A DNA stretch of 64,000 bases from positions 62,001 through 126,000 of the forward strand of contig JAKITI010000003.1 of NCBI GenBank assembly GCA_021648145.1, written 5' to 3'. Made by a program: the position numbers and the translations under genes. Below, in pieces: positions 1-64,000 of this stretch (its first letter is position 1; the number at the start of each line of letters is the position of its first letter). The notes under the pieces are model-generated. The model did no database searches. It saw only the letters and a program-made list of their open reading frames with translations, and was not told where the DNA came from. The DNA comes from Gammaproteobacteria bacterium (lineage in GTDB: Bacteria > Pseudomonadota > Gammaproteobacteria > JAADGQ01).

Positions 1-317
1 TTCAGGCCAACATACGCATTACGTTGAGTAAAAGGGGTATTATCTTTCGCTGTATCATCTGGGTATATACCATATTCCAGTTTATAAATGACATTCAGGT
101 TTTCCTTGATTTCAGTGTTACCTTTAAACCCTAAACGAGAGCTAGCATTTGCAATCTCCCAGGCTTTATCGGTGCCGTCATCAATATTGATCACAGAAAG
201 GTTGATTTTTCCATAAATTTTGCCATCAATTGGGCCTTCAGCTAATACGGAAGAGGAGCCAAAAGCAATCACAATAGCAGCTGTAATGGGTAGAGTTTTT
301 TTTGTATGTATATTCAT
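1..317 (-). CDS. Gram-negative porin, N-terminal part (runs off the window)
   Basis: This open frame begins with an ATG at 315-317 and continues past the left edge, giving about 105 residues. It starts with a signal peptide (MNIHTKKTLPITAAIVIAFG, cleavage near VLA-EG). Then come segments typical of general diffusion porins of the Porin_4 type: 'GKIYGKINLSV', 'SSRLGFKGNTEIKENL' and 'TQRNAYVGL'. Such proteins are outer-membrane trimeric barrels that admit small solutes. An AAGGAGAT-like ribosome site lies unusually far (about 18 nt) upstream. The gene is divergent from the next porin. The family call is firm; the substrate cannot be told. Confidence 0.85.
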   Translation of the reverse strand, partial: MNIHTKKTLPITAAIVIAFGSSSVLAEGPIDGKIYGKINLSVINIDDGTDKAWEIANASSRLGFKGNTEIKENLNVIYKLEYGIYPDDTAKDNTPFTQRNAYVGL

Positions 318-755
318 ATAGTTAAATGCCCGAAGGTATCTCCTTTGTGGTATTGGATAGTTTACACATTGCAATATTACTAACGAAATATTACAAGAAT
401 ATTAAGAATCCTGAAGTTTGACCTGTTTTAGTGCAACACTGCATTTTGGCGGTTATCGAAAATACAATCAGATTTTTTGCTAAACCTTGTTGTTTGGGTA
501 CTTATGATTTTGCAGGTCACTAGCAAGTTGATCTTGAAGGAAAACCTTAAGTTAATTTGGTGGTGCGCATTAAAAACGTGAAGTTTATCAAAATTTCAGG
601 GGGGTGGGTGGTATGCATGAAGGTTTCGATCAATTTAGAATCCTGATGATTTTTATAAGAAATAGTTGCATTCCCAGTCATTGCTGTTATAAATGCATTC
701 GTCATGCTATTTAAGTATGGCTTTTTTTAGCAATAATAATTCGGAGAGTTATATC
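318..755. other. Intergenic region between divergent porin genes
   Basis: This 438-base AT-rich stretch separates two divergent outer-membrane porin genes. I see no credible coding frame. Its only recognisable content is the motif at 416-449, shared with 3127-3165. It presumably holds both porin promoters, but no clear -35/-10 pair could be assigned. Confidence 0.5.
416..449 (-). promoter_or_regulatory. Shared porin-upstream motif, copy 1
   Basis: The plus strand reads TTTGACCTGTTTTAGTGCA, then ACA, then CTGCATTTTGG. The same blocks recur at 3127-3165 with a 4-base longer gap. This copy lies about 99 bp upstream of the minus-strand porin start at 317. The other copy is about 94 bp upstream of a minus-strand porin start at 3033, in the same orientation. 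The core TGnnCTGnnnyAGnnCA is an imperfect dyad, as expected for a dimeric regulator site. The regulator is unknown; it resembles an NtrC site only loosely. Confidence 0.5.
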
Positions 756-1802
756 GTGAATAAGAGCCTGATTACCCTCGCCGTCGCTGCTGCTGTCGCT
801 GTGCCGATGCCTGCTAGCGCCGCCAAAGCTGAAGCTAAATTTTTCGGTTATTCTCAGATTACTGCTGCTGTAGGTAAAGGAGCAGTTGATAATGATAAGG
901 CTGATGGGCTGCGTTTTGGCGCTGATAGTATTCGTATTGGTTATAAAATTAAACGAGACAAGGCATGGGGTAAGTTGCAACTGGACTTTAATAAGACTGA
1001 TAATTCTGGTTACGATAAGGATGCAACAAAAATTGGTGTACCAGAGATCATTAAGGATGCAGTTGTCGGTTATAAACTCAGCAAAGCGGCTAAAATCAGT
1101 GCGGGTGTTTTTAAAACGCCTATTGGTATGGATTTCAATGTCGCAGGCAAAAAACTTGATATTACCAAGCGTGGAATGGAGGCAGGCCTTGTATTGGAAC
1201 GTGCTGCGGGTCTGATGTTGAGTGGTCGAAGCCTGAGTGGTTTCGGTTATGATTTAGGTGTTTTTAATCCCACTGGTCGTTCTTATGCAGTTGATTTTGG
1301 TGATGCGGGTGATGCTATGGCTTACGCTGGCCGAGTGACGTATGACATGGATGAAAGTTTACATTTTGAACTCTCTTATGGTTCGAGTACTCAAAATTCT
1401 GACTCTACTGATGAAGATTATACCGTGACGGGTGTTGCGGGTTCCTACAAAACAGGGGCCATGACTTTCAAAGCTGAGTATATTACGGGTAGTAATGTAA
1501 AGGGCAAGAAAGGTAGCGATGAAAGTGTTGGATATATACATGCGGGTTACACCATTGATAAGATGAATGAAGCTGTGATCCGTCACTATTCTGCTAATAG
1601 TAAGTCTGAGGGCGCTGATGATACCCGCTTAGGTAATACTTACATTGGCTGGAATATCTTTTTGGCTGAGAAGAAGCAAAATGCTCGTATCCAGCTAAAC
1701 TATGTCGTGGCTTCTGGCGACAAAAAGACCTACAACGGTTATGCAACGGGTAAGGGCTACACAGATAATGTCTTCTTGGCACAGTTTCAAGTGGGTTTCT
1801 AA
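756..1802 (+). CDS. Outer-membrane porin-like beta-barrel protein
   Basis: The protein of 348 residues has a signal peptide (VNKSLITLAVAAAVAVPMPA, cleavage after ASA) followed by alternating short strands. It ends in phenylalanine (FLAQFQVGF), as outer-membrane barrels do for Bam recognition. I chose the GTG at 756 rather than the in-frame ATG at 693. A GGAGAG ribosome site sits about 8 bases before the GTG, and the signal peptide begins there. Repeated short strands with Gly/Tyr, such as 'YKTGAMTFKAEYITGS', fit a phosphate-selective or general porin. The gene is divergent from another porin and followed by a terminator hairpin. Barrel type is confident; solute is unknown. Confidence 0.75.
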   Translation: MNKSLITLAVAAAVAVPMPASAAKAEAKFFGYSQITAAVGKGAVDNDKADGLRFGADSIRIGYKIKRDKAWGKLQLDFNKTDNSGYDKDATKIGVPEIIKDAVVGYKLSKAAKISAGVFKTPIGMDFNVAGKKLDITKRGMEAGLVLERAAGLMLSGRSLSGFGYDLGVFNPTGRSYAVDFGDAGDAMAYAGRVTYDMDESLHFELSYGSSTQNSDSTDEDYTVTGVAGSYKTGAMTFKAEYITGSNVKGKKGSDESVGYIHAGYTIDKMNEAVIRHYSANSKSEGADDTRLGNTYIGWNIFLAEKKQNARIQLNYVVASGDKKTYNGYATGKGYTDNVFLAQFQVGF

Positions 1803-1828
1803 ACTTGGTTTAGATGTGTGTGCCTAAG

Positions 1829-1859
1829 TAGGAGCGGGTCACCGCTCCTATGAATTTTT
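1829..1859. terminator. Hairpin between convergent porin genes
   Basis: TAGGAGCGG at 1829-1837 pairs with CCGCTCCTA at 1842-1850 around a GTCA loop, followed by a short T-rich run. It lies between the ends of two convergent genes and could stop transcription from both. The sequence also resembles the short GC-rich palindromes (REP-like) scattered in many gammaproteobacterial genomes. Confidence 0.65.
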
Positions 1860-1869
1860 CTGATAGTTC

Positions 1870-3033
1870 CTAGAACTTCAAGGTATAGCGGGCATAGAGG
1901 TCACGGTCGACCCGCTTTTCAGATTTATCAGTACGTTGTTTGATATCGGTGCGATAGCGCAACCGTACTTCAATGCGCTGTCGCTTATCCAGATTCCAGC
2001 GATAACGGGTTTCAATCAGGTTCTGATTGCTTTTGAAGTCAGGTGATAACAGCCATCCGCCTTCTGCTTTTGCCAATACGATACCCAAACTATGATTCGG
2101 TACAATATCAATGAAATTGAACGTCAGTTGTGTTGCTGTGCCGCCGGTATCACCGGAAGTGCCAAGTTTTTGCGCGCTTAGTGTGGGTGTGTTCGGGGCA
2201 TAGCCCAGTTCACCACCAAGTAAAAATTTCATACCATTGTCTCCCACAGGCCACTGTGCAGCCATGCGGCCAACAAAGGCGAGGTAGTCATCAATTGAAC
2301 CAGAGTTTGCACCATCTGTTTGAAGAGCTGAGGGTAGATAGGTGATGTCTAGCCCTTGCTGCACAATGGTGGCTTTTTTATCTAGTTTTTCATAAGCGAG
2401 AAAATAACTCACTCGACTGCTGCTGTCCGTAAAGTTGAGTGGTAGGCGGCGGACTTCAGTCGCGCCACTCGATGGGTTGTATTGTGCAATCGCGTGAGTA
2501 GTCCAGCCATTTGAGCCTTTGTGTTTAAAATAAAGGCCATCAGTCCAGGCGATATCGGTGTTAGGGCTGTTATTACGATCCAGTGATTTTTTTGCCACTC
2601 CGGTCAATTCAAACTTGGTTTGCATGCGACCCGCACGCAGACTCCAGCGATCTTGATTGTAGTTGATCCAAGCTTCATCCAGCGTTGACTGTCCCATTTT
2701 CAGGCCATCTTTACCCGGTGTGATGCCTGAATAGAGCTTGGAGTGAGCATCATTTTTTCCTTCCAGACTGGTATAACGACCGGCAAAACGTAATCGGGCG
2801 GTGAACGAATCATTGATGTTGGCTTGCACGCCGGGCCGCAACCGTAGCCGCCACTCATGTTTGCTTGAGTTGCTGTTGTCACGATCATCACGGTGGATGG
2901 CGTAGTACCCCGTTCGAACATCGCCGATGACATTAAAAAAGGTATCGTTAATCGGGATAGCCGCCTGTAAAGTTGTCTGCAACGATAGGGTGCATATTAC
3001 AATAAGAGTTGTTGTTAACAGTTTTAAAGCCAT
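1870..3033 (-). CDS. Outer-membrane porin (alginate-export/Porin_5-like barrel)
   Basis: The 387-residue protein has a signal peptide (MALKLLTTTLIVICTLSLQT, cleavage near LQA) and a strand-rich body. It contains 'EWRLRLRPGVQANI', 'LRFAGRYTSLEGKN', 'DEAWINYNQDRWSLRAGRMQ' and the terminal 'RDLYARYTLKF' with final phenylalanine. The 'R-G-R-Q/M' pattern after a predicted strand is common in large barrel porins of the alginate-export and Porin_5 type. It is convergent to the preceding porin gene and divergent from narK. Its upstream region carries the motif also found before the porin at 317. Barrel and export are clear; what it transports is not. Confidence 0.7.
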   Translation of the reverse strand: MALKLLTTTLIVICTLSLQTTLQAAIPINDTFFNVIGDVRTGYYAIHRDDRDNSNSSKHEWRLRLRPGVQANINDSFTARLRFAGRYTSLEGKNDAHSKLYSGITPGKDGLKMGQSTLDEAWINYNQDRWSLRAGRMQTKFELTGVAKKSLDRNNSPNTDIAWTDGLYFKHKGSNGWTTHAIAQYNPSSGATEVRRLPLNFTDSSSRVSYFLAYEKLDKKATIVQQGLDITYLPSALQTDGANSGSIDDYLAFVGRMAAQWPVGDNGMKFLLGGELGYAPNTPTLSAQKLGTSGDTGGTATQLTFNFIDIVPNHSLGIVLAKAEGGWLLSPDFKSNQNLIETRYRWNLDKRQRIEVRLRYRTDIKQRTDKSEKRVDRDLYARYTLKF

Positions 3034-3126
3034 GTTTTAACTTCCTGTGTCGCCTAGGGTTTGCAAGCAGCGTATTGTTCTTGAAATTGGCGAGTTGTCA
3101 AGTGCAGATTGCTGTCACAAGTTTAT

Positions 3127-3165
3127 GTTTGACCTGTTTCAGTGCATGCAGCGCTGCATTTTGCA
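3127..3165 (-). promoter_or_regulatory. Shared porin-upstream motif, copy 2
   Basis: The plus strand reads TTTGACCTGTTTCAGTGCA followed by TGCAGCGCTGCATTTTGCAG, which includes the perfect palindrome TGCAGCGCTGCA. It matches 416-449 except for a 4-base insertion and single changes. It sits about 94 bp upstream of the porin start at 3033. It is also roughly 110 bp upstream of the expected start of the sigma54-like narK transcript, which is where enhancer-binding proteins such as NtrC usually bind. Function is inferred from repetition and position. Confidence 0.5.
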
Positions 3166-3230
3166 GCATTCTCTCTATTAAATAACAAGTTAAATTAAAA
3201 AAATCTTTGCAATCAATGGAAAAAAGTATC

Positions 3231-3246
3231 TGGCACAGTTTTTGTA
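3231..3246 (+). promoter_or_regulatory. Sigma54-type promoter before narK
   Basis: TGGCAC at 3231-3236, a five-base spacer and TTGTA at 3242-3246 match the -24/-12 consensus TGGCAC-N5-TTGCA with one change (T for C in the -12 GC). The start codon follows about 45 bases later. A sigma70-like TATAAT overlaps at 3245-3250, but no good -35 is at the right distance. Sigma54/NtrC control is a common theme for assimilatory nitrate genes. Confidence 0.5.
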
Positions 3247-3290
3247 TAATACCCATTGTTGTTAATTAACTGAGAGCGTCTGTAACTCTA

Positions 3291-4769
3291 ATGATGGAAA
3301 ATAGTAGGTTTAATGTTTTTGCTTTAAACAAAGAAAATATTCGAATTCTGCACTACACCTGGTTTGCTTTTTTTATGACCTTTGTCGTCTGGCTGGGGCT
3401 GGGGCCGATGATGCCTTTTATAAAAGATGCGCTGGGTTTGACTGATCAGCAAGCCAAGGTTCTATTAATTCTTAATGTGGCGATGACCATTCCTGCACGT
3501 ATTGTGGTGGGGATGTTGGTTGATAAATTGGGCCCACGCATTATGTATACCAGTATTCTTGTGCTGGGTGGCTTGATCAGTATTGCTTTTGCTTGGGCGA
3601 ATAGCTATGAACAGTTAGCTTTACTACGTTTTCTTTGTGGTTTTATCGGTGCAGGTTTTGTTGTAGGAATTCGCATGATCGGTGAGTGGTTTCCTGCAAG
3701 GCAGACCGGTCTGGCTCAAGGTATCTATGGTGGCTGGGGTAACTTTGGTTCTGCCGGTGCAGCCATTACGTTGCCTTTTATTGCCATCAGTATGGGTGAT
3801 GTGAATGGTTGGCGTTATGCTATTACTTTTGCAAGTATTGCAGCGATTATCTATGGTGTGGTGTACTATTTCATAGTCAGTAATACTCCAAAGGGATCCA
3901 CTTATTTCAAGCCTAAGAAAACGGGCGCTATGGAAGTGACCAGCTCAGGTGACTTAGTGCTTTATATCCTGATGAATCTTCCACTGTTTCTGGCTTTGGC
4001 AGTTTTAACCTGGAAGCTCTCTCCTGAAAATATGGGATTGATTGATGGTGCGATGACCTACTTTATTTACGCTTCACTGGTGGTTGTTTACCTGATTCAG
4101 GTTTGGAAAATTTGGCAAATTAATAGCCATGTATTGAAAAAACCTGTGCCTGAATTGCATCGCTATAAATTTAAGCAGGTCGCGATTCTGGATTGGGCTT
4201 ACTTGGTCACTTTTGGTACTGAGCTTGCTGTGGTCTCTATGCTGGCTATGTTTTATGTCTCCTGGTTTGACATTCCAAATGTGATGGCGGCTCTGCTGGC
4301 GGGTACCTATCCTTTTATTAATTTATTTGCGCGCCCTGGTGGTGGTTGGGTCAGTGACAAGATCGGACGTAAGTTGACTCTGATTATTGTTTTTGCTGGT
4401 ATCACTACGAGTTTTCTGGTTCTTGGGTTGGTGGAAAAAAGCTGGCCTGTATGGATGGTGGTGGGTATTACTATTATTGCTGGTATTTTTTCTAAAGCGG
4501 GTTCAGGCGCTGTGTATGCAATGGTGCCGTTGATACAACGTCGTATGACGGGGCAAATTGCGGGTATGGTGGGTGCTTTTGGTAATGTAGGCGCAGTGAT
4601 GTTTCTGACAGTTAATTCGTTAGTGGATTATGATCAGTTCTTCCTGTTTATTGGTATTGTTGCCGCTGTTGTTTTTTGTTTAGTCATGCTTTTTCTTGAG
4701 GAGCCAAAGGGGCAGATGGTGGAGACGATGCCTGATGGTACAGTTCAAATGATTGATGTAGATAAATAA
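3291..4769 (+). CDS. narK: Nitrate/nitrite transporter, NarK/NNP family
   Basis: This 492-residue inner-membrane carrier of the major facilitator superfamily moves nitrate and/or nitrite. It has about twelve hydrophobic segments and both nitrate-signature motifs: GGWGNFGSAG at residues 147-156 and 'ARPGGGWVSDKIGRK' in the second half. The loop 'GMLVDKLGPR' is the usual MFS A-motif. The central loop is long, with extra membrane segments. Two ATGs stand in tandem at 3291 and 3294. A PP2C-kinase fusion lies downstream on the same strand, as beside the assimilatory nasA gene of Pseudomonas, so nitrate uptake for assimilation is likely. The nas-type alternative name cannot be excluded. Confidence 0.9.
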   Translation: MMENSRFNVFALNKENIRILHYTWFAFFMTFVVWLGLGPMMPFIKDALGLTDQQAKVLLILNVAMTIPARIVVGMLVDKLGPRIMYTSILVLGGLISIAFAWANSYEQLALLRFLCGFIGAGFVVGIRMIGEWFPARQTGLAQGIYGGWGNFGSAGAAITLPFIAISMGDVNGWRYAITFASIAAIIYGVVYYFIVSNTPKGSTYFKPKKTGAMEVTSSGDLVLYILMNLPLFLALAVLTWKLSPENMGLIDGAMTYFIYASLVVVYLIQVWKIWQINSHVLKKPVPELHRYKFKQVAILDWAYLVTFGTELAVVSMLAMFYVSWFDIPNVMAALLAGTYPFINLFARPGGGWVSDKIGRKLTLIIVFAGITTSFLVLGLVEKSWPVWMVVGITIIAGIFSKAGSGAVYAMVPLIQRRMTGQIAGMVGAFGNVGAVMFLTVNSLVDYDQFFLFIGIVAAVVFCLVMLFLEEPKGQMVETMPDGTVQMIDVDK

Positions 4770-4779
4770 TTGGGCTTGA

Positions 4780-5220
4780 TCAGAGATTATTCAATAAGTA
4801 TTGGTGAGGAACTTTTAGTTTATTAGCAGATTTTGCCAGTATGTCATCGCAGGTCACCATCTGGAATCCGCCTTTGTAACTGACGGCAAGATGCAGGGCA
4901 TCCAGAGTCCGTAGTGCGGTATTTCTCAGGGAAAGCCATTTTATCGCTTGATGAAAATTGGATACAGTAAAGGAAACACGCCTGAATAGTCCTGACTTGA
5001 TGTCCGCATAAAAGGTTTCCTCAATTAATCCAGCCTGAGCATCATCTATTTCACTTATGCGAACCAGCCGAGACAGGGCTGAGGCAAACTCCACTTCCGT
5101 AAGGTGGCTAATGACCACTGGAGCTGAAAGCGATAGCAGAAAATCCTGAACTAATTGGCTATGAGTTTCATCTCTGTAATAAGGAAGAATAGAGCTTGTA
5201 TCGATATAGTAGGGAGTCAA
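4780..5220 (-). CDS. PIN-domain ribonuclease toxin (VapC-type)
   Basis: The 146-residue protein is a PIN-domain endoribonuclease, the toxic half of a type II toxin-antitoxin module. The acidic metal-binding residues are visible: Asp in 'YIDTSSIL' near residue 7, Glu in 'TEVEFASAL' near 42, Asp in 'RTLDALHLA' near 107 and Asp in 'VTCDD' near 125. The start codon overlaps the antitoxin stop by four bases (ATGA), showing translational coupling. The pair lies reversed between narK and the PP2C-kinase gene, so it was probably inserted there. RNA target unknown. Confidence 0.88.
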   Translation of the reverse strand: MTPYYIDTSSILPYYRDETHSQLVQDFLLSLSAPVVISHLTEVEFASALSRLVRISEIDDAQAGLIEETFYADIKSGLFRRVSFTVSNFHQAIKWLSLRNTALRTLDALHLAVSYKGGFQMVTCDDILAKSANKLKVPHQYLLNNL

Positions 5221-5459
5221 TTTTTCTCATCCCTTAAATCTCGAATCAGTTGAGCCGAGGTTATACATGCTTTAGGTAAATTATGGCGAAACTCATCCCT
5301 TGGTGGGAACTTGACTCTAGCACCGTCAGAAGAGGATACACTAACCAGTTCTGCTGCGGGCTTTCCTCGGCGCATAATCGTGACTTTCTCTCCTGCTGCA
5401 ACAGCATCAAGGAGTCTGCTAATATCTTTTCGGGCTTGTTGTACGGTGACTATCTGCAT
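5217..5459 (-). CDS. Phd/YefM-type antitoxin
   Basis: From the ATG at 5457-5459 this gives 80 residues beginning MQIVTVQQARKDISRLLDAV, with 'GEKVTIMRRGKPAAELV'. That is the DNA-binding beta-alpha fold of Phd/YefM antitoxins, followed by a toxin-binding tail. The frame is open 29 codons further upstream. A well-spaced sigma70 promoter (5491-5519) lies inside that extension, so the shorter start is preferred. It should neutralise the adjacent PIN nuclease and repress its own promoter. Confidence 0.85.
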   Translation of the reverse strand: MQIVTVQQARKDISRLLDAVAAGEKVTIMRRGKPAAELVSVSSSDGARVKFPPRDEFRHNLPKACITSAQLIRDLRDEKN

Positions 5460-5490
5460 GGTTGTAGGCTCATGTTCGCTGAGAGGTTTA

Positions 5491-5519
5491 ATTGTACATT
5501 GTTGAATGGTACAGTTCAA
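5491..5519 (-). promoter_or_regulatory. Toxin-antitoxin promoter and operator
   Basis: On the minus strand TTGAAC and TACAAT are separated by exactly 17 bases, a good sigma70 promoter. Inverted repeats overlap it: TGTAC...GTACA around the spacer and TTGAA...TTCAA across the -35. This is the usual layout for autorepression by a type II antitoxin. Confidence 0.65.
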
Positions 5520-5586
5520 TAATCTGATTGCTTTTAGTGTTTGCATCGTAATTCATTAATTATTTAGTTTAAGGAGGTTGTAGTCC

Positions 5587-7308
5587 GTGGCTTCAGAATT
5601 AAAAATAAAAATAGCAGGGTATAGCGATATTGGCCCTAAAGATGAAAATCAGGATGATTTTAATTATTGTCATCCAGAGGGTGATGTATTGCGCTTTAAG
5701 GGTGTTGTTGGGGTGATTGCTGATGGCGTGAGCAGTAGTGATTATGGGGGTGAGGCTGCACGCACCAGCGTTAAAAATTTTATTGAAGATTATTACAGCA
5801 CACCCGATAGCTGGACGGTTAAAAAGTCAGCACAAAAAATACTTGTGGCATTGAATTCGTGGTTGTTTCGTCAAGGGCAAGATGAAAGCAGTACGATGAA
5901 AGGGTTAGTGACGACTTTTTCATCCATCGTATTCAAATCGACACAGGCTTATCTGTTTCATATTGGTGATTCTCGCATCTATCGTTTGCGTGACGGTGAA
6001 TTGGAGCAATTAACACGCGATCACATGGCAGATATGGGCGGAGGTCGCACCTATTTGAGTCGCGCTTTGGGTGTGGATAATCATCTTGAGGTGGATTGTC
6101 GTGGAATTGATCTGCGGGTTAAAGATGTTTTTCTTCTGACTACAGATGGGATTCATGATTTTGTTGACCATGATTTAATATGTAGAATCGTATCAGAAGC
6201 GACTCCTGTCGCTGAGCGGGCACAAAAAATTGTAGAAAAAGCGCTGGAAAGTGAAACACCCGATAATGTCACTGCACTCATTCTTGAAGTGGAAAGTTTG
6301 CCGGAGGAGACAGAGGAAGAAGTTTTTCAAAAATTAACAAAATTGCCATTTCCGCCTGACTTACAGCCAGGAATGATTATTGATGGTTTTAAAATTTTAA
6401 AAATTATCGCGGAGAGTGCCAGAGGGCAGGTTTATTTAGCTGAAGATACTGCAAATCAAACTAAAATCGTTTTAAAAACACCTTCAGTTAACTATGAGGA
6501 TGATCCCACCTATTTGAATGGTTTTATTCAAGAGCAGTGGGTGGGCGCGCGGGTTAATCATCCCGGAGTGATGAAGCCTTATATCTCAGGGCGGCACAGA
6601 ACGTGTCTCTATTTTAAAACTGAATATATTGAAGGGCAAAATCTTCAAGACTGGATCAAAGAAAATAATGCTCCGGCGTTGTCTGAAGTTCGGTCGATCG
6701 TTGAGCAGATCGTTCAGGCGTTGCGTGCTTTTCATCGTCAGGATATGGTGCATCAGGATTTGAAGCCAGATAACATCATGATTGATACTTCAGGCCAAGT
6801 AAAAATTATTGATTTTGGCTCAACCAAAGTAGCAGGAATTACAGAAATTGCTTCAGTGATTAATCCAGATCATCCGATGGGAACGCTCAACTATACTGCA
6901 CCTGAATATATGAAGAATGAGCAGGGAACGAATCGGTCTGATATTTTTTCATTAGGTGTTATTGTTTATGAGATGTTAACGGGTCACTTGCCGTACAAAG
7001 AAAAAAATATTGAGAGTTTCACGCTGCGTAGTTATAGCGATATGAAATATATTCCGGCACGTAAGTGGCGCGCTGATATTCCTGTATGGGTCGATGTTGC
7101 GCTTAAAAAGGCAGTCGCTCCAAACCCTGCAGATCGTTATAGCTTGCTTTCAGAGTTTTTATACGATTTTAAAACACCTAAGAGGGGAGTTGATGGCGCT
7201 AATTTTCAGCCACTACTTCAGCGTAATCCTGTGCTCGTGTGGCAGGGTATTGCAGCGGGTTGTTTTGTACTGTGGTTAGTGACTTTGTGGTGGTTTTTGT
7301 TGATGTAG
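5587..7308 (+). CDS. PP2C phosphatase-serine/threonine kinase fusion, membrane-anchored
   Basis: The 573-residue protein joins three parts. Residues about 8-255 are a PP2C-type phosphatase, with 'DENQDD' at 19-24, 'VIADGVSSS', 'HIGDSR' and 'TTDGIHDFVD'. Residues about 265-530 are an Hanks-type kinase, with catalytic HQDLKPDN at 389-396, DFG at 409-411 and 'TAPEY'. A C-terminal transmembrane helix follows at about 545-572. The glycine loop is degenerate (AESARGQVY), yet the catalytic residues are present. The start is GTG at 5587 after AAGGAGG. In Pseudomonas a similar fusion sits beside nasA and nirBD, so a role in nitrate assimilation control is likely but not proven. Confidence 0.88.
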   Translation: MASELKIKIAGYSDIGPKDENQDDFNYCHPEGDVLRFKGVVGVIADGVSSSDYGGEAARTSVKNFIEDYYSTPDSWTVKKSAQKILVALNSWLFRQGQDESSTMKGLVTTFSSIVFKSTQAYLFHIGDSRIYRLRDGELEQLTRDHMADMGGGRTYLSRALGVDNHLEVDCRGIDLRVKDVFLLTTDGIHDFVDHDLICRIVSEATPVAERAQKIVEKALESETPDNVTALILEVESLPEETEEEVFQKLTKLPFPPDLQPGMIIDGFKILKIIAESARGQVYLAEDTANQTKIVLKTPSVNYEDDPTYLNGFIQEQWVGARVNHPGVMKPYISGRHRTCLYFKTEYIEGQNLQDWIKENNAPALSEVRSIVEQIVQALRAFHRQDMVHQDLKPDNIMIDTSGQVKIIDFGSTKVAGITEIASVINPDHPMGTLNYTAPEYMKNEQGTNRSDIFSLGVIVYEMLTGHLPYKEKNIESFTLRSYSDMKYIPARKWRADIPVWVDVALKKAVAPNPADRYSLLSEFLYDFKTPKRGVDGANFQPLLQRNPVLVWQGIAAGCFVLWLVTLWWFLLM

Positions 7309-7520
7309 TACGTGTTATTCAGTATTGTTCAGGTGGGTTTTTTCTGCTATATTCTTGCCGTTATTTATTTTTTTGTTCTGTGGCAGGATGCTGTAATATT
7401 ATCATGTTGCAAATGATAAATCGTGAGCTGGTTCTCATATTTAGCAAGCTAATCGCTACGACTTCCATTCTTGGATAAGCTCCTGGAAATAGAATAAAAA
7501 AACCTTTGTAAGGGGGAAAA

Positions 7521-8216
7521 ATGCAAATTTTAGAAAATTCAGATGAAAAATCTTGGGGTATTCATGAAAATGGGTCTCGTAAAAAAAACCTAGGGTTAGG
7601 AAAGCCAACGCCCGTTGATCGAGAGATAATAATTAGTGAAGATAAAGTTTTATTAAGTATCACAGATGCCTTGGGTGTTATTGAGTACTGTAATGAAGAC
7701 TTTGTTGAAGTTTCTGGGTATGAAGAGTATGAGTTGGCGGGTGCTCCTCATAATATAGTCAGGCATCCGGATATGCCGAGAGTTATTTTTAAACTGATGT
7801 GGGAGCGCCTTCAGAATAAACAAAATATCATTGCAATAGTAAAAAATCTAGCCAAAACAGGCCGGTATTACTGGGTCATGACAGACTTTATTGTGAAGGA
7901 AGATAAAAGTGGTCATATTGTAGGCTATAAAGCATTTAGAAAAGCTGCACCAAGAAAAGCCATTGAAACTGTCATTCCACTCTATAAGAAATTACGAGAG
8001 CTAGAAAATGTGCAAGGTATGGAGGCTGCGGAAAAATTTTTAAACGGATTTTTTGATGCTGAAGATACGACTTATGATGATTTTATAGAAAATTTAATCA
8101 TCAAAAATATTGAGCCGGAGATTGTTTCAGAAGGTGAAATAGTAAGGGATGAAGTAATAAGGCCAGTAATTAAGTCTGAAAGAAAGTCATTTTTTAAACG
8201 GCTGTTTGGCAATTGA
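7521..8216 (+). CDS. Stand-alone Aer-like PAS sensor protein
   Basis: The 231-residue soluble protein has a PAS domain at about 40-135. It contains 'YCNEDFVEVSGY' and 'HNIVRHPDMPRVIFKLMW', the latter nearly the diagnostic stretch of the FAD-binding PAS domain of the aerotaxis receptor Aer. No HAMP, transmembrane or methyl-accepting signalling domain follows. The tail is about 95 residues, partly helical and acidic, ending in basic 'KSERKSFFKRLFGN'. A strong AGGGGG ribosome site precedes the ATG. The output partner is unknown; interaction with a separate chemoreceptor or regulator is a guess. It follows the PP2C-kinase gene after 212 bases in which I see no feature. Confidence 0.8.
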   Translation: MQILENSDEKSWGIHENGSRKKNLGLGKPTPVDREIIISEDKVLLSITDALGVIEYCNEDFVEVSGYEEYELAGAPHNIVRHPDMPRVIFKLMWERLQNKQNIIAIVKNLAKTGRYYWVMTDFIVKEDKSGHIVGYKAFRKAAPRKAIETVIPLYKKLRELENVQGMEAAEKFLNGFFDAEDTTYDDFIENLIIKNIEPEIVSEGEIVRDEVIRPVIKSERKSFFKRLFGN

Positions 8217-8251
8217 TTTGGTAATATACACAGAATAACGATATGTGAGTT

Positions 8252-9208
8252 TTATGGTATAGGTACTTTTTCTATCAAATTTTCAATCGCGCGACGGTAG
8301 CTGATACCTTCAGCGCGTGCTGTAAAGCTGAGAGCGATGCGGTGATTGAGTATATCGTAAGCCAAGTCAATAATATCAGCTGGTTCTACAAAGTCACGAT
8401 CGTGCAGATAAGCGCGTGCACGGCTGGCGTGTGCCAGTGCGAGCGTGGCTCTTGGAGATGCACCACGTTCAATCCATAGTGCAGCGTTATCACTCCATTT
8501 TTTTGGCGACCGTGTCGCATTGACCAGTGTGACAATATAGCGCTCCAGCATTTCATCAATATAAATAGCATTCACTTCACTACGTGCTTTTAAAAGCTGA
8601 TCAGGTGTCAGGCTGGCTTCTATTATAATTGTTGCTGGCTCGCGTAGTTGTCGGCTGTGTTGCTGTAAAATTGTTAACTCATGATCCGCTGCGGGGTAGG
8701 TGAGTTCAAACTTCATTAGAAAACGATCAAGTTGTGCTTCAGGAAGTGGGTAAGTGCCTTCTTGTTCAATCGGGTTTTGCGTGGCCATGACCATAAAGAC
8801 TGGAGATAATTCGCGGGTGGTTCCGCTGACAGTCACCTGTTGCTCTTCCATTGCTTCCAGTAGTGCAGATTGTACTTTAGGGGGCGCACGATTTATTTCA
8901 TCGGCTAAAATAATTTCATTAAATATTGGCCCTTTGATAAATTGGAAGTGACCCTCTTGTGGAACAAAAATTTCACTGCCAGTGATGTCACCTGGAATCA
9001 TGTCGGGTGTGAATTGGATGCGCTGGAAATGTAGATCCATGCTGTGAGCAAGGGTGCGAACCGCTGTTGTTTTAGCGAGCCCTGGTGGGCCTTCTATTAA
9101 AATATGCCCACCAGTAAGTGCAGTGATCATCAGCCGTTCCAGCAGTCTGGTCTGGCCGATGATGTGTTGTTCCAGGTGTTTTTGAAGCGCCGTAAAATGC
9201 TTTTTCAT
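8252..9208 (-). CDS. MoxR-family AAA+ ATPase
   Basis: The 318-residue protein is a MoxR ATPase with Walker A GPPGLAKT near residue 41, Walker B 'ILADEINRAPPKVQSALLEAMEE' region near 100-120 and sensor 'MVMATQNPIEQEGTYPLPEAQ'. These chaperone-like ATPases work with VWA-domain partners in protein or metal-complex maturation. The gene starts 9 bases after the prfA stop and is probably the third gene of the hemA operon. The usual third gene, prmC, is absent here. Its likely partners, the Bat-type VWA proteins, lie about 36 kb away at 45.2-48.4 kb. Confidence 0.92.
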   Translation of the reverse strand: MKKHFTALQKHLEQHIIGQTRLLERLMITALTGGHILIEGPPGLAKTTAVRTLAHSMDLHFQRIQFTPDMIPGDITGSEIFVPQEGHFQFIKGPIFNEIILADEINRAPPKVQSALLEAMEEQQVTVSGTTRELSPVFMVMATQNPIEQEGTYPLPEAQLDRFLMKFELTYPAADHELTILQQHSRQLREPATIIIEASLTPDQLLKARSEVNAIYIDEMLERYIVTLVNATRSPKKWSDNAALWIERGASPRATLALAHASRARAYLHDRDFVEPADIIDLAYDILNHRIALSFTARAEGISYRRAIENLIEKVPIP

Positions 9209-9217
9209 TTGAGAATT

Positions 9218-10306
9218 TTATTCGCCTAATGCGGCAAGCTGATCTGCTTGGTATTCATTGACTAATGGGTCAATGACCTGATTTAAATTGCCTGAAATAA
9301 TTTCATCCAGCTTATAGAGTGTTAGGTTGATTCGATGGTCAGTGATGCGGCCTTGTGGGAAATTGTAAGTACGAATTCGCTCAGAGCGATCACCACTGCC
9401 CACTAAGTTGCGGCGAGTTTCCGCTTGTTCGGCATCAAGTTTTTCTTGCTGTGCAGATAGTAGCCTGGCTGAGAGCAGAGACATGGCACGAGCACGATTT
9501 TTGTGTTGTGAGCGTTCGTCCTGGCACTCGACAACAGTGCCTGTCGGTAGGTGTGTTAAGCGGATCGCCGAGTCTGTTTTATTGACATGTTGACCACCTG
9601 CACCTGAAGCTCTAAAGGTGTCTACACGTAGATCGGCTGGGTTGATCGTAATTTCATCAAGCTCATCTGCTTCGGGCATCACTGCGACGGTGCAGGCTGA
9701 GGTGTGGACTCGACCTTGTGACTCTGTGCTAGGGACGCGTTGTACTCGATGTGCACCCGATTCAAATTTAAGTCGTGAGTATGCGCCTGCTCCGATGATG
9801 CGTGAAATGATCTCTTTGTAACCACCGTGCTCGCCTTCGCTGCAACTGATAATCTCAAGTTGCCATTTTTGTGTTTCAGTATATCGACTGTACATGCGGA
9901 ACAGGTCGCCTGCAAAAAGAGCCGCTTCATCACCGCCGGTACCGGCGCGAATTTCCAGAAAAATATTGCTATTATCGTGTGGGTCTTTGGGTAGCAGCAT
10001 TTTTTGTAGATCAAGCGACAAAGTTTCTTGCAACTCTTTAGCTAGTTTGAGTTCATCAGAGGCCATTTTACGCATCTCAGCATCATCGTCGGTGAGCATC
10101 TCTGTGGCGGCATCAATATCTTCACTGGCTGATTGGTATTTTAGAAAGCAGTTAACTGTGGGTGTAATTTGCGCATGCTCTTGTGATAGTGCACGAAACT
10201 TGTTTTGATCTGCAATCGTCTCTGGGTCAGAAAGCAGGGCGTTGATTTCGTCCAGACGATCGACAAGAGTATCCAGCTTTTCAGTGATTGAGGATTTTAG
10301 GGGCAT
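9218..10306 (-). CDS. prfA: Peptide chain release factor 1
   Basis: This 362-residue factor ends translation at UAA and UAG. The catalytic GGQ is at 237-239 in '[14 protein letters not shown]'. The stop-codon reading tripeptide is PST at 192-194 in '[10 protein letters not shown]'; the E. coli RF1 equivalent is PAT. Its ATG overlaps the hemA stop by one base (TAATG), so the two are translationally coupled. Length matches the family. Confidence 0.97.
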
Positions 10307-11568
10307 TAGATGTCCTGTTCTTTGATGTCTAGCAGTTCCCGTGCGGCTTGCAGTAGTTCAGGGCGGCCATCAAAACCGGCTTGGCGCATTGATGTGCTGG
10401 CAGGGTGAATAAGTTTGTTAGTCAGGGTGCGCAAGCTGTTTTGTAATACTTTTTCAGGATTTTCCCCTTTTTGTATTAGGCGCAGCGCTTTTGCTAATTC
10501 GATCTCTTTGAGCTGATCGGCTGACTCTCGGTAGGAACGTATTGTTGCGACTGCATCCAGTGAGCGCAGCCAACCCATAAAGTGGCTCACTTCAGTGGCG
10601 ATAATTTCTTCGGCTTGTTTTGCGGCTTCCTGGCGTGATTTTAACCCTTCTTCGATAATGTCTTGAAGGTCATCAACTGTATATAAGTAAACGTCATCCA
10701 GCTTCCCGACTTCAGGCTCGATATCACGTGGCACGGCGATATCGACCATTAATATGGGGCGATGCTTTCGAACCTTGATTGCACGTTCAACCGCTCCTTT
10801 ACCTAAAATTGGAAGTTGGCTGGCGGTGGATGAAATTACGATATCTGCTTCAGCAAGGTGCGCTGGAATTTCAGCCAATGTGATAGCATAACCATTAAAT
10901 TGTTCGGCTAAATTACGTGCACGCTCGACCGTTCGGTTGGCAACAATGATTCTGCCAATGCCGTTTTCATTTAAATGGCGTGCTGTAAGTTCAATTGTTT
11001 CACCCGCACCAATCAATAGTGCGGTATGCTTTTCAAATCCGGAGAATATCTGTTTGGCCAGATTAACGGCGGCAAAGGCAACAGACACAGGGCTGGAGCC
11101 GATGGCAGTATCACTGCGTACCTGTTTTGCAACAGAGAAGGTGTGTTGGAATAGTCGTCCGAGCAGTGTTCCAATTGAGCCACTTTGAACTGCGGTTGTA
11201 TAGGCTGCTTTCACTTGTCCTAATATCTGTGGTTCACCCAAGACAAGTGAATCCAGGCCGCAACTGACGCGTAGCAAATGTTGCACAGCATATTGGTTCG
11301 GGTGTGTGTATAGATGCGGCGCTATCTCGTCAGGTTTGATATTATGGTAATGACTGAACCAGTCGATAATAATATCTGTCTTAGCGGAATCGTAACAACA
11401 AACAATTTCCGTGCGGTTGCAGGTGGAGACAATAACGGCTTCACTGATTTCGGAGTGAGTTGTCAATTCCCGTAAAGCTGAGGGCACATGTTCGGGAGGG
11501 AATGCCACCCGTTCTCGAATGTCAACAGGGGCTGTTTTGTGATTAACGCCAAGGGCAAGTAAAGGCAC
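10306..11568 (-). CDS. hemA: Glutamyl-tRNA reductase
   Basis: The 420-residue enzyme reduces glutamyl-tRNA to glutamate-1-semialdehyde, the first committed step of the C5 tetrapyrrole pathway. The nucleophilic cysteine is Cys50 in 'VSTCNRTE', after '[16 protein letters not shown]'. A nucleotide-binding motif '[16 protein letters not shown]' follows mid-protein. The start is GTG at 11566-11568; the nearest ATG is out of frame. It is divergent from the TPR lipoprotein-lolB operon, as in Pseudomonas, and leads the hemA-prfA-moxR run. Confidence 0.97.
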
Positions 11569-11697
11569 AACTCATAACCTTGAATCAGTGATTAAATGGG
11601 GCTTTACCTAAATGAATAAAGCAATAAATTCTGAGCAGTATAGCAGAGGTTGATTGACGAAGTAATGCTGTAAAGTGAAAACCATGAACTAGGGTTA

Positions 11698-13428
11698 ATG
11701 GGGATGGGAATGAAAGTTTGTAGTCAGTTTTTTTTAGTTTTTACTCTGCTTTTGATGCTGGGTTGTGTGTCTACGCCTCATCGTGGGGATGAAAAGTCAG
11801 TCGTTCTTTTGGATGCACATGCATCGCAAAGTGATGTGGTGCCGACACGATACGAAAAAAAGATTTATCAAGTGTTGTTAGCGGAAACAGCCTATCAGCG
11901 AGGGCAATTTCAACAGGCTGTTGATGGGTATCTTTCGGCTGCATTGGGGAGTCGCGATCCCGCGCTGGTAGAGCGTGCGTGTTATATGGCACTCAATGCG
12001 GATCGGCAAGACGCAGGTTTGCAAATGGCTCAATATTGGGTGAGCCTTGAACCTGAGAGCGTGAAGGCTCGATATTTTTTAGCGCTATTTTACATGCGAA
12101 AGGGGCAGCTCAAGTTGGTGCAAGAGCAGCTTGAGCAGACTTTATCTATAGATGTTGATGGCAATGCGCTCGGTTTTTTTGGTGTGGCCGAAATTTTGGG
12201 AGAGTTAGGAGGGCACGATGCCCTGTTTGTCATGCAGAAAGTGGTGGCTGACTACCCTGATAATGTTAATGCCTTGGTGGCGTTAAGTCAGTTGGCACTA
12301 AGGGTCGGCGAGTTTGATGAAGCGCTGTCTTCGGTAACTTATGCACGGAGTTTGATGCCTGATAGAGTTGATGCTTTACTATTGCAAATTCAGATATTAC
12401 AGGCTCGTGGTGATGGTGGTATTGCTATTGACCATTTGGCGCATGCAATTGATCAACATCCAGCTGATGTGACGTTACGTCAATGGTATGCACAGTTACT
12501 GGAGGCTTCAGGGCGCGAGGAGGAGGCCTTTGTCCAGTTTAAAATAGTTGAATCTCAATCGCCGATGGATGGTGATGCCATTTTTTCTCTAGGGGTGTTG
12601 GCATTTAATGATTCCCGCTGGGCATTGGCTCAAACTTATATGCAGCGATTGCTGGATATAGGGGGGTTCAATAATGAAGCAAACTACTATTTAGGTTGGC
12701 TTGCAGAGCTTGAAGGTACATATGCGGAAGCAATTGAATTTTATTCTTCAGTTAATTTGGAAGGTGCTTATTTTGATGCGCAAATTCGTTTGGCTTATAA
12801 CACAGCCAAGCTTGGAGACTTGAATGTTGCAAGAGGTTATCTTGAATCAATAGAGCCTGAGGGTGTTGTCGAGGTCGAGCGTGTTTTTATTGCTCAGGGA
12901 GAGTTGTTGCGTGATGCCCGGCAATTTGAAGAGGCGATTGAGGTGTATAGTCGGGGGCTCCAGAAGTTACCTGGTAATCATGAGCTACTGTATGCCCGCG
13001 CAATGGTGGCGGAAGCGATTGGACATAACGAGCAGATGAAGCAGGATTTGGAGGCAATAATTGCTTCCGATCCAAAAAGTACAAATGCATTGAATGCGCT
13101 GGGTTATGCTTTGGTGGAGCACGGTGGAGATATTGATAAAGCGGAAGGATATTTGTTACGGGCTTTAGCGCTGGATCCGCAAAGTTATTATATTATTGAT
13201 AGTGTGGGGTGGTTATATTATCGTCGAGGTGAATATGCCAAGGCTATTGAGTATTTGAATCGTGCCTACAATTTAGGAAAAGATGCTGAGGTCGCGGCAC
13301 ACTTAGGTGAAGTGTTATGGGTGATCGGTGATTATGAAGGGGCAAAAGATATTTGGGATCGGGCACTAAAAGATGCACCTGGACATAAAGCTTTATTAGG
13401 AGTTGTTGAGCGCTTTTCTGCGCAATAA
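11698..13428 (+). CDS. TPR-repeat outer-membrane lipoprotein
   Basis: The 576-residue protein has a lipoprotein signal peptide with lipobox L-G-C, and Val after the cysteine suggests outer-membrane sorting. The rest is a long helical array of tetratricopeptide repeats, clearest at the C-terminus ('ALGYALVEHGGDIDKAEGYL', 'WLYYRRGEYAKAIEYLNRAY'). The homologous gene lies before lolB in Pseudomonas. The true start is one of three in-frame ATGs at 11698, 11704 and 11710; the last has GGGGA five bases upstream. It overlaps lolB by 26 bases. A scaffold role is inferred. Confidence 0.85.
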   Translation: MGMGMKVCSQFFLVFTLLLMLGCVSTPHRGDEKSVVLLDAHASQSDVVPTRYEKKIYQVLLAETAYQRGQFQQAVDGYLSAALGSRDPALVERACYMALNADRQDAGLQMAQYWVSLEPESVKARYFLALFYMRKGQLKLVQEQLEQTLSIDVDGNALGFFGVAEILGELGGHDALFVMQKVVADYPDNVNALVALSQLALRVGEFDEALSSVTYARSLMPDRVDALLLQIQILQARGDGGIAIDHLAHAIDQHPADVTLRQWYAQLLEASGREEEAFVQFKIVESQSPMDGDAIFSLGVLAFNDSRWALAQTYMQRLLDIGGFNNEANYYLGWLAELEGTYAEAIEFYSSVNLEGAYFDAQIRLAYNTAKLGDLNVARGYLESIEPEGVVEVERVFIAQGELLRDARQFEEAIEVYSRGLQKLPGNHELLYARAMVAEAIGHNEQMKQDLEAIIASDPKSTNALNALGYALVEHGGDIDKAEGYLLRALALDPQSYYIIDSVGWLYYRRGEYAKAIEYLNRAYNLGKDAEVAAHLGEVLWVIGDYEGAKDIWDRALKDAPGHKALLGVVERFSAQ

Positions 13429-14029
13429 TTTTGTTTTGAATATTCTATTTTTGTTTGTCGTACTTTTCTTGGGTGGTTGCACTGTTATGCCGCCTGCGCC
13501 GCATTTAGATGTTGATAATGAGTCTCTTGGCTTGATGCATCAAAAGCAATTGGCATTGCTGGGATTGTGGGAATTTAATGGGCGTATTGCAATAAAAGGT
13601 GGAAAGCAAAATGGGAGTGCTTCCTTGTTATGGCATCAGCATCAAAACAGATTTGATCTGCGCTTATCAGGGCCACTGGGTCGGCAAGTGATGCACGCTT
13701 GGGGAGATGAGCAAGGAGTCTCTGTTGACCTGCCAAAACAAAAAACAATTCAGGTAAAAAATATTGGTGAGTTGATTGCTCAGGGTATAGGGTGGCAAAT
13801 ACCAGTCGATCATTTTCGCTATTGGGTGAAAGGTGCCTTTGCTCCCGGGGGCGATGCTAGCTACCAAATGGATGAAAAGGGGCGTTTGAAAAGTCTTAAA
13901 CAGGGGGGGTGGGATATCGTATTCAAGCGTTATTCGACTGTGAATCATGTTGATCTTCCCAGTAAAATATACTTGAGCCGCAAGCCTTATGAAGTACGTA
14001 TGGTGATCAATCGCTGGAAGATTAATTAA
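13403..14029 (+). CDS. lolB: Outer-membrane lipoprotein insertion protein LolB
   Basis: The 208-residue lipoprotein accepts lipoproteins from periplasmic LolA and inserts them in the outer membrane. It has a signal peptide with lipobox L-G-G-C and the family segments 'WEFNGRIAIKGGKQNGSASL' and 'LSGPLG'. No ATG is available: the frame begins with tandem TTG codons at 13403 and 13406 right after AGGAG, inside the end of the TPR gene. The second TTG has the better spacing. A later TTG at 13436 would lack the positive N-region. The stop overlaps the ispE ATG (TAATG). Confidence 0.9.
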   Translation: MLSAFLRNNFVLNILFLFVVLFLGGCTVMPPAPHLDVDNESLGLMHQKQLALLGLWEFNGRIAIKGGKQNGSASLLWHQHQNRFDLRLSGPLGRQVMHAWGDEQGVSVDLPKQKTIQVKNIGELIAQGIGWQIPVDHFRYWVKGAFAPGGDASYQMDEKGRLKSLKQGGWDIVFKRYSTVNHVDLPSKIYLSRKPYEVRMVINRWKIN

Positions 14030-14895
14030 TGAATCACACGCCCGAGTCTTGGCCAGCTCCTGCTAAAATCAATCTTTTTTTGCATATTACGGGCCGCCGG
14101 GAAGATGGCTACCATCTACTTCAAACAGTTTTTCAGTTTATTGATTATTGTGACTTGATTCATTTTGATATAACAAAAAATGGTGAGATTCGTTGTATTA
14201 CACCGTTGCCCGGAGTATCGGCAGAGAATAACCTGATGGTTCGTGCTGCGCGTTTATTAAAAGCGAAAGCCGAGTGTGATCATTGTGGCGTGAATATCAG
14301 TATTGATAAAAAATTACCCATAGGGGGTGGTTTGGGGGGGGGGAGCTCTGATGCCGCGACGACTTTAATCGCACTCAACTACTTGTGGGGCTTGGGTTTA
14401 CCAAAAGATGAGCTTGCTACGTTAGGTTTGCAGTTGGGGGCAGATGTTCCAGTGTTTGTGCATGGCGCAGCCGCGTGGGCTGAAGGGGTTGGGGAAAACC
14501 TTCAGCCGATCGAATTGGCTGAACCTTGGTTCCTTGTTGTGGCGCCTGATTGTCAAATTTCGACAGCTGAAATTTTTTCATCTTCGCAATTGACAAGAGA
14601 TTCAAATCCGATCACAATGCGGCACTTCTTCGCTGGTGAAGGGGTAAATGTGTGTGAAACGGTTGTTTTCGAGCGTTACCCTGAAGTTGCTGTTGCACTG
14701 GATTGGTTGAATCAGTTTTCAAACGCTCGTATGAGTGGAACCGGTGCCTGCATATTTGCAGCGTTTAATAGTGAAAATGAAGCTTGTCGCGTATTAAATC
14801 TGCTCCCTGATAAATGGAAAGGGTTTGTGGGAAGAGGGAGAAATAAATCTCCGTTGATAGAGGCTATAAATGGGAACTATTCAGGGGTGAGCTGA
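14029..14895 (+). CDS. ispE: 4-diphosphocytidyl-2-C-methyl-D-erythritol kinase
   Basis: The 288-residue GHMP kinase phosphorylates CDP-ME in the non-mevalonate isoprenoid pathway. The ATP-binding motif PIGGGLGGGSSDAA lies at 97-110, with 'PAKINLFLHITGRREDGYHL' at the N-terminus and 'MSGTGACIFAAF' near the C-terminus. It is translationally coupled to lolB and followed by tRNA-Gln and prs, the canonical order. Confidence 0.97.
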   Translation: MNHTPESWPAPAKINLFLHITGRREDGYHLLQTVFQFIDYCDLIHFDITKNGEIRCITPLPGVSAENNLMVRAARLLKAKAECDHCGVNISIDKKLPIGGGLGGGSSDAATTLIALNYLWGLGLPKDELATLGLQLGADVPVFVHGAAAWAEGVGENLQPIELAEPWFLVVAPDCQISTAEIFSSSQLTRDSNPITMRHFFAGEGVNVCETVVFERYPEVAVALDWLNQFSNARMSGTGACIFAAFNSENEACRVLNLLPDKWKGFVGRGRNKSPLIEAINGNYSGVS

Positions 14896-14929
14896 TGTAG
14901 TTACATCATATGGATAGCTTCAAAGTTAT

Positions 14930-15004
14930 TGGGGTATCGCCAAGCGGTAAGGCACAAGGTTTTGATCCTTGCATTCCCAGGTTCGAATCCTGGTACCCCA
15001 GCCA
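14930..15004 (+). tRNA. tRNA-Gln (anticodon TTG)
   Basis: A full cloverleaf can be folded: acceptor TGGGGTA pairs with TACCCCA, the anticodon stem CAAGG/CCTTG encloses loop TTTTGAT with anticodon TTG at 14962-14964, and the T-arm GTTCGAATC is standard. CCA is encoded. It sits between ispE and prs, its usual place in gammaproteobacteria. Confidence 0.97.
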
Positions 15005-15010
15005 GTTTTC

Positions 15011-15041
15011 AGGGCACCTTTAAATCGGTGCCCTTTTTTGT
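15011..15041 (+). terminator. Rho-independent terminator after tRNA-Gln
   Basis: AGGGCACC pairs with GGTGCCCT across an eight-base loop and is followed by six or more T. It should end the TPR-lolB-ispE-tRNA transcript before prs. Confidence 0.9.
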
Positions 15042-15141
15042 TTTATATTGAATTTTAGTTTAGAACTTATGCCCTCAGGCCACGTTATGTTGATACCCGA
15101 TATGAGCGCCCAAATGCTTTGTCAGCTTTCTGGAGCGGGCG

Positions 15142-16095
15142 ATGTCTGAAAATAATATGATGGTTTTTTCTGGTAATGCTGTGCCAGAACTGGCAAGTGA
15201 TATTGCTGATTATCTTGGTATTCCCTTGGGCCTGGCTTCTATTGAACGCTTCAGTGATGGTGAAATCAAAGCGGAACTTTTGGAGAATGTCAGGGGGCGG
15301 GACGTATTTGTCGTACAATCCACTTGTGCGCCGACCAATGATAATCTGATGGAATTGATGGTCATGGTTGATGCGTTGCGTCGCGCTTCAGCAAGGCGTA
15401 TTACTGCGGTTACCCCTTACATGGGCTATTCGCGTCAGGATCGTCGCCCTCGTTCTGTGCGAGTTCCAATTTCAGCTAAAGTTGTTGCGAATATGTTGGT
15501 GGGAGTCGGGGTTGATCGAGTATTAACCATTGATCTGCACTCTGATCAAATACAGGGGTTTTATGATATCCCTGTTGATAATATCTACGCATCGCCTATA
15601 TTGGTGGGCGATATTTGGCGTGAAAAGGGCTCTGCGTTGATGATTGTTTCACCTGATGTGGGCGGCGTTGTGCGTGCACGTGCTGTGGCAAAGCTGGTGG
15701 ATGATGCTGACTTGGCAATCATTGATAAGCGTCGCCCTCGTAGCAATGAAGCCAAAATAATGAATATTATTGGTGATGTGAAAGGTCGGGTCTGTATATT
15801 AATTGATGATTTGGTTGATACCGCAGGTACGTTATGCTTGGCGGCTGATGCGCTGAAATCTGAAGGCGCTGCAAAGGTGAAAGCATATTGTACTCACCCT
15901 GTATTATCTGGGTCGGCAGTGGATAACATCAGTCGCTCTCAATTGGATGAGCTGGTTGTGTGTGACACTATTCCATTAAGTGCTGAGGCGGCAGCTTGTG
16001 GCAAAATTCGTCAATTGAGTATTGCCGCCATGTTGGCTGAAGCCATTCGCCGAATCAGTGCGGAAGAGTCGGTCAGTTCACTCTATTTGGATTAA
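15142..16095 (+). CDS. prs: Ribose-phosphate pyrophosphokinase
   Basis: The 317-residue enzyme makes PRPP from ribose 5-phosphate and ATP for nucleotide, histidine and NAD synthesis. The PRPP-binding loop '[13 protein letters not shown]' lies at 218-230. The segments '[11 protein letters not shown]' and '[12 protein letters not shown]' are family hallmarks of ATP and metal binding. GGAGCGGG precedes the ATG. rplY follows after 27 bases on the same strand. Confidence 0.97.
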
Positions 16096-16122
16096 GATCG
16101 TTATATTTTTGGAGATAAAGTA

Positions 16123-16782
16123 ATGAGCGAAAATTTTGTACTTAACGCTGAGCTTCGTGAAGGTACAGGGACTGGAACCGCTAGACGTTTGCGTCATGCC
16201 GGTGCATTCCCCGGTGTAGTTTACGGTGCGGGTCAGGAGCCTGTCTCGCTTACCTTTGATCATGATAAAGTTTGGCATATGTCTAACGAAGAGACTTTTT
16301 ACTCTAATGTCATCGCGCTTGATGTGGATGGGAAAAAAGAAAAAGTTGTAGTGAAAGCATTGCAGCGCCATCCTTTTAAACAGGTTTTACTGCATATGGA
16401 CTTGCTACGCATTGATACAAAGAAAAAACTGCATATGCATATACCTTTACACTTGTTGAATGAAGAAAGCGCTATTGGTGTTAAAGCGGGTGGCACGGTT
16501 TCTCGTTTATCTGTTGACGTTGAAGTGACTTGCTTACCTAAGAATTTGCCTGAGTATTTAGAGTTGGATATTGCAGATCTTGACATTGACTCATCACTGC
16601 ATCTGTCTGATATCAAATTGCCAAAGGGTGTCGAATTGACTGAACTGGTACGTGGTGAGAGCCATGATCAGTCCGTTGTAGCGATTCATAAAGCGCGTGG
16701 TGTATTAAACGACGAAGAAGATGAAACACCGGCAGAACCTGCGGCAGAGTCTGATGATTCTGACAGCGAAGAAAAGAAGTAA
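16123..16782 (+). CDS. rplY: 50S ribosomal protein L25, long (Ctc) form
   Basis: The 219-residue protein binds 5S rRNA. It has the N-terminal L25 domain ('LNAELREGTGTGTARRLRHA', 'FPGVVYG') and the C-terminal TL5/Ctc beta domain, with an acidic tail rich in Glu, Asp and Ser. GGAGA lies before the ATG. A terminator hairpin follows. This long form is usual in Pseudomonas-like genomes, unlike the short E. coli L25. Confidence 0.96.
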   Translation: MSENFVLNAELREGTGTGTARRLRHAGAFPGVVYGAGQEPVSLTFDHDKVWHMSNEETFYSNVIALDVDGKKEKVVVKALQRHPFKQVLLHMDLLRIDTKKKLHMHIPLHLLNEESAIGVKAGGTVSRLSVDVEVTCLPKNLPEYLELDIADLDIDSSLHLSDIKLPKGVELTELVRGESHDQSVVAIHKARGVLNDEEDETPAEPAAESDDSDSEEKK

Positions 16783-16799
16783 ATACACTGTTTTGTGTG

Positions 16800-16837
16800 A
16801 CGGCGGGCAACTGAAAAGTTTCCCGCCGTTTTCTTTT
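16800..16837 (+). terminator. Terminator after rplY
   Basis: ACGGCGGG at 16800-16807 pairs with CCCGCCGT at 16822-16829, followed by TTTTCTTTT. It ends only about 22 bases before the chosen pth start, so it may act as an attenuator for pth. Confidence 0.85.
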
Positions 16838-16859
16838 GTGTATAAATTTTGGGTTTATT

Positions 16860-17441
16860 TTGGATATTGACCTGATTGTCGGGCTTGGAAATCCGGGCTC
16901 AGACTATGAAAAAACGCGCCACAACATTGGTTTTTGGTGTGTTGATGCACTGGCGCACTTACATTACGTCGACTTTAAGTCTGAAAAAAAATTCTTCGGC
17001 TCTGTGTGTAAAATTTCTGTGGGTGGTCGTACCATCTGGCTGCTTAAGCCTGCAACATTTATGAATCGAAGTGGCCAGTCAGTTTTGGCGCTCTCCTGCT
17101 TTTATAAAATCCCTTTAGAGCGTATTTTAGTTGTGCATGATGAGCTGGATCTGCCGCCAGGAGAGGTTCGTTTGAAAAAAGGGGGCGGTCATGGCGGTCA
17201 TAATGGTCTGCGAGATATTGCGGCGGCTTTTAGTTCGAAAGAATTTTTACGGATACGAATGGGGATTGGTCATCCTGGGCGTAAAGAACAAGTGACCAAT
17301 TATGTGCTGGGTCGTCCAAACACACAAGATCAACAAATATTTGATGAAGCAATTTTTTATGCTTGTGATATATTGCCTCTGTTGATAAAAGATGGCTTGC
17401 AAAAAGCGATGAATCAGTTGCATAAACCAAAACTAAAATAG
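16860..17441 (+). CDS. pth: Peptidyl-tRNA hydrolase
   Basis: The enzyme frees tRNA from prematurely released peptidyl-tRNA. From a TTG at 16860-16862 it has 193 residues, starting (M)[18 protein letters not shown]. Substrate-binding Asn11 and catalytic His21 correspond to Asn10 and His20 of the E. coli enzyme, and '[10 protein letters not shown]' carries the catalytic Asp. No ATG is available. An earlier in-frame TTG at 16836 falls inside the T-run of the preceding terminator and is disfavoured. ychF follows after 17 bases. Confidence 0.95.
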
Positions 17442-17458
17442 GCTTCAATGGGGGAATT

Positions 17459-18550
17459 ATGGGGTTTAAATGTGGGATAGTGGGTTTGCCAAATGTGGGT
17501 AAATCGACCCTGTTTAATGCATTAACTCAAGCGGGAATTCAAGCAGAAAACTACCCTTTCTGTACCATTGAGCCTAATTTGGGCGTGGTACCAATGCCTG
17601 ATTCACGTATGGATGCATTGGCGGGCATTGTAAAACCCGAGCGTGTGTTACCTGCGACAATGGAATTTGTTGATATTGCGGGTTTGGTGGCTGGTGCTTC
17701 TAAAGGCGAAGGTCTGGGTAATAAATTTTTAGCAAATATTCGTGAAACTCAAGCAATCGCTCATGTAGTTCGTTGCTTTGAAGATGATGATGTAATTCAT
17801 GTCTCGGGGAAAGTCTCACCCTTAGATGATATTGAAGTGATCAATACCGAGCTTGCGTTAGCCGATCTTGAGTCAATTAGTAAAGTTTTGGTGCGTGCTC
17901 AAAAGAACTCAAAAAGTGGTGATAAACAAGCGTTGGCTCTGAAAGCGCTTTTTGAAAAAGTACAGGCTCACTTGGATGAAGGTAAATTTGTACGCACGAT
18001 GGAGCTGGAAGAAGGTGAGTGGTTAATTCTCGCGGAGTACCAGTTATTGACGACAAAGCCAACAATGTATATTGCAAATGTTGCAGAGGATGGTTTTGAC
18101 AACAATCCTTATCTAGAGCTGGTTCAAACATTAGCGAGAGAAGAGGGTTCCGTTGTTGTTCCTATTTGTGCTTCAATTGAGTCAGAAATTGTTGAGCTGA
18201 ATGACGAGGAAAAAGAAGAGTTTCTGGTCGATCTAGGCTTGAGTGAACCTGGCTTGAATCGTGTGATTCGTGCAGGGCATGGTTTGCTCGGTTTGCAAAC
18301 TTATTTCACAGCGGGTCCCAAAGAGGTGCGTGCGTGGACAGTGAGAGTTGGCGCAACGGCACCGCAGGGTGCGGGTGTTATTCATACTGATTTTGAAAAA
18401 GGCTTTATCCGTGCAGAAGTCATTGCTTTTGATGATTATATCGCAGGCCAAGGTGAAGCGGGTGCAAAAGAGGCCGGAAAATGGCGTCTGGAAGGTAAGG
18501 AGTACATCATTCAGGATGGCGATGTGATGCACTTTCGATTTAATGTATAA
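17459..18550 (+). CDS. ychF: Ribosome-binding ATPase YchF
   Basis: The 363-residue Obg-family P-loop protein prefers ATP to GTP and associates with ribosomes. The P-loop '[14 protein letters not shown]' is near the N-terminus, '[17 protein letters not shown]' is the G3 region, and a C-terminal TGS domain includes '[20 protein letters not shown]'. It ends with the family's '[10 protein letters not shown]'. The gene is downstream of pth as usual and followed by tRNA-Met. Confidence 0.97.
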
Positions 18551-18610
18551 AACTTGAAGTACAGGGCTTGCATTTTACCCTGAACATCCTGTATCTTCTC
18601 GCTTCTTCGT

Positions 18611-18687
18611 GGCTATGTAGCTCAGCTGGTTAGAGCACATCACTCATAATGATGGGGTCCCAAGTTCGAATCTCGGCATAGCCACCA
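18611..18687 (+). tRNA. tRNA-Met (anticodon CAT, elongator)
   Basis: Acceptor GGCTATG pairs with CATAGCC, and the anticodon stem CATCA/TGATG encloses CTCATAA with CAT at 18645-18647. CCA is encoded. The arm sequence matches the gammaproteobacterial elongator type. The T-stem CCAAG/CTCGG contains one A-C mismatch in its centre. Position after ychF is conserved. Confidence 0.93.
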
Positions 18688-18750
18688 TTTCTTTCGATCC
18701 CCATCTACTGATACACTCCGGTTTTTATCTTTTTCGGGTCGCACTGAATA

Positions 18751-20058
18751 ATGAAAACTCTCTGCTTGTTAATGCTCTCTTCGCTGCTGATTTCTTGTAG
18801 CTTTTTGGATCGACCCAAACTACTTGAGCCTCGCCAATTAACGCTTATTTATTCAGGCAATCTTGATGGCGAGCTTGAGCCGTGTGGTTGCAGTCTCGAA
18901 GGGGATTTCGGTGGAATATTGCGTCGAGCAACGGTGCTGGATCAATTTCGTAAAGAGAATAAAGAGCTTGTGGTTATTTCAGCGGGTGGTTTACTGAGTA
19001 ATCGTCCTGCAGAGCATGATAAATTAACTGCGGAGTATATTCTTAAAGGTTTTAGTCAGCTAAATTATGATGCCATAGGATTTCAATGGCAGGACTTAGC
19101 TTACGGCAAAGAATTTTTGACGGTTAATTTGCCATGGGTGGTGAGTAACTGGCAGGGTAAGTTTTTTTCATCGGTACAAAAAATTCAGCGTAAATCAGCT
19201 ACGCTCAGCTTTTTTTCATGGCTGGATCCCAAACAATCCCCCTTTCAAAGTATGAGCGATCAGCAGGAAGTCGTTAATGATTCTATAGTTTTATTGGAGC
19301 AAAAACTAAAGCAGGCTAAAAAGTTAAAAGAGACAACGATCGTTACGACTACATTGACTTTAGATGCAGCGAAATTGCAGTTGCCTATGCAGTGGATTGA
19401 TATTTTGATTGCTCAAGCGGCCTATGAAGAGTATGGAGAGCCTCGTTGGGCAGGGAGCACGTTGGTTTTAACTCCAGGTTCGAGAGGGATGCGCTTGGGG
19501 CGTTTGAAAGTTATATTCGGAGCTGAGGGAAATATTGCTGAATTTTCACATGATGTGATTGCAATGCCACAAACAGTTGAAGATGCAACGAGATTGAGTG
19601 GTTGGTATTCCGAATATAATCAAAAAATTGAAAAAAACTACCAAAAAGAGGTTGAAGTCAGCCAAGCTCAGCAACAGGGTGAGAGTCCTTATGTCGGTGC
19701 CAAGGTATGTAAGACATGCCATCAGTCTGCGTATGATTTCTGGAAAAAGAGTCGGCATTCGAAAGCATATCGTAGTCTATCCAATGTTAACAAATCATTT
19801 GATCCGGCATGTATCAGTTGCCATGTTGTGGGTTATCGCAAATCGGGCGGTTTTATTGCCAGTCATCTGACAAAGAATTTAAAAAATGTCCAGTGCGAAT
19901 CTTGTCATGGTGCGGGTGCGGCACATGCCAAGTCGCAAGGTGTAACTCCGCTTGAAAATAGTCGTTGGTCAAAAGAAGAGGTATGTGCTCAATGTCATAT
20001 TCAAAAACATAGCCCATCTTTTCAATTGAGTGACTATTGGATAAAGGTTAAGCATTAA
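18751..20058 (+). CDS. Tetraheme c-type lipoprotein with nucleotidase-like N-terminal domain
   Basis: The 435-residue lipoprotein (lipobox ISC, Ser at +2, so outer membrane) has two parts. Residues about 25-270 resemble the metallophosphatase/5'-nucleotidase fold ('TLIYSGNLDGELEPCGC', 'AIGFQWQDLAYGKEFL'), but the canonical metal motifs are not obvious. Residues about 310-430 resemble the cytochrome c-554 family, with four heme sites: CKTCH 320-324, CISCH 354-358, CESCH 382-386 and CAQCH 412-416. It probably carries electrons at the cell surface or in the periplasm. No dedicated partner is adjacent. Substrate and catalytic activity are unknown. Confidence 0.8.
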   Translation: MKTLCLLMLSSLLISCSFLDRPKLLEPRQLTLIYSGNLDGELEPCGCSLEGDFGGILRRATVLDQFRKENKELVVISAGGLLSNRPAEHDKLTAEYILKGFSQLNYDAIGFQWQDLAYGKEFLTVNLPWVVSNWQGKFFSSVQKIQRKSATLSFFSWLDPKQSPFQSMSDQQEVVNDSIVLLEQKLKQAKKLKETTIVTTTLTLDAAKLQLPMQWIDILIAQAAYEEYGEPRWAGSTLVLTPGSRGMRLGRLKVIFGAEGNIAEFSHDVIAMPQTVEDATRLSGWYSEYNQKIEKNYQKEVEVSQAQQQGESPYVGAKVCKTCHQSAYDFWKKSRHSKAYRSLSNVNKSFDPACISCHVVGYRKSGGFIASHLTKNLKNVQCESCHGAGAAHAKSQGVTPLENSRWSKEEVCAQCHIQKHSPSFQLSDYWIKVKH

Positions 20059-20172
20059 TAAATAAGCGAAAAATATGTGCTTAATAACTTGAAATTAGAG
20101 CGTATTAAATGTATACCATGCAGTGGTTCTTGCCTTTCAAATATTTTTATATTTCACTTCGGCATGCAGATT

Positions 20173-20188
20173 TGTGATTGATGTCACA
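20173..20188. promoter_or_regulatory. CRP-binding site, consensus
   Basis: TGTGA-TTGATG-TCACA is a full match to the CRP consensus TGTGA-N6-TCACA, with symmetric flanking T and A. It lies 92 bases before the ATG at 20281. A TTGACT at 20217-20222 could be a -35, which would place the site near -71. A CRP gene is present at 40.6 kb. Confidence 0.7.
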
Positions 20189-20280
20189 AGGTAAGGGTTA
20201 TCTCTGCCTCAGTAAGTTGACTTGAAAAGTGAGAAGATTGAGTTTGAAGTCAGGACATATTTTAGAAATGAGGCATTTTA

Positions 20281-21126
20281 ATGTTGAGTCAAGTGATTAG
20301 ATCGACCCCAAAGCTATTTTCTATTATCGCACTATCAACAACACTTGCTGCTTGTGATGCAGAAATACTTGAGATGGCGAATGCTTTTTCAGGTGAACTT
20401 CATGCCGCTCTTGCGAACAATGATAGAAATCTGGAGTTGAGCGGTGCAGTGGGTGATGCTCCTGTGATTGAAGCTGAAATCATAATAAAAGATGCGCTGG
20501 GTGAGACGATTGTTTCAACCGTGAGTAACAACAACGCTCATTACACAGCTAATATTCCCGGCGGAACCTCCTACCCTCTGACAGTACATGTCAATGGCGG
20601 AACAGATACCGTGACGAATCAAACCCCAGGGTTTGAAATGGTTTCAATCGTTGAAAACGCATCTCAAACAACCGCTAATATCAATTCATTCACTACACTG
20701 ATTACCAAGAGTGCTGAAGTTATGGGGGGCGGGTTAAATTTACGTAATATCAAATTGGCCAAATTACAGATTACTAATTCAGTGAACTTTGGGTTGGATA
20801 CGGCTGTTATGCCTGATGTTGTAACATCAGAGCTGACTGAAACTAATGTGGCCTCCTATGTAAAATCCAGTGTCGCCATGGGTGAATGGTTGCGTCGCAC
20901 ACACGCCACATTATCGGCAGAAGGGGAGCGTTGGACGAAAGATCGTCTGGTCTCGGTATTGTCCGCTGATTTAGCAGATGGAGTGCTTGATGGTCGTCAG
21001 GGAGAGAGAGCTTCTGATGAAATTGCAGCCGCCACAGCTAATGTGCTTTCAGCTCAGGTGTTGATTGAAACACTCAGTCAAACACTTAAAGTTGCCAGTG
21101 TTGATGTCATGGCTTCGTCGCTGTAA
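20281..21126 (+). CDS. Putative lipoprotein of unknown function
   Basis: I do not recognise the family. The 281-residue protein has a signal peptide ending in lipobox L-A-A-C, with Asp at +2, an inner-membrane retention signal by E. coli rules. Residues about 50-120 look like a carboxypeptidase-regulatory or Ig-like beta domain ('APVIEAEIIIKDALGETIVS', 'AHYTANIPGGTSYPLTVHV'). The rest is mostly helical. A CRP consensus site lies upstream, and the discoidin-domain gene begins 15 bases downstream, so the two form an operon. Confidence 0.65.
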   Translation: MLSQVIRSTPKLFSIIALSTTLAACDAEILEMANAFSGELHAALANNDRNLELSGAVGDAPVIEAEIIIKDALGETIVSTVSNNNAHYTANIPGGTSYPLTVHVNGGTDTVTNQTPGFEMVSIVENASQTTANINSFTTLITKSAEVMGGGLNLRNIKLAKLQITNSVNFGLDTAVMPDVVTSELTETNVASYVKSSVAMGEWLRRTHATLSAEGERWTKDRLVSVLSADLADGVLDGRQGERASDEIAAATANVLSAQVLIETLSQTLKVASVDVMASSL

Positions 21127-21141
21127 ATAAAGGGGAAAATT

Positions 21142-22548
21142 ATGTTAAGAAATATTGCTGCCATTTCGTTATTGCTCTTTAGCACGGCTCTATACGCCGA
21201 AACTCTGGATGAAGCCATTAAACGCTTTGTGCCTACTGCGACCGATACTATTGCCGATGTTGCGCCTACTATTGAAGTATTAATACAGGCTAAAGCTGCG
21301 GTAAAAGCAGCACTACTTGTCGACCCAAATAATGAAGAGATTAAAAAAATAGCTGAATTACTTGAAACTCTGGTTGCAGGTGAAATGATATCAGAAGAAG
21401 ATCGTGAGGAACTTATCAGTCAATTGGCTGCTTTTGCTACAGCCAACAGCGCTGTTTACAATAGCTCAGAACAACATCGACTGATCAATGATGCGATACG
21501 AGCAGCCGTCGCCACCTTACCTATCAAAATGGAACTCATGGCATATCCAGTAGAAATTAAGTCTGGGGGATATAGTAATTTGATGTGGGTTTCAACTCAA
21601 AAAAATTGTCAAGTTGCTGGTCTGGCCGTAGTTGCAGCGGGTAATATGCGTGTAGGACCGCTAAACAGTGACACTCAATTTAGTTTGGTGTGTGATAATG
21701 GAAGAGGGCAAACAAGCCAAAAAACGGTTTCCATTAAAGTCAGAGCGCCTCAGGCGGTTGTGACAGAGCGTCCTGCGACATCACTGAACCCCTCTAAGTC
21801 TCAAAAGTCATCGCAAGCTATGTACCCAGTGGGTGTTTTGAACGTTGTTTCAGCGACAGCTTCTGGATTTCAAAAGCTCAGCAATGGAGAGTCTTATCGT
21901 GCGTCAAATGTGATAGATGGTAGTTTGAATAAAAATTCCCGCTGGAGCCAAAAAGGTATTTCATCTAATGTAAATGATTTTGAATGGATTAAACTTGACC
22001 TTGGAGCAGAGCGGAAAATAAATGCTCTGCGCATCGCTTTTTTTAAATATGATCAAGGTCGTATATATGACTATGACATTTCTATATCAAAAGATAATAA
22101 AAAGTGGAAACGAGTCGTTCGGAGCGCTCAATCATCAGCAACTCAATGGACAAGCAAATCATTCAATTCTGAGATTGGTCGATACGTCAAAGTGACCTTG
22201 AATTCAGCCAGTGATAATACGGGTTGGGCAAATATTTTCGAAATAGAAGTATTGAACCGAGATGGCATGGTGGCTTCTAAAAAAGTTAATCTCAAATGGA
22301 AGCCCAGTCAAGGTGGTGTAGAAGGCTATAAGGTCTATTTTGGAACGACTCAAGAAAATACAGCTAAAACCAGAATTAGGGTGCTGAAAAATAACAGTCA
22401 AGGGTTTAACAAATCAGCACCTTCAGTCACTCTTGATTCAGTGAAAGATCTTGGGCTGAGAGAAGGTGATCAAGCATGCTTTAGCCTGAGAGCGATCAAT
22501 AGTACAAGCCAGTCCGGTATGTCAAAACCTGTTTGCGGGATTTTATGA
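21142..22548 (+). CDS. Secreted protein with F5/8 type C (discoidin) domain
   Basis: The 468-residue protein has a signal peptide (cleavage near LYA-ET), a helical N-terminal region of about 120 residues and a beta segment. Residues about 230-375 form a discoidin/F5/8C-like domain ('YRASNVIDGSLNKNSRWSQK', 'WIKLDLGAERKINALRIAFF', 'GRYVKVTLNSASDNTGW'). A fibronectin III-like C-terminal part follows ('VNLKWKPSQGGVEGYKVYFG'). Discoidin domains usually bind carbohydrate. It is 15 bases after the lipoprotein gene and followed by a strong terminator. Ligand unknown. Confidence 0.75.
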   Translation: MLRNIAAISLLLFSTALYAETLDEAIKRFVPTATDTIADVAPTIEVLIQAKAAVKAALLVDPNNEEIKKIAELLETLVAGEMISEEDREELISQLAAFATANSAVYNSSEQHRLINDAIRAAVATLPIKMELMAYPVEIKSGGYSNLMWVSTQKNCQVAGLAVVAAGNMRVGPLNSDTQFSLVCDNGRGQTSQKTVSIKVRAPQAVVTERPATSLNPSKSQKSSQAMYPVGVLNVVSATASGFQKLSNGESYRASNVIDGSLNKNSRWSQKGISSNVNDFEWIKLDLGAERKINALRIAFFKYDQGRIYDYDISISKDNKKWKRVVRSAQSSATQWTSKSFNSEIGRYVKVTLNSASDNTGWANIFEIEVLNRDGMVASKKVNLKWKPSQGGVEGYKVYFGTTQENTAKTRIRVLKNNSQGFNKSAPSVTLDSVKDLGLREGDQACFSLRAINSTSQSGMSKPVCGIL

Positions 22549-22581
22549 TGTAGAAGTTATTTTGTACGCGTTACTTAATTT

Positions 22582-22612
22582 AAAGCCACTGTTATTTACA
22601 GTGGCTTTTTTT
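22582..22612 (+). terminator. Terminator after discoidin gene
   Basis: AAAGCCACTGT at 22582-22592 pairs perfectly with ACAGTGGCTTT at 22598-22608 across TATTT, followed by more T. Confidence 0.92.
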
Positions 22613-22745
22613 ATGTATGGTCTGGACAAATGACTGTTCATGATTCATATTTCAGACAATTTTGATAACTGTACTAAAAAACGCCATAATCCAACTGCGT
22701 TTTTTAGAGTAATTGTTGAGTGTAAATATGTTGAGGGGTTTTTAA

Positions 22746-23792
22746 ATGTCAGAGTCGTGGGGTAACGATAAAAAAAACAGTGGTGAAAGTTGGGGGGTGC
22801 CTGAAGGGCTTGACCCTATGAAAGTGATGCAGGTAGCTTCAGGCTACTGGCAGTCATGTGTTTTACATGCCGCAAATCGTCTTGATATTTTTAATCTGCT
22901 GGATAATGGGCCAAAAGATCTGGATACGCTCCAAAAAGAAACCGATTCAGATCGTCGTTGTTTAGGGGCATTATTGAGTGCTTTGGTTTCGATTGACTTT
23001 CTGGATCGTGATGGTGATGTCTTTAAAAATAACGAATTTAGTCAGACTTTTTTAGCCAGTTCAAGCAAGTTCTACCAAGGCGGTATCGTCTATATGTTCG
23101 AAAACTGGTATGAGGCTTGGGGTGGCCTCTATGATACCGTCAAAAGCGGCAAGCCTTCTGCATTGATGCATCAGACCTATAGTGACAAAGAGACCCGTGA
23201 CTATATGATGGGGATGCATAATCGAGCTTTATCACAGTCTGATGTTCTAACAAATATGGTTGATCTGACGGGCAAGAAAAAATTGATGGATGTTGGCTGT
23301 GGCCCATCCACTTTTTCAATCATGTTTTGTAAACGTTATGATGGCCTGAACGCTGTTGCAATGGATCGAGCACAAAACCTGAAAATTGCACAAAAAATTG
23401 TAGATCAATATGAGATGCAAGATCGTGTTCAATTACTGCCAGGCGACTACAACAGTGATTCTCTAGGTGAAGGCAACGATGCAATGCTGCTCTCTTCAAT
23501 GACCAATCAGGAGTCCCCCGAAAATGTAAAAAATCTGCTCAAAAAATGTTATGACTCAATGAACAATGATGGTGTTATGATGATTCAGGAGCAGCTTTTG
23601 AATGCAGAAAAAAATGGCCCAGAACTTGCCGCATTGATTGGTGTAAACCAGGTTATCAATACAGTCGGTGGCTCTTCATATTCAACAACAGAGATGATGG
23701 ATATTATGAGTAAGGTTGGGTTTGTTAATATTGATTCAAGACAAATGGCTCCGCCCAGTCCATTTATTCTATTGACGGGTTATAAAAGATAA
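22746..23792 (+). CDS. SAM-dependent methyltransferase, O-methyltransferase type
   Basis: The 348-residue protein has an N-terminal winged-helix dimerisation-like domain ('LHAANRLDIFNLLDNGPKDL') and a Rossmann methyltransferase domain with SAM motif MDVGCGP at 181-187. This is the layout of plant-type and acetylserotonin-type O-methyltransferases. Uncommonly, the first 20 residues carry two ESWG tetrads. It precedes a triheme cytochrome and a cyclic-nucleotide-binding protein. Its substrate, whether a small molecule or a quinone-like compound, cannot be read from sequence. Confidence 0.85.
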   Translation: MSESWGNDKKNSGESWGVPEGLDPMKVMQVASGYWQSCVLHAANRLDIFNLLDNGPKDLDTLQKETDSDRRCLGALLSALVSIDFLDRDGDVFKNNEFSQTFLASSSKFYQGGIVYMFENWYEAWGGLYDTVKSGKPSALMHQTYSDKETRDYMMGMHNRALSQSDVLTNMVDLTGKKKLMDVGCGPSTFSIMFCKRYDGLNAVAMDRAQNLKIAQKIVDQYEMQDRVQLLPGDYNSDSLGEGNDAMLLSSMTNQESPENVKNLLKKCYDSMNNDGVMMIQEQLLNAEKNGPELAALIGVNQVINTVGGSSYSTTEMMDIMSKVGFVNIDSRQMAPPSPFILLTGYKR

Positions 23793-23857
23793 TTAACACC
23801 AGTAAGTAGTACTGTTGTTTTTGGAGTATTTTCGAAAACATATGGAGATCATATGGA

Positions 23858-24442
23858 ATGCAAATAAATCACAATAGTTTAAGGAAAAAAACTGCATGTG
23901 TGATTGTCTTGTTCAGTCTGCTTTGTGTTGCAGTGGTTGGTATTGCTCAGGCAAAAAAGGAGGATTTACCCCCTCCTTTGACCTCACTGGCAAAAGATGG
24001 GATTCATGACCCTGAAAATCCAGCAATCGGCACACTGCAGAACCCAGATGAATCACTAAAAAGTTTTCCTAAAGATTCTCGGGGTGAAGTGAATTGGGTG
24101 AAAGCTTTAGAGGAGGGCTTGATTGACCCTCGTAGTAGTTTAAATAACAGTGAGAGTGAAGCGCTGACTGTGCTCGATATGGATGTGATTATGGAGCAGA
24201 CTGCTGGTATGCCTCATGTACTTTTTCCACATAAGGCTCATACAGAGTGGCTTTCATGTGATAATTGTCATGATAAAATATTTATACCCAAAAAAAATGC
24301 CAATCCGGTAACGATGGATAAAATATTTCAGGGGGAGTTCTGTGGCCGTTGTCATGATCGGGTCTCATTTAGTTTGTGGGTCTGCAATCGCTGTCACAAT
24401 GTATTGCATAAAAAATCACCCGAAAAAGCATGGTGGAAGTGA
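23858..24442 (+). CDS. Triheme c7-type cytochrome
   Basis: The 194-residue secreted protein (signal peptide to about residue 32, AQA) has about 90 residues without heme sites. A compact C-terminal domain follows with three CXXCH motifs: CDNCH 134-138, CGRCH 162-166 and CNRCH 176-180. Extra histidines, as in 'HVLFPHKAHTEW', may be axial ligands. This is the pattern of c(7)-type triheme domains, which are low-potential periplasmic electron carriers. It follows the methyltransferase by 65 bases. Confidence 0.85.
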   Translation: MQINHNSLRKKTACVIVLFSLLCVAVVGIAQAKKEDLPPPLTSLAKDGIHDPENPAIGTLQNPDESLKSFPKDSRGEVNWVKALEEGLIDPRSSLNNSESEALTVLDMDVIMEQTAGMPHVLFPHKAHTEWLSCDNCHDKIFIPKKNANPVTMDKIFQGEFCGRCHDRVSFSLWVCNRCHNVLHKKSPEKAWWK

Positions 24443-24492
24443 GATTTTGATCATTGTAGGGGTATAATCATCAATACCAGATTGCAAAATGT

Positions 24493-24519
24493 GCTTCATA
24501 TATAAAATATGTGTGAAGC
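24493..24519. promoter_or_regulatory. Inverted repeat upstream of cNMP-binding gene
   Basis: GCTTCA at 24493-24498 and TGAAGC at 24514-24519 flank an AT-rich centre with inner CATAT/ATATG symmetry. It could be an operator or a weak hairpin in the leader of the next gene. Function unknown. Confidence 0.35.
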
Positions 24520-24555
24520 GATGTCGTCTGTTTTAGAGTATTTTAAGGTAATATT

Positions 24556-25041
24556 ATGAGTTCAAAAGAAAATTTACAGATTGTGCGTTTATCTCCATTA
24601 GCTGAAGACTTGACTGATGAGCAATGCAGAGTATTGGCTGATATCGTAGAAGTGCGCCAGTTAAAAGATGATGAAAGTTTGATTCGAGAAGGTGAAAAAG
24701 ATAACTCCCTGCATGTTGTTATCAAAGGTAAGTTAGCGGTTACCAAAAATAGCTCAGGAGATGAAAAGCTTACACTGCATATACTTAAAGTGGGTGACTT
24801 GGCTGGAGCAATGGGATTTGTTGATGGCGCAGAGCACTCAGCATCACTTGTTTCGCTTGGTGAGTCTGAAGTATTCAGTCTGGATCGCTCAAAGCTCGAA
24901 GCTCTTCTGGATAGTAATGGTACTTTGGTTTATCAGGTGATGCGCGCGATTGTACGATCAGTACATACTATTTTACGCCGTATGAACACGCAGCATGTAG
25001 AGCTTAATAACTATATTAACCGTCAACATGGCCGTTTCTGA
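24556..25041 (+). CDS. Cyclic nucleotide-binding domain protein without DNA-binding domain
   Basis: The 161-residue protein is essentially one cNMP-binding beta-roll ('LIREGEKDNSLHVVIKGKLA', 'LKVGDLAGAMGFVDGAEHSA') plus a C-terminal helix ('VMRAIVRSVHTILRRMNTQH'). It is shorter than the CRP family and has no helix-turn-helix. The phosphate-binding cassette lacks the usual R-S/A pair of CRP ('EHSASLV'), so cAMP binding is uncertain. It sits 18 bases before recJ and follows the triheme cytochrome. Confidence 0.8.
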   Translation: MSSKENLQIVRLSPLAEDLTDEQCRVLADIVEVRQLKDDESLIREGEKDNSLHVVIKGKLAVTKNSSGDEKLTLHILKVGDLAGAMGFVDGAEHSASLVSLGESEVFSLDRSKLEALLDSNGTLVYQVMRAIVRSVHTILRRMNTQHVELNNYINRQHGRF

Positions 25042-25059
25042 TTCTAATAGTTTATTTTC

Positions 25060-26799
25060 ATGAAGGTTATTTCTCGGCGTAAGCCAATCGAGAGCGCCCA
25101 TGCTTTACCTGATGGTATTCATCCAGTTTTGGCACGGGTTTATGCGTCACGTGATCTTGAGTCATCACAGGCTTTAGAGAATAAACTGAAGCTGTTATTA
25201 CCTTTTGATTCGTTAAAAGGTATAGAGGCCGCTGTCACTTTATTGCAGCAGGCGTTACAGGCTCAGTGGCGTATTCTGGTTGTTGCTGATTTTGATACTG
25301 ATGGCGCTACGAGTTGCGCTGTTGCCGTACGTGCTTTACGTATGTTGGGATTCCAGCATGTGAATTATGTTGTTCCCAGGCGCTTTGACACGGGTTATGG
25401 ATTAACACCCGAATTAATCAGCGCCGATGGTATACCGCCCACTGATCTCATTATTACTGTAGACAATGGAATCAGCAGTATTTCTGGTACTTCATTTGCC
25501 AAGGGTAAAGGGATAAGAGTCTTAATTACTGATCACCATATTCAAGGTGATACGCTGCCTGATGCTGATGCTATAGTTAATCCCAATCAAATTGGGGATG
25601 AGTTTCCAAGTAAAAATTTGGCGGGTGTTGGGGTTATTTTTTATGTGATGCTCGCTTTTCGTTCACACCTTCGTCATCAAGGTTGGTTTAAAAAACAAAA
25701 TATTACAGCGCCTAACCTGGGGCAGTTACTGGATCTAGTCGCACTTGGAACAGTCGCCGATATGGTGTCGCTTGACCATAATAATCGCATATTGGTTGCT
25801 CAAGGGTTAGCCAGAATGCGCAGTGGTACAGGCTCGGCGGGGATCTATGCATTACTTGAAGTGAGTGGCCGCCGTTTTGAGCAGGTGGTAGCCTCTGATA
25901 TGGGCTATGCTGTTGCTCCCAGACTGAATGCAGCTGGACGTTTGAATGATATGTCGCTGGGCATTGAGTGCCTGCTTTGCGATCAAGCGGATGAAGCGAA
26001 TGAAATAGCTGGTCGTCTAAATACAATGAATTTGGAACGGCGCAAAATCGAAGCTGAAATGCGCATTGATGCATTGCGTGATCTGGATGACTTACAGCTC
26101 AATGACGAAAGCAATGAGCTGCCCTTCGGTATTGCCTTGTACAATAAAAAATGGCACCAAGGCATTGTTGGTGTGATCGCATCGCGTATTAAGGAGCTGC
26201 ATCATCGTCCTGTTATTGTTTTTGCACCGGGTCAACCTGGTGAGATCAAAGGCTCTGCTCGCTCTATATCAGGGTTGCAAGTTCGAGATGTGATTGCTCA
26301 CATTGATGCAGCTCATCCCGGTTTAATTAAAAAGTTCGGTGGACATGCAATGGCGGCAGGTCTGACGATGGATGCTGATGGATTTGAGCTGTTCCGTGAT
26401 GAATTTGATTACCAAGTGCGCAGACAGCTAAAAGGTGAAGACCTTAAAAGCATCATCTGGAGTGATGGCGAGTTGCAGGAGTATGATATGGATATGCAGT
26501 TAGCTGAAACTCTACGCAGTGCCAGCCCATGGGGGCAAGGATTTCCCGAGCCGGTGTTTGATGGCGTATTTCAATTAGTGAGCCGGCGAGTTGTGGGTGA
26601 AAAGCATTTGAAGCTTCTGCTTAAAGTGCCAGGAGCCAATGAAAAGTTACTAGATGCCATTGCTTTTAATACGGATGATAGCGTATTGCCTGTGGGTGCT
26701 ACCGAGGCACGTTTAGCATATCGTTTGGATATCAACCGATTTCGTGGTCAAACAAGTATTCAGATGGTGGCTCTGCATATTGAAGCCATCGTGAATTAA
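25060..26799 (+). CDS. recJ: Single-stranded-DNA-specific exonuclease RecJ
   Basis: The 579-residue 5'-3' exonuclease acts in recombination and mismatch repair. The DHH-family motifs are visible: DFDTDG at 77-82, DNG at 135-137 and DHH at 158-160. The DHHA1-domain segment 'IKKFGGHAMAAGL' and the C-terminal OB fold follow. Length is usual for RecJ. Its short spacing to the preceding gene suggests cotranscription. Confidence 0.96.
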   Translation: MKVISRRKPIESAHALPDGIHPVLARVYASRDLESSQALENKLKLLLPFDSLKGIEAAVTLLQQALQAQWRILVVADFDTDGATSCAVAVRALRMLGFQHVNYVVPRRFDTGYGLTPELISADGIPPTDLIITVDNGISSISGTSFAKGKGIRVLITDHHIQGDTLPDADAIVNPNQIGDEFPSKNLAGVGVIFYVMLAFRSHLRHQGWFKKQNITAPNLGQLLDLVALGTVADMVSLDHNNRILVAQGLARMRSGTGSAGIYALLEVSGRRFEQVVASDMGYAVAPRLNAAGRLNDMSLGIECLLCDQADEANEIAGRLNTMNLERRKIEAEMRIDALRDLDDLQLNDESNELPFGIALYNKKWHQGIVGVIASRIKELHHRPVIVFAPGQPGEIKGSARSISGLQVRDVIAHIDAAHPGLIKKFGGHAMAAGLTMDADGFELFRDEFDYQVRRQLKGEDLKSIIWSDGELQEYDMDMQLAETLRSASPWGQGFPEPVFDGVFQLVSRRVVGEKHLKLLLKVPGANEKLLDAIAFNTDDSVLPVGATEARLAYRLDINRFRGQTSIQMVALHIEAIVN

Positions 26800-26840
26800 A
26801 GATAGTTATTTTTATAAATTTACAGTTTGAGGATTGCTTG

Positions 26841-28829
26841 ATGTTGTTATATGTTATTAAGCGAGGATGCATCGTTTTTTTTATAGGATTATTAAGTGCC
26901 TGTGGTTCTGGGTCAACAGATCCCGACCCGCAGCCAACCAATGAAAAAGTGATTGTTTCAGCCGCTGCGCCTGAAATGCTAAAAACAGAAGCTCAATCGG
27001 GTATTAATTTACTGAGCTGGAGTGCACAGCCCGATGTGACTTACACACTTTATCATCGCTTAATTAGTGAGCCTTCATCTTCCTGGCTGGAAGTCGAATC
27101 GGGTTTGACAGCAATCACTTATGAACATTCACTTGTAAACTCTCATCTTTATGAATATGCCGTGAGTGCAGTTAATAGTGGCGGAGAAAGTCCAAAGCAA
27201 TTCGAAACGACAGTTATCCCCCAGCTAAAGATTAATAGTTTATCTAAACCTGAAGGTGACGAAGGCGTTACAACCCCTTTTGAATTTGATGTCACGTTGA
27301 ATCGAGCTGCAATGCAAGCAATCACAGTCAGTTATAAAACTGTAATGGATAGTGCTACAGAGGATGATTATTTGCCAGTTAGCGATGGTGAAATCACATT
27401 TTCAGCAGGTAATACTCGCACATCTATTTCGATTTCTATCATTGGAGATTCTGCTGTTGAAAATGATGAAAATTTCTATATTCAGCTGAGTGATACAAAT
27501 ACTGTGGTTTTGGAGCAGGCTGAGGTAACAGTCACTATTTTGAATGATGATGAACCGCCTGTGCCTGTGGTGACTCGACTTGAGCCACTCTCTGTGACAG
27601 TGAATACAGAAGTTGATTTCACAGTAACTGGTCAGTTCTTAACCGAGCAGATTCGTCTGGAAATTGAAGATTGTTCTTCGGCCATTTTGTTGGTGGATGG
27701 AGGTGAGGGACAACAGAAATTTCGCTGCACTATATCGAAAGCAGGACTAAAATCTGCCAAAGTACTATCCACCGAAAATGAAGTTTTAAAAGCTTTTGAG
27801 ATTGATGTGATACCTGCGACAGATATTTTAGCAACAGGGGGCATTACTCAACCGATCGCAGATGGAAATCATGAGGGTGATATTGAGATAGCTGCGAACG
27901 CGATGGATACCGATGGCTTAAAAAAAGTCAGTATAAATTTTAAATCATCAGATAAAAAAGTCATATTGTGTAGCAATGATTGCACTGGAAACAGTGCTTC
28001 TTGGGCGACAACAATTAACCCTTCGGCTTATTACGATGCAACCAGTGACTCTATTACTCTGGAATTATGGGTTTTGGATATGAATGATAATAATGTTCAG
28101 GTCGATGAAGTGACTTTTCAGTGGCGGCCTGTTTCACAAAGTTATAGTTTGCGATTAAATGATACGGGTGTTACCAAATTCTTTAATGAAAATAGTGAAG
28201 TGAGCGAAGAGCCGCTGGACTTCTCCGGCCAGGATGCCAGTTTTGGTCGTGATGTTGTGGCCTCATACAATGAAGATGGCCACGCAGGGTTCAGCTTTAC
28301 CAAAATTGATAGCAATGGTGATGATCTACCTGCTTCCGCACTGGAGTGGAGTTGCGTTCGAGATAATGTCACTAACCTGATCTGGGAGTCGAAAACAAAT
28401 GACGGCGGACCTCATGATAAAGGTGAGCGTTTTTCCTGGTGGAAAGATGATGATGCATCAAGAGGCTATGAAGACAGGTTTAAAGAGTGTAATAATTACA
28501 GTAGTGACTCAAAAAACTCATATTGCAATACTGAAGCTTATATCATTCGTGTGAATTCAGCAGGGCTTTGTGGTTTGAACCAGTGGCGGTTACCAATGAA
28601 GCGAGAGTTGGTGTCGCTTATAAATAGTGAGCAAATTGCTCCCGCAATTGATGTCGACTGGTTTCCAAATACAGCTTCTGATTTTTATTGGGCACGTCAA
28701 CCCAGTGCAGGTATTCCTGGTAGTGGTTGGGACCTTTATTCTTGGGGAGTTAATTTTAATGAAGGCTTTGTTGACGGTGTATCATGGAGTCAGGCAGCCG
28801 CAGTACGCTTAGTCCATTCCGTGCAATAA
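26841..28829 (+). CDS. Outer-membrane lipoprotein with Calx-beta and DUF1566-type domains
   Basis: The 662-residue lipoprotein (lipobox L-S-A-C, Gly at +2) begins at the ATG at 26841, eight bases after GAGG. It has a fibronectin III-like region at about 35-130 ('INLLSWSAQPDVTYTLYHRL'), a Calx-beta domain at about 135-235 ('YLPVSDGEITFSAGNTRTSI', 'VENDENFYIQLSD'), an Ig-like middle and a C-terminal DUF1566/Lcl-type domain ('DNVTNLIWESKTNDGGPHDK', 'LCGLNQWRLPMKREL'). Such proteins are surface-exposed and often adhesive. The next gene carries the same C-terminal domain. Confidence 0.75.
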   Translation: MLLYVIKRGCIVFFIGLLSACGSGSTDPDPQPTNEKVIVSAAAPEMLKTEAQSGINLLSWSAQPDVTYTLYHRLISEPSSSWLEVESGLTAITYEHSLVNSHLYEYAVSAVNSGGESPKQFETTVIPQLKINSLSKPEGDEGVTTPFEFDVTLNRAAMQAITVSYKTVMDSATEDDYLPVSDGEITFSAGNTRTSISISIIGDSAVENDENFYIQLSDTNTVVLEQAEVTVTILNDDEPPVPVVTRLEPLSVTVNTEVDFTVTGQFLTEQIRLEIEDCSSAILLVDGGEGQQKFRCTISKAGLKSAKVLSTENEVLKAFEIDVIPATDILATGGITQPIADGNHEGDIEIAANAMDTDGLKKVSINFKSSDKKVILCSNDCTGNSASWATTINPSAYYDATSDSITLELWVLDMNDNNVQVDEVTFQWRPVSQSYSLRLNDTGVTKFFNENSEVSEEPLDFSGQDASFGRDVVASYNEDGHAGFSFTKIDSNGDDLPASALEWSCVRDNVTNLIWESKTNDGGPHDKGERFSWWKDDDASRGYEDRFKECNNYSSDSKNSYCNTEAYIIRVNSAGLCGLNQWRLPMKRELVSLINSEQIAPAIDVDWFPNTASDFYWARQPSAGIPGSGWDLYSWGVNFNEGFVDGVSWSQAAAVRLVHSVQ

Positions 28830-28844
28830 TATTTTGGTGATCAA

Positions 28845-29384
28845 ATGAAAAAGATTCAATTAATTTCTCTGTTTGTATTATTGGCTTTTTGCTCGAGTGT
28901 GTTTGCCGCTGTTTGTCAGGATGACATTCCTGAAACTGCCCCTGAAAGTGCATTTGATGACCACGAAAATGGGTTGGTCACGGATAAACGAACAGGTTTG
29001 ATATGGCGTAAATGTACAGAAGGGCAGTCAGGAGAGACGTGTTCTGAAGGTGTGAGAGGTGACTCATTTTTTACTTGGCAGGAGGCGCTTCAGCATGTAA
29101 AAGCAGTCAATGCTAATAGTGGGGATGGTTATAGTGACTGGCGTCTTCCTAATAAAAAAGAGTTAGAAACGATTATAGAAAACAGTTGCGTTGCCCCATC
29201 AAGCAATGAAAAACTTTACCTTTTTCCGTCTAGATCCTTTTACGCTGATGCAAGATATTGGACATCAACCACCTCAGCGAGTGATCCGTCTGCTGCCTGG
29301 GTTGTTCTATTTCAATACGGTGGAATTATTACAGCAAAAAAAGATAGTAGATTTTTCATACGCTTGGTTCGGGGCGGTCAGTAG
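28845..29384 (+). CDS. Secreted DUF1566/Lcl-domain protein
   Basis: The 179-residue protein has a signal peptide (cleavage near VFA-AV) and one DUF1566-type domain: 'GLVTDKRTGLIWRKCTEG', 'YSDWRLPNKKELETIIEN' and 'YWTSTTSASDP'. It contains four cysteines that could form disulfides. It begins 15 bases after the lipoprotein gene, which has the same domain type, so the pair is probably an operon of related surface proteins. Function unknown. Confidence 0.8.
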   Translation: MKKIQLISLFVLLAFCSSVFAAVCQDDIPETAPESAFDDHENGLVTDKRTGLIWRKCTEGQSGETCSEGVRGDSFFTWQEALQHVKAVNANSGDGYSDWRLPNKKELETIIENSCVAPSSNEKLYLFPSRSFYADARYWTSTTSASDPSAAWVVLFQYGGIITAKKDSRFFIRLVRGGQ

Positions 29385-29385
29385 C

Positions 29386-29429
29386 TGCACTTCTCAATCA
29401 GGTAACTATTAGCCTGACACAGAGGTGCA
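29386..29429. terminator. Long interrupted hairpin between convergent genes
   Basis: TGCACTTCT at 29386-29394 pairs with AGAGGTGCA at 29421-29429 (one G-T). Inside, TCAGG pairs with CCTGA across a ten-base loop. No T-run follows on either side, so classic rho-independent termination is uncertain. It lies in a 154-base convergent gap and may stop transcription or protect 3' ends. Confidence 0.4.
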
Positions 29430-29538
29430 ATGGAAATGCGCATGATGTTGAAATTGTTGATTACCATTAAAAATCCCCTCAAAATTTTGAAAGGCCTTTT
29501 GTAAATCTTCAATATTACGGATTGGCTTAATATTCATT

Positions 29539-31119
29539 TCAACCCCCGATCGTCCCATTCACAATGGGTTGAAAAGCGGTCAGGCTATCCAGCATGGCTG
29601 AATTTCCCAAGCCATGTCCCATAAACTTGGAAGAAAACTGACCAACTTCACCGTGTAAGGCCATGTAGTTAAGGGCAACGGTTTCTACCAGCAGGTTGAC
29701 GTTATTGGCCGCTGGGCTGGAAGATGTTTCAACTGAACCATCGGCACGGAAAAATCCGATCTGTTGTGTATTGCCAAGCAGCTGGGGGCGGCCATTGGGG
29801 TTGTACACAAGAAAAAATGAAGCCGCAGTCGATGAACTGTCAGTTGTCCATACGCCTTTGCCTTGGCCATCATCTGAAGTATCAATAGAGCCGTTACTGG
29901 AAACAGAGCCATCACTGAATACATAAAGCATCAACGGCACTCCAAGGCGAGCCGCATACTCTAGGCAAGCTCCCATGCAGCGTCCCGCACGTAAGTCACG
30001 AATTTCACCGACGGCGCGATCACCTGTGTGGTAGTCATAACCTCCTATGGTGATTGTGCCAGCACCGGCATAGCCGTTCATGACCAGTTTCATGACGGAG
30101 GCTGTTTTCCTGAATTCACGGTCGCCATCATAATCCGCCTGTGTGAAGATTGATTGGGCACCCACAATATTAGCATCAAGGCTGGGGTTTAGTGCTGTAG
30201 GGTCACCATAGCGATCCACCAGGTCAGCACTTTTAACGTAGCCACATTTCATTAGGTCTTTGACGATCTCATCTGTGGTGACTTTTCCTGTTTTCATTGC
30301 ACTGATGCGCTGAATGGATTCCATGACGGCAACAGCATCTTCCTGGTTGAGTAAACCCACCAGCTTTCCAGTATCGACCAGCCCGGTCACATCGCTGGGT
30401 CGATCTACTTTGGTGGGGCGTTTGCCAAGATCGATCATTGAATCTGGAGCAACAGAATTACCACCAGAGTCGGTACTTCGTGAGCCGATGAGTGTCAGCA
30501 GTTCACCGTCAGCTCCAGCTTTATTGATGGCATACATCGGATTGTGTGGATTATTACCGGTATCATTTTCAGAGCGTGCAGGGATCACCGCACCATTAAT
30601 TTTCTCTCGGGTGGCAGTTGATGTTTTTTCTAAAATACCACGTAAAAATTGACTTTTTGAATGGAAGGCAAGTCCAAGGTCAGTATTAATGAAATTAGAA
30701 CCAATCACATCTGCATCAACATCAATTTGTGGCGGGAGCATATCGCCTGGAATGCCCATTTTGCTATAACCGGCAGTGGTGAGAAAATCAAGTTGCCCAC
30801 CTTGTTTTCCGACCAACACATTAGAGCCACCTATGCTGGCACCACCGGCCAGATCAAAGCCGATAAACGGGATTTTTCCAGCGCCCTGAACAGTGATTCC
30901 ACAACTATCTCTCAGTGCATTCAAATCAGCAGAAAGAGCGGCATGTGCAGGTTGAGCGAACAGGCTGAGAATGGATGAACCCATGACGGCACCTGTTCCA
31001 AGGGCAAGGCCGCGTCCGAGAAAATCGCGCCGATTGATTGGGCGACCATGCTCTGGTAAATGAAGCGGAGCATCGGGGTTTTTTATATTTTTAAAATTTT
31101 TATATTTAAAGCGAATCAT
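29539..31119 (-). CDS. Tat-exported protein, DUF1501-like
   Basis: The 526-residue protein has a twin-arginine signal, NRRDFLGRG at 29-37, followed by a hydrophobic stretch and AHA-AL cleavage. The body recalls DUF1501 proteins: 'GGYDYHTGDRAVGEIRDLRA', 'MYVFSDGSVSSNGS'-type segments and 'GLGNSAMLDSL' near the end. DUF1501 proteins belong to the alkaline-phosphatase-like superfamily, but I do not see a metal site I can vouch for. It is the last gene of a three-gene operon with two c-type cytochromes, 24 bases after the LamG gene. Function unknown. Confidence 0.65.
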   Translation of the reverse strand: MIRFKYKNFKNIKNPDAPLHLPEHGRPINRRDFLGRGLALGTGAVMGSSILSLFAQPAHAALSADLNALRDSCGITVQGAGKIPFIGFDLAGGASIGGSNVLVGKQGGQLDFLTTAGYSKMGIPGDMLPPQIDVDADVIGSNFINTDLGLAFHSKSQFLRGILEKTSTATREKINGAVIPARSENDTGNNPHNPMYAINKAGADGELLTLIGSRSTDSGGNSVAPDSMIDLGKRPTKVDRPSDVTGLVDTGKLVGLLNQEDAVAVMESIQRISAMKTGKVTTDEIVKDLMKCGYVKSADLVDRYGDPTALNPSLDANIVGAQSIFTQADYDGDREFRKTASVMKLVMNGYAGAGTITIGGYDYHTGDRAVGEIRDLRAGRCMGACLEYAARLGVPLMLYVFSDGSVSSNGSIDTSDDGQGKGVWTTDSSSTAASFFLVYNPNGRPQLLGNTQQIGFFRADGSVETSSSPAANNVNLLVETVALNYMALHGEVGQFSSKFMGHGLGNSAMLDSLTAFQPIVNGTIGG

Positions 31120-31143
31120 GGCCGTTTTCCTCTGCTTCTATTT

Positions 31144-33633
31144 CTATTGTATTAACGTGGTGGCGCTGCCCAATACCGCGGCACATGTTGCTTTAGCGAT
31201 CGTTCGAGTACGACCTTCGGTGCAAGCGTCATCCTCACAAGGCGTATTCAATAAGCGATTAATAAGACTATTAAGCTCATCTTTTACCTCTGGTCGTTCA
31301 GGCTGACTGCTTAAATTCGTTCCCATCATTTTATCGAGTAGTGGATTGAGTAATGGGTCACGTGAGGTAAAAGCAGTTGTGACGGGTGCGGTAAAATTAA
31401 AATCTGGAAAATAACTACTGCGTTTGTCAATGTCTTCAATTAGTACATTGCAATACTCAATGGCCAGTTGTGAAATAGCCACTTGATGCGCAGAAAGAAA
31501 GCCATTCACGAGTTCTGTAGACGGCAGTTGTTGTTTTATTGTTTCAAATGTCGCTTGTACATCACTTTGGGTCGGACTCACTGTGGTGAGTGTCGCCATC
31601 GTTGCATTAACTTCATCAAAAGTGCGCATTCCGATTTCAGCGGGAGCTGGAGTGATAACAGGAGGAAGTCCTGGCTGTAATGGCGCAGGTTCAGTAAATA
31701 CATTGTTTTTTGTACCGAGTTGCTCAAAGGTCAGAAAAAACTCATCTGAATCAACGCCTTTTTCAAGAGGAATGGTGGTGCCCATTTTAGCGAGCGGCTG
31801 GCCGTTAATGGTGTACTCTGATGAAGAGAGTGTGATATCCATACGAGCATACGCCTGGCCTATTTTGGCTTCTTTACCATTAATACCAATACGTAACCCT
31901 TTGAGTGGAATATTATCGGGTTGAACATCATTCAAATTGACGAATGTGGGGTTGTTAAACAGGTAGCTGTAGTTATCAAATTGACTGACTCCAAGCATCA
32001 CATAGCTCTCAGGCAAGTCAATATGATCACTTATATTGAAGAGTAAAAAGAATTTTTGCCCTACGCCCGCTTCAAAATTTTGAGTGATCTGAGTTTGATT
32101 CAGTGCTCGATTGTGAATGGCTACCAGTCGTAATTTTCCTTGCCAAGGACGGTTTTTAGAGACTTCATTGCCCAGCACAAAGGCGTAGCTGTCATCCCAG
32201 TCGGATAAATTTCCTGCGGTGGTTTCATCAGCGTCATCAGTAAACACACCATTGACGTAAATACGCCGTCCATTGACAGGGTCAAATGTGACGACAACAT
32301 GTTGCAACGTCGCTTGTAAATCTTCGTCATTAGTGACGAGTGCAGGCTCGCCATTGGCATCAGTCGTACTGCTGCGATGATTGAAGTTATAATGGTAAAG
32401 AACTTGTCCAAGTGAAAAATTACGCGCGTTTTCACCGGCAGAGTAACTGATAATGGACGCAGGTCCTTCTTGAGTCACATTGGCAGGAGTGACCCAGGCT
32501 TCCATCGAGTATTCGCCTGTGGCTTGAATTTGATCGCTGAGTTTTTTGCTGGGTGTGGTTAAGCCTTGTGCTTTGCTCTCAGGAGTGATGAATTCGATGC
32601 CCCAGCCACCAACCCATTTAAAATCACTGTTTTCCTGACCCTCCAGCTTTAAATTGAGCGCTGGCTCAACACCGCTGGTATCGTAGATATTATTGCCTTG
32701 GCCAGCTTTGAATTCATAGAGTGCAATAAGATCTCTCTCATATCGGCTGCCACCGCTGGCAACAATGCCATTGCCAATATTAAGTGCTTTGCTGACGACA
32801 AGTTCAGTTGCAACGGGTGTGGCTGAAATACCTTGAGAAAAAGCGGTAATCGCAGCTTCGAGCTCGTTTGCGTCATCTTGACAATCTTGACTCCAGCAGT
32901 TGTGGAATTCATCGCGTAATCGCACAACAAGCCTAGAGTTTGCCGGGTTATCAAGGTCTATTTTTTGTGTGCTTGTAACAGCTTCATAAGCGGTATTGAT
33001 ATCACCGTCTGAAAAAAATGGGGCTTGAGGCGTTTTAGCTGAATCAACATGACATTCAGCGCAGTGATCCACAAGCAGAGTGTGAATGGTTGAAAAACTA
33101 CTGGGGTCACTGGGGAAGCTTTTGCTTGCTCCCACATTTTTAATAGCAGGGGCTTTCAGTTCAATTTGCTTACTGCTTGCACCGCTCGAACCCCCTGCCC
33201 AGTCTTCGATCCAGCCGGTCATAATTGTCGCGCAAGTGCTATAAGCGCTATCATTGCTATCACTCTTAAGCCAGCACTGATGACCATTTGCGACTTTGGT
33301 GACGAGCAGTGAATCCGCAGGTGATTCGAGATTAACCACTTTAAGTGCTTCTCTATAAGCCGTATTAATATTTTCCTGATGAGCAAAGGCAGGTGCCTGT
33401 ACACCTTCGACATGACACTGCCCACAACGGTTATTGCCTTGAATATTTTCCCATAAGTTTGTTTGAAATGCGCGAACATCTTCATTGACCGCTGGAGTCC
33501 CGCTATAGGTGATTATAGCTGTGTTTTCGGCGTATTGATCAGGAAGAGCATCAACGTCAACACCTCCACAGCCAGTTAAAACGGCAAGAGGTAAGAGTAG
33601 GGTTGTTAACCATAATTTATTCATTTTATTCAC
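31144..33633 (-). CDS. Diheme LamG-domain lipoprotein
   Basis: The 829-residue lipoprotein (Cys22, Gly at +2, outer membrane) opens with two copies of a monoheme domain: CGQCH 70-74 and CAECH 191-195. Each is followed by an 'INTAY' segment and a conserved 'HQCW'/'HNCW' plus a second cysteine. Next is a concanavalin-like LamG domain at about 295-510 ('DLIALYEFKAGQGNNIYDTS', 'QLRLVAIHNRALNQTQI'-type). A beta-rich and helical tail follows. This recalls planctomycete PSCyt1-type proteins, which combine heme and LamG or PA14 domains. The start overlaps the upstream gene by eight bases. Confidence 0.75.
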   Translation of the reverse strand: MNKMNKLWLTTLLLPLAVLTGCGGVDVDALPDQYAENTAIITYSGTPAVNEDVRAFQTNLWENIQGNNRCGQCHVEGVQAPAFAHQENINTAYREALKVVNLESPADSLLVTKVANGHQCWLKSDSNDSAYSTCATIMTGWIEDWAGGSSGASSKQIELKAPAIKNVGASKSFPSDPSSFSTIHTLLVDHCAECHVDSAKTPQAPFFSDGDINTAYEAVTSTQKIDLDNPANSRLVVRLRDEFHNCWSQDCQDDANELEAAITAFSQGISATPVATELVVSKALNIGNGIVASGGSRYERDLIALYEFKAGQGNNIYDTSGVEPALNLKLEGQENSDFKWVGGWGIEFITPESKAQGLTTPSKKLSDQIQATGEYSMEAWVTPANVTQEGPASIISYSAGENARNFSLGQVLYHYNFNHRSSTTDANGEPALVTNDEDLQATLQHVVVTFDPVNGRRIYVNGVFTDDADETTAGNLSDWDDSYAFVLGNEVSKNRPWQGKLRLVAIHNRALNQTQITQNFEAGVGQKFFLLFNISDHIDLPESYVMLGVSQFDNYSYLFNNPTFVNLNDVQPDNIPLKGLRIGINGKEAKIGQAYARMDITLSSSEYTINGQPLAKMGTTIPLEKGVDSDEFFLTFEQLGTKNNVFTEPAPLQPGLPPVITPAPAEIGMRTFDEVNATMATLTTVSPTQSDVQATFETIKQQLPSTELVNGFLSAHQVAISQLAIEYCNVLIEDIDKRSSYFPDFNFTAPVTTAFTSRDPLLNPLLDKMMGTNLSSQPERPEVKDELNSLINRLLNTPCEDDACTEGRTRTIAKATCAAVLGSATTLIQ

Positions 33634-34825
33634 CCATACAATAAATAGCAGAGTCGATGAACACCTGCTTCAGGTTATAATTATTAGTTTTAAAGGCCTG
33701 AGTCATTTCAGCAACTTTATCAAAGTCAGAGTTATTGCTAGGCACTCGAAAGCAGGTGGTTTTAAATACTTTTTCGACCTGACAGTTTGCAAATGCGTCG
33801 CTATTGGCTAACTCTTGCCCCATTGAGCTTGCACCTTTGCCTTTGCCTTCGCCGCTACCCCAGCCAAGAAAGGCATTAGGACCTTTGCGCCAATAATTGT
33901 CCCAGCGATCGTCAAGCGTTTCGTAACCGTATTTAAAATTACTGGAATTAATCAGGTATTTTTTTTGTACTTCGCCAGGTGTATAGACCAGGCTTCCATT
34001 GAGCCCTTCCGGATCGCTTTGATTATCGTAACGAAAATCATAATAAGCATAGGCTTGAGCCAAAGGTTCCATTCCAGCATGACAGCCCAGGCAGGAGTTC
34101 ATAAATATACGACTGTCTCCACCCGGGCTGCGGCTCACATCCTGACGAACGCGGTCACTTGCTCGGGTGTTATCTTTAATCTGTTCCAGATCGGTACAGA
34201 GGTGATTGAGCAGAGTGAAGCGAAACATGGCGCGGTTGGTGCCATCAATAAAAAAAGCTTGGGCTGCGGCGCGTGTTGTCATGATACCGGCAGTGCCTTC
34301 TTCGGGCAGCCCCGTTGTGCTTGATTGAGCAGCACGAATCAAATTTTCTTTAAGATCAATGCCTTGGTCTTCTAAAGCTTTGTAATGCTCGTTATTGCTA
34401 ACTGAATAGGCGGGAAGCCCTAAATCTGGCTTTCCTATATATAGAATATCGGCAGAGAGTAATTGGTTGAAAGGGACATCATCTCGCACCATTCCGATGA
34501 CTGTGGCGGTGTAGTCATTAAGGGGGGCGAATATTGTTTGTGCCTCATTAGTCCAGGGCGTGACGAAATTTTTAAGTGTTACGTTATAAAATGCGCTATT
34601 TTTTACAGCAATATCAGCGGCTTCCTTCACATTGCCTTCACTGATTTTTGTCTCCATTTCATTGAGTACGGCAGCCGTGGGAGGAATGCCCGTCAGTCGA
34701 TCATGCAGGCGCTTGGCCTGTTCTCGGGGGGCTGCTTGTACTGAGGTGATCAGTAATGTCATCAAGCATGTCGTGAGTATGAGTGCTGTTGTGAATTTTT
34801 TGGCGGAGCTTTTAATATTGCTCAT
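33626..34825 (-). CDS. Secreted monoheme c-type protein of unknown family
   Basis: The 399-residue protein has a signal peptide (cleavage near VQA-AP), a mainly helical body and one heme site, CLGCHAGM, at 245-249. Three further cysteines lie near the C-terminus. It is the first gene of the operon with the LamG diheme lipoprotein and the Tat-exported protein. A CRP-like site lies 75-90 bases upstream. I do not recognise the family beyond a distant resemblance to DUF1588/DUF1592-type planctomycete cytochromes. Confidence 0.65.
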   Translation of the reverse strand: MSNIKSSAKKFTTALILTTCLMTLLITSVQAAPREQAKRLHDRLTGIPPTAAVLNEMETKISEGNVKEAADIAVKNSAFYNVTLKNFVTPWTNEAQTIFAPLNDYTATVIGMVRDDVPFNQLLSADILYIGKPDLGLPAYSVSNNEHYKALEDQGIDLKENLIRAAQSSTTGLPEEGTAGIMTTRAAAQAFFIDGTNRAMFRFTLLNHLCTDLEQIKDNTRASDRVRQDVSRSPGGDSRIFMNSCLGCHAGMEPLAQAYAYYDFRYDNQSDPEGLNGSLVYTPGEVQKKYLINSSNFKYGYETLDDRWDNYWRKGPNAFLGWGSGEGKGKGASSMGQELANSDAFANCQVEKVFKTTCFRVPSNNSDFDKVAEMTQAFKTNNYNLKQVFIDSAIYCMGE

Positions 34826-34899
34826 AAGCTTGCTCTTGTTTGTTCTATTATTGGAAAGCGTTTAATAGCCCAAGTGTAGACAGCAATTTAATAAAATGT

Positions 34900-34915
34900 C
34901 GTGAATTCAGTCACA
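34900..34915. promoter_or_regulatory. CRP-like site before the cytochrome/LamG operon
   Basis: CGTGA-ATTCAG-TCACA matches the CRP consensus at nine of ten positions. It lies 75 bases upstream of the minus-strand start at 34825, a normal activator position. Confidence 0.5.
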
Positions 34916-34935
34916 GAGCGTTTGTGAGAGAGATA

Positions 34936-34971
34936 AAAAAAGGTGATGCTCGATTGAGCATCACCTTTTTT
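34936..34971. terminator. Bidirectional terminator
   Basis: AAAAAAGGTGATGCTC pairs perfectly with GAGCATCACCTTTTTT around a GATT loop, giving a 16-base stem with A-run and T-run. It ends the minus-strand OmpA-like gene and insulates the cytochrome operon promoter. Confidence 0.95.
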
Positions 34972-34992
34972 ACTTCGAATTGGTTTGGATTT

Positions 34993-35670
34993 TTATTCTG
35001 TAATGGGTGAGATTGAGACTTCAACTCGACGGTTTTGAGCGCGTGTGGCTTCGGTATTGTTGTCGGTAACGGGTTTTGATTCACCAGAACCAGTGGCTGC
35101 TAATCGTTCTTCAACAATGCCTTTGTTACGTAAATATTCGGCCACGGCCACGGCTCGTTTTTCTGAGAGATGAAGGTTGAAATCATCTGACCCCGTGTTG
35201 TCTGTATGACCTTCAACGGTGACGAGGGTCGATTCGTATTCATTCAGTACCATTACAACGCCATCAAGAGCGCTGTAAAACTCTGGGCTTAAACTGGCGC
35301 TGCCAGATGCAAAGGTAATATTACTTGGCATGTTCAGCATGATATCGTCTCCATTACGAGTGACGCTTACACCGCTGCCTGCAAGTTTTTCTTTTAACTT
35401 TGCTTCCTGAACATCCATGTAATAGCCCACGCCCCCCCCTGTAATGGCTCCGATTCCAGCACCTTTCAGCGCTCTTTCTTTACGTTTTTCTTTATCCGCC
35501 GTTGCATAACCTAATAGGGCACCCGCTGTTGCACCGATCAGCGCACCTGTGGTGGATTTTGCAGTCTGTTTTTCACCTGTATACGGGTTGATTGTTGAGC
35601 AGCCTGCCAAAATAATGACAGAAGCGCACAGCGTTCCAGTGATGATGGGCTTGATTTTTTTTGGAAACAT
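34993..35670 (-). CDS. OmpA-family lipoprotein (YiaD-like)
   Basis: The 225-residue lipoprotein (lipobox L-A-G-C, Ser at +2) has a glycine-zipper segment at about 42-85 ('TTGALIGATAGALLGYATAD', 'GAGIGAITGGGVGYYMD'). A C-terminal OmpA-like peptidoglycan-binding domain follows, with 'TVEGHTDNTGSDDFNLHLSE' and 'RAQNRRVEVSI'. It links the outer membrane to the cell wall. The length and order match YiaD/YfiB-like proteins. Confidence 0.9.
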   Translation of the reverse strand: MFPKKIKPIITGTLCASVIILAGCSTINPYTGEKQTAKSTTGALIGATAGALLGYATADKEKRKERALKGAGIGAITGGGVGYYMDVQEAKLKEKLAGSGVSVTRNGDDIMLNMPSNITFASGSASLSPEFYSALDGVVMVLNEYESTLVTVEGHTDNTGSDDFNLHLSEKRAVAVAEYLRNKGIVEERLAATGSGESKPVTDNNTEATRAQNRRVEVSISPITE

Positions 35671-35766
35671 TTTTATAAAATCCTGTTTTTGTTATATGAA
35701 AATCTGCTTGGGTATTATAGGTATTTTCTAGCTTGGTGTTGTGAATCATTTCTCGAAAAAATTTAA

Positions 35767-36369
35767 TTATCTTTTGTACCAGTATTTGCGCAGTGAAGCA
35801 AAAACCTTATTAGGATATTTATGGCTTCCTAGGCTGCCATTGTAGCGGCCTAATGCTCGAATATAGTTTCCTTTTTCTATATCAAGGTAGTGGCGCAAAA
35901 TTGTACAACCAAAGCGTAAATTAATATCCAGGTGAAAGAGGTTGTCATCAGGGCGGCCAATCTCTTTGAGCCAGAAGGGCATGATTTGCATGAGGCCGCG
36001 TGCGCCCACGGAAGAGATCGCCCAGCGGTCAAAATTACTCTCTACAGCGATCACGGCTAAAACCATTTCGGGTGGCAGATTGGCGCGCTTGGCTTCAAGG
36101 TGAACGGTCTTGAGAAACTCGATACGCTTTTTATCGTCTGTTATTCTGTTTCTCAGTCGATGAGAATAATCAGTGAGCCAAACTTCAGCATCAAAACGGT
36201 TTTGAAAACTGTCTGTGTTGTTGACTGCTTCGATCAATGCTTGACGCAACGATCCATCTGAATTTTGAGGTGTTGTTGTCGCAAAAACCAGGTTGAAAGG
36301 GGTGAAAAACAGGCACATGAAAAAGCTGAAAACTTGCCTTTTGTATGTGTTAACCCTTCCTGCATCCAT
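35767..36369 (-). CDS. Lytic transglycosylase, SLT domain
   Basis: The 200-residue secreted protein has a hydrophobic signal segment at about 12-30 and a Slt-type lysozyme fold. Motif ES is in 'AVIAVESNFDRWAISSVGAR' (catalytic Glu), with 'GLMQIMP' and 'GRYNGSLG' as further hallmarks. It cleaves peptidoglycan to 1,6-anhydro products. It lies between proS and the OmpA-like gene on the same strand. Confidence 0.92.
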   Translation of the reverse strand: MDAGRVNTYKRQVFSFFMCLFFTPFNLVFATTTPQNSDGSLRQALIEAVNNTDSFQNRFDAEVWLTDYSHRLRNRITDDKKRIEFLKTVHLEAKRANLPPEMVLAVIAVESNFDRWAISSVGARGLMQIMPFWLKEIGRPDDNLFHLDINLRFGCTILRHYLDIEKGNYIRALGRYNGSLGSHKYPNKVFASLRKYWYKR

Positions 36370-36393
36370 TCATTGTTCCTTTTTTATCTGGCT

Positions 36394-38100
36394 CTATATT
36401 TTATCGGTCATAAATGAGATCACCTGATCAATGGCGATATGTTGTGCTTCGCTATCACTGCGATGTTTATATTCGATGGTGCCTGCTTCCAAACCACGGT
36501 TACTAATGACTAATCGGTGCGGGATACCAATCAACTCCATATCTGCAAACATAATTCCGGCACGCTCTTTGCGGTCATCAAATATGACATCAATATCGGC
36601 GGCTTGAAGTGCTTCATAAAGTTTTTGCGTGGTTTCACGCACTTGTGTCGATTTGTGCATGTTCATAGGAACAAGAGCCACTTGAAATGGAGCCAGTGCT
36701 TTGGGCCAAATAATGCCTTCTTCATTACTGTTTTGTTCGATAGCGGATGCGACAATGCGTGACACTCCAATACCGTAGCAGCCCATCTGCATGGTAACTT
36801 TTTTGCCATTTTCATTGAGACAGGCGGCATTCATAGCGGTGCTGTATTTATCACCTAGCTGGAATATATGACCTACTTCGATACCGCGTGCAATTGAAAG
36901 TTGCCCTTGGCCATCGGGGCTGGGATCACCTGTCACAACATTACGTAGATCGGCGATTTGAGGTTCTGGCAAGTCACGCCCCCAGTTCACGCCCGTAAAG
37001 TGTTTGTCGTTTTCATTGGCGCCGCAAACAAAGTCAGCAAGATGAGCCGCACTGCGGTCAGCAATGACAGTGATTTCAAGGCCAATGGGCCCGACTGAGC
37101 CTGGCTCACAGCGTGCGGTAGTTTTGACTTTTTCTTCTGACACTAATGTAAGCGGTATGGCAACGTTATCCAGTTTCTCAGCTTTAACCGTATTTAATTC
37201 GTGGTCGCCACGCAGCACGAGTGCAACAACGGAATCTTCTTCAACGCCTTCTACAAGTAAGGTTTTGACGCATTGGGTAGTGTCAATTTTCAGAAAGTCA
37301 CTAACTTCAGAGATACTTTTTTGATTTGGAGTATTGACAGCTTTAAACGATGCGTTTGCCGCCAGTCGATCACCGGCAGGTGCGATTGCGGTGGCGAGAT
37401 CTACATTTGCAGCAAAATCACTTTTATTAGAGAAGGCGATGGCATCTTCACCCGAATCAGCCAGTACATGAAACTCATGTGAGGCATTACCACCAATGCT
37501 GCCGGTATCGGCTTGAACGGGGCGGTAATCAAGCCCTAAACGATCAAAAATACGGGAGTAGGTAGCGAACATTGTATCGTAAGTTTCTTGCAGTGAATCT
37601 TGATTTACATGGAAAGAGTAGGCATCTTTCATCAAAAATTCACGAGAGCGCATTACGCCGAAACGTGGACGAATTTCATCACGGAACTTCATTTGAATTT
37701 GATAAAAAGTGACGGGCAGTTGCTTGTAACTGTGAATCTCTTTGCTGACAAAATCGGTAATGACTTCTTCATGGGTGGGGCCAAAACAGAATTCACGATT
37801 GTGACGATCATTGAGACGTAAAAGTTCAGAGCCGTATTGATCCCAGCGGCCTGATTTTTCCCAGAGTTCTGCGGGTTGTATCGCTGGCATTAATAGCTCT
37901 TGCGCACCAATGCGATCCATCTCTTGCCGTATGATATTCTCTACTTTACGTAAAACACGTAACCCCATCGGCAGCCAGATATAGAGTCCAGAGGCCAGTT
38001 TACGAATCATGCCAGCGCGTAGCATAAGTTTGTGACTGATGGTGACGGCATCAGTTGGCGTTTCTTTGACGGTGGCTAATAAAAATTGTGTGGTACGCAT
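36394..38100 (-). CDS. proS: Prolyl-tRNA synthetase
   Basis: The 568-residue class II enzyme charges tRNA-Pro. It has class II motifs ('[20 protein letters not shown]', '[20 protein letters not shown]', '[17 protein letters not shown]'). The YbaK-like editing insertion lies mid-protein ('[20 protein letters not shown]'), and a C-terminal anticodon-binding domain ends the chain. This is the bacterial long form. nadC lies 41 bases upstream on the same strand. Confidence 0.97.
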
Positions 38101-38141
38101 GAAGTCGATTTATCCTTAAAATTTACAAATAACTAAAATTT

Positions 38142-38972
38142 TCAGAGTGATTTAAAACGCATTGAAAGATCAATGGCGCGTATGTTTTTGGTCAAGAGGC
38201 CAATAGAAATATAGTGAACACCTGTTTCTGCAATACTACGCAAAGTCTCTTTTGAAACGTTACCAGATGCTTCCAGTTGGGCTTGGCCTTGATTGAGTGT
38301 AACCGCTTCATTAAGTTGTTCTATGGTGAAATTATCCAGAAGTAGAATATCTGCGTTGGCATCAAGTGCTTGCTGTACTTCATTCAGATTTTCCACTTCG
38401 ACTTCAATGGGCAGTTCCGCACCAGTTGCGCGTGCGGCATCGACGGCGGCGGCAATGGAGCCACATGCCATAATGTGGTTTTCTTTAATCAATATGCCAT
38501 CATAAAGACCGGTGCGATGATTAAAGCAGCTGCCGCAGGTGACCGCATACTTTTGTGCAAGGCGTAATCCCGGGATGGTTTTACGAGTATCCAGCAGCTT
38601 GACGGGAAGATCGCTGACAATATCAGCATACTCTTGAGCGCAGGTGGCCGTTGCAGATAGGGTTTGCAGAAAATTAAGTGCGGTTCGCTCGCCGCTGAGC
38701 AGTTCACGAGCGGGGCCGTAAAGTTGGCAAAGTACTTGCTCGGGTTCAACCCGATCGCCATCTGATACGTGCCAATGAATCATGATGTTACTGCTGAGTT
38801 GTTCAAAGGTATTATCAAACCATGCTTGGCCACAAATGGTTGCATGTTCGCGGCTGATTACGGTGGCTTCACTGCAGGTATCAATGGGGATCAGAGCCGC
38901 GGTGAGATCACCGTCACCTAAATCTTCAGCTAAAGCCAAGCGAACTGTTTTCAAGATGTTGTTATTTAACAT
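38142..38972 (-). CDS. nadC: Nicotinate-nucleotide pyrophosphorylase (carboxylating)
   Basis: The 276-residue enzyme makes nicotinate mononucleotide from quinolinate and PRPP in de novo NAD synthesis. Signature segments are '[16 protein letters not shown]', '[19 protein letters not shown]', '[20 protein letters not shown]' (here CGSCFNHR) and 'VEVENLNEV'. Length is typical. Confidence 0.96.
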
Positions 38973-39088
38973 GATATTATTGGCTTATTGTCTACTTAAA
39001 TTTTACTTTATAGAGGGTTGGAAAATAAGGGGTTTATTTTATATGGTTTTTGAATAATGTTCATTACTTTATAGCGTTGTTGAAAATA

Positions 39089-39104
39089 GTGAAATAACTC
39101 ACAA
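39089..39104. promoter_or_regulatory. CRP-like site upstream of TraF-like gene
   Basis: AGTGA-AATAAC-TCACA matches the CRP consensus at nine of ten positions, in the 287-base gap between nadC and the outer-membrane protein gene. It is 156 bases before that gene's start and 117 before nadC, so the target is ambiguous. Confidence 0.4.
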
Positions 39105-39259
39105 CTTTATTAATTTAATTGAGTTAATAATTCAAGTATGAATCTGGAAGCGCCGACTTTAGGAAAGGCTATTTTAAAATTTTTTTAACTTTCAGGGAAA
39201 GGGGCTGCTTGTTTATTGCGCAGGTCGTGTCAGTAATTATTAAAAAAGGGATGATGTAA

Positions 39260-40564
39260 ATGATGAAACAAAAGCTTCCACTGGCTGTTCTGAGTGCTAT
39301 TTTTTCTACGAGTGCTTTAGCGGCTCCATTTAGTGGAATGGATCCTCGCTCAATGGCGATGGGAGGCACAGGGGTCTCTTCTGCAACAGGAGCCAATGCA
39401 GGTTATTTTAATCCTGCACTGTTAGCTTTACCTCAAAAAGATGAGGATTTTAAGCTGATATTGCCTTCATTCGGTGCTGGCGTTGCTGACCCAGATGAGT
39501 TAGTCACCGAGTTGGAGGACTTTCAAGACGGTAATGTGATTGATGATTTTAGTGATGCGATTAATGCTTATAATGAAATACTAGATTCACTTGGCACAAT
39601 AGATCCGACAGAGTTATTATCGTTAATTAAGATAAAGGCTGAGAATGTTTTTGATACAGGTACCATTCTTCGTAATGAATTGGTCGATCTTTCTGATAAA
39701 GCTTTGGAGTTTTCTCTGAATGGAAGTGTTGTGGCGGCCATGCCCGATGAAAGTCTGGGTTGGTCAGTTAGTCTGGCTTCATGGGGCTCAGGTGGAATGC
39801 TGCTGAGTGTGGCGCAAAGTGACCAAAATGAAATTCAGAGTGTTTTAGATGCCGTTGAAGATATTTCAAACGGTGTCGTGCTTAGTCCTAGTGATATATC
39901 AACTCTTGCAGATCTTACCAATCCGACAAATACATTGGACTCAGCACTGCTTGGTCGCGGTATTGTAGTGTCTGAAATTGGAATCTCTTTAGCACGTAAG
40001 TTTGAGCTGGAAGGTGTTGCTTTTTCTGCCGGTGTGACACCACGCTACTTGAGCGTAGAAACATTTGATTACGAAATCAATATTGATGAAGCAGAAAATA
40101 TTACTTATTACGAAGGTGTTGTTTCTGATACCGGTGTTACAGCCGACTTTGGGGTTGCCAGAGATTTTGGAAATGGCTGGCGAGCGGGTTTTGTTGCGAA
40201 GAACATTATATCTCAAGAGTTTTTAACAGCCAATAATTACACCATTGAGCTGAACCCTATGCTACGAGCAGGAGTCTCTCACCATACGGGTTGGGGGACT
40301 GTTGCACTGGATGTTGATTTAACTGAAAATGACCCGACTGGAATGGACTCAGCAACGCAGTACATTGCAATTGGTGGTGAATTGAATGGCTGGAATTGGG
40401 TACAAATACGTGCAGGATATCGAAAAAATATAAGTGAAAACAGTCGTGATGTTTTTACCATAGGTGCAGGTGTCTCACCTTTTGGAATTGTTCATCTGGA
40501 TGTAGCTATTGCAGGCAATAGCAATGAAGCCGCAGCATCAGCTCAGCTGGGTTTGAGTTTTTAG
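39260..40564 (+). CDS. TraF-like (TraF_2) outer-membrane beta-barrel protein
   Basis: The 434-residue protein has a signal peptide (cleavage near ALA-AP) and the segment 'GMDPRSMAMGGTGVSSATGA', typical of proteins annotated 'conjugal transfer protein TraF' (TraF_2 family). The next segment, 'NAGYFNPALLA', resembles FadL-type barrels. The C-terminus alternates strands and ends 'AASAQLGLSF' with final Phe. It is a chromosomal outer-membrane protein; no conjugation genes are nearby, so the name need not mean transfer. Tandem ATGs at 39260 and 39263 are both usable. Confidence 0.75.
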   Translation: MMKQKLPLAVLSAIFSTSALAAPFSGMDPRSMAMGGTGVSSATGANAGYFNPALLALPQKDEDFKLILPSFGAGVADPDELVTELEDFQDGNVIDDFSDAINAYNEILDSLGTIDPTELLSLIKIKAENVFDTGTILRNELVDLSDKALEFSLNGSVVAAMPDESLGWSVSLASWGSGGMLLSVAQSDQNEIQSVLDAVEDISNGVVLSPSDISTLADLTNPTNTLDSALLGRGIVVSEIGISLARKFELEGVAFSAGVTPRYLSVETFDYEINIDEAENITYYEGVVSDTGVTADFGVARDFGNGWRAGFVAKNIISQEFLTANNYTIELNPMLRAGVSHHTGWGTVALDVDLTENDPTGMDSATQYIAIGGELNGWNWVQIRAGYRKNISENSRDVFTIGAGVSPFGIVHLDVAIAGNSNEAAASAQLGLSF

Positions 40565-40576
40565 TATTGTTGAAGT

Positions 40577-40609
40577 CGTAGGGGGCAACCCTTGAGGTTG
40601 CCCCCTACG
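40577..40609. repeat. Perfect 14-bp palindromic hairpin, REP-like
   Basis: CGTAGGGGGCAACC pairs without mismatch to GGTTGCCCCCTACG around CTTGA, between convergent genes. No T-run follows. Hairpins of this 'GTAGGGGCAACC' style are common dispersed elements in bacterial genomes. It may also act as a transcription barrier. Confidence 0.65.
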
Positions 40610-40622
40610 AGAATTTGGTATT

Positions 40623-41255
40623 TTAACGAGTCCCAAAGACCACAATTGTTTTTCCTTTTGCTGAAATGAGCTCTTGTACTTCCATCTCTTTTAATACTCG
40701 CCCAACCATTTCGCGTGAACAACCAACGATTTTTCCAATTTCCTGACGGGTAATGCGAATCTGCATACCATCGGGGTGAGTCATTGCATCGGGCTCTTTG
40801 GCAAGCTCAAGCAGCGCGCGGGCGATTCGTCCTGCGACATCCATAAAAGCCAGATCGCTGACTTTACGGCTGGTGCTGCGTAAGCGAGAAGCCATTTGTG
40901 ATGCAATTTTGAATGTAATTTTCGGGTCTTTTTTGGCAACTTCGTAAAATTTTGAATAACTGATTTCAGCAACTTCACACTGAACACGGGTACGCACCCA
41001 GGCACTGCGATTTTGCTCTTCACCAAAGAGTCCCATCTCACCAAAAAAGTCACCCGCATTGAGGTAGCTTAAAACAATTTCACGCCCTTCGTCATCCTCA
41101 ATAAAAACAGCGACCGAACCTTCTACGATGTAGTACAGTACATCCGATTCATCACCAGCATAAATGATAATGCTTTTCTGGGGGTAACGTCGACGATGGC
41201 AATGGGAGAGAAAATTATCCAGTGTTTCATCAGGTTTTTTTGTATACAGATCCAT
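40623..41255 (-). CDS. crp: cAMP receptor protein (CRP/Vfr)
   Basis: The 210-residue regulator has the cAMP-binding beta-roll with '[18 protein letters not shown]' (phosphate cassette R-S, as in E. coli CRP). The dimerisation helix follows, then the helix-turn-helix '[20 protein letters not shown]' and a C-terminal 'VVFGTR'. It is divergent from the osmC-like gene and speD, the same order as vfr in Pseudomonas. It is the obvious candidate to bind the CRP-type sites at 20173, 34900 and 39089. Confidence 0.96.
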
Positions 41256-41371
41256 TAGAAAATATCCTTGCCCTTATCTTTATTATAAATAGGTACTTTA
41301 TATGTAAAGTAACTTTGGTAATATTATCAAAATTAAAAATGATTATACTAACTTAATATCGGGAGAAGTGA

Positions 41372-41788
41372 GTGAAAGTTTGCATTAAATGGATAGAGAA
41401 TGCCATGTTTTTAGGTGAGTCTGGTAGTGGGCACGCTGTGGTGATGGATGGGCCACCTGAAGGAGGAGGGCGTAATATGGGTTTTCGTCCTATGGAAATG
41501 TTACTGCTCGGTTTGGGTGGATGTATCACTTATGACGTTATCCATATATTAAAAAAATCCCGACAATTGGTAAAGGATTGCAAAGTAGAGATTGCAGCAG
41601 AGCGTGCTGATTTTGAGCCTAAAGTATTTACTAAAATTCATGTGCACTTTATTGTAACGGGCTCTGAGCTTAAAGAGAGTGTGGTTAAACGTGCCGTTGA
41701 TCTGTCATCAGAAAAATATTGCTCGGCATCAATCATGCTGGGTAAATCAGTTGAAATGAGCCACGATTTTTGCATTGTATCAGAGTAA
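41372..41788 (+). CDS. OsmC/YhfA-family protein
   Basis: The 138-residue protein belongs to the OsmC-like fold, with 'RPMEMLLLGLGGCITYDVIH' and a second cysteine in 'SEKYCSASIMLG'. In OsmC/Ohr members two cysteines reduce organic peroxides, but YhfA-type proteins beside crp have no proven role. The start is GTG at 41372 after GGGAGA. E. coli yhfA and the Pseudomonas equivalent lie in this same position next to crp. Confidence 0.9.
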   Translation: MKVCIKWIENAMFLGESGSGHAVVMDGPPEGGGRNMGFRPMEMLLLGLGGCITYDVIHILKKSRQLVKDCKVEIAAERADFEPKVFTKIHVHFIVTGSELKESVVKRAVDLSSEKYCSASIMLGKSVEMSHDFCIVSE

Positions 41789-41814
41789 TTTTTAAGAAGT
41801 AGGAACTGTTTTAG

Positions 41815-42609
41815 ATGGAAAAACCTCTGAAGTTAAAGCTGCACGGATTTAATAATCTCACTAAAACTTTGAGCTTTAACATCTATGATATTTGTTACGC
41901 CAAAACGAAGGCTGAACGTAATCAATATATCGAATACATTGATGAAGAGTATAACGCTAAGCGGCTCACGAGTATTTTAAATGAAGTGGCCAATATTATT
42001 GGCGCCACTATTCTTAATATTGCACATCAGGATTATGAGCCTCAGGGGGCGAGTGTGACAATGCTGGTTTCTGAAGAGCCTATTGTGGCGGAAGCATTGT
42101 CAAATTCGGAATCCCCTGGGCCACTACCCGAATCTGTGGTGACACATCTCGATAAAAGTCATTTAACGGTGCATACTTATCCTGAGTATCATCCTGACAA
42201 AGGTATAAGCACTTTTCGAGTGGATATTGATGTCTCTACTTGTGGCCGTATTTCACCACTAAAAGCTTTGAACTATCTTATTCATAGTTTTGATTCAGAT
42301 ATTGTAACAATGGATTATCGAGTGCGCGGTTTTACTCGTGATGTGTTTGGAGAGAAGCACTTTATTGATCACGAAATTAATTCGATTCAGAATTTTATTG
42401 CAGATAATACAAAAAAAGCCTATGAAATAATTGATGTGAATATGTATCAGGAAAATATCTTTCATACCAAAATGATGCTGAAGGACTTTATTCTGGATAA
42501 TTACCTGTTCAATAAAGATGATAAAAATATCTCTGAAAGTGAGGCGAATAGGGTTACGGAATTATTACGGCATGAAATGGTTGAAATTTTTTATGGTAGA
42601 AATATGTGA
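41815..42609 (+). CDS. speD: S-adenosylmethionine decarboxylase proenzyme
   Basis: The 264-residue proenzyme self-cleaves to create a pyruvoyl cofactor and makes decarboxylated SAM for spermidine synthesis. The cleavage site is before Ser115 in '[16 protein letters not shown]', close to Ser112 of the E. coli enzyme. The long gammaproteobacterial form is evident. It follows the osmC-like gene by 26 bases. Confidence 0.96.
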
Positions 42610-42838
42610 TGCCAAGGGAGCCGACAGAGTGCATCTCTTTACCGGCTTAGAAACATTTTTTTGACCATATTGGTTCAAAACAGCTTTGAGACACTACCAA
42701 CTATTGTTACAGATCGGGATGAATTTGTGAAAAACACCGAGCTCTACACATGTGATGTTGTCGATACAATCCTGAAGTGCACATGTGGTATATTCCATCA
42801 TTTAATAATAATTAACTACTTAATAGTCGGAGGTAATT

Positions 42839-43537
42839 ATGGCATCAATAAGAGACTTAGCGAAGTTTTCCGCGATGGCTTATTATTCGAATCAAATCCG
42901 TTATGGCGACTGGGCGAAAGTAGATCGTTCCGGCGATGAATCCGGCCTTGGCTTTTCTGCATCGCTATTTCTAAACGTGGAATTAAACGAAGCCGTTTTA
43001 GCTTTCAGAGGGACAGACGGCAATGCTGGGGATAAAAGCGATTTTTTAGCCAATGCAGAAATAGCCATTAGAAGAAGACCTCATCAATTGCTTGACGCAG
43101 AAAAAGCTTATACTAAAGCACTAGATATTGCTGGAAGACTTCAATCACCTTACACACTCTATTTAACGGGACACTCTTTAGGAGGCGCACTCGCGTCGTT
43201 GTTGTCAGCGGATAACGGCGGGCTACCAACGGTTACGTTTAATTCACCGGGAATGCGCAACGTCTTTGTTTCAGGAAAATTCTATTCCAATATACTGACG
43301 TTATTGAATATGTATGATCTTGCGTCAGTAAAAAAAGATAAAATGCTACACATTCGATCTACCGGTGATGTTATCAGTCGAATGACGGGGTCACATATTG
43401 GCAAAAGAACTGGCGTATATGTGGATAACTGGGGAAAAGGAACCATTGCGTCACGCATTTTTGAACAACACAGTATTGAAAACATGTTCAATGCCATGGC
43501 GAATATACCGTGGACTTTAGAAGACTTGGGATGGTGA
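42839..43537 (+). CDS. Class 3 lipase-family protein, possible antibacterial effector
   Basis: The 232-residue protein has the lipase nucleophile elbow GHSLGG with Ser113, Asp177 in 'STGDVISRM' and His211 in 'EQHSIEN', a complete alpha/beta-hydrolase triad. 'EAVLAFRGTDGN' is the class 3 oxyanion region. There is no signal peptide. GGAGGT precedes the ATG. A lipoprotein gene follows after 57 bases. Lipases without export signals beside lipoprotein genes are typical of type VI secretion Tle effectors with periplasmic immunity proteins. No T6SS gene is in the window, so that role is inferred. Confidence 0.8.
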   Translation: MASIRDLAKFSAMAYYSNQIRYGDWAKVDRSGDESGLGFSASLFLNVELNEAVLAFRGTDGNAGDKSDFLANAEIAIRRRPHQLLDAEKAYTKALDIAGRLQSPYTLYLTGHSLGGALASLLSADNGGLPTVTFNSPGMRNVFVSGKFYSNILTLLNMYDLASVKKDKMLHIRSTGDVISRMTGSHIGKRTGVYVDNWGKGTIASRIFEQHSIENMFNAMANIPWTLEDLGW

Positions 43538-43594
43538 ATTTCATGGGTTTTTGCTGGGTTACAAACTAACGGACACATTATAATCAAAGAAAGA

Positions 43595-44383
43595 ATGATG
43601 AATACAAACACGAAATACATTCTCATTATTATCTTATCGTTTTTGCTGGTCACCGCTTGTGATAATTCCTCGCAAAATAATAAACCGATACCTAATGAAC
43701 TATTGATTGGCAAGCTGCATAGAGATAGTCCGCTGTTTATCTACAGTTACGGCCAGGACTTCGCCAAGCGTTTCCAATTATCCGAAGAAAAAGCGATAGA
43801 ATTAGATCCCGGCCTGGCGGCAATCGCGTTTGAAGTGCGGCCTGAAATCGGCCAAATAGATTGTTACATCCACTTATACCTTGATGACAGCGTTCATGTT
43901 TATGTACCCCGAAACCAAATAAATTATTCAAAGCAAGGCATAGAGGAGAGAATATTTGCAAAATATTTTAATAAAGAAGATGCAAAATTGCGAGCATCTT
44001 TCGATGATCTGAATCGTATCGTTTACCGATCAAAATCAGCCGCACAAGGGCTGACCGGTTTTGTGTCAACACCAAGATATGTCCAGATCAAATCAAATTT
44101 TTTACCGGGTCTAAGTTTGTTAACAGTTGAACAGAATTGTAGTTTTTTAGATTATAAAAACGCGCCAACTGAAATCCTCATTCAAAAAGCGGGCACGGGA
44201 ACCTATGTTCTCGGAAATGATAATTCAAAAAACATGTACAATGATAAAACCTACAGCTTCAGCATACCGCCGAAATTACAGCGATATTTTCAGCCCTATA
44301 TAGAATATTCTATAGAGTTCAATAGCAAGGAAAACTCAAGTATCAGTTTCAACCCGCCAAAACCCACCATAGAATTTCCATAG
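43595..44383 (+). CDS. Lipoprotein, candidate immunity protein for the lipase
   Basis: The 262-residue lipoprotein has lipobox V-T-A-C with Asp at +2, which in E. coli keeps lipoproteins in the inner membrane facing the periplasm. That suits protection against a phospholipase delivered there. The mature part is mixed strand and helix with four or fewer cysteines and no domain I recognise. It directly follows the lipase, and both genes have decayed partial copies just downstream. Tandem ATGs stand at 43595 and 43598. Confidence 0.6.
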   Translation: MMNTNTKYILIIILSFLLVTACDNSSQNNKPIPNELLIGKLHRDSPLFIYSYGQDFAKRFQLSEEKAIELDPGLAAIAFEVRPEIGQIDCYIHLYLDDSVHVYVPRNQINYSKQGIEERIFAKYFNKEDAKLRASFDDLNRIVYRSKSAAQGLTGFVSTPRYVQIKSNFLPGLSLLTVEQNCSFLDYKNAPTEILIQKAGTGTYVLGNDNSKNMYNDKTYSFSIPPKLQRYFQPYIEYSIEFNSKENSSISFNPPKPTIEFP

Positions 44384-44397
44384 GTTAAAACAATAAT

Positions 44398-44500
44398 AAA
44401 ATGCCACACATTAGAGCCACCAGTGATATTATCAGCCGAATGACTGGACAGACAGCACAGTACACAGTAGGTTATACATTTTCATTATTATCTTATCATT
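44398..44500 (+). pseudogene. Decayed second copy of lipase and lipoprotein gene ends
   Basis: Bases 44398-44448 encode KMPHIRATSDIISRMTG, which aligns with KMLHIRSTGDVISRMTG of the lipase (residues 168-184). At the nucleotide level about 42 of 51 bases agree with 43340-43390. Bases 44474-44500 match 43615-43641, the signal-peptide start of the lipoprotein (ATACATTnTCATTATTATCT). The order lipase piece then lipoprotein piece is kept, so this is the compressed relic of a second lipase-lipoprotein pair. Confidence 0.75.
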
Positions 44501-44506
44501 TACTCT

Positions 44507-44532
44507 CGTTCCCACGCTCCCACGTGGGAATG
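44507..44532. repeat. REP-like palindrome
   Basis: TTCCCACG pairs with CGTGGGAA across CTCCCA, inside the sequence CGTTCCCACGCTCC. This style of element is dispersed in many gammaproteobacterial genomes, often moved by a TnpA-REP transposase. It interrupts or abuts the decayed lipoprotein copy. Confidence 0.65.
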
Positions 44533-44587
44533 CATAAGTGTCAATCATATATTCATAATATTAAAATATTTTTATAATCTCATTGAT

Positions 44588-45163
44588 TTAAAAATTAGAA
44601 GCAACGAAGTCCCAGTTGACCAAACTCCAGAATGCTTCGATATATTTGGGGCGAACATTACGGTAGTCGATGTAGTATGCATGCTCCCAAACATCGCAAG
44701 TCAGTAACGGAATTTTATCGTCTGTGAGTGGGCAACCCGCATTACTGGTGTTCACAATTTCTAAAGAGCCGCTCTGGTTTTTAACCAGCCAAGTCCAGCC
44801 TGACCCAAAATTCGTTGCGGCAGACGTTGAGAATTTTTCCTTGAAGGCTTCGAATGAACCAAATTCGGCATTAATGGCATCAGCCAGTGTGCCTGAAGGT
44901 TTGCCTCCACCGTTAGGGCTTAAGCTGTTCCAGTAGAATGTATGATTCCAGACCTGAGCCGCATTATTGAATAGACCTCCAGAAGATTTTTTGATGATCT
45001 CTTCCAGCGAAGCATTTTCAAATTCGGTGCCTTTGATCAAGTTATTCAAATTGGTGACATAAGCTTTGTGGTGTTTGCCATAGTGGTATTCCAGCGTTTC
45101 TTGGGAAATAGTGGGTGCAAGCGCATTCATCGCATAAGGCAGCTCGGGCAATTTGTGTTCCAT
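44588..45163 (-). CDS. sodB: Fe-type superoxide dismutase
   Basis: The 191-residue enzyme dismutates superoxide. '[20 protein letters not shown]' holds the first metal histidine, '[13 protein letters not shown]' the second, and '[15 protein letters not shown]' the Asp and last His. 'FGSGWTWLV' and the Gln-bearing 'AAQVWNH' fit the iron form. I chose the ATG at 45163 over one 15 codons upstream: it has AAGGAAA before it and the protein then begins as usual, [15 protein letters not shown]. Confidence 0.95.
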
Positions 45164-45218
45164 ATGAGGTTTCCTTGTGTTGTTTAATCTGTTTGTGTGT
45201 GCATTCATCAGAGTCTCT

Positions 45219-46790
45219 TTATGGGTAAAAGTTCTCTGTGGAGGCGTTTGTATTTTTTGTCACGCTTGCCTGTTTTATTCTCTTTATGGTACGAGCAATG
45301 GTTATATCACTGGGCATATCGCCATTGCGATAGCTCGCTTTTTGTACGGTACTGACGACGTTTCTGATTTCAGGGTCAATTTCGTGATGTTGCTCCCATT
45401 GGTTTAAGCCTTGCTCCAGTGTTTGGCTGTTAAATGCATTCAGAAGTAATGATTTTGGGGATGATGCAAGCGCTGGTTTTGAACGGGGCTTTTGAGTGGT
45501 TGATGCTTTGGTTCGAGTGAGGCGATCTCGTTGCCACAGTATAGAAATAATCACGCATAGCAGGGCGAATATGATCGTCAGCCACTGCCAGATCAATAAT
45601 GGATGGGTTGAAGAGGGTTGAGGGTGGTTTTCAGTGGCTACAATCGCCATTTGAGTTGGTTGGATTGATGATGAGGGTGCGACTTGTATCTCAGTGCCAT
45701 TGAGTGTGGCTTTGTTGACTTGGCCTGTGTCAGGGTCAAAGAATTGAACTTCTATAGAAGGCAGAGTATAACGGCCTGCTGTCACGGGCATGAGTGAAAA
45801 TAGATAGGTTGCAGTGTACTTGAGTGTTTTGGTGCTTTTGTTTTTTTGAATGCGTGGTGCATCTCGATAGAGTTTAAGCTGAGGTGTTTCGGGGTGTGTG
45901 CCCACCAATGCTCTGGGAAGTGTGCTTTCAAGAGCATTGGTGCTCAGAGTGACTTGCCATGAAGAGAGTTGACCCGCAGTGGGTATATTGTCTAATTCAG
46001 TTTGTTTGAGTGTGATGCGGCCAACAATAATATTGGGGGGGGCCGTAGCTGGAAGTGGTTTGACTTTGATGAGCTGTTTTTGCACAGGAAAACGTTGCTT
46101 GCGCCCACTTTGGGTGGTAACCCAGAGATCAGGGAGATAGAGGGTTTGGTCGCCACTTCGTGAAGGGAAAACAGCCCATGAAATGCGTGTAACATTGTAG
46201 TTGAACCCCTCGCTACTCTCTTGTCGTTCAGATTGGGGTAGTTTGAATGTATCCATGATAAAAGGTTCTGAATCCAGCTCTCCACCAAGCTTGGCTTCAC
46301 TGAGTGAAGTGCGATGGTAAAGATCAATGTATGCAGTAAATTGTTGGTTCAGCCAAACCGTTTCATGAGACAAGCCACTCTTTATAAAAATTTCTGGAGC
46401 AGGGTTTTGGGTTTCAATAATATTGATGATGATGGCTTCAGTTTTTAAATCTTCAATTGAAAAAGATGGAATGGTGAATTGTCCCGAATTTTTAGGGAAT
46501 AGCTCAATGCTGATGCTGGATGTTGAACGGCCGTGATTGCGATAGATATTAAAACGATTTTCAGCGCGCGGTGTACCCAGGTCAAACAGGGGAGTGAGTC
46601 GTGATAAATCAATATTGGGTGAAACACCTTGAGCACGTAGGCGTGTATCACTGTTGGTTAATGTCAGTTTGAGCAGTAGGTGCTCTTCTGTCGTAATTTG
46701 AGTGCGGTCAACTTCAGCGCTGAATGTGGCAGAGAGCGTGGCATGGCTTGATAAAATTAAAATCAGAAAGGTGAGGGTTCTGATTACCAT
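45219..46790 (-). CDS. BatD-like membrane protein
   Basis: The 523-residue protein has a signal peptide, tandem beta-sandwich regions ('[20 protein letters not shown]', '[20 protein letters not shown]') and a transmembrane helix at about 410-430. A short cytoplasmic tail follows. This is the BatD/'oxygen tolerance' architecture. It overlaps the upstream VWA-TPR gene by seven bases. BatD proteins work with MoxR ATPases and VWA partners in the envelope, with the exact task unsettled. sodB follows on the same strand. Confidence 0.85.
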
Positions 46791-48394
46791 GGATTTTCCT
46801 TGGAGGTGGTCATGCTTTGTTTGTCATGCTCCAAAAAACGATATTTAAGCAGCGGGTTGGGTGGGGCATTGAGTGCATTCATCTGTTGCTCTGCTTTAGT
46901 AAGCCTTTCTTGCTGAGCCATCTCCTCTTCTCCAATCAGTGTTGGATCAATCGAGCCTGTCTCTGCGAGTCTGTTTTGTGGTGAAGGTTGAGTCTCTTTA
47001 TTTGAGTTGCCTCGTAATGGTAATAGTGTTTTGATTAAATTCAAATTTAATATGGCTTCTTTATAGTTTTTTTTCCAATGCAGCGCTCTTTGGTAGGCAG
47101 TTTGTGCTTTCTCAAACTGTTGCTGCTTAGCCAGTGCGTTAGCTTCGTTGAATGATGAATGAGCGCGTTGATCATTCGTGTCAGCTAGTTCAAATGCTTG
47201 TTGATAAGCATGGATTGATTCTTGCCATTTTTGTTGTCGATAATAGGCCGCGCCTAGCCCCATATAGCCGTTGTAAGTACCAATCGTTTGGTAATATTGT
47301 ATGGCTTGCGGGTAATTGCCATTTTCCAGTGCACTATGTGCTTGCTGTTCTTGCCATACATTGGCATGGCTTGGGTTAGGAGTTGCTGATAGCACGGGCA
47401 ATAAAATCAGAGGCAGTATTGAGTTGAAACGGCGCATTCCTTGATACAAAAACAGTAACAAACTGATTGAAAGCAACCATGGAAAAAGTTCGATTTTATT
47501 TGTCATCACTTGCGTGGGGTAGTAGTTTGTTTCTGTTTGTTGACGAAGATTTTTCATGAGGGTTTGCCAGTCACTATCATCATTTTTTAATGAGATATAA
47601 TTTTCAGGTTGAGTGAGTGATAATAGCTTTTCTGGTTGCAAACGGGATATGACCAACTCTTGATTTTGACGGATAAAACGCCCCGATTGATCAGGAATCG
47701 GGCCTCCACTCTGTGTGCCCATTCCTAAAATAAACAGTGGGCTTTGTTGGTTGTTTTGTCCGACTTCAAGCGCAGCTTGATTATGAATTTCACCATCACT
47801 TAACAAGATGATAGCGCGTCCATTTTTTCCCCCTTGATTGAGAAGCTTTTCGGCCTCAATTAACGCTTGCCCCAAGTTAGATCCCTTTTTTGTGACCAGT
47901 GAAGGTTCGAGTGCGTTGGTAAAATAAAGAAATGTATTGTAATCAAAGGTGAGGGGCAGTACCGGATAGGCATTGGCTGAAAAAGTGATCAGTGCGATAC
48001 GATCCCCTTTGAGTGTTTGAATAAAATCGCTCAACTCCAGTTTGCTGCGTGCAAGGCGGCTTGGGGGCGTATCTGTAACTTGCATGGAAGGTGATATATC
48101 AACAATCACAACAATATCAACACCTGTACGTACGGTAGAGGTGTCTTGGTTGGTCATAACGAATGGCCCAGCCAATGCGATGATACCTAAGCTCCAGGCC
48201 GCGATCCATATACTAGGCGAGCTTTTCTTAACTACAGTATAGTCAGTGGTCAGCCATGGCCAGAGCTTTTGATCAGCAAACTGCAGTAAGCTTTTTTGTA
48301 CGAAATGGCGCTTTCTCCATCGCTGAAGTAGCCAAGGAGCCGCAAGAAAAATCAACCATAAAGGGGTCTGCCATTGCAGAGAAAATGTTTCCAT
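46784..48394 (-). CDS. BatB/BatC-like VWA-TPR membrane protein
   Basis: The 536-residue protein has two N-terminal membrane segments and a VWA domain at about 90-280 with the metal-site motif DISPS at 99-103 and 'LLSDGE'. A further membrane helix near 305-325 is followed by TPR repeats ('GNYPQAIQYYQTIGTYNGYM', 'FEKAQTAYQRALHWKKNYKE'). This fuses the roles of BatB (VWA) and BatC (TPR). The MoxR partner is at 8.3-9.2 kb instead of next door, and no separate BatA is seen. Confidence 0.87.
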   Translation of the reverse strand: METFSLQWQTPLWLIFLAAPWLLQRWRKRHFVQKSLLQFADQKLWPWLTTDYTVVKKSSPSIWIAAWSLGIIALAGPFVMTNQDTSTVRTGVDIVVIVDISPSMQVTDTPPSRLARSKLELSDFIQTLKGDRIALITFSANAYPVLPLTFDYNTFLYFTNALEPSLVTKKGSNLGQALIEAEKLLNQGGKNGRAIILLSDGEIHNQAALEVGQNNQQSPLFILGMGTQSGGPIPDQSGRFIRQNQELVISRLQPEKLLSLTQPENYISLKNDDSDWQTLMKNLRQQTETNYYPTQVMTNKIELFPWLLSISLLLFLYQGMRRFNSILPLILLPVLSATPNPSHANVWQEQQAHSALENGNYPQAIQYYQTIGTYNGYMGLGAAYYRQQKWQESIHAYQQAFELADTNDQRAHSSFNEANALAKQQQFEKAQTAYQRALHWKKNYKEAILNLNLIKTLLPLRGNSNKETQPSPQNRLAETGSIDPTLIGEEEMAQQERLTKAEQQMNALNAPPNPLLKYRFLEHDKQSMTTSKENPW

Positions 48395-48472
48395 GGGTCA
48401 GTTTTTTAAGTTTGACAGGTGACTCGTTTGGAGTTTAGCAGATACTTCAGGAATTTAATCTGTTTTCGACAT

Positions 48473-48498
48473 AAAAAACCCCGCATAAAGCGGGGTTT
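48473..48498 (-). terminator. Terminator after PEP-CTERM gene
   Basis: AAACCCCGC pairs with GCGGGGTTT around ATAAA. On the minus strand it is followed by a run of T (A-run at 48473-48478). Confidence 0.9.
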
Positions 48499-48530
48499 CA
48501 TCAAGCGAGTTTCGATGTGATTTTAATGTA

Positions 48531-49049
48531 TCACAGCGTTTCTGTTCGGCGACGCATGATACCAAAGCCCAATAAACCAAGGCTCAGCAGAGCAAGAGCC
48601 GCTGGCTCAGGAACAGGTTGGGTTTGCGCTGTTAATGTTGCAGAGTTGAAGTAGAAATCTCCTATTTCTGCCGTCAATGTTACATCCAGCAAACCCGTAT
48701 TGTTCAGAACCATAAGAGAATCTACGGTAAAGCTACTTGTTCCAGTATCAACTTCCCAAAAAAATGAATTTGTACCTACATTCAGGCTAGCAAATTCCCA
48801 GAAATCAAACCATCCGCCATCATCCTTAAGGTTAAGTCCAATTGTAGCCGAAGTAATCTCTTGGTTTGCGGGGTTATAGCCATCATCAAGAATATTAAAC
48901 TGCCAGGAAATGCTGTCGTCAGAAAGCCATGGCAACCAATTACCAGACATTTTAGCACCTGAGTTATATGTGTCGGTGTAAACAACACTTGCGTTTGCAG
49001 CTCCAGCCGCTCCAAAAATTAACATGAACGCAAATAATAATTTTTTCAT
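48531..49049 (-). CDS. PEP-CTERM sorting-domain protein
   Basis: The 172-residue exported protein has a signal peptide (cleavage near ANA-SV), a beta-rich middle and a C-terminal sorting signal: PVPEPAALALLSLGLLGFG at about 145-163 and then RRR. PEP-CTERM tails are processed by an exosortase and tie proteins to exopolysaccharide or floc formation. No exosortase lies in the window. A sigma54 promoter lies 48 bases upstream and a terminator follows, so it is monocistronic. Confidence 0.9.
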   Translation of the reverse strand: MKKLLFAFMLIFGAAGAANASVVYTDTYNSGAKMSGNWLPWLSDDSISWQFNILDDGYNPANQEITSATIGLNLKDDGGWFDFWEFASLNVGTNSFFWEVDTGTSSFTVDSLMVLNNTGLLDVTLTAEIGDFYFNSATLTAQTQPVPEPAALALLSLGLLGFGIMRRRTETL

Positions 49050-49096
49050 TTTTCACTCTCTAAAGGTTATATGGTTAATCAGACATTGAAATCTAA

Positions 49097-49112
49097 AGCA
49101 ATTAGTGTGCCA
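49097..49112 (-). promoter_or_regulatory. Sigma54 promoter of PEP-CTERM gene
   Basis: The minus strand reads TGGCAC-ACTAA-TTGCT, a full match to the -24/-12 consensus. The expected start is about 38 bases before the ATG at 49049, leaving room for the GAGAG ribosome site. PEP-CTERM genes in floc-forming bacteria are known to depend on RpoN with the PrsK/PrsR system. Confidence 0.75.
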
Positions 49113-49216
49113 CATTTTTAAGCACTTGATTTTAAAAATAAAAACTACCAGTTCTTTTTTGATTCACTCATGTATGTAAAAAAAATTGACAAGTTTTTGG
49201 GGTGGTATGAGTACTT

Positions 49217-50569
49217 TTAATCGGCCACTTTTAAAGTCACCAACTCTTCAGAACTTGTGGGGTGAATGGCCACCGTATCATCAAAATCTTGCTTGGTAAG
49301 CCCGGCTTTAACCGCGATGGAAAAGCCTTGCAACATCTCATCAACACCATCTCCAACCAGGTGAATACCCACAACTTTTTCACTATCTCCACTGCAAACA
49401 AGCTTCATTGCTGTTTTAAATCCGTGCTCTGAAAGTGCGTAGCGCATGGGGGTAAATCGTGTAGTGTACGTTGTGATTTTTTCATGCTTTTCACGCGCCT
49501 GGGATTCGGTAAGGCCGATTGTGCCTGCTGGTGGATGGGCAAACATAACGGTGGGAATATTTTCATAATCAAGCTTGCTGCTTTGATTGTTTCCAAAGAG
49601 TCTTTCACCCAGTTTACGTCCTGCAGCAATTGCAACGGGAGTAAGCGCCGCTTTACCCGTGATATCACCAATCGCATAAACACTCTTTATATTGGTGTTT
49701 TCATACTCATCAACCGGGATATTGCCATTAGGTTGTGTTTTAATTCCGGCAGAAGACAGGTTGAGTTGTTTGGTATTCGCTCTGCGGCCAATGGCCCAAA
49801 TGGCTGATTCACATGCTTTGATGGAGCGGCCATCCTGTGCATGAATAGTGATGTTGCTTTTGTCTTCTACTAACTTGGAAATTTTAAAATTAGTGTGAAT
49901 CGTGACACCCTGTTTTTTCAGGTTATCCATCACAGTATTTCCGATGAGTGGGTCAAACTCTTTTAGTGCCTTTTCGCTTCGTAGTATGAGCTCAACTTGT
50001 GAGCCCAGTGCCTGCATGACTCCCGCAAGCTCAATGGCAATATAACCACCGCCGATAATCGCTATTTTTTTTGGCTGTGTGTGTAGTTTAAAAAAGCCAT
50101 CGGATGTGATCCCCAGATCAGCACCAGGCAGAACTGGCACGATAGGTTGGCCGCCCGTGGCGATCACAATGTGATCCGCTGTATATTGATTACCGTTGAC
50201 TTCGATAGTGTTTGAATTGACAAAGTGGGCAAAGCCATCAATTTTGTCAATACCTTGACTGTCGATCGTCCGATTCCAACTGGCATTGATCATGCTGATA
50301 TAGCGATCTCTACCTTCTATGAGCGTTTTCCAGTCAAACTCTTGATTTTGAACTTGAATACCAAACCCTGGTGCATCAGATACCGCATGGGCAATGTGAG
50401 CGGCGTACCACATGACTTTTTTCGGAACACAGCCAACATTGACGCAGGTGCCTCCTAATTTATGGCCTTCTACGATGGCCACTTTTTTACCAAATTCAAC
50501 AGCTTTTTTAGCAACAGCAAGTCCACCGCTACCACCACCAATGGCGATTAAATCATAGTGACTGGTCAT
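49217..50569 (-). CDS. gor: Glutathione-disulfide reductase
   Basis: The 450-residue flavoenzyme reduces GSSG with NADPH. The FAD motif '[15 protein letters not shown]' opens it and the redox pair is C42-VNVG-C47. The second Rossmann motif is '[15 protein letters not shown]', and the dimer-site His-Pro '[12 protein letters not shown]' lies at the end. I chose the ATG at 50569, preceded by GGAGAAAG, over one seven codons earlier. It follows the peroxiredoxin-glutaredoxin gene on the same strand, a natural partnership. Confidence 0.93.
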
Positions 50570-50653
50570 GTTTCTTTCTCCGTGAAGCATTATAGGGCAG
50601 TTGCTGGTTCTCCGGAGGTTGCCCGAGGAATCAGCAGTAACTTTACTCGCCTT

Positions 50654-51388
50654 TTATGCAACTTTAAAGTGTTTGGCAACAGCTTCTGAATTGCCTAAAT
50701 ATTTACCATTAACAAACACTTGTGGAACAGTATCTGAGCCTGTTGCGGCACGTACCGCACGAACGGTGATATTTTTATTGAGTTCAATCTCTTCAAAATC
50801 AACGTTGGCATCACGCAAAATACCTTTGGCTTTCGCGCAAAATGGGCAGCCCGGTTTAGTAAACATGACAACATCAGCAGGTTTTTCTGCATCTGGATTG
50901 ATGTAATCAAGCATGGTGTCGGCATCCGAAACTTCATATGGGTCACCGGGCATATCGGGTTCGATAAACATTTTTTCGATCACGCCGTCTTTGATCAGCA
51001 TGGAGTAACGCCATGAGCGTTTTCCAAAGCCAAGGTCATTTTTATCAACCAATAAACCCATGCCATCGGTAAACTCACCATTGCCATCAGGAATAAAAGT
51101 GATGTGTTCAGCGTGTTGGTTTTCTTTCCATTCATTCATTACAAAAGTGTCATTGACGGACATGCAGATGATTTCATCAACACCATTTTTTTTGAATGTT
51201 GCAGCCAGTTCATTAAAGCGAGGCACATGGCTGCTGGAGCAGGTGGGTGTAAATGCGCCAGGTAATGAAAATAGGATGATACTCTTTCCTTTGAATATTT
51301 GATCACTGGTGATATTGACCCAATCATTGTTTTGACGTGTTGGGAATATGACTTGAGGGACTTTTTGGCCTTCTTTGTTTGCAAGCAT
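50654..51388 (-). CDS. Peroxiredoxin 5-glutaredoxin fusion
   Basis: The 244-residue hybrid peroxidase has a Prx5 domain with peroxidatic Cys50 in '[13 protein letters not shown]' and a C-terminal glutaredoxin domain with CPFC at 181-184. Glutathione delivers electrons through the Grx domain to reduce peroxides. The neighbouring glutathione reductase gene downstream and oxyR upstream form a coherent peroxide-defence run. Confidence 0.95.
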
Positions 51389-51508
51389 GGTCTGTTTTTC
51401 TCCGTTGTTTAAGTAGGTAAAGAGTATGTTAGAAGGAAATTGGCTATTTGTTAAATTGATTGTTTTTATTAGATGAATAGAAAATAGCTATTAACTGATG
51501 TGTGCTGT

Positions 51509-52462
51509 TTACTTTGTATCGGATAAATTGGTCAAGATATTAAGTCGATTAACACAGTCAGGTGTGGCCGATAGAATGGATTGACGAATCACTTCAACGG
51601 CTTCAGGGCGAGGGAACTGTTTACGCCATGCGAGTGCAATACGGCGTGAAGGTACGGGTGGTGTCAGTGGACGGTAGCTTACCAGTTTGTTAAGTGTTTG
51701 GTCGTTTTGTGTCGCGGCCGTGCAAGGCAGTAGTGATATCCCTGCGCCTGTAGCAACCATCTGACGAATAGTTTCTAATGAACTGCCTTCAAGCGTACGC
51801 TGCAGAGCATTGGTATTGATGACCTGACCCAACGCTGGGAAGTGTTGTAAAACTTGATCTCGAAAACAGTGCCCTGCACCTAATAAAAATAGGTTTTCAT
51901 CAGCTAACTGATTGCCATCAATCGTGTTGCCTTTATTTAATGGGTGCTCGGCAGGAAGTGCAACCACAAAAGGTTCGTCATAGAGTGCCTGTGTCTGGAT
52001 GCCAGGTTCATCAAAAGGAAGAGAGATGATGATGGCATCTTTTTGTCCCAGTTTGAGCTGTTCGCTGAGTACAGCGGTGTAGTTCTCTTCAATAAGCAGC
52101 GGCATGTTTGGTGCGCGTTGATGAACTTCAGGAATAAAACGAGGTAATAAATAGGGTGCAATGGAGTAGATAGCACCTAAGCGCAGCGGCTCAATGAGCG
52201 GGTCTTTGCCTTGCTGAGCGATGTTGTTGATTTGCTCTGCTTCTTCCAGTATGCGTTGTGCTTGAATCACAATGCGTTCGCCGACCGGTGTTAAACTGAC
52301 TTCACCAGTTTTTCGCTCAAAAATTTTCAGGTCAAGTTTGTCTTCGAACTTACGAATGGCAATGCTGAGCGTGGGTTGGCTGACAAAGCATTGCTGTGCT
52401 GCTTGCCCAAAATGGCGTGTACGTGCAACGGCAACAATGTAACGGAGTTCAGTCAGTGTCAT
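51509..52462 (-). CDS. oxyR: LysR-type regulator, OxyR-like
   Basis: The 317-residue protein has an N-terminal LysR helix-turn-helix ('HFGQAAQQCFVSQPTLSIAI') and an effector domain matching OxyR. The sensing cysteine Cys199 is present in 'GAGHCFRDQVL' at the same number as in E. coli. The resolving Cys208 position is Phe (TTC). OxyR normally forms a C199-C208 disulfide on peroxide. Other cysteines remain at 25 and further downstream. It lies next to the peroxiredoxin-glutaredoxin and gor genes, which it presumably controls. Confidence 0.88.
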   Translation of the reverse strand: MTLTELRYIVAVARTRHFGQAAQQCFVSQPTLSIAIRKFEDKLDLKIFERKTGEVSLTPVGERIVIQAQRILEEAEQINNIAQQGKDPLIEPLRLGAIYSIAPYLLPRFIPEVHQRAPNMPLLIEENYTAVLSEQLKLGQKDAIIISLPFDEPGIQTQALYDEPFVVALPAEHPLNKGNTIDGNQLADENLFLLGAGHCFRDQVLQHFPALGQVINTNALQRTLEGSSLETIRQMVATGAGISLLPCTAATQNDQTLNKLVSYRPLTPPVPSRRIALAWRKQFPRPEAVEVIRQSILSATPDCVNRLNILTNLSDTK

Positions 52463-52911
52463 TGTGTGAGTGACTTGGAGTTTCTTTTTCCATTTTAGTT
52501 TTGAGCGCTTTCCAATGGCTAATGCAACTAAATAGAGTAAACTCCCCAGCTTTGCTGAGGGACTCTCAAAGATTTGACCGTATAGTATTTGTCCCGAAGT
52601 GTCGAAAGTAAAGTGCTGTGGTAGAATAAAGTTCCAAGGGATTTAGAGTAACGACTTGTAGTGGTCTAATAATCCCGTACCAACCAATAAGGTGGGAATT
52701 GTAAAATATTCCACCAGTAAAACGAGGTATGGAAAATGGGAAGTAAAAAGAGCTTTACGCCAGAATTTAAACAAGAGGCAGCTAAATTTTTGAAAATTTT
52801 AAATTGGCCGCTATAGTATTTAGTGTCTCTTGCGAAATACGGTATTACCATAATGACTTTTATGAAAGGCTCTGCGCTATCCGGCTCACTAACCTGCATA
52901 TTTCATAAATT
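52463..52911. other. Gene-poor region with IS remnants
   Basis: This 449-base gap between oxyR and the secreted-protein gene holds a small hairpin (TCCCCAGC/GCTGAGGGA, about 52543-52562), an IS3-type transposase fragment (52736-52816) and AT-rich sequence. GTCTAATAATCCCGTA near 52659 and its weak inverted counterpart near 52840-52860 could be remains of the element's ends. No intact gene is seen. Confidence 0.55.
52736..52816 (+). pseudogene. IS3-family transposase OrfA fragment
   Basis: Twenty-six codons from an ATG with GAGG upstream begin MGSKKSFTPEFKQEAAKF, the characteristic start of IS3-family OrfA proteins. The frame then stops at TAG. The rest of the element is missing, so this is a relic. 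Confidence 0.7.
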
Positions 52912-54018
52912 ATGAATAATTTCATTTTGATGAAAAAACTTACTCAAAATAAGACGCAGTTAATTGTGAATGGGGACAATGATTCTCCTTCCAATAAACC
53001 CTTTGGTTGCTTTTGTTTGAAAGCATCTCTTCTCCTCTTATTTTTAATTCATTTTAATAGCGTTTCATTTAGTGGGGATATTCCTCTTAATTTTCAGCTA
53101 GAACCTGGGTACAGCAATATTTTTCCCGGCAATTGCGGTATAGATGGGCAATCTAGCAGTATGTGCGTTATCGGTCAGGGCTCGATTGACCCTGATACCA
53201 CCCCTTTTTATCAGGGCCGTGTCTCCATTGACGGTAATAACTATTGGCATATTATTGTCGGTGATCCTGCCAATGGTTTTGCCATGGAAAGCTATGTTCC
53301 TGTGTCCGGACTTTTATCAGCAACTGGTGGCAAACCATCGGATTTTTTTCCTAGGGATACTGATCTTGAAACTGTGAGTGGCAACGGTTGGGATCCGCTA
53401 GGATTGGATCCATCTCGTAACTTTGACTATACCGGTAACGGCTCAGCTGATCCGACAAAAGTGGTATTACGCCAAGTGATGGGCGGTATATGGGATGCAG
53501 ATACCCAAACTTGGAGCTGCGGAGGGGAGGCATTCTGTTCGGAGTTCTTGAAAGAAGAGATGGCCTTCAAACCAAAAATAACCCAGACCATCAATGATGT
53601 GCCGGGAATGATGATCAGCGACTTTGAACTGGATATGAGTAGCATTAGTTATAACGATGATAGTACCGCAGGTACAATCAAAAATACTCTCATCATTACT
53701 GATCCCGACATGCCCACACCTTACCCCAATGCAGGTGATTTCGACATGATGACAGACAGACAGGCGGGCTATTCTACAGTGACTGGAGGGCGTTACACCT
53801 ATACCCCAGCATGCACTAACCCTACGACTTGTTGGAGTGATGGAAATATCAGAGATGGTGATTGGGATTTTGAAGAGGGTTCTTACAGCTACGTAGCAGG
53901 TGATGCTGACCCCTTGAATTATGAATGGGATGTTTACTGGAACCCAGACCAGAACCCCATCGGCCCTGGCAATGAAGCCAAGTGTGACAGCGGAATTATT
54001 ACAGGCACCTGCCCATGA
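52912..54018 (+). CDS. Secreted protein of unknown function, paired with FG-GAP protein
   Basis: I do not recognise the family. The 368-residue protein has a hydrophobic export segment at about 38-54, later than usual, so the true start may be downstream of 52912. No good ribosome site is visible at the listed ATG. The mature part is acidic and rich in Asp, Gly and Ser with several cysteines ('IFPGNCGIDGQSSSMCVIGQ', 'TWSCGGEAFCSEF'). It overlaps the FG-GAP gene by four bases (ATGA), which argues that the two products act together. Confidence 0.6.
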   Translation: MNNFILMKKLTQNKTQLIVNGDNDSPSNKPFGCFCLKASLLLLFLIHFNSVSFSGDIPLNFQLEPGYSNIFPGNCGIDGQSSSMCVIGQGSIDPDTTPFYQGRVSIDGNNYWHIIVGDPANGFAMESYVPVSGLLSATGGKPSDFFPRDTDLETVSGNGWDPLGLDPSRNFDYTGNGSADPTKVVLRQVMGGIWDADTQTWSCGGEAFCSEFLKEEMAFKPKITQTINDVPGMMISDFELDMSSISYNDDSTAGTIKNTLIITDPDMPTPYPNAGDFDMMTDRQAGYSTVTGGRYTYTPACTNPTTCWSDGNIRDGDWDFEEGSYSYVAGDADPLNYEWDVYWNPDQNPIGPGNEAKCDSGIITGTCP

Positions 54019-57000
54019 TGACCTTTTACAATTGCAATAAAATAGTCAGCAGAATTTTGCTATTTCTCGCAGCAATATTCTCGGCAACTTCTTTTGCCGC
54101 ACATCGTCAGGTGCTGCTGGAGAGTGAATCGACGGTCCCTCAGGCGGGTTGGTCGGTCAGTAGCGCTGGGGATGTGAATGGCGATGGCTTTGATGATCTA
54201 CTGGTGGGGAGCAATGCAACAGTCGGCTCGGGCACCGTGTCGCTGTTCTACGGATCTGCCACCGGCTCATTCAGCGCGATCAGTGGCTCGGCTAATACGC
54301 CAGACTGGACTCACCGGATGGGGCGGCGTTTTGGCTATGTTGTCAGCTCGGCTGGGGATATCAATGGTGATGGCTTTGGTGACATCGTTATCGCTGACTA
54401 TCTCAACAGCGATGTGGTTTCCAATGGCGGCATGGTGGCGGTCTTTTTCGGCTCAAGCAGTGGCCTGGCCAGCTCGCCTGACTGGATGGTTTACGGGGAT
54501 CAAACTAACTCCTCTTTTGCCTGGTCGATCAGTGGCGGTGAGGATTTTAACGGTGATGGTTATAGCGATATCGTTATCGGCGCGAATCGCTACACCAACG
54601 GGGAGTCTGAAGAGGGTAAGATTTTCGTTTACCACGGTTCAGCCAGTGGTCTGGCCGATGACGATTTCGATGGCATTGCTCGTGTTGATGAAGCGGCCTG
54701 GACGGTGGAGAGCAACGTTACCAGTGGCCGCATTGGCTGGGCGGTGTCAGGGGCGGGTGATGTGAATGGTGATGGTTTTGGCGATTTGATTGCGGGAACC
54801 GGATGGACGGCCACCGCCACACTTTATTACGGCTCGGCAAGCGGCCTTGGTGCTGCCCCGGTCTGGAGTGCCAGCGAGGGTGGGGGCAGCTTTGCCGGTT
54901 TCGGCGGTTCGGTGGCCTCTGCGGGTGATACGAATAATGATGGCTTTGACGACCTCATTGTCAGTCGCCCGGCCACGGGGCGAGCCTTTGTCTATTTTGG
55001 CGGGAGCACACCGCCCTCAACAACGCCAGACTGGACGGTGAGCAACGTGACTAATAGTACACTGCCGCTGCCGGTGGCCTCACTGGGTGATCTGAACGGT
55101 GATAGTTATGACGATATCATCGTCGGATTCCCCGGCTACGACAACGCTTTCGATAATGCTGGCGCAGCGATGGTCTATTACGGCTCCGCTACTGGGCCAC
55201 GAAGTGACGGTGGGGCGGATTTGCAATTCGAGGGAGATCAGAGTTACGCTTATTTTGGTCGCTCGGTGGCCGCCCTGGGTGATGTGGAGGGTGATGGCCA
55301 GCTCGATTTTATCGTTGGTGCACCGAATTACGACCACCGCACTTCAGGGCAGCGCGGTGTGGCCTTCGCCTATCTGAGCAGCTCGCCCCCTCCTTATATC
55401 TCAGTTGAACCTCATTTGATCCACGACTCTCATATTGTTAATGAAGCGGGTTCGACTTCGACATTTACCGTGGTGCTCGATACAGCGCCGTTGGTGGATG
55501 TCACTATTGATGTCAGCACTAGCGATCTCGGCGAGGCCACCGTTTCACCAACCTCTCTGCTGTTTACACCAGCGAACTGGAATATGGTGCAGACGGTGAC
55601 CATGACTGGCGTGGATGATCGCCTGGATGACGGTAGCCAGACGTCGGTGATCAGCTTCAATGTTAGCAGTCCTGGCGATGCTGATTACGATGGCATGACC
55701 ATCGCCAGCCGCTCGGTGACCACTCTGGATGACGATTGTGCCTGCATTACGGTCACCCCCCGTCTCTCGCCACCACTTGTGACTACGGAGGCGGGGGGGA
55801 GTAGCTCCTTTGAAGTGGGGCTGGATGCCGACCCTGAAGGGGTATTGCTCGTCAATATCACCAGCCAGGACACCTCGGAGGGCGTTGTCTCCACCAACCA
55901 GCTCATCTTTGATTCGAGCAACTTTGAAACACCACAAACGGTCATCATTACGGGGGTGGATGATGGCGACCTGGATGGTGATATCACCTACCTTATTCTC
56001 AATCTTGCCAGCAGCAGTGGCCCCTATAATGGTGCCAGTGTCAGCAATGTATTCGTTACCAATATCGATGATGAATTCCAGCTCACCCCTTCCGTGATAG
56101 AGGGGGGGAGCGCGCTGGACATGTTTGGGCGTTCGGTCAGTGGCGTGGGTGATGTCAACGGTGATGGTTGGGACGATTTCATTATCGGTGCGCCGGGGGA
56201 GGAAAATGGTCAATACCGGGAGGGGCGTGTCCACCTCTACCTCGGCTCACCCAGCGGCATCGCGGCTACGCCGGACTGGAGCGCGGAGAGTGATAGCAAC
56301 AACCCCTTCTTTGGTGGTGCGGTGGCGGGAGCAGGGGATGTCAATAATGACGGTTTTGATGACGTGCTCATCAGCGCTTACCGTTTAAGCGGTGCGTTTA
56401 CTCGTGAAGGGCGGGTCTACCTCTACTACGGTTCGGCCAGCGGTTTGGCGGCAACACCGGCCTGGACGATGGATGGTGGTCAAGTGCGCGCCTATTTTGG
56501 TCGCGCCATCGCCTCGGCGGGGGATGTGAACGGTGATGGTTTTGCCGACATCCTCATCGGAGCCCCCGGCTACGATACGGCCGATGTGGATGCGGGTCGT
56601 GTCTATCTCTATCTTGGTTCGGCGACGGGTCCCTCTGTGAGTCCGGACTGGATTGGCGAAGGTGATCGCGTGCGTGCCGGTTATGGCAATGCGGTAGCCA
56701 GTGCGGGTGATATCAATAGTGATGGTTATGACGACATCCTTCTCGGTGCCAGTAAGTACGACTCTGGCGGTACCGACGTGGGCCGTGTTTACCTGTTTCA
56801 TGGTAGCACCAGTGGCCCAGCAGCGGCAGCGGACTGGACATCGAGCGGTGATTCTTCGGGCGATTACTACGGCTTTGCTGTCAGTAGTGCGGGGGATGTG
56901 AACGGCGACGGCTTTGCTGATGTGCTGATTGGCGCCAATCTCGACACACCGTCAATCCTCAGCCCTCGCTTGAGTGCCGGGCGTCTGTTTGTCTATCACG

Positions 57001-59834
57001 GCTCTGCCAGCGGCCTCTCTACCACAGCCGATTGGATTTTCGATAATGAGCAGCCCTATGCCCAGTTGGGGAGCTCGGTCAGCGGCATCGGTGATATCAA
57101 TGGTGACGGCTTCGATGACATTCTGGGGGGAGCGACTCACTACAACCTTCAGCAGGAGAATGAGGGTGCAGCGTTGCTCTTTTTTGGATCTGCCACGGGG
57201 CTGTCAATCACCTCGGTGACACTCTCGATGGGTCAGGAGCAGGCGCTATTTGGAGCCTCCGTCAGCGGTGCGGGCGATGTTGACGGAGATGGTATTGCTG
57301 ATTTTATCGTAGGAGCTAATCTCTACGATACCACTGGTGGCAGTAATGCGGGCGCGGTTTTTCTTTATCTCAGTGCCACTTCTACTACTCCCAGTATTTT
57401 GGTTTCGCCCACAACAGGGTTACAGACAAGTGAAGCTCTGACCGATGCCAGTTTCACTGTTGTATTGGCTACAGAACCAACAGCGAGTGTGACCATTCCC
57501 GTCTCCAGCAGTGACACGAGCGAGGGAGCGGTGAACCCCAGCACACTCACCTTTACTGTGGGGGACTGGTCTATGCCGCAAACTGTCACGATTACAGGGG
57601 TTGATGATGGTGTTGTCGATGGTGATATCTCCTATGCCGTTATCACCTCAGCAGCAGTCAGCGCTGATGCCACTTATAATGCTCTGGATGCCGCCGACGT
57701 GGTGGTTGTCAATCTGGACAACGATCTGTCCGGTATCACCGTCACCCCCACCAGTGGTTTGCTCACTACCGAAGCGGGTGCCAGCGATAGCTTTATTGTT
57801 GTACTTGATGCCGCCCCTTCAGCTGATGTCACTATAGGCTTGACTAGCAGTGATACCTCCGAAGGCAGGCTTTTTGTCAGCGCACTTACCTTCACACCAG
57901 CCAATTGGAGTACACCACAGACGGTTGTTGTGGTTGGTCAGGATGATGCCGTTATTGACGGTGATATCGCCTATGCCGTATCTACTACGGCAGCGAGTAG
58001 CAGTGATACCAGCTACAACAACATGGTGGTAGCCGATGTGACAGTGAGCAACAGTGATGATGATCTGCTGCAGAATGTTACCATTACCGCTTCAGATGCC
58101 GTCGCTAGCGAAACAGGCCCTGATAACGCTACTTTCACCATCACGCGGGTGGGCAGTACTGTCGCTCCGTTGACAGTCAATTACAGCGTGAGTGGTTCAG
58201 CCAGCGTTGGTAGTGATTACACAGCATTGAGCGGCAGCGTCATCATCGGTAGTGGCAATGGCCAGGCGACCATTACTGTTATCCCGGTTGATGATGCTGT
58301 TAATGAAGGTGACGAGACGGTCACAATCACATTGAGTAGTAATGCCGCCTACATTATCGACCAGCCTGCTGCGGATACAGTAACAATTATTGATAATGAT
58401 CAGGCTGCTTTACCTGTTGCAAATTTCATTGTTGATCAGGTTGTCGGCGAAGGAGGGTCATTTATATTGACGGTAGTGCTCGACCGTCCCGCTGTTGGCT
58501 TGACGCAGATTCCCTACTTCATTGGCGGTACGACATCTACAGTTTTTGGTGTAGATCATACAGCCAATGATGGTACGTTGACGATATCTACCGGATTTGA
58601 ACGAGCCAGTACATCAAGCATCAGCATCGTTGATGATGGCTTAGGCGATGATGGTGAAACTATTATTTTTACCATGGGGGTGTTGGCTAATGCTCAGGCA
58701 GGCACACACAATGCTCATACGGTCACTCTTATGGAGGGCAACCAAGCCCCTTCCGTCATCCTTGATGCGCGCCAGCCGGTGAGCACTCGCACCATTGTCA
58801 CCACGTTGGCCAACCCAGTGATTGAGGCCGTTGTGAAAGACCCTAATCCAAGTGACACCTTCACCTACGATTGGAGCCTGACCGATAACGCCTTGATTGA
58901 CATCGACGGCACTACTACTGATGCCATCTTCTCTTTCCTATCCAGTTCGGTTTCTCCTGGTTTTTACAATATGCACGTCAAGGTGACTGATAGCGGTACT
59001 TCGCCCCTGTCAACGGAGACCGAGATATTATTGGAGGTGGTGGATACTGTACCAACTCTCTCCAGCAGTAACGACAGCGACGGCGACGGCATTGATGATG
59101 CTGCTGAGTCCTATAATGACAGTGACCAGGATGGCATCGCCGATTATCTCGACAGTAGCTCGTTGCAGGAGAACTACTTGCAGCAGCTTGCCACCCAGTC
59201 TGATAGCTACATCATGTCCACCGATCCCGGTTTGAAATTGCGCTTAGGAGATGTTGCCTTTGCTGCTGGTGCCGATGGTGCACAGGTGAGTCAGGATGAC
59301 ATCACTAACTACGGCGATAACCTTGGCGGTGCGGGTTTGAATCCTACTGACACAGTGCCCAATGTCAGTGGTTATTATGACTTCGAAATTTATGGTCTCA
59401 CCCAGCCGGGTGATTCGGCCAACATAGTTATTCCGCAGCTGGCAGCAATTCCTGAGGGGGCCTGGTATCGAAAATATGATCCGGTAGCGGGCTGGCGTGA
59501 TTTTGTGGTGGATGGTAATAACGCTATTGCCTCTGCACCGGGTGAACCAGGTCGCTGCCCGATCCTCAGTAATCCGGTTTATACTTCGGGGTTGACACCA
59601 GGGCATTACTGTATGCGTTTGACCATTGAAGATGGCGGCCCTAATGATAATGATGGTGTGGCAAATTCTGTAATTGAAGATCCTGGTCAAGTCAGTATCG
59701 CTGAAAAAGAAGCAAGCGTAGTGGAAGCTACGATTCAAACAGGCGGAGGCGGTGCATTGTATTACATGATCTTGCTCTATTTCGCATATATTATAAGTGC
59801 AAAACGAAGGTTAACAAAAAGGGCGCATAGTTAA
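54015..59834 (+). CDS. Giant surface protein: two FG-GAP propellers, Calx-beta-like repeats, sorting tail
   Basis: The 1939-residue protein has a signal peptide (to about residue 28). Seven FG-GAP repeats of the 'SAGDVNGDGFDDLLVG' type come first, then two Calx-beta-like repeats, seven more FG-GAP repeats, and two further repeats of the first beta type. Two Calx-beta domains, an Ig-like domain, a thrombospondin 3-like calcium segment (SNDSDGDGIDD) and a choice-of-anchor U-type domain follow. The end is GGGGALYYMILLYFAYII and basic residues, which looks like a GlyGly-CTERM signal. Counted lines are 58-60% GC, above the neighbours. It is probably a calcium-bound adhesin or matrix protein. Confidence 0.85.
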   Translation: MMTFYNCNKIVSRILLFLAAIFSATSFAAHRQVLLESESTVPQAGWSVSSAGDVNGDGFDDLLVGSNATVGSGTVSLFYGSATGSFSAISGSANTPDWTHRMGRRFGYVVSSAGDINGDGFGDIVIADYLNSDVVSNGGMVAVFFGSSSGLASSPDWMVYGDQTNSSFAWSISGGEDFNGDGYSDIVIGANRYTNGESEEGKIFVYHGSASGLADDDFDGIARVDEAAWTVESNVTSGRIGWAVSGAGDVNGDGFGDLIAGTGWTATATLYYGSASGLGAAPVWSASEGGGSFAGFGGSVASAGDTNNDGFDDLIVSRPATGRAFVYFGGSTPPSTTPDWTVSNVTNSTLPLPVASLGDLNGDSYDDIIVGFPGYDNAFDNAGAAMVYYGSATGPRSDGGADLQFEGDQSYAYFGRSVAALGDVEGDGQLDFIVGAPNYDHRTSGQRGVAFAYLSSSPPPYISVEPHLIHDSHIVNEAGSTSTFTVVLDTAPLVDVTIDVSTSDLGEATVSPTSLLFTPANWNMVQTVTMTGVDDRLDDGSQTSVISFNVSSPGDADYDGMTIASRSVTTLDDDCACITVTPRLSPPLVTTEAGGSSSFEVGLDADPEGVLLVNITSQDTSEGVVSTNQLIFDSSNFETPQTVIITGVDDGDLDGDITYLILNLASSSGPYNGASVSNVFVTNIDDEFQLTPSVIEGGSALDMFGRSVSGVGDVNGDGWDDFIIGAPGEENGQYREGRVHLYLGSPSGIAATPDWSAESDSNNPFFGGAVAGAGDVNNDGFDDVLISAYRLSGAFTREGRVYLYYGSASGLAATPAWTMDGGQVRAYFGRAIASAGDVNGDGFADILIGAPGYDTADVDAGRVYLYLGSATGPSVSPDWIGEGDRVRAGYGNAVASAGDINSDGYDDILLGASKYDSGGTDVGRVYLFHGSTSGPAAAADWTSSGDSSGDYYGFAVSSAGDVNGDGFADVLIGANLDTPSILSPRLSAGRLFVYHGSASGLSTTADWIFDNEQPYAQLGSSVSGIGDINGDGFDDILGGATHYNLQQENEGAALLFFGSATGLSITSVTLSMGQEQALFGASVSGAGDVDGDGIADFIVGANLYDTTGGSNAGAVFLYLSATSTTPSILVSPTTGLQTSEALTDASFTVVLATEPTASVTIPVSSSDTSEGAVNPSTLTFTVGDWSMPQTVTITGVDDGVVDGDISYAVITSAAVSADATYNALDAADVVVVNLDNDLSGITVTPTSGLLTTEAGASDSFIVVLDAAPSADVTIGLTSSDTSEGRLFVSALTFTPANWSTPQTVVVVGQDDAVIDGDIAYAVSTTAASSSDTSYNNMVVADVTVSNSDDDLLQNVTITASDAVASETGPDNATFTITRVGSTVAPLTVNYSVSGSASVGSDYTALSGSVIIGSGNGQATITVIPVDDAVNEGDETVTITLSSNAAYIIDQPAADTVTIIDNDQAALPVANFIVDQVVGEGGSFILTVVLDRPAVGLTQIPYFIGGTTSTVFGVDHTANDGTLTISTGFERASTSSISIVDDGLGDDGETIIFTMGVLANAQAGTHNAHTVTLMEGNQAPSVILDARQPVSTRTIVTTLANPVIEAVVKDPNPSDTFTYDWSLTDNALIDIDGTTTDAIFSFLSSSVSPGFYNMHVKVTDSGTSPLSTETEILLEVVDTVPTLSSSNDSDGDGIDDAAESYNDSDQDGIADYLDSSSLQENYLQQLATQSDSYIMSTDPGLKLRLGDVAFAAGADGAQVSQDDITNYGDNLGGAGLNPTDTVPNVSGYYDFEIYGLTQPGDSANIVIPQLAAIPEGAWYRKYDPVAGWRDFVVDGNNAIASAPGEPGRCPILSNPVYTSGLTPGHYCMRLTIEDGGPNDNDGVANSVIEDPGQVSIAEKEASVVEATIQTGGGGALYYMILLYFAYIISAKRRLTKRAHS

Positions 59835-59972
59835 ATTAGGTATCGATCTCGGAGGTAGAGTGAAATGCATCAAGTGATGCTAATCTGGTTCCAAATTGTA
59901 GCTTGGGTTGAGGAACGTATATGGACTTCTCCGCAATTATGGTTTGTTAACTTGCTTATAAATGAGTAAAAC

Positions 59973-60048
<76 letters not shown>

Positions 60049-60108
60049 GTTAAGTGGCGGTATTAAACAGTTTTTCATTGATCGAGTCAAGAGGAAAGTG
60101 AACTATAT

Positions 60109-60381
60109 TTATGGCGCAGGTGGTGTGAATGCTGCGGGGGGTTCGCTGTTATCTGTGAAGAGGAATTTCTCCATCTCTTCTGCTAGATACTTACGTGATT
60201 TGGCTTCAACAAGCACCAGTCTATATTCATTAATAAGCATGGTTTGCATCTGTATCCACTGTTGCCATGCTTCTTTTGAGACGTTCTCATAAACTTTTTT
60301 ACCAAGCTCTCCTGGATAGGGTGCACGGTCAAGCCCTTCGGCTTCTTTTTTGAGTTTTACGCAATTGACTAAGCGTGTCAT
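60109..60381 (-). CDS. yggX: Fe(2+)-trafficking/oxidative damage protection protein YggX
   Basis: The 90-residue protein has the family start MTRLVNCVKLKKEAEGLDRA with conserved Cys7 and 'WQQWIQMQTMLINEYRL'. YggX protects iron-sulfur enzymes from oxidative damage. Its ATG overlaps the end of mutY by four bases, the usual coupling. Confidence 0.96.
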   Translation of the reverse strand: MTRLVNCVKLKKEAEGLDRAPYPGELGKKVYENVSKEAWQQWIQMQTMLINEYRLVLVEAKSRKYLAEEMEKFLFTDNSEPPAAFTPPAP

Positions 60382-61412
60382 GGACTGTTTTCCTTATAAA
60401 ATAATTGATTTAACAACTGTTTGACCGGAGCGGCCAGACCAAGTTTGTTTGAGTGGGCGGGATTGTACCAAATTGCTGTAGATGAGTCTTGAGTTGTGTG
60501 TGATCGTTTGTCTGTCTGGATGATAATTGGTGTCAGTTTAAGGTGGTAATGGCTAAAGGCATGGTGCTGCGTTTCTAAATAGTGTGCATTTTTTTCTGAA
60601 AGGGTTTTATCATTAGAGAGCTCAGGAAAGCTCCATAAACCTCCCCAAATGCCTGTGGATGGGCGCTGCTCCAAGTAAATTTCATTTTTCTTATTTTTTA
60701 ATATCAGTGCAAAAGCAGTTTTTGTGGGGCGCTTTTTTCGTGGGCGCGGTGTTGGAAGCTCGGCTTGAAAATTTTGCTGACGGGTTAAACATAATTTTTG
60801 TATGGGGCAAAGAGGGCAGTGGGGTGATGAGCGAATACATACAGTGGCTCCTAAGTCCATAATCGCTTGAGTATATGCACGTGGACGTGTTTGTGGTGTG
60901 TACTGGTCAGATAGCTGCCATAGTTTTTTTTCAATAAAAGCCGTGCCGGGCCAGCCTCGGATGGCATCAAAACGGCATAGCACACGTTTAACATTACCAT
61001 CAAGAATAGGTTGTCTTTGCTGGTATGCTTGGGCCAGAATAGCCCCTGCTGTAGATCGGCCAATACCTGGCAATTTGATGACTTCTTCGATCTTGTCAGG
61101 AAACGTACCATCAAGTTCATGTGCTATAAATTGTGCGGCTTTATGCAGGTTACGTCCTCGGGCGTAATAACCGAGCCCGCTCCATAAGTGTAAAACTTCA
61201 TCTTGAGTCGCATTGGCAAGTGAGGGTATATCTGAAAAACGATCAATGAACCGCTGAAAATATGGAATGACTGTGTTGACCTGGGTTTGTTGTAGCATGA
61301 TTTCTGAAACCCATACACGATAGGGTGTTGGGTTGAGTTGCCATGGTAAATGGTGTCGGCCATGCTGATCAAACCAGGTTAACAGGGCTTGACTAAAAAA
61401 ATGTGTTCGCAT
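60378..61412 (-). CDS. mutY: Adenine DNA glycosylase
   Basis: The 344-residue enzyme removes adenine mispaired with 8-oxoguanine. It has the helix-hairpin-helix and catalytic Asp region ('LPGIGRSTAGAILAQAY', 'PILDGNVKRVLCR'), the iron-sulfur loop C-X6-C-X2-C-X5-C in 'CIRSSPHCPLCPIQKLC', and a C-terminal NUDIX-like domain for 8-oxoG recognition. It lies between the asmA-like gene and yggX. Confidence 0.96.
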   Translation of the reverse strand: MRTHFFSQALLTWFDQHGRHHLPWQLNPTPYRVWVSEIMLQQTQVNTVIPYFQRFIDRFSDIPSLANATQDEVLHLWSGLGYYARGRNLHKAAQFIAHELDGTFPDKIEEVIKLPGIGRSTAGAILAQAYQQRQPILDGNVKRVLCRFDAIRGWPGTAFIEKKLWQLSDQYTPQTRPRAYTQAIMDLGATVCIRSSPHCPLCPIQKLCLTRQQNFQAELPTPRPRKKRPTKTAFALILKNKKNEIYLEQRPSTGIWGGLWSFPELSNDKTLSEKNAHYLETQHHAFSHYHLKLTPIIIQTDKRSHTTQDSSTAIWYNPAHSNKLGLAAPVKQLLNQLFYKENSP

Positions 61413-61415
61413 GTT

Positions 61416-63320
61416 TCAGATTGGCTCTTTCAAGCACTGGCTTTTCATCAATGTATCTAAAATCTTCGAAAAGTGGTCACCTTTAATTTCTCTCTTTTTA
61501 CTCTTTTTGGGTATGATTGTGATCAAGTAAGGTTGTGTGTCTATATCAATTTTTTGTATTGTAATGGTTTCACATTTTTGGCCAAACGCGGTGAGTTGTT
61601 CAATGTTGAGTGTACTATTTAATGTGTTTGATATTGTTGTTGTGAATAGAGTGCCGTATTTGATCTGTTCTTGGTGAAGATAGTGATCCAGATTGATATG
61701 ATCTATATTGAAATTTGTAGTGACTTTGGGTGTAGAGGCATGCGCTATATTTAATACTCCTTCAGCGCTGCTTTTATCGAGTTTTACCTCTATTTTTGAG
61801 AGCTTGGTGAGCATTTGGGTGGAATCAATTTGAAGAGAAAGATCCAGTCGGTGCAAAGCATCAATATTGGGTGTTTCCAGTGATATTTTACTCCACTCTT
61901 CCAGCATCGAGCGTGGGTTGAGGCCGATAATCTGTAAGTGGCCATTGAGTGTGGGTTTGTCTGTTTTGATGTTAAGTGTGATCTCCCCTTCAAGCTTACC
62001 CCCATGAATAATGCTTTCAAGGCGAGTGATCTGGAAGAGATCGTTTTCTGCTAATAGAGCAATCTGAACATCTCCTGCAGTTATGTTTGAAACACCAAGA
62101 GACTCTATATTCAATATCCCTCTGAGGTTCAGTTTTCTTAAACTTTTTAAAGGCCATTCAGCGACTGGATAATTTTTTTCAGGCACGTAGTGGTTTATTG
62201 CCAGTTTGTTTAAATTCAATGAAAAATCAATAGCAGGATTATTGAAGCTATTAATTTCAATAAAACCTTTTAAAATAGCACTGTCGAAACGCATATAAAA
62301 ATCATTCGCAATGAAAGAGTCAAGTGTTGCGGTGTACTTTGATTTTATTAATACTTCTGTGAGTGCAGATGAGTTTTTAGGGATATAAAATTCATACCCA
62401 AGTTTTTCAAAAATATCTCTCGGATTAAAACTTGAAGTTTTAATTTTTCCACTGAACTCAGGTGAATTCAGTAGGGAAACCGCCGAAGTCTCTCCTTGGA
62501 TTTCAGCATCAAGCAACTGCAGGCTCCAGGCGGGTATTGACAAGGTTTGTTTTGAAAGGTTCAGTGTGGTGTCTTGTGCTGTGAAAATAAAAGGGGGTAG
62601 CTCTTTTGCTGCGGGTGAATTTTTGTTTTTAGACTGTATGGTGATGTGACTTTGATTGAAGTCATAATGTTTCAAATCTGGATCAAGTTTTATATAGCTT
62701 GTGAGAGCAATGCTTTTACTGAACTGGTTTTGATGGGTGGTTAGATTGAAGCGGCTTTTTACTTTGAAAGCATGATTGAATGTAAGCTTGTTTGTTTCGA
62801 TGAATAAATTGTCTATTGTATAAAAAGTATTGATGAGGTTGTTTTTCCACTGAATGGTGGCTTGGTTGATTTCAAGTTTTTCGATGGGATTTTGGAATAA
62901 ACTGTTTTTTTGTAGTGCTTTTATAATGCTGTCCCAATTATTTTCATCGTGGCTGTTTTTACTTAAGTTCAGCTTCAATTGATTCAGGGTAATATGTTGA
63001 ATAGAGAGTTGGTTCTGTAATAGTGGTAGTAGTTTTACTCTGAGAACCATTTTTTCGATGCGAGCAAAGGGCTGCTCATCAAAGCCTTCTATGCTGCTTA
63101 ACTCCAGATTATTGATCTCGAGCTCTATTTTTGGGTAAAACGAAAATTTGATGTTTCCGGGGATAGCGAGCTTCCGTTCGGTGTGAGTTTCGACTGCAGT
63201 TGTAATTTGAGCTTTTAATGCTTCAGTGTTAATCAGGTGAGGTAGTGTGTAGATGGTTGCTATCGGTATTAATAAGATCAATGCTAAAAACAACGCAACT
63301 ATCTTTATATATTTTATCAT
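61416..63320 (-). CDS. AsmA-family protein
   Basis: The protein has one N-terminal membrane helix ('YIKIVALFLALILLIPIATI') and a long strand-rich periplasmic region with the AsmA pattern 'ITTAVETHTERKLAIPGNIK' and a C-terminal AsmA segment. AsmA-like proteins are thought to move phospholipids between membranes. I prefer the ATG at 63320 (634 residues), which puts the helix at the N-terminus. An ATG 15 codons upstream (63365) is also open; neither has a strong ribosome site. It lies 3 bases before mutY, as asmA does in Pseudomonas. Confidence 0.85.
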   Translation of the reverse strand: MIKYIKIVALFLALILLIPIATIYTLPHLINTEALKAQITTAVETHTERKLAIPGNIKFSFYPKIELEINNLELSSIEGFDEQPFARIEKMVLRVKLLPLLQNQLSIQHITLNQLKLNLSKNSHDENNWDSIIKALQKNSLFQNPIEKLEINQATIQWKNNLINTFYTIDNLFIETNKLTFNHAFKVKSRFNLTTHQNQFSKSIALTSYIKLDPDLKHYDFNQSHITIQSKNKNSPAAKELPPFIFTAQDTTLNLSKQTLSIPAWSLQLLDAEIQGETSAVSLLNSPEFSGKIKTSSFNPRDIFEKLGYEFYIPKNSSALTEVLIKSKYTATLDSFIANDFYMRFDSAILKGFIEINSFNNPAIDFSLNLNKLAINHYVPEKNYPVAEWPLKSLRKLNLRGILNIESLGVSNITAGDVQIALLAENDLFQITRLESIIHGGKLEGEITLNIKTDKPTLNGHLQIIGLNPRSMLEEWSKISLETPNIDALHRLDLSLQIDSTQMLTKLSKIEVKLDKSSAEGVLNIAHASTPKVTTNFNIDHINLDHYLHQEQIKYGTLFTTTISNTLNSTLNIEQLTAFGQKCETITIQKIDIDTQPYLITIIPKKSKKREIKGDHFSKILDTLMKSQCLKEPI

Positions 63321-63669
63321 GATTCTGGAGAGTTTGATTGGCTTGCAAAGTATTGTAAAGAACATTCATAAATTGAGTGTGTCCCATCATTGACTGAATT
63401 ATCTGCGCTTCTGCTTGCTTTTTATTGTTCAGCTTGAGTTCATTATTATATGCAATAATGGAAAACGTGATCAAGTTCATGAAACGAAAGCATAAACGTT
63501 GGGCTTTAAAATCATAGCGTGTTATGCTCGCGATCCCAATTGGGGGGATTAAGGTTCATTCCTTTTTTGTTTGTGGATTGGGTTATAGTACGAAGTCGCT
63601 TATTGCTCTGGTCGATGTCATTAAGGCAGGCTGGGAAGTATAAAAAAACAATTTCTAAGGAGAAATATT
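63321..63669. other. Intergenic region before cytochrome c5
   Basis: This divergent gap should hold promoters for the asmA-like gene and cytochrome c5. I see no gene. A partial CRP-like sequence, CGTGATCAAGTTCATG near 63466, matches only seven of ten consensus positions, and a small ATCCC/GGGAT inverted repeat lies near 63535. Confidence 0.4.
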
Positions 63670-63975
63670 ATGCGTATTAAAGCTATTGCTGCTGCTCTGG
63701 GTGCTGCTGCTGTTCTGACTGCGGGTGTTGCATCTGCTGACGGTCAAGCAACTTATGAGTCTGTTTGTAAAATGTGTCACGATACAGGTATGGCTGGCGC
63801 ACCTAAAACAGGTGACAAAGCTGCATGGGCTGATCGTATTGCTCAAGGCAATGATGTATTGAATGACCACGCTATTAAAGGCTTTAAAGGCATGCCACCT
63901 AAAGGTGCACGCCCTAGTTTGAGCGATGAAGAAGTGATCGCAGCGACTGCATACATGGTTGAAAAATCTAAGTAA
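63670..63975 (+). CDS. Cytochrome c5-type monoheme protein
   Basis: The 101-residue periplasmic cytochrome has a signal peptide cleaved after ASA (residue 23), heme site CKMCH at 33-37 and axial Met75 in 'KGFKGMPPKG'. 'ARPSLSDEEVIAATAYMVEK' is the usual C-terminal helix. It carries electrons to terminal oxidases or other partners. A strong AAGGAGA precedes the ATG. Confidence 0.95.
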   Translation: MRIKAIAAALGAAAVLTAGVASADGQATYESVCKMCHDTGMAGAPKTGDKAAWADRIAQGNDVLNDHAIKGFKGMPPKGARPSLSDEEVIAATAYMVEKSK

Positions 63976-64000
63976 TATGTAGTACTAAAAGTCATATTCA

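Follow-up and report, generated by a model that had tools for sequence, protein, structure and literature searches.

The balance of the evidence slightly favors the reading that three adjacent genes in the window, i.e., the 64,000-nucleotide stretch of a gammaproteobacterial contig analyzed here, represent the cytochrome/alkaline-phosphatase-fold arm of an envelope redox system that is strongly conserved, and are related, in split form, to the planctomycete PSCyt-LamG/DUF1501 pairs; for the complete system we infer a thiol-flavin-heme relay. The parts of the system, their linkage, and their co-occurrence were established by sequence comparison. The original prediction treated the trio as a stand-alone unit, but it turned out to be one arm of a larger cluster of roughly nine genes, which had been missed because the two arms are separated in the genus to which the window belongs.

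The three open reading frames of the trio lie at the coordinates originally given, all on the minus strand. P3 (33626..34825) encodes a Sec-exported monoheme protein of 399 aa, P2 (31144..33633, GTG start) a diheme LamG lipoprotein of 829 aa, and P1 (29539..31119) a Tat-exported, DUF1501-like protein of 526 aa with a predicted alkaline-phosphatase-superfamily fold. The reported gap of 24 bases between P2 and P1 is correct, whereas the 8-base overlap of P3 and P2 depends on the start codon chosen: it holds for the GTG at 33633, but with the in-frame ATG at 33624 the two genes would stand 1 base apart. Since P3 and P2 are mostly separated by 1-4 bases in homologous loci of relatives, this ATG fits their spacing better and may be the true start of P2. 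A terminator-like hairpin (29475..29494, minus strand) is located 45 bases past the P1 stop codon, and a strong hairpin (34936..34971, minus strand; z -7.6) follows the upstream neighbor, an OmpA-family gene (34993-35670), and parts it from the trio. With hairpins on both flanks, the trio looks like a separate transcription unit. Two adjoining genes for Lcl_C-domain proteins, one with Calx-beta, are found on the opposite strand between recJ and the trio (26838-29384).

The trio had also been credited with a CRP-like site. Such a palindrome, CGTGAATTCAGTCACA, exists at 34900..34915 (no strand assigned) and agrees with the consensus at 9 of 10 positions. A score of at least 9 of 10 was reached in the same intergenic region in 9/72 relatives, compared to about 1.4% of mononucleotide shuffles, which is a modest excess. 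Across the window, however, sites of the same stringency occur close to chance (3 found, 2.8 expected), and the site carries little weight as evidence. A perfect CRP-type palindrome, TGTGATTGATGTCACA, is present at window positions 20173-20188.

The assignment of one heme to P3 and two to P2 is borne out in their homologues, with a single CxxCH in 72/72 P3 proteins and two CxxCH in 76 of the 77 P2 proteins. The motif of P3 is CLGCH (34079..34093, minus strand; residues 245-249), with Cys and His invariant in the alignment. P2 carries the lipobox LTGC (LTG/C; 33568..33579, minus strand), whose lipidated Cys22 is likewise invariant, and continues with two similar N-terminal monoheme modules, each consisting of a CxxCH followed by a conserved HxCW in the alignment. 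In the window, the two heme motifs are CGQCH (33412..33426, minus strand; residues 70-74) and CAECH (33049..33063, minus strand; residues 191-195). The modules are followed by a LamG domain (Laminin_G_3; 32086..32544, minus strand; residues 364-516; Pfam E 1.4e-21) and by a C-terminal region that resembles no Pfam family. Laminin_G_3 was found in 26/26 P2 homologues scanned; the domain sits in P2 and not in P3. P3 has a single CxxCH, while P2 and, as conserved motifs, the HZS-alpha-like protein described below have two each, so that none of these proteins counts as a multiheme cytochrome.

P3 shows weak similarity to PSCyt2 at residues 27-126 and to PSD2 at residues 330-388, and in the window's protein both matches stay below the family cut-offs (15.7 vs 29.8 bits for PSCyt2, 19.6 vs 25.8 bits for PSD2). 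Among 26 P3 homologues, matches at E up to 0.5, i.e., weak or better, were obtained to PSD2 in 25 (best E 2.4e-6), to PSCyt3 in 11, and to PSCyt2 in 6. Structural comparison of the P3 model returned only Z scores under 4, to unrelated helical proteins. Searches of PDB sequences with P3 and P1, by single sequence and by profile, gave nothing useful, and NCBIfam recognized no family in the trio besides the Tat signal.

This Tat signal belongs to P1 (TIGR01409, 17.9 bits, cut-off 16.7) and contains the motif NRRDFL (31018..31035, minus strand). As a Tat-exported protein, P1 is probably folded before export. It is the most conserved of the proteins aligned, with a mean column identity of 72% (42 homologues) compared to 60% for P2 and 62% for P3. 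None of the 42 homologues matches Pfam DUF1501 (PF07394) at any threshold used, and we therefore call P1 DUF1501-like and not a member of this family. The relationship itself is supported by hhalign, which gave P1 a probability of 67% in global and 46% in local mode against the DUF1501 profile, with control profiles at 2% or less. The profile alignment brings P1 and DUF1501 proteins into register in the Tat region and the first strand, places GGYDYH on GGWDTH, and sets the FSDGS region against the SEFGR region; GGYDYH (30028..30045, minus strand) thus aligns with the DUF1501 signature and conforms to its general form GG[WYF]D[TY]H. The prediction of a Tat-exported DUF1501-like protein is thereby supported in both its motif and its profile relationship. 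DUF1552 was weighed as well, because PSCyt3-type and PSCyt2-type genes have different partner families (PMC5615132), and was ruled out by profile comparison (0.5% or less).

The AlphaFold model of P1 (pTM 0.73, mean pLDDT 66.6) contains long low-confidence stretches. Its top structural matches in Foldseek and VIA-align are, judged by their titles, enzymes of the alkaline-phosphatase superfamily, the best with Z 12.3 over 240 residues. By prediction, P1 thus adopts a fold of this superfamily and is most like DUF1501. As regards the two-metal site and nucleophile typical of this superfamily, D89, D362, H364, D403, and D427 are invariant in the alignment, whereas the histidine of the DUF1501 DHG motif is unmatched in the profile alignment, which makes a hydrolytic activity of P1 doubtful. 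Contig C4 of the window's genome carries a decayed, mosaic copy of P1 at 25808-25974 (about 5770-5974 in locus L109), consisting of three short pieces with 81-86% nucleotide identity and gaps between them; its sequence suggests a lost second copy.

The likeness of the trio to planctomycete cytochrome/DUF1501 pairs was correctly recognized in the original prediction and reaches further than stated there, with P3 being PSCyt/PSD2-like, P2 carrying LamG, and P1 being DUF1501-like. That the trio has different domains is consequently not simply so, given weak PSD2 similarity in 25/26 P3 homologues, LamG in P2, and the DUF1501-like nature of P1. The planctomycete-type PSCyt families are of unknown function, and LamG (pfam13385) is a carbohydrate-binding module in some of these proteins (PMC5615132).

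P1 is present in 18/94 relatives searched, and a profile search detected it in 51/370 gammaproteobacterial genomes and 43/272 genera, so that the system occurs in about one in six gammaproteobacterial genera sampled. It had been proposed to check whether the trio co-occurs elsewhere. P3, P2, and P1 follow each other in the same order and on the same strand in 77 of 80 named loci, which include Shewanella, Colwellia, Alteromonas, Paraglaciecola, Microbulbifer, Ferrimonas, Thiodiazotropha, and Sedimenticola; the remaining three loci lie at contig ends. A phylum-level search gave matches in Gammaproteobacteria only, a result from which we claim no restriction to this class since the share of other classes in the sample is not shown. 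One locus titled Polarisedimenticolaceae (L033), by name not Gammaproteobacteria, contains the cluster, with a P1 identity of 73%; a naming or binning issue may be the cause.

Clustering of neighboring open reading frames revealed a second arm, which lies upstream of P3 and is divergent from the trio, in 73/80 loci. It encodes an HZS-alpha-like diheme lipoprotein, two outer-membrane barrels, the first of which has an SH3 part, a TlpA-like thioredoxin, and, recorded where the flank of the locus extends far enough, DUF4266 and DUF3570. In HZS-alpha, an unusual axial Tyr ligand lies just after the first CxxCH; in the alignment of the HZS-alpha-like protein, both CxxCH are invariant, and no Tyr is conserved within ten residues past the first. 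The protein has approximately 890 aa and an HZS_alpha middle domain, and it aligns with solved hydrazine synthase alpha (5c2v) at E 3.6e-14, with propeller, middle domain, and C-terminal region being collinear. Among the seven loci without an adjoining HZS-alpha-like gene, six are truncated by the end of their contig, and one from the window's genus (L024) has the gene on another contig.

The window's genome has a complete second arm on contig C3 (136665-143865), at a distance of about 45 kb to the trio and beyond the window, with the DUF3570, DUF4266, and thioredoxin-like genes together at 10665-12560 of locus L108. Two open reading frames (170 and 180 aa; L108 12738-13776) between the TlpA-like and barrel genes are absent from this position in the relatives examined. 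The arms are on different contigs in a sister species and adjacent in another genus of the family, which indicates that they became separated in the window's genus and that both were kept. ApbE is encoded near the trio in 27/80 relatives; in the window's genome it is beside neither arm, and three ApbE genes are located elsewhere. A TPR/ExbB/ExbD set comes next in the Thiodiazotropha, Sedimenticola, and Microbulbifer loci, and one genome (G315) has the TPR genes, the second arm, the trio, and ApbE within a single 19.5-kb stretch. The window's genome has TPR clusters at C17:3766-11213 and C12:43805-49114, one with TonB-like, ExbD, ExbD, and ExbB genes and the other with gene c14, that match the genes flanking the system in Thiodiazotropha and Microbulbifer.

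The two arms also co-occur across genomes. The HZS-alpha-like profile matched 54 of the 370 gammaproteobacterial genomes; 48 contained both this protein and P1, three only P1, six only the HZS-alpha-like protein, and 313 neither (Fisher p about 8e-50, kinship ignored). Both are present in 27 families. In one genome with the HZS-alpha-like protein and without P1 (G058), the barrel, DUF3570, and TPR genes are still present.

ApbE can flavinylate DUF3570 at a [ST]GA[ST] motif, and DUF3570 genes cluster with those for thioredoxin-like and DUF4266 proteins (PMC8238504). In the clusters described here, only 16/59 DUF3570 proteins keep the motif, while 43/59, including that of the window's genome, lack it and mostly have SSAS or TSAS in the site region. 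The motif is more common where ApbE is near (10/21 compared to 6/38; p 0.014, kinship ignored). This patchy distribution suggests that the flavin on DUF3570 is lineage-dependent, i.e., likely in some lineages and doubtful in the window's genome. A parallel locus of the same genome (C1:131152-137131; L159 5153-11132) combines a DUF1501 gene above the Pfam cut-off and a gene for a 548-aa partner without Pfam match with ApbE, a DUF3570 gene with TGAT, a DUF4266-like peptide ending in GGGCGCN, and a TlpA-like gene. Two such encounters of DUF1501-type proteins with the DUF3570 module in a single genome support the idea that they are functionally linked.

Taken as an envelope redox system, the two arms could pass electrons, in either direction, between a periplasmic thiol pool (the TlpA-like protein and the CxC of DUF4266) and outer-membrane hemes. 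The flavin of DUF3570, in lineages keeping the motif, or another cofactor would serve as intermediate. At the outer membrane, a placement that we infer from the lipobox and the barrel domains, the relay would have its other end in the hemes of three proteins (P2, P3, and the HZS-alpha-like protein). LamG might hold a polymer or glycan, and P1 would be a separately folded exported partner whose alkaline-phosphatase-fold pocket could accommodate substrate or metal chemistry. The trio was originally proposed to form a surface redox or polymer-modifying complex. The conserved unit, its cofactors, and its export signals fit the first half of this proposal, whereas for polymer modification LamG is the sole hint, and it hints at polymer binding. 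More tentatively, and short of what we would call probable, the cluster might be an undescribed outer-membrane electron conduit made of low-heme cytochromes, barrels, and a thiol/flavin input without multiheme chains, through which marine and symbiotic Gammaproteobacteria trade electrons with a substrate bound to a surface or polymer.

TlpA/Sco proteins and ApbE-type NosX serve copper enzymes in maturation. By analogy, the cluster could mature or repair P1 as an exported metalloprotein rather than act in respiration, with the thioredoxin and the CxC peptide handling metal or disulfides and the hemes setting the redox state. The TlpA-like protein and DUF4266 do share one arm, and P1, Tat-exported and probably pre-folded, is the best conserved of the aligned proteins. 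However, three heme-motif proteins and two barrels exceed the needs of known maturation systems, and a Sco-type family is absent among the conserved neighbors scanned, so that we regard this explanation as unlikely.

Equally, we would not expect the cluster to process polysaccharides, with LamG binding a glycan, P1 cleaving a sulfate or phosphate ester, and the cytochromes supplying electrons to an oxidative step. LamG is found in all P2 proteins scanned, the fold of P1 is common to sulfatases and phosphodiesterases, and PSCyt genes of Verrucomicrobia adjoin sulfatases and have LamG (PMC5615132), but neither a glycoside hydrolase nor a classical sulfatase was recognized among the conserved neighbors, and the unmatched DHG histidine speaks against hydrolysis by P1. 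Least likely of the three rivals, to the point of being hardly credible, is hydrazine-synthase-type nitrogen chemistry with the HZS-alpha-like protein as catalyst: the HZS-alpha middle domain and both CxxCH are conserved, but the Tyr is not, the hosts are not anammox bacteria, and divergent hzs-like genes are taken as a broader family (PMC10732223).

For the envelope redox system favored here, we found no account in the open-access literature searched, in agreement with the original view that the trio is undescribed. DUF1501, LamG, and a cytochrome were not found together in this literature, although a description elsewhere is possible, and its source for DUF3570/DUF4266 (PMC8238504) mentions neither DUF1501 nor DUF1585 nor hydrazine synthase in the main text. 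The combined two-arm system thus appears to be new, whereas its planctomycete-type and DUF3570/DUF4266 parts are already known singly. Two sets of genes long noted without an assigned function, the planctomycete-type cytochrome/DUF1501 families and the DUF3570/DUF4266 module, are joined here in one conserved cluster, and homologues of hydrazine synthase alpha are placed in a consistent gene context beyond anammox bacteria. The hosts range from uncultured symbionts of lucinid clams and tubeworms to the culturable Shewanella, Colwellia, Alteromonas, Paraglaciecola, Microbulbifer, and Ferrimonas, in which the function of both families can be tested by ordinary gene removal.

Among known systems, the planctomycete and verrucomicrobial PSCyt genes (PMC5615132) share with the trio PSCyt and PSD-type domains, LamG, and a conserved adjoining partner gene. 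In the gammaproteobacterial version, however, two genes share the cytochrome part, with P2 contributing two hemes and LamG and P3 the PSCyt/PSD2-like regions; the partner P1 has diverged beyond recognition by Pfam DUF1501, and the HZS-alpha-like/DUF3570 arm accompanies the trio. DUF1800-DUF1501 pairs (e.g., PMC5122149) likewise consist of a Tat-exported DUF1501 protein and a conserved neighbor but have neither hemes nor LamG; the DUF1501 gene of the parallel locus on contig C1, with its unclassified partner, is comparable to them. The second arm resembles DUF3570-DUF4266-thioredoxin-ApbE clusters (PMC8238504) in having DUF3570, DUF4266 with a C-terminal CxC, a thioredoxin-like protein, and, in some loci, ApbE, and differs from them by added heme proteins and by the absence of [ST]GA[ST] from most DUF3570 proteins. 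Its HZS-alpha-like protein is collinear with hydrazine synthase alpha (5c2v) in the propeller, the middle domain, the two CxxCH, and the C-terminal segment; unlike the latter, it is a lipoprotein of non-anammox hosts, has other partners, and shows no conservation of a Tyr behind its first CxxCH. Finally, the combination of heme lipoproteins with outer-membrane barrels and a probable electron transfer across the outer membrane is reminiscent of MtrCAB and other porin-multiheme conduits, whereas the new system has 1-2 hemes per protein together with extra thiol and DUF3570 parts.
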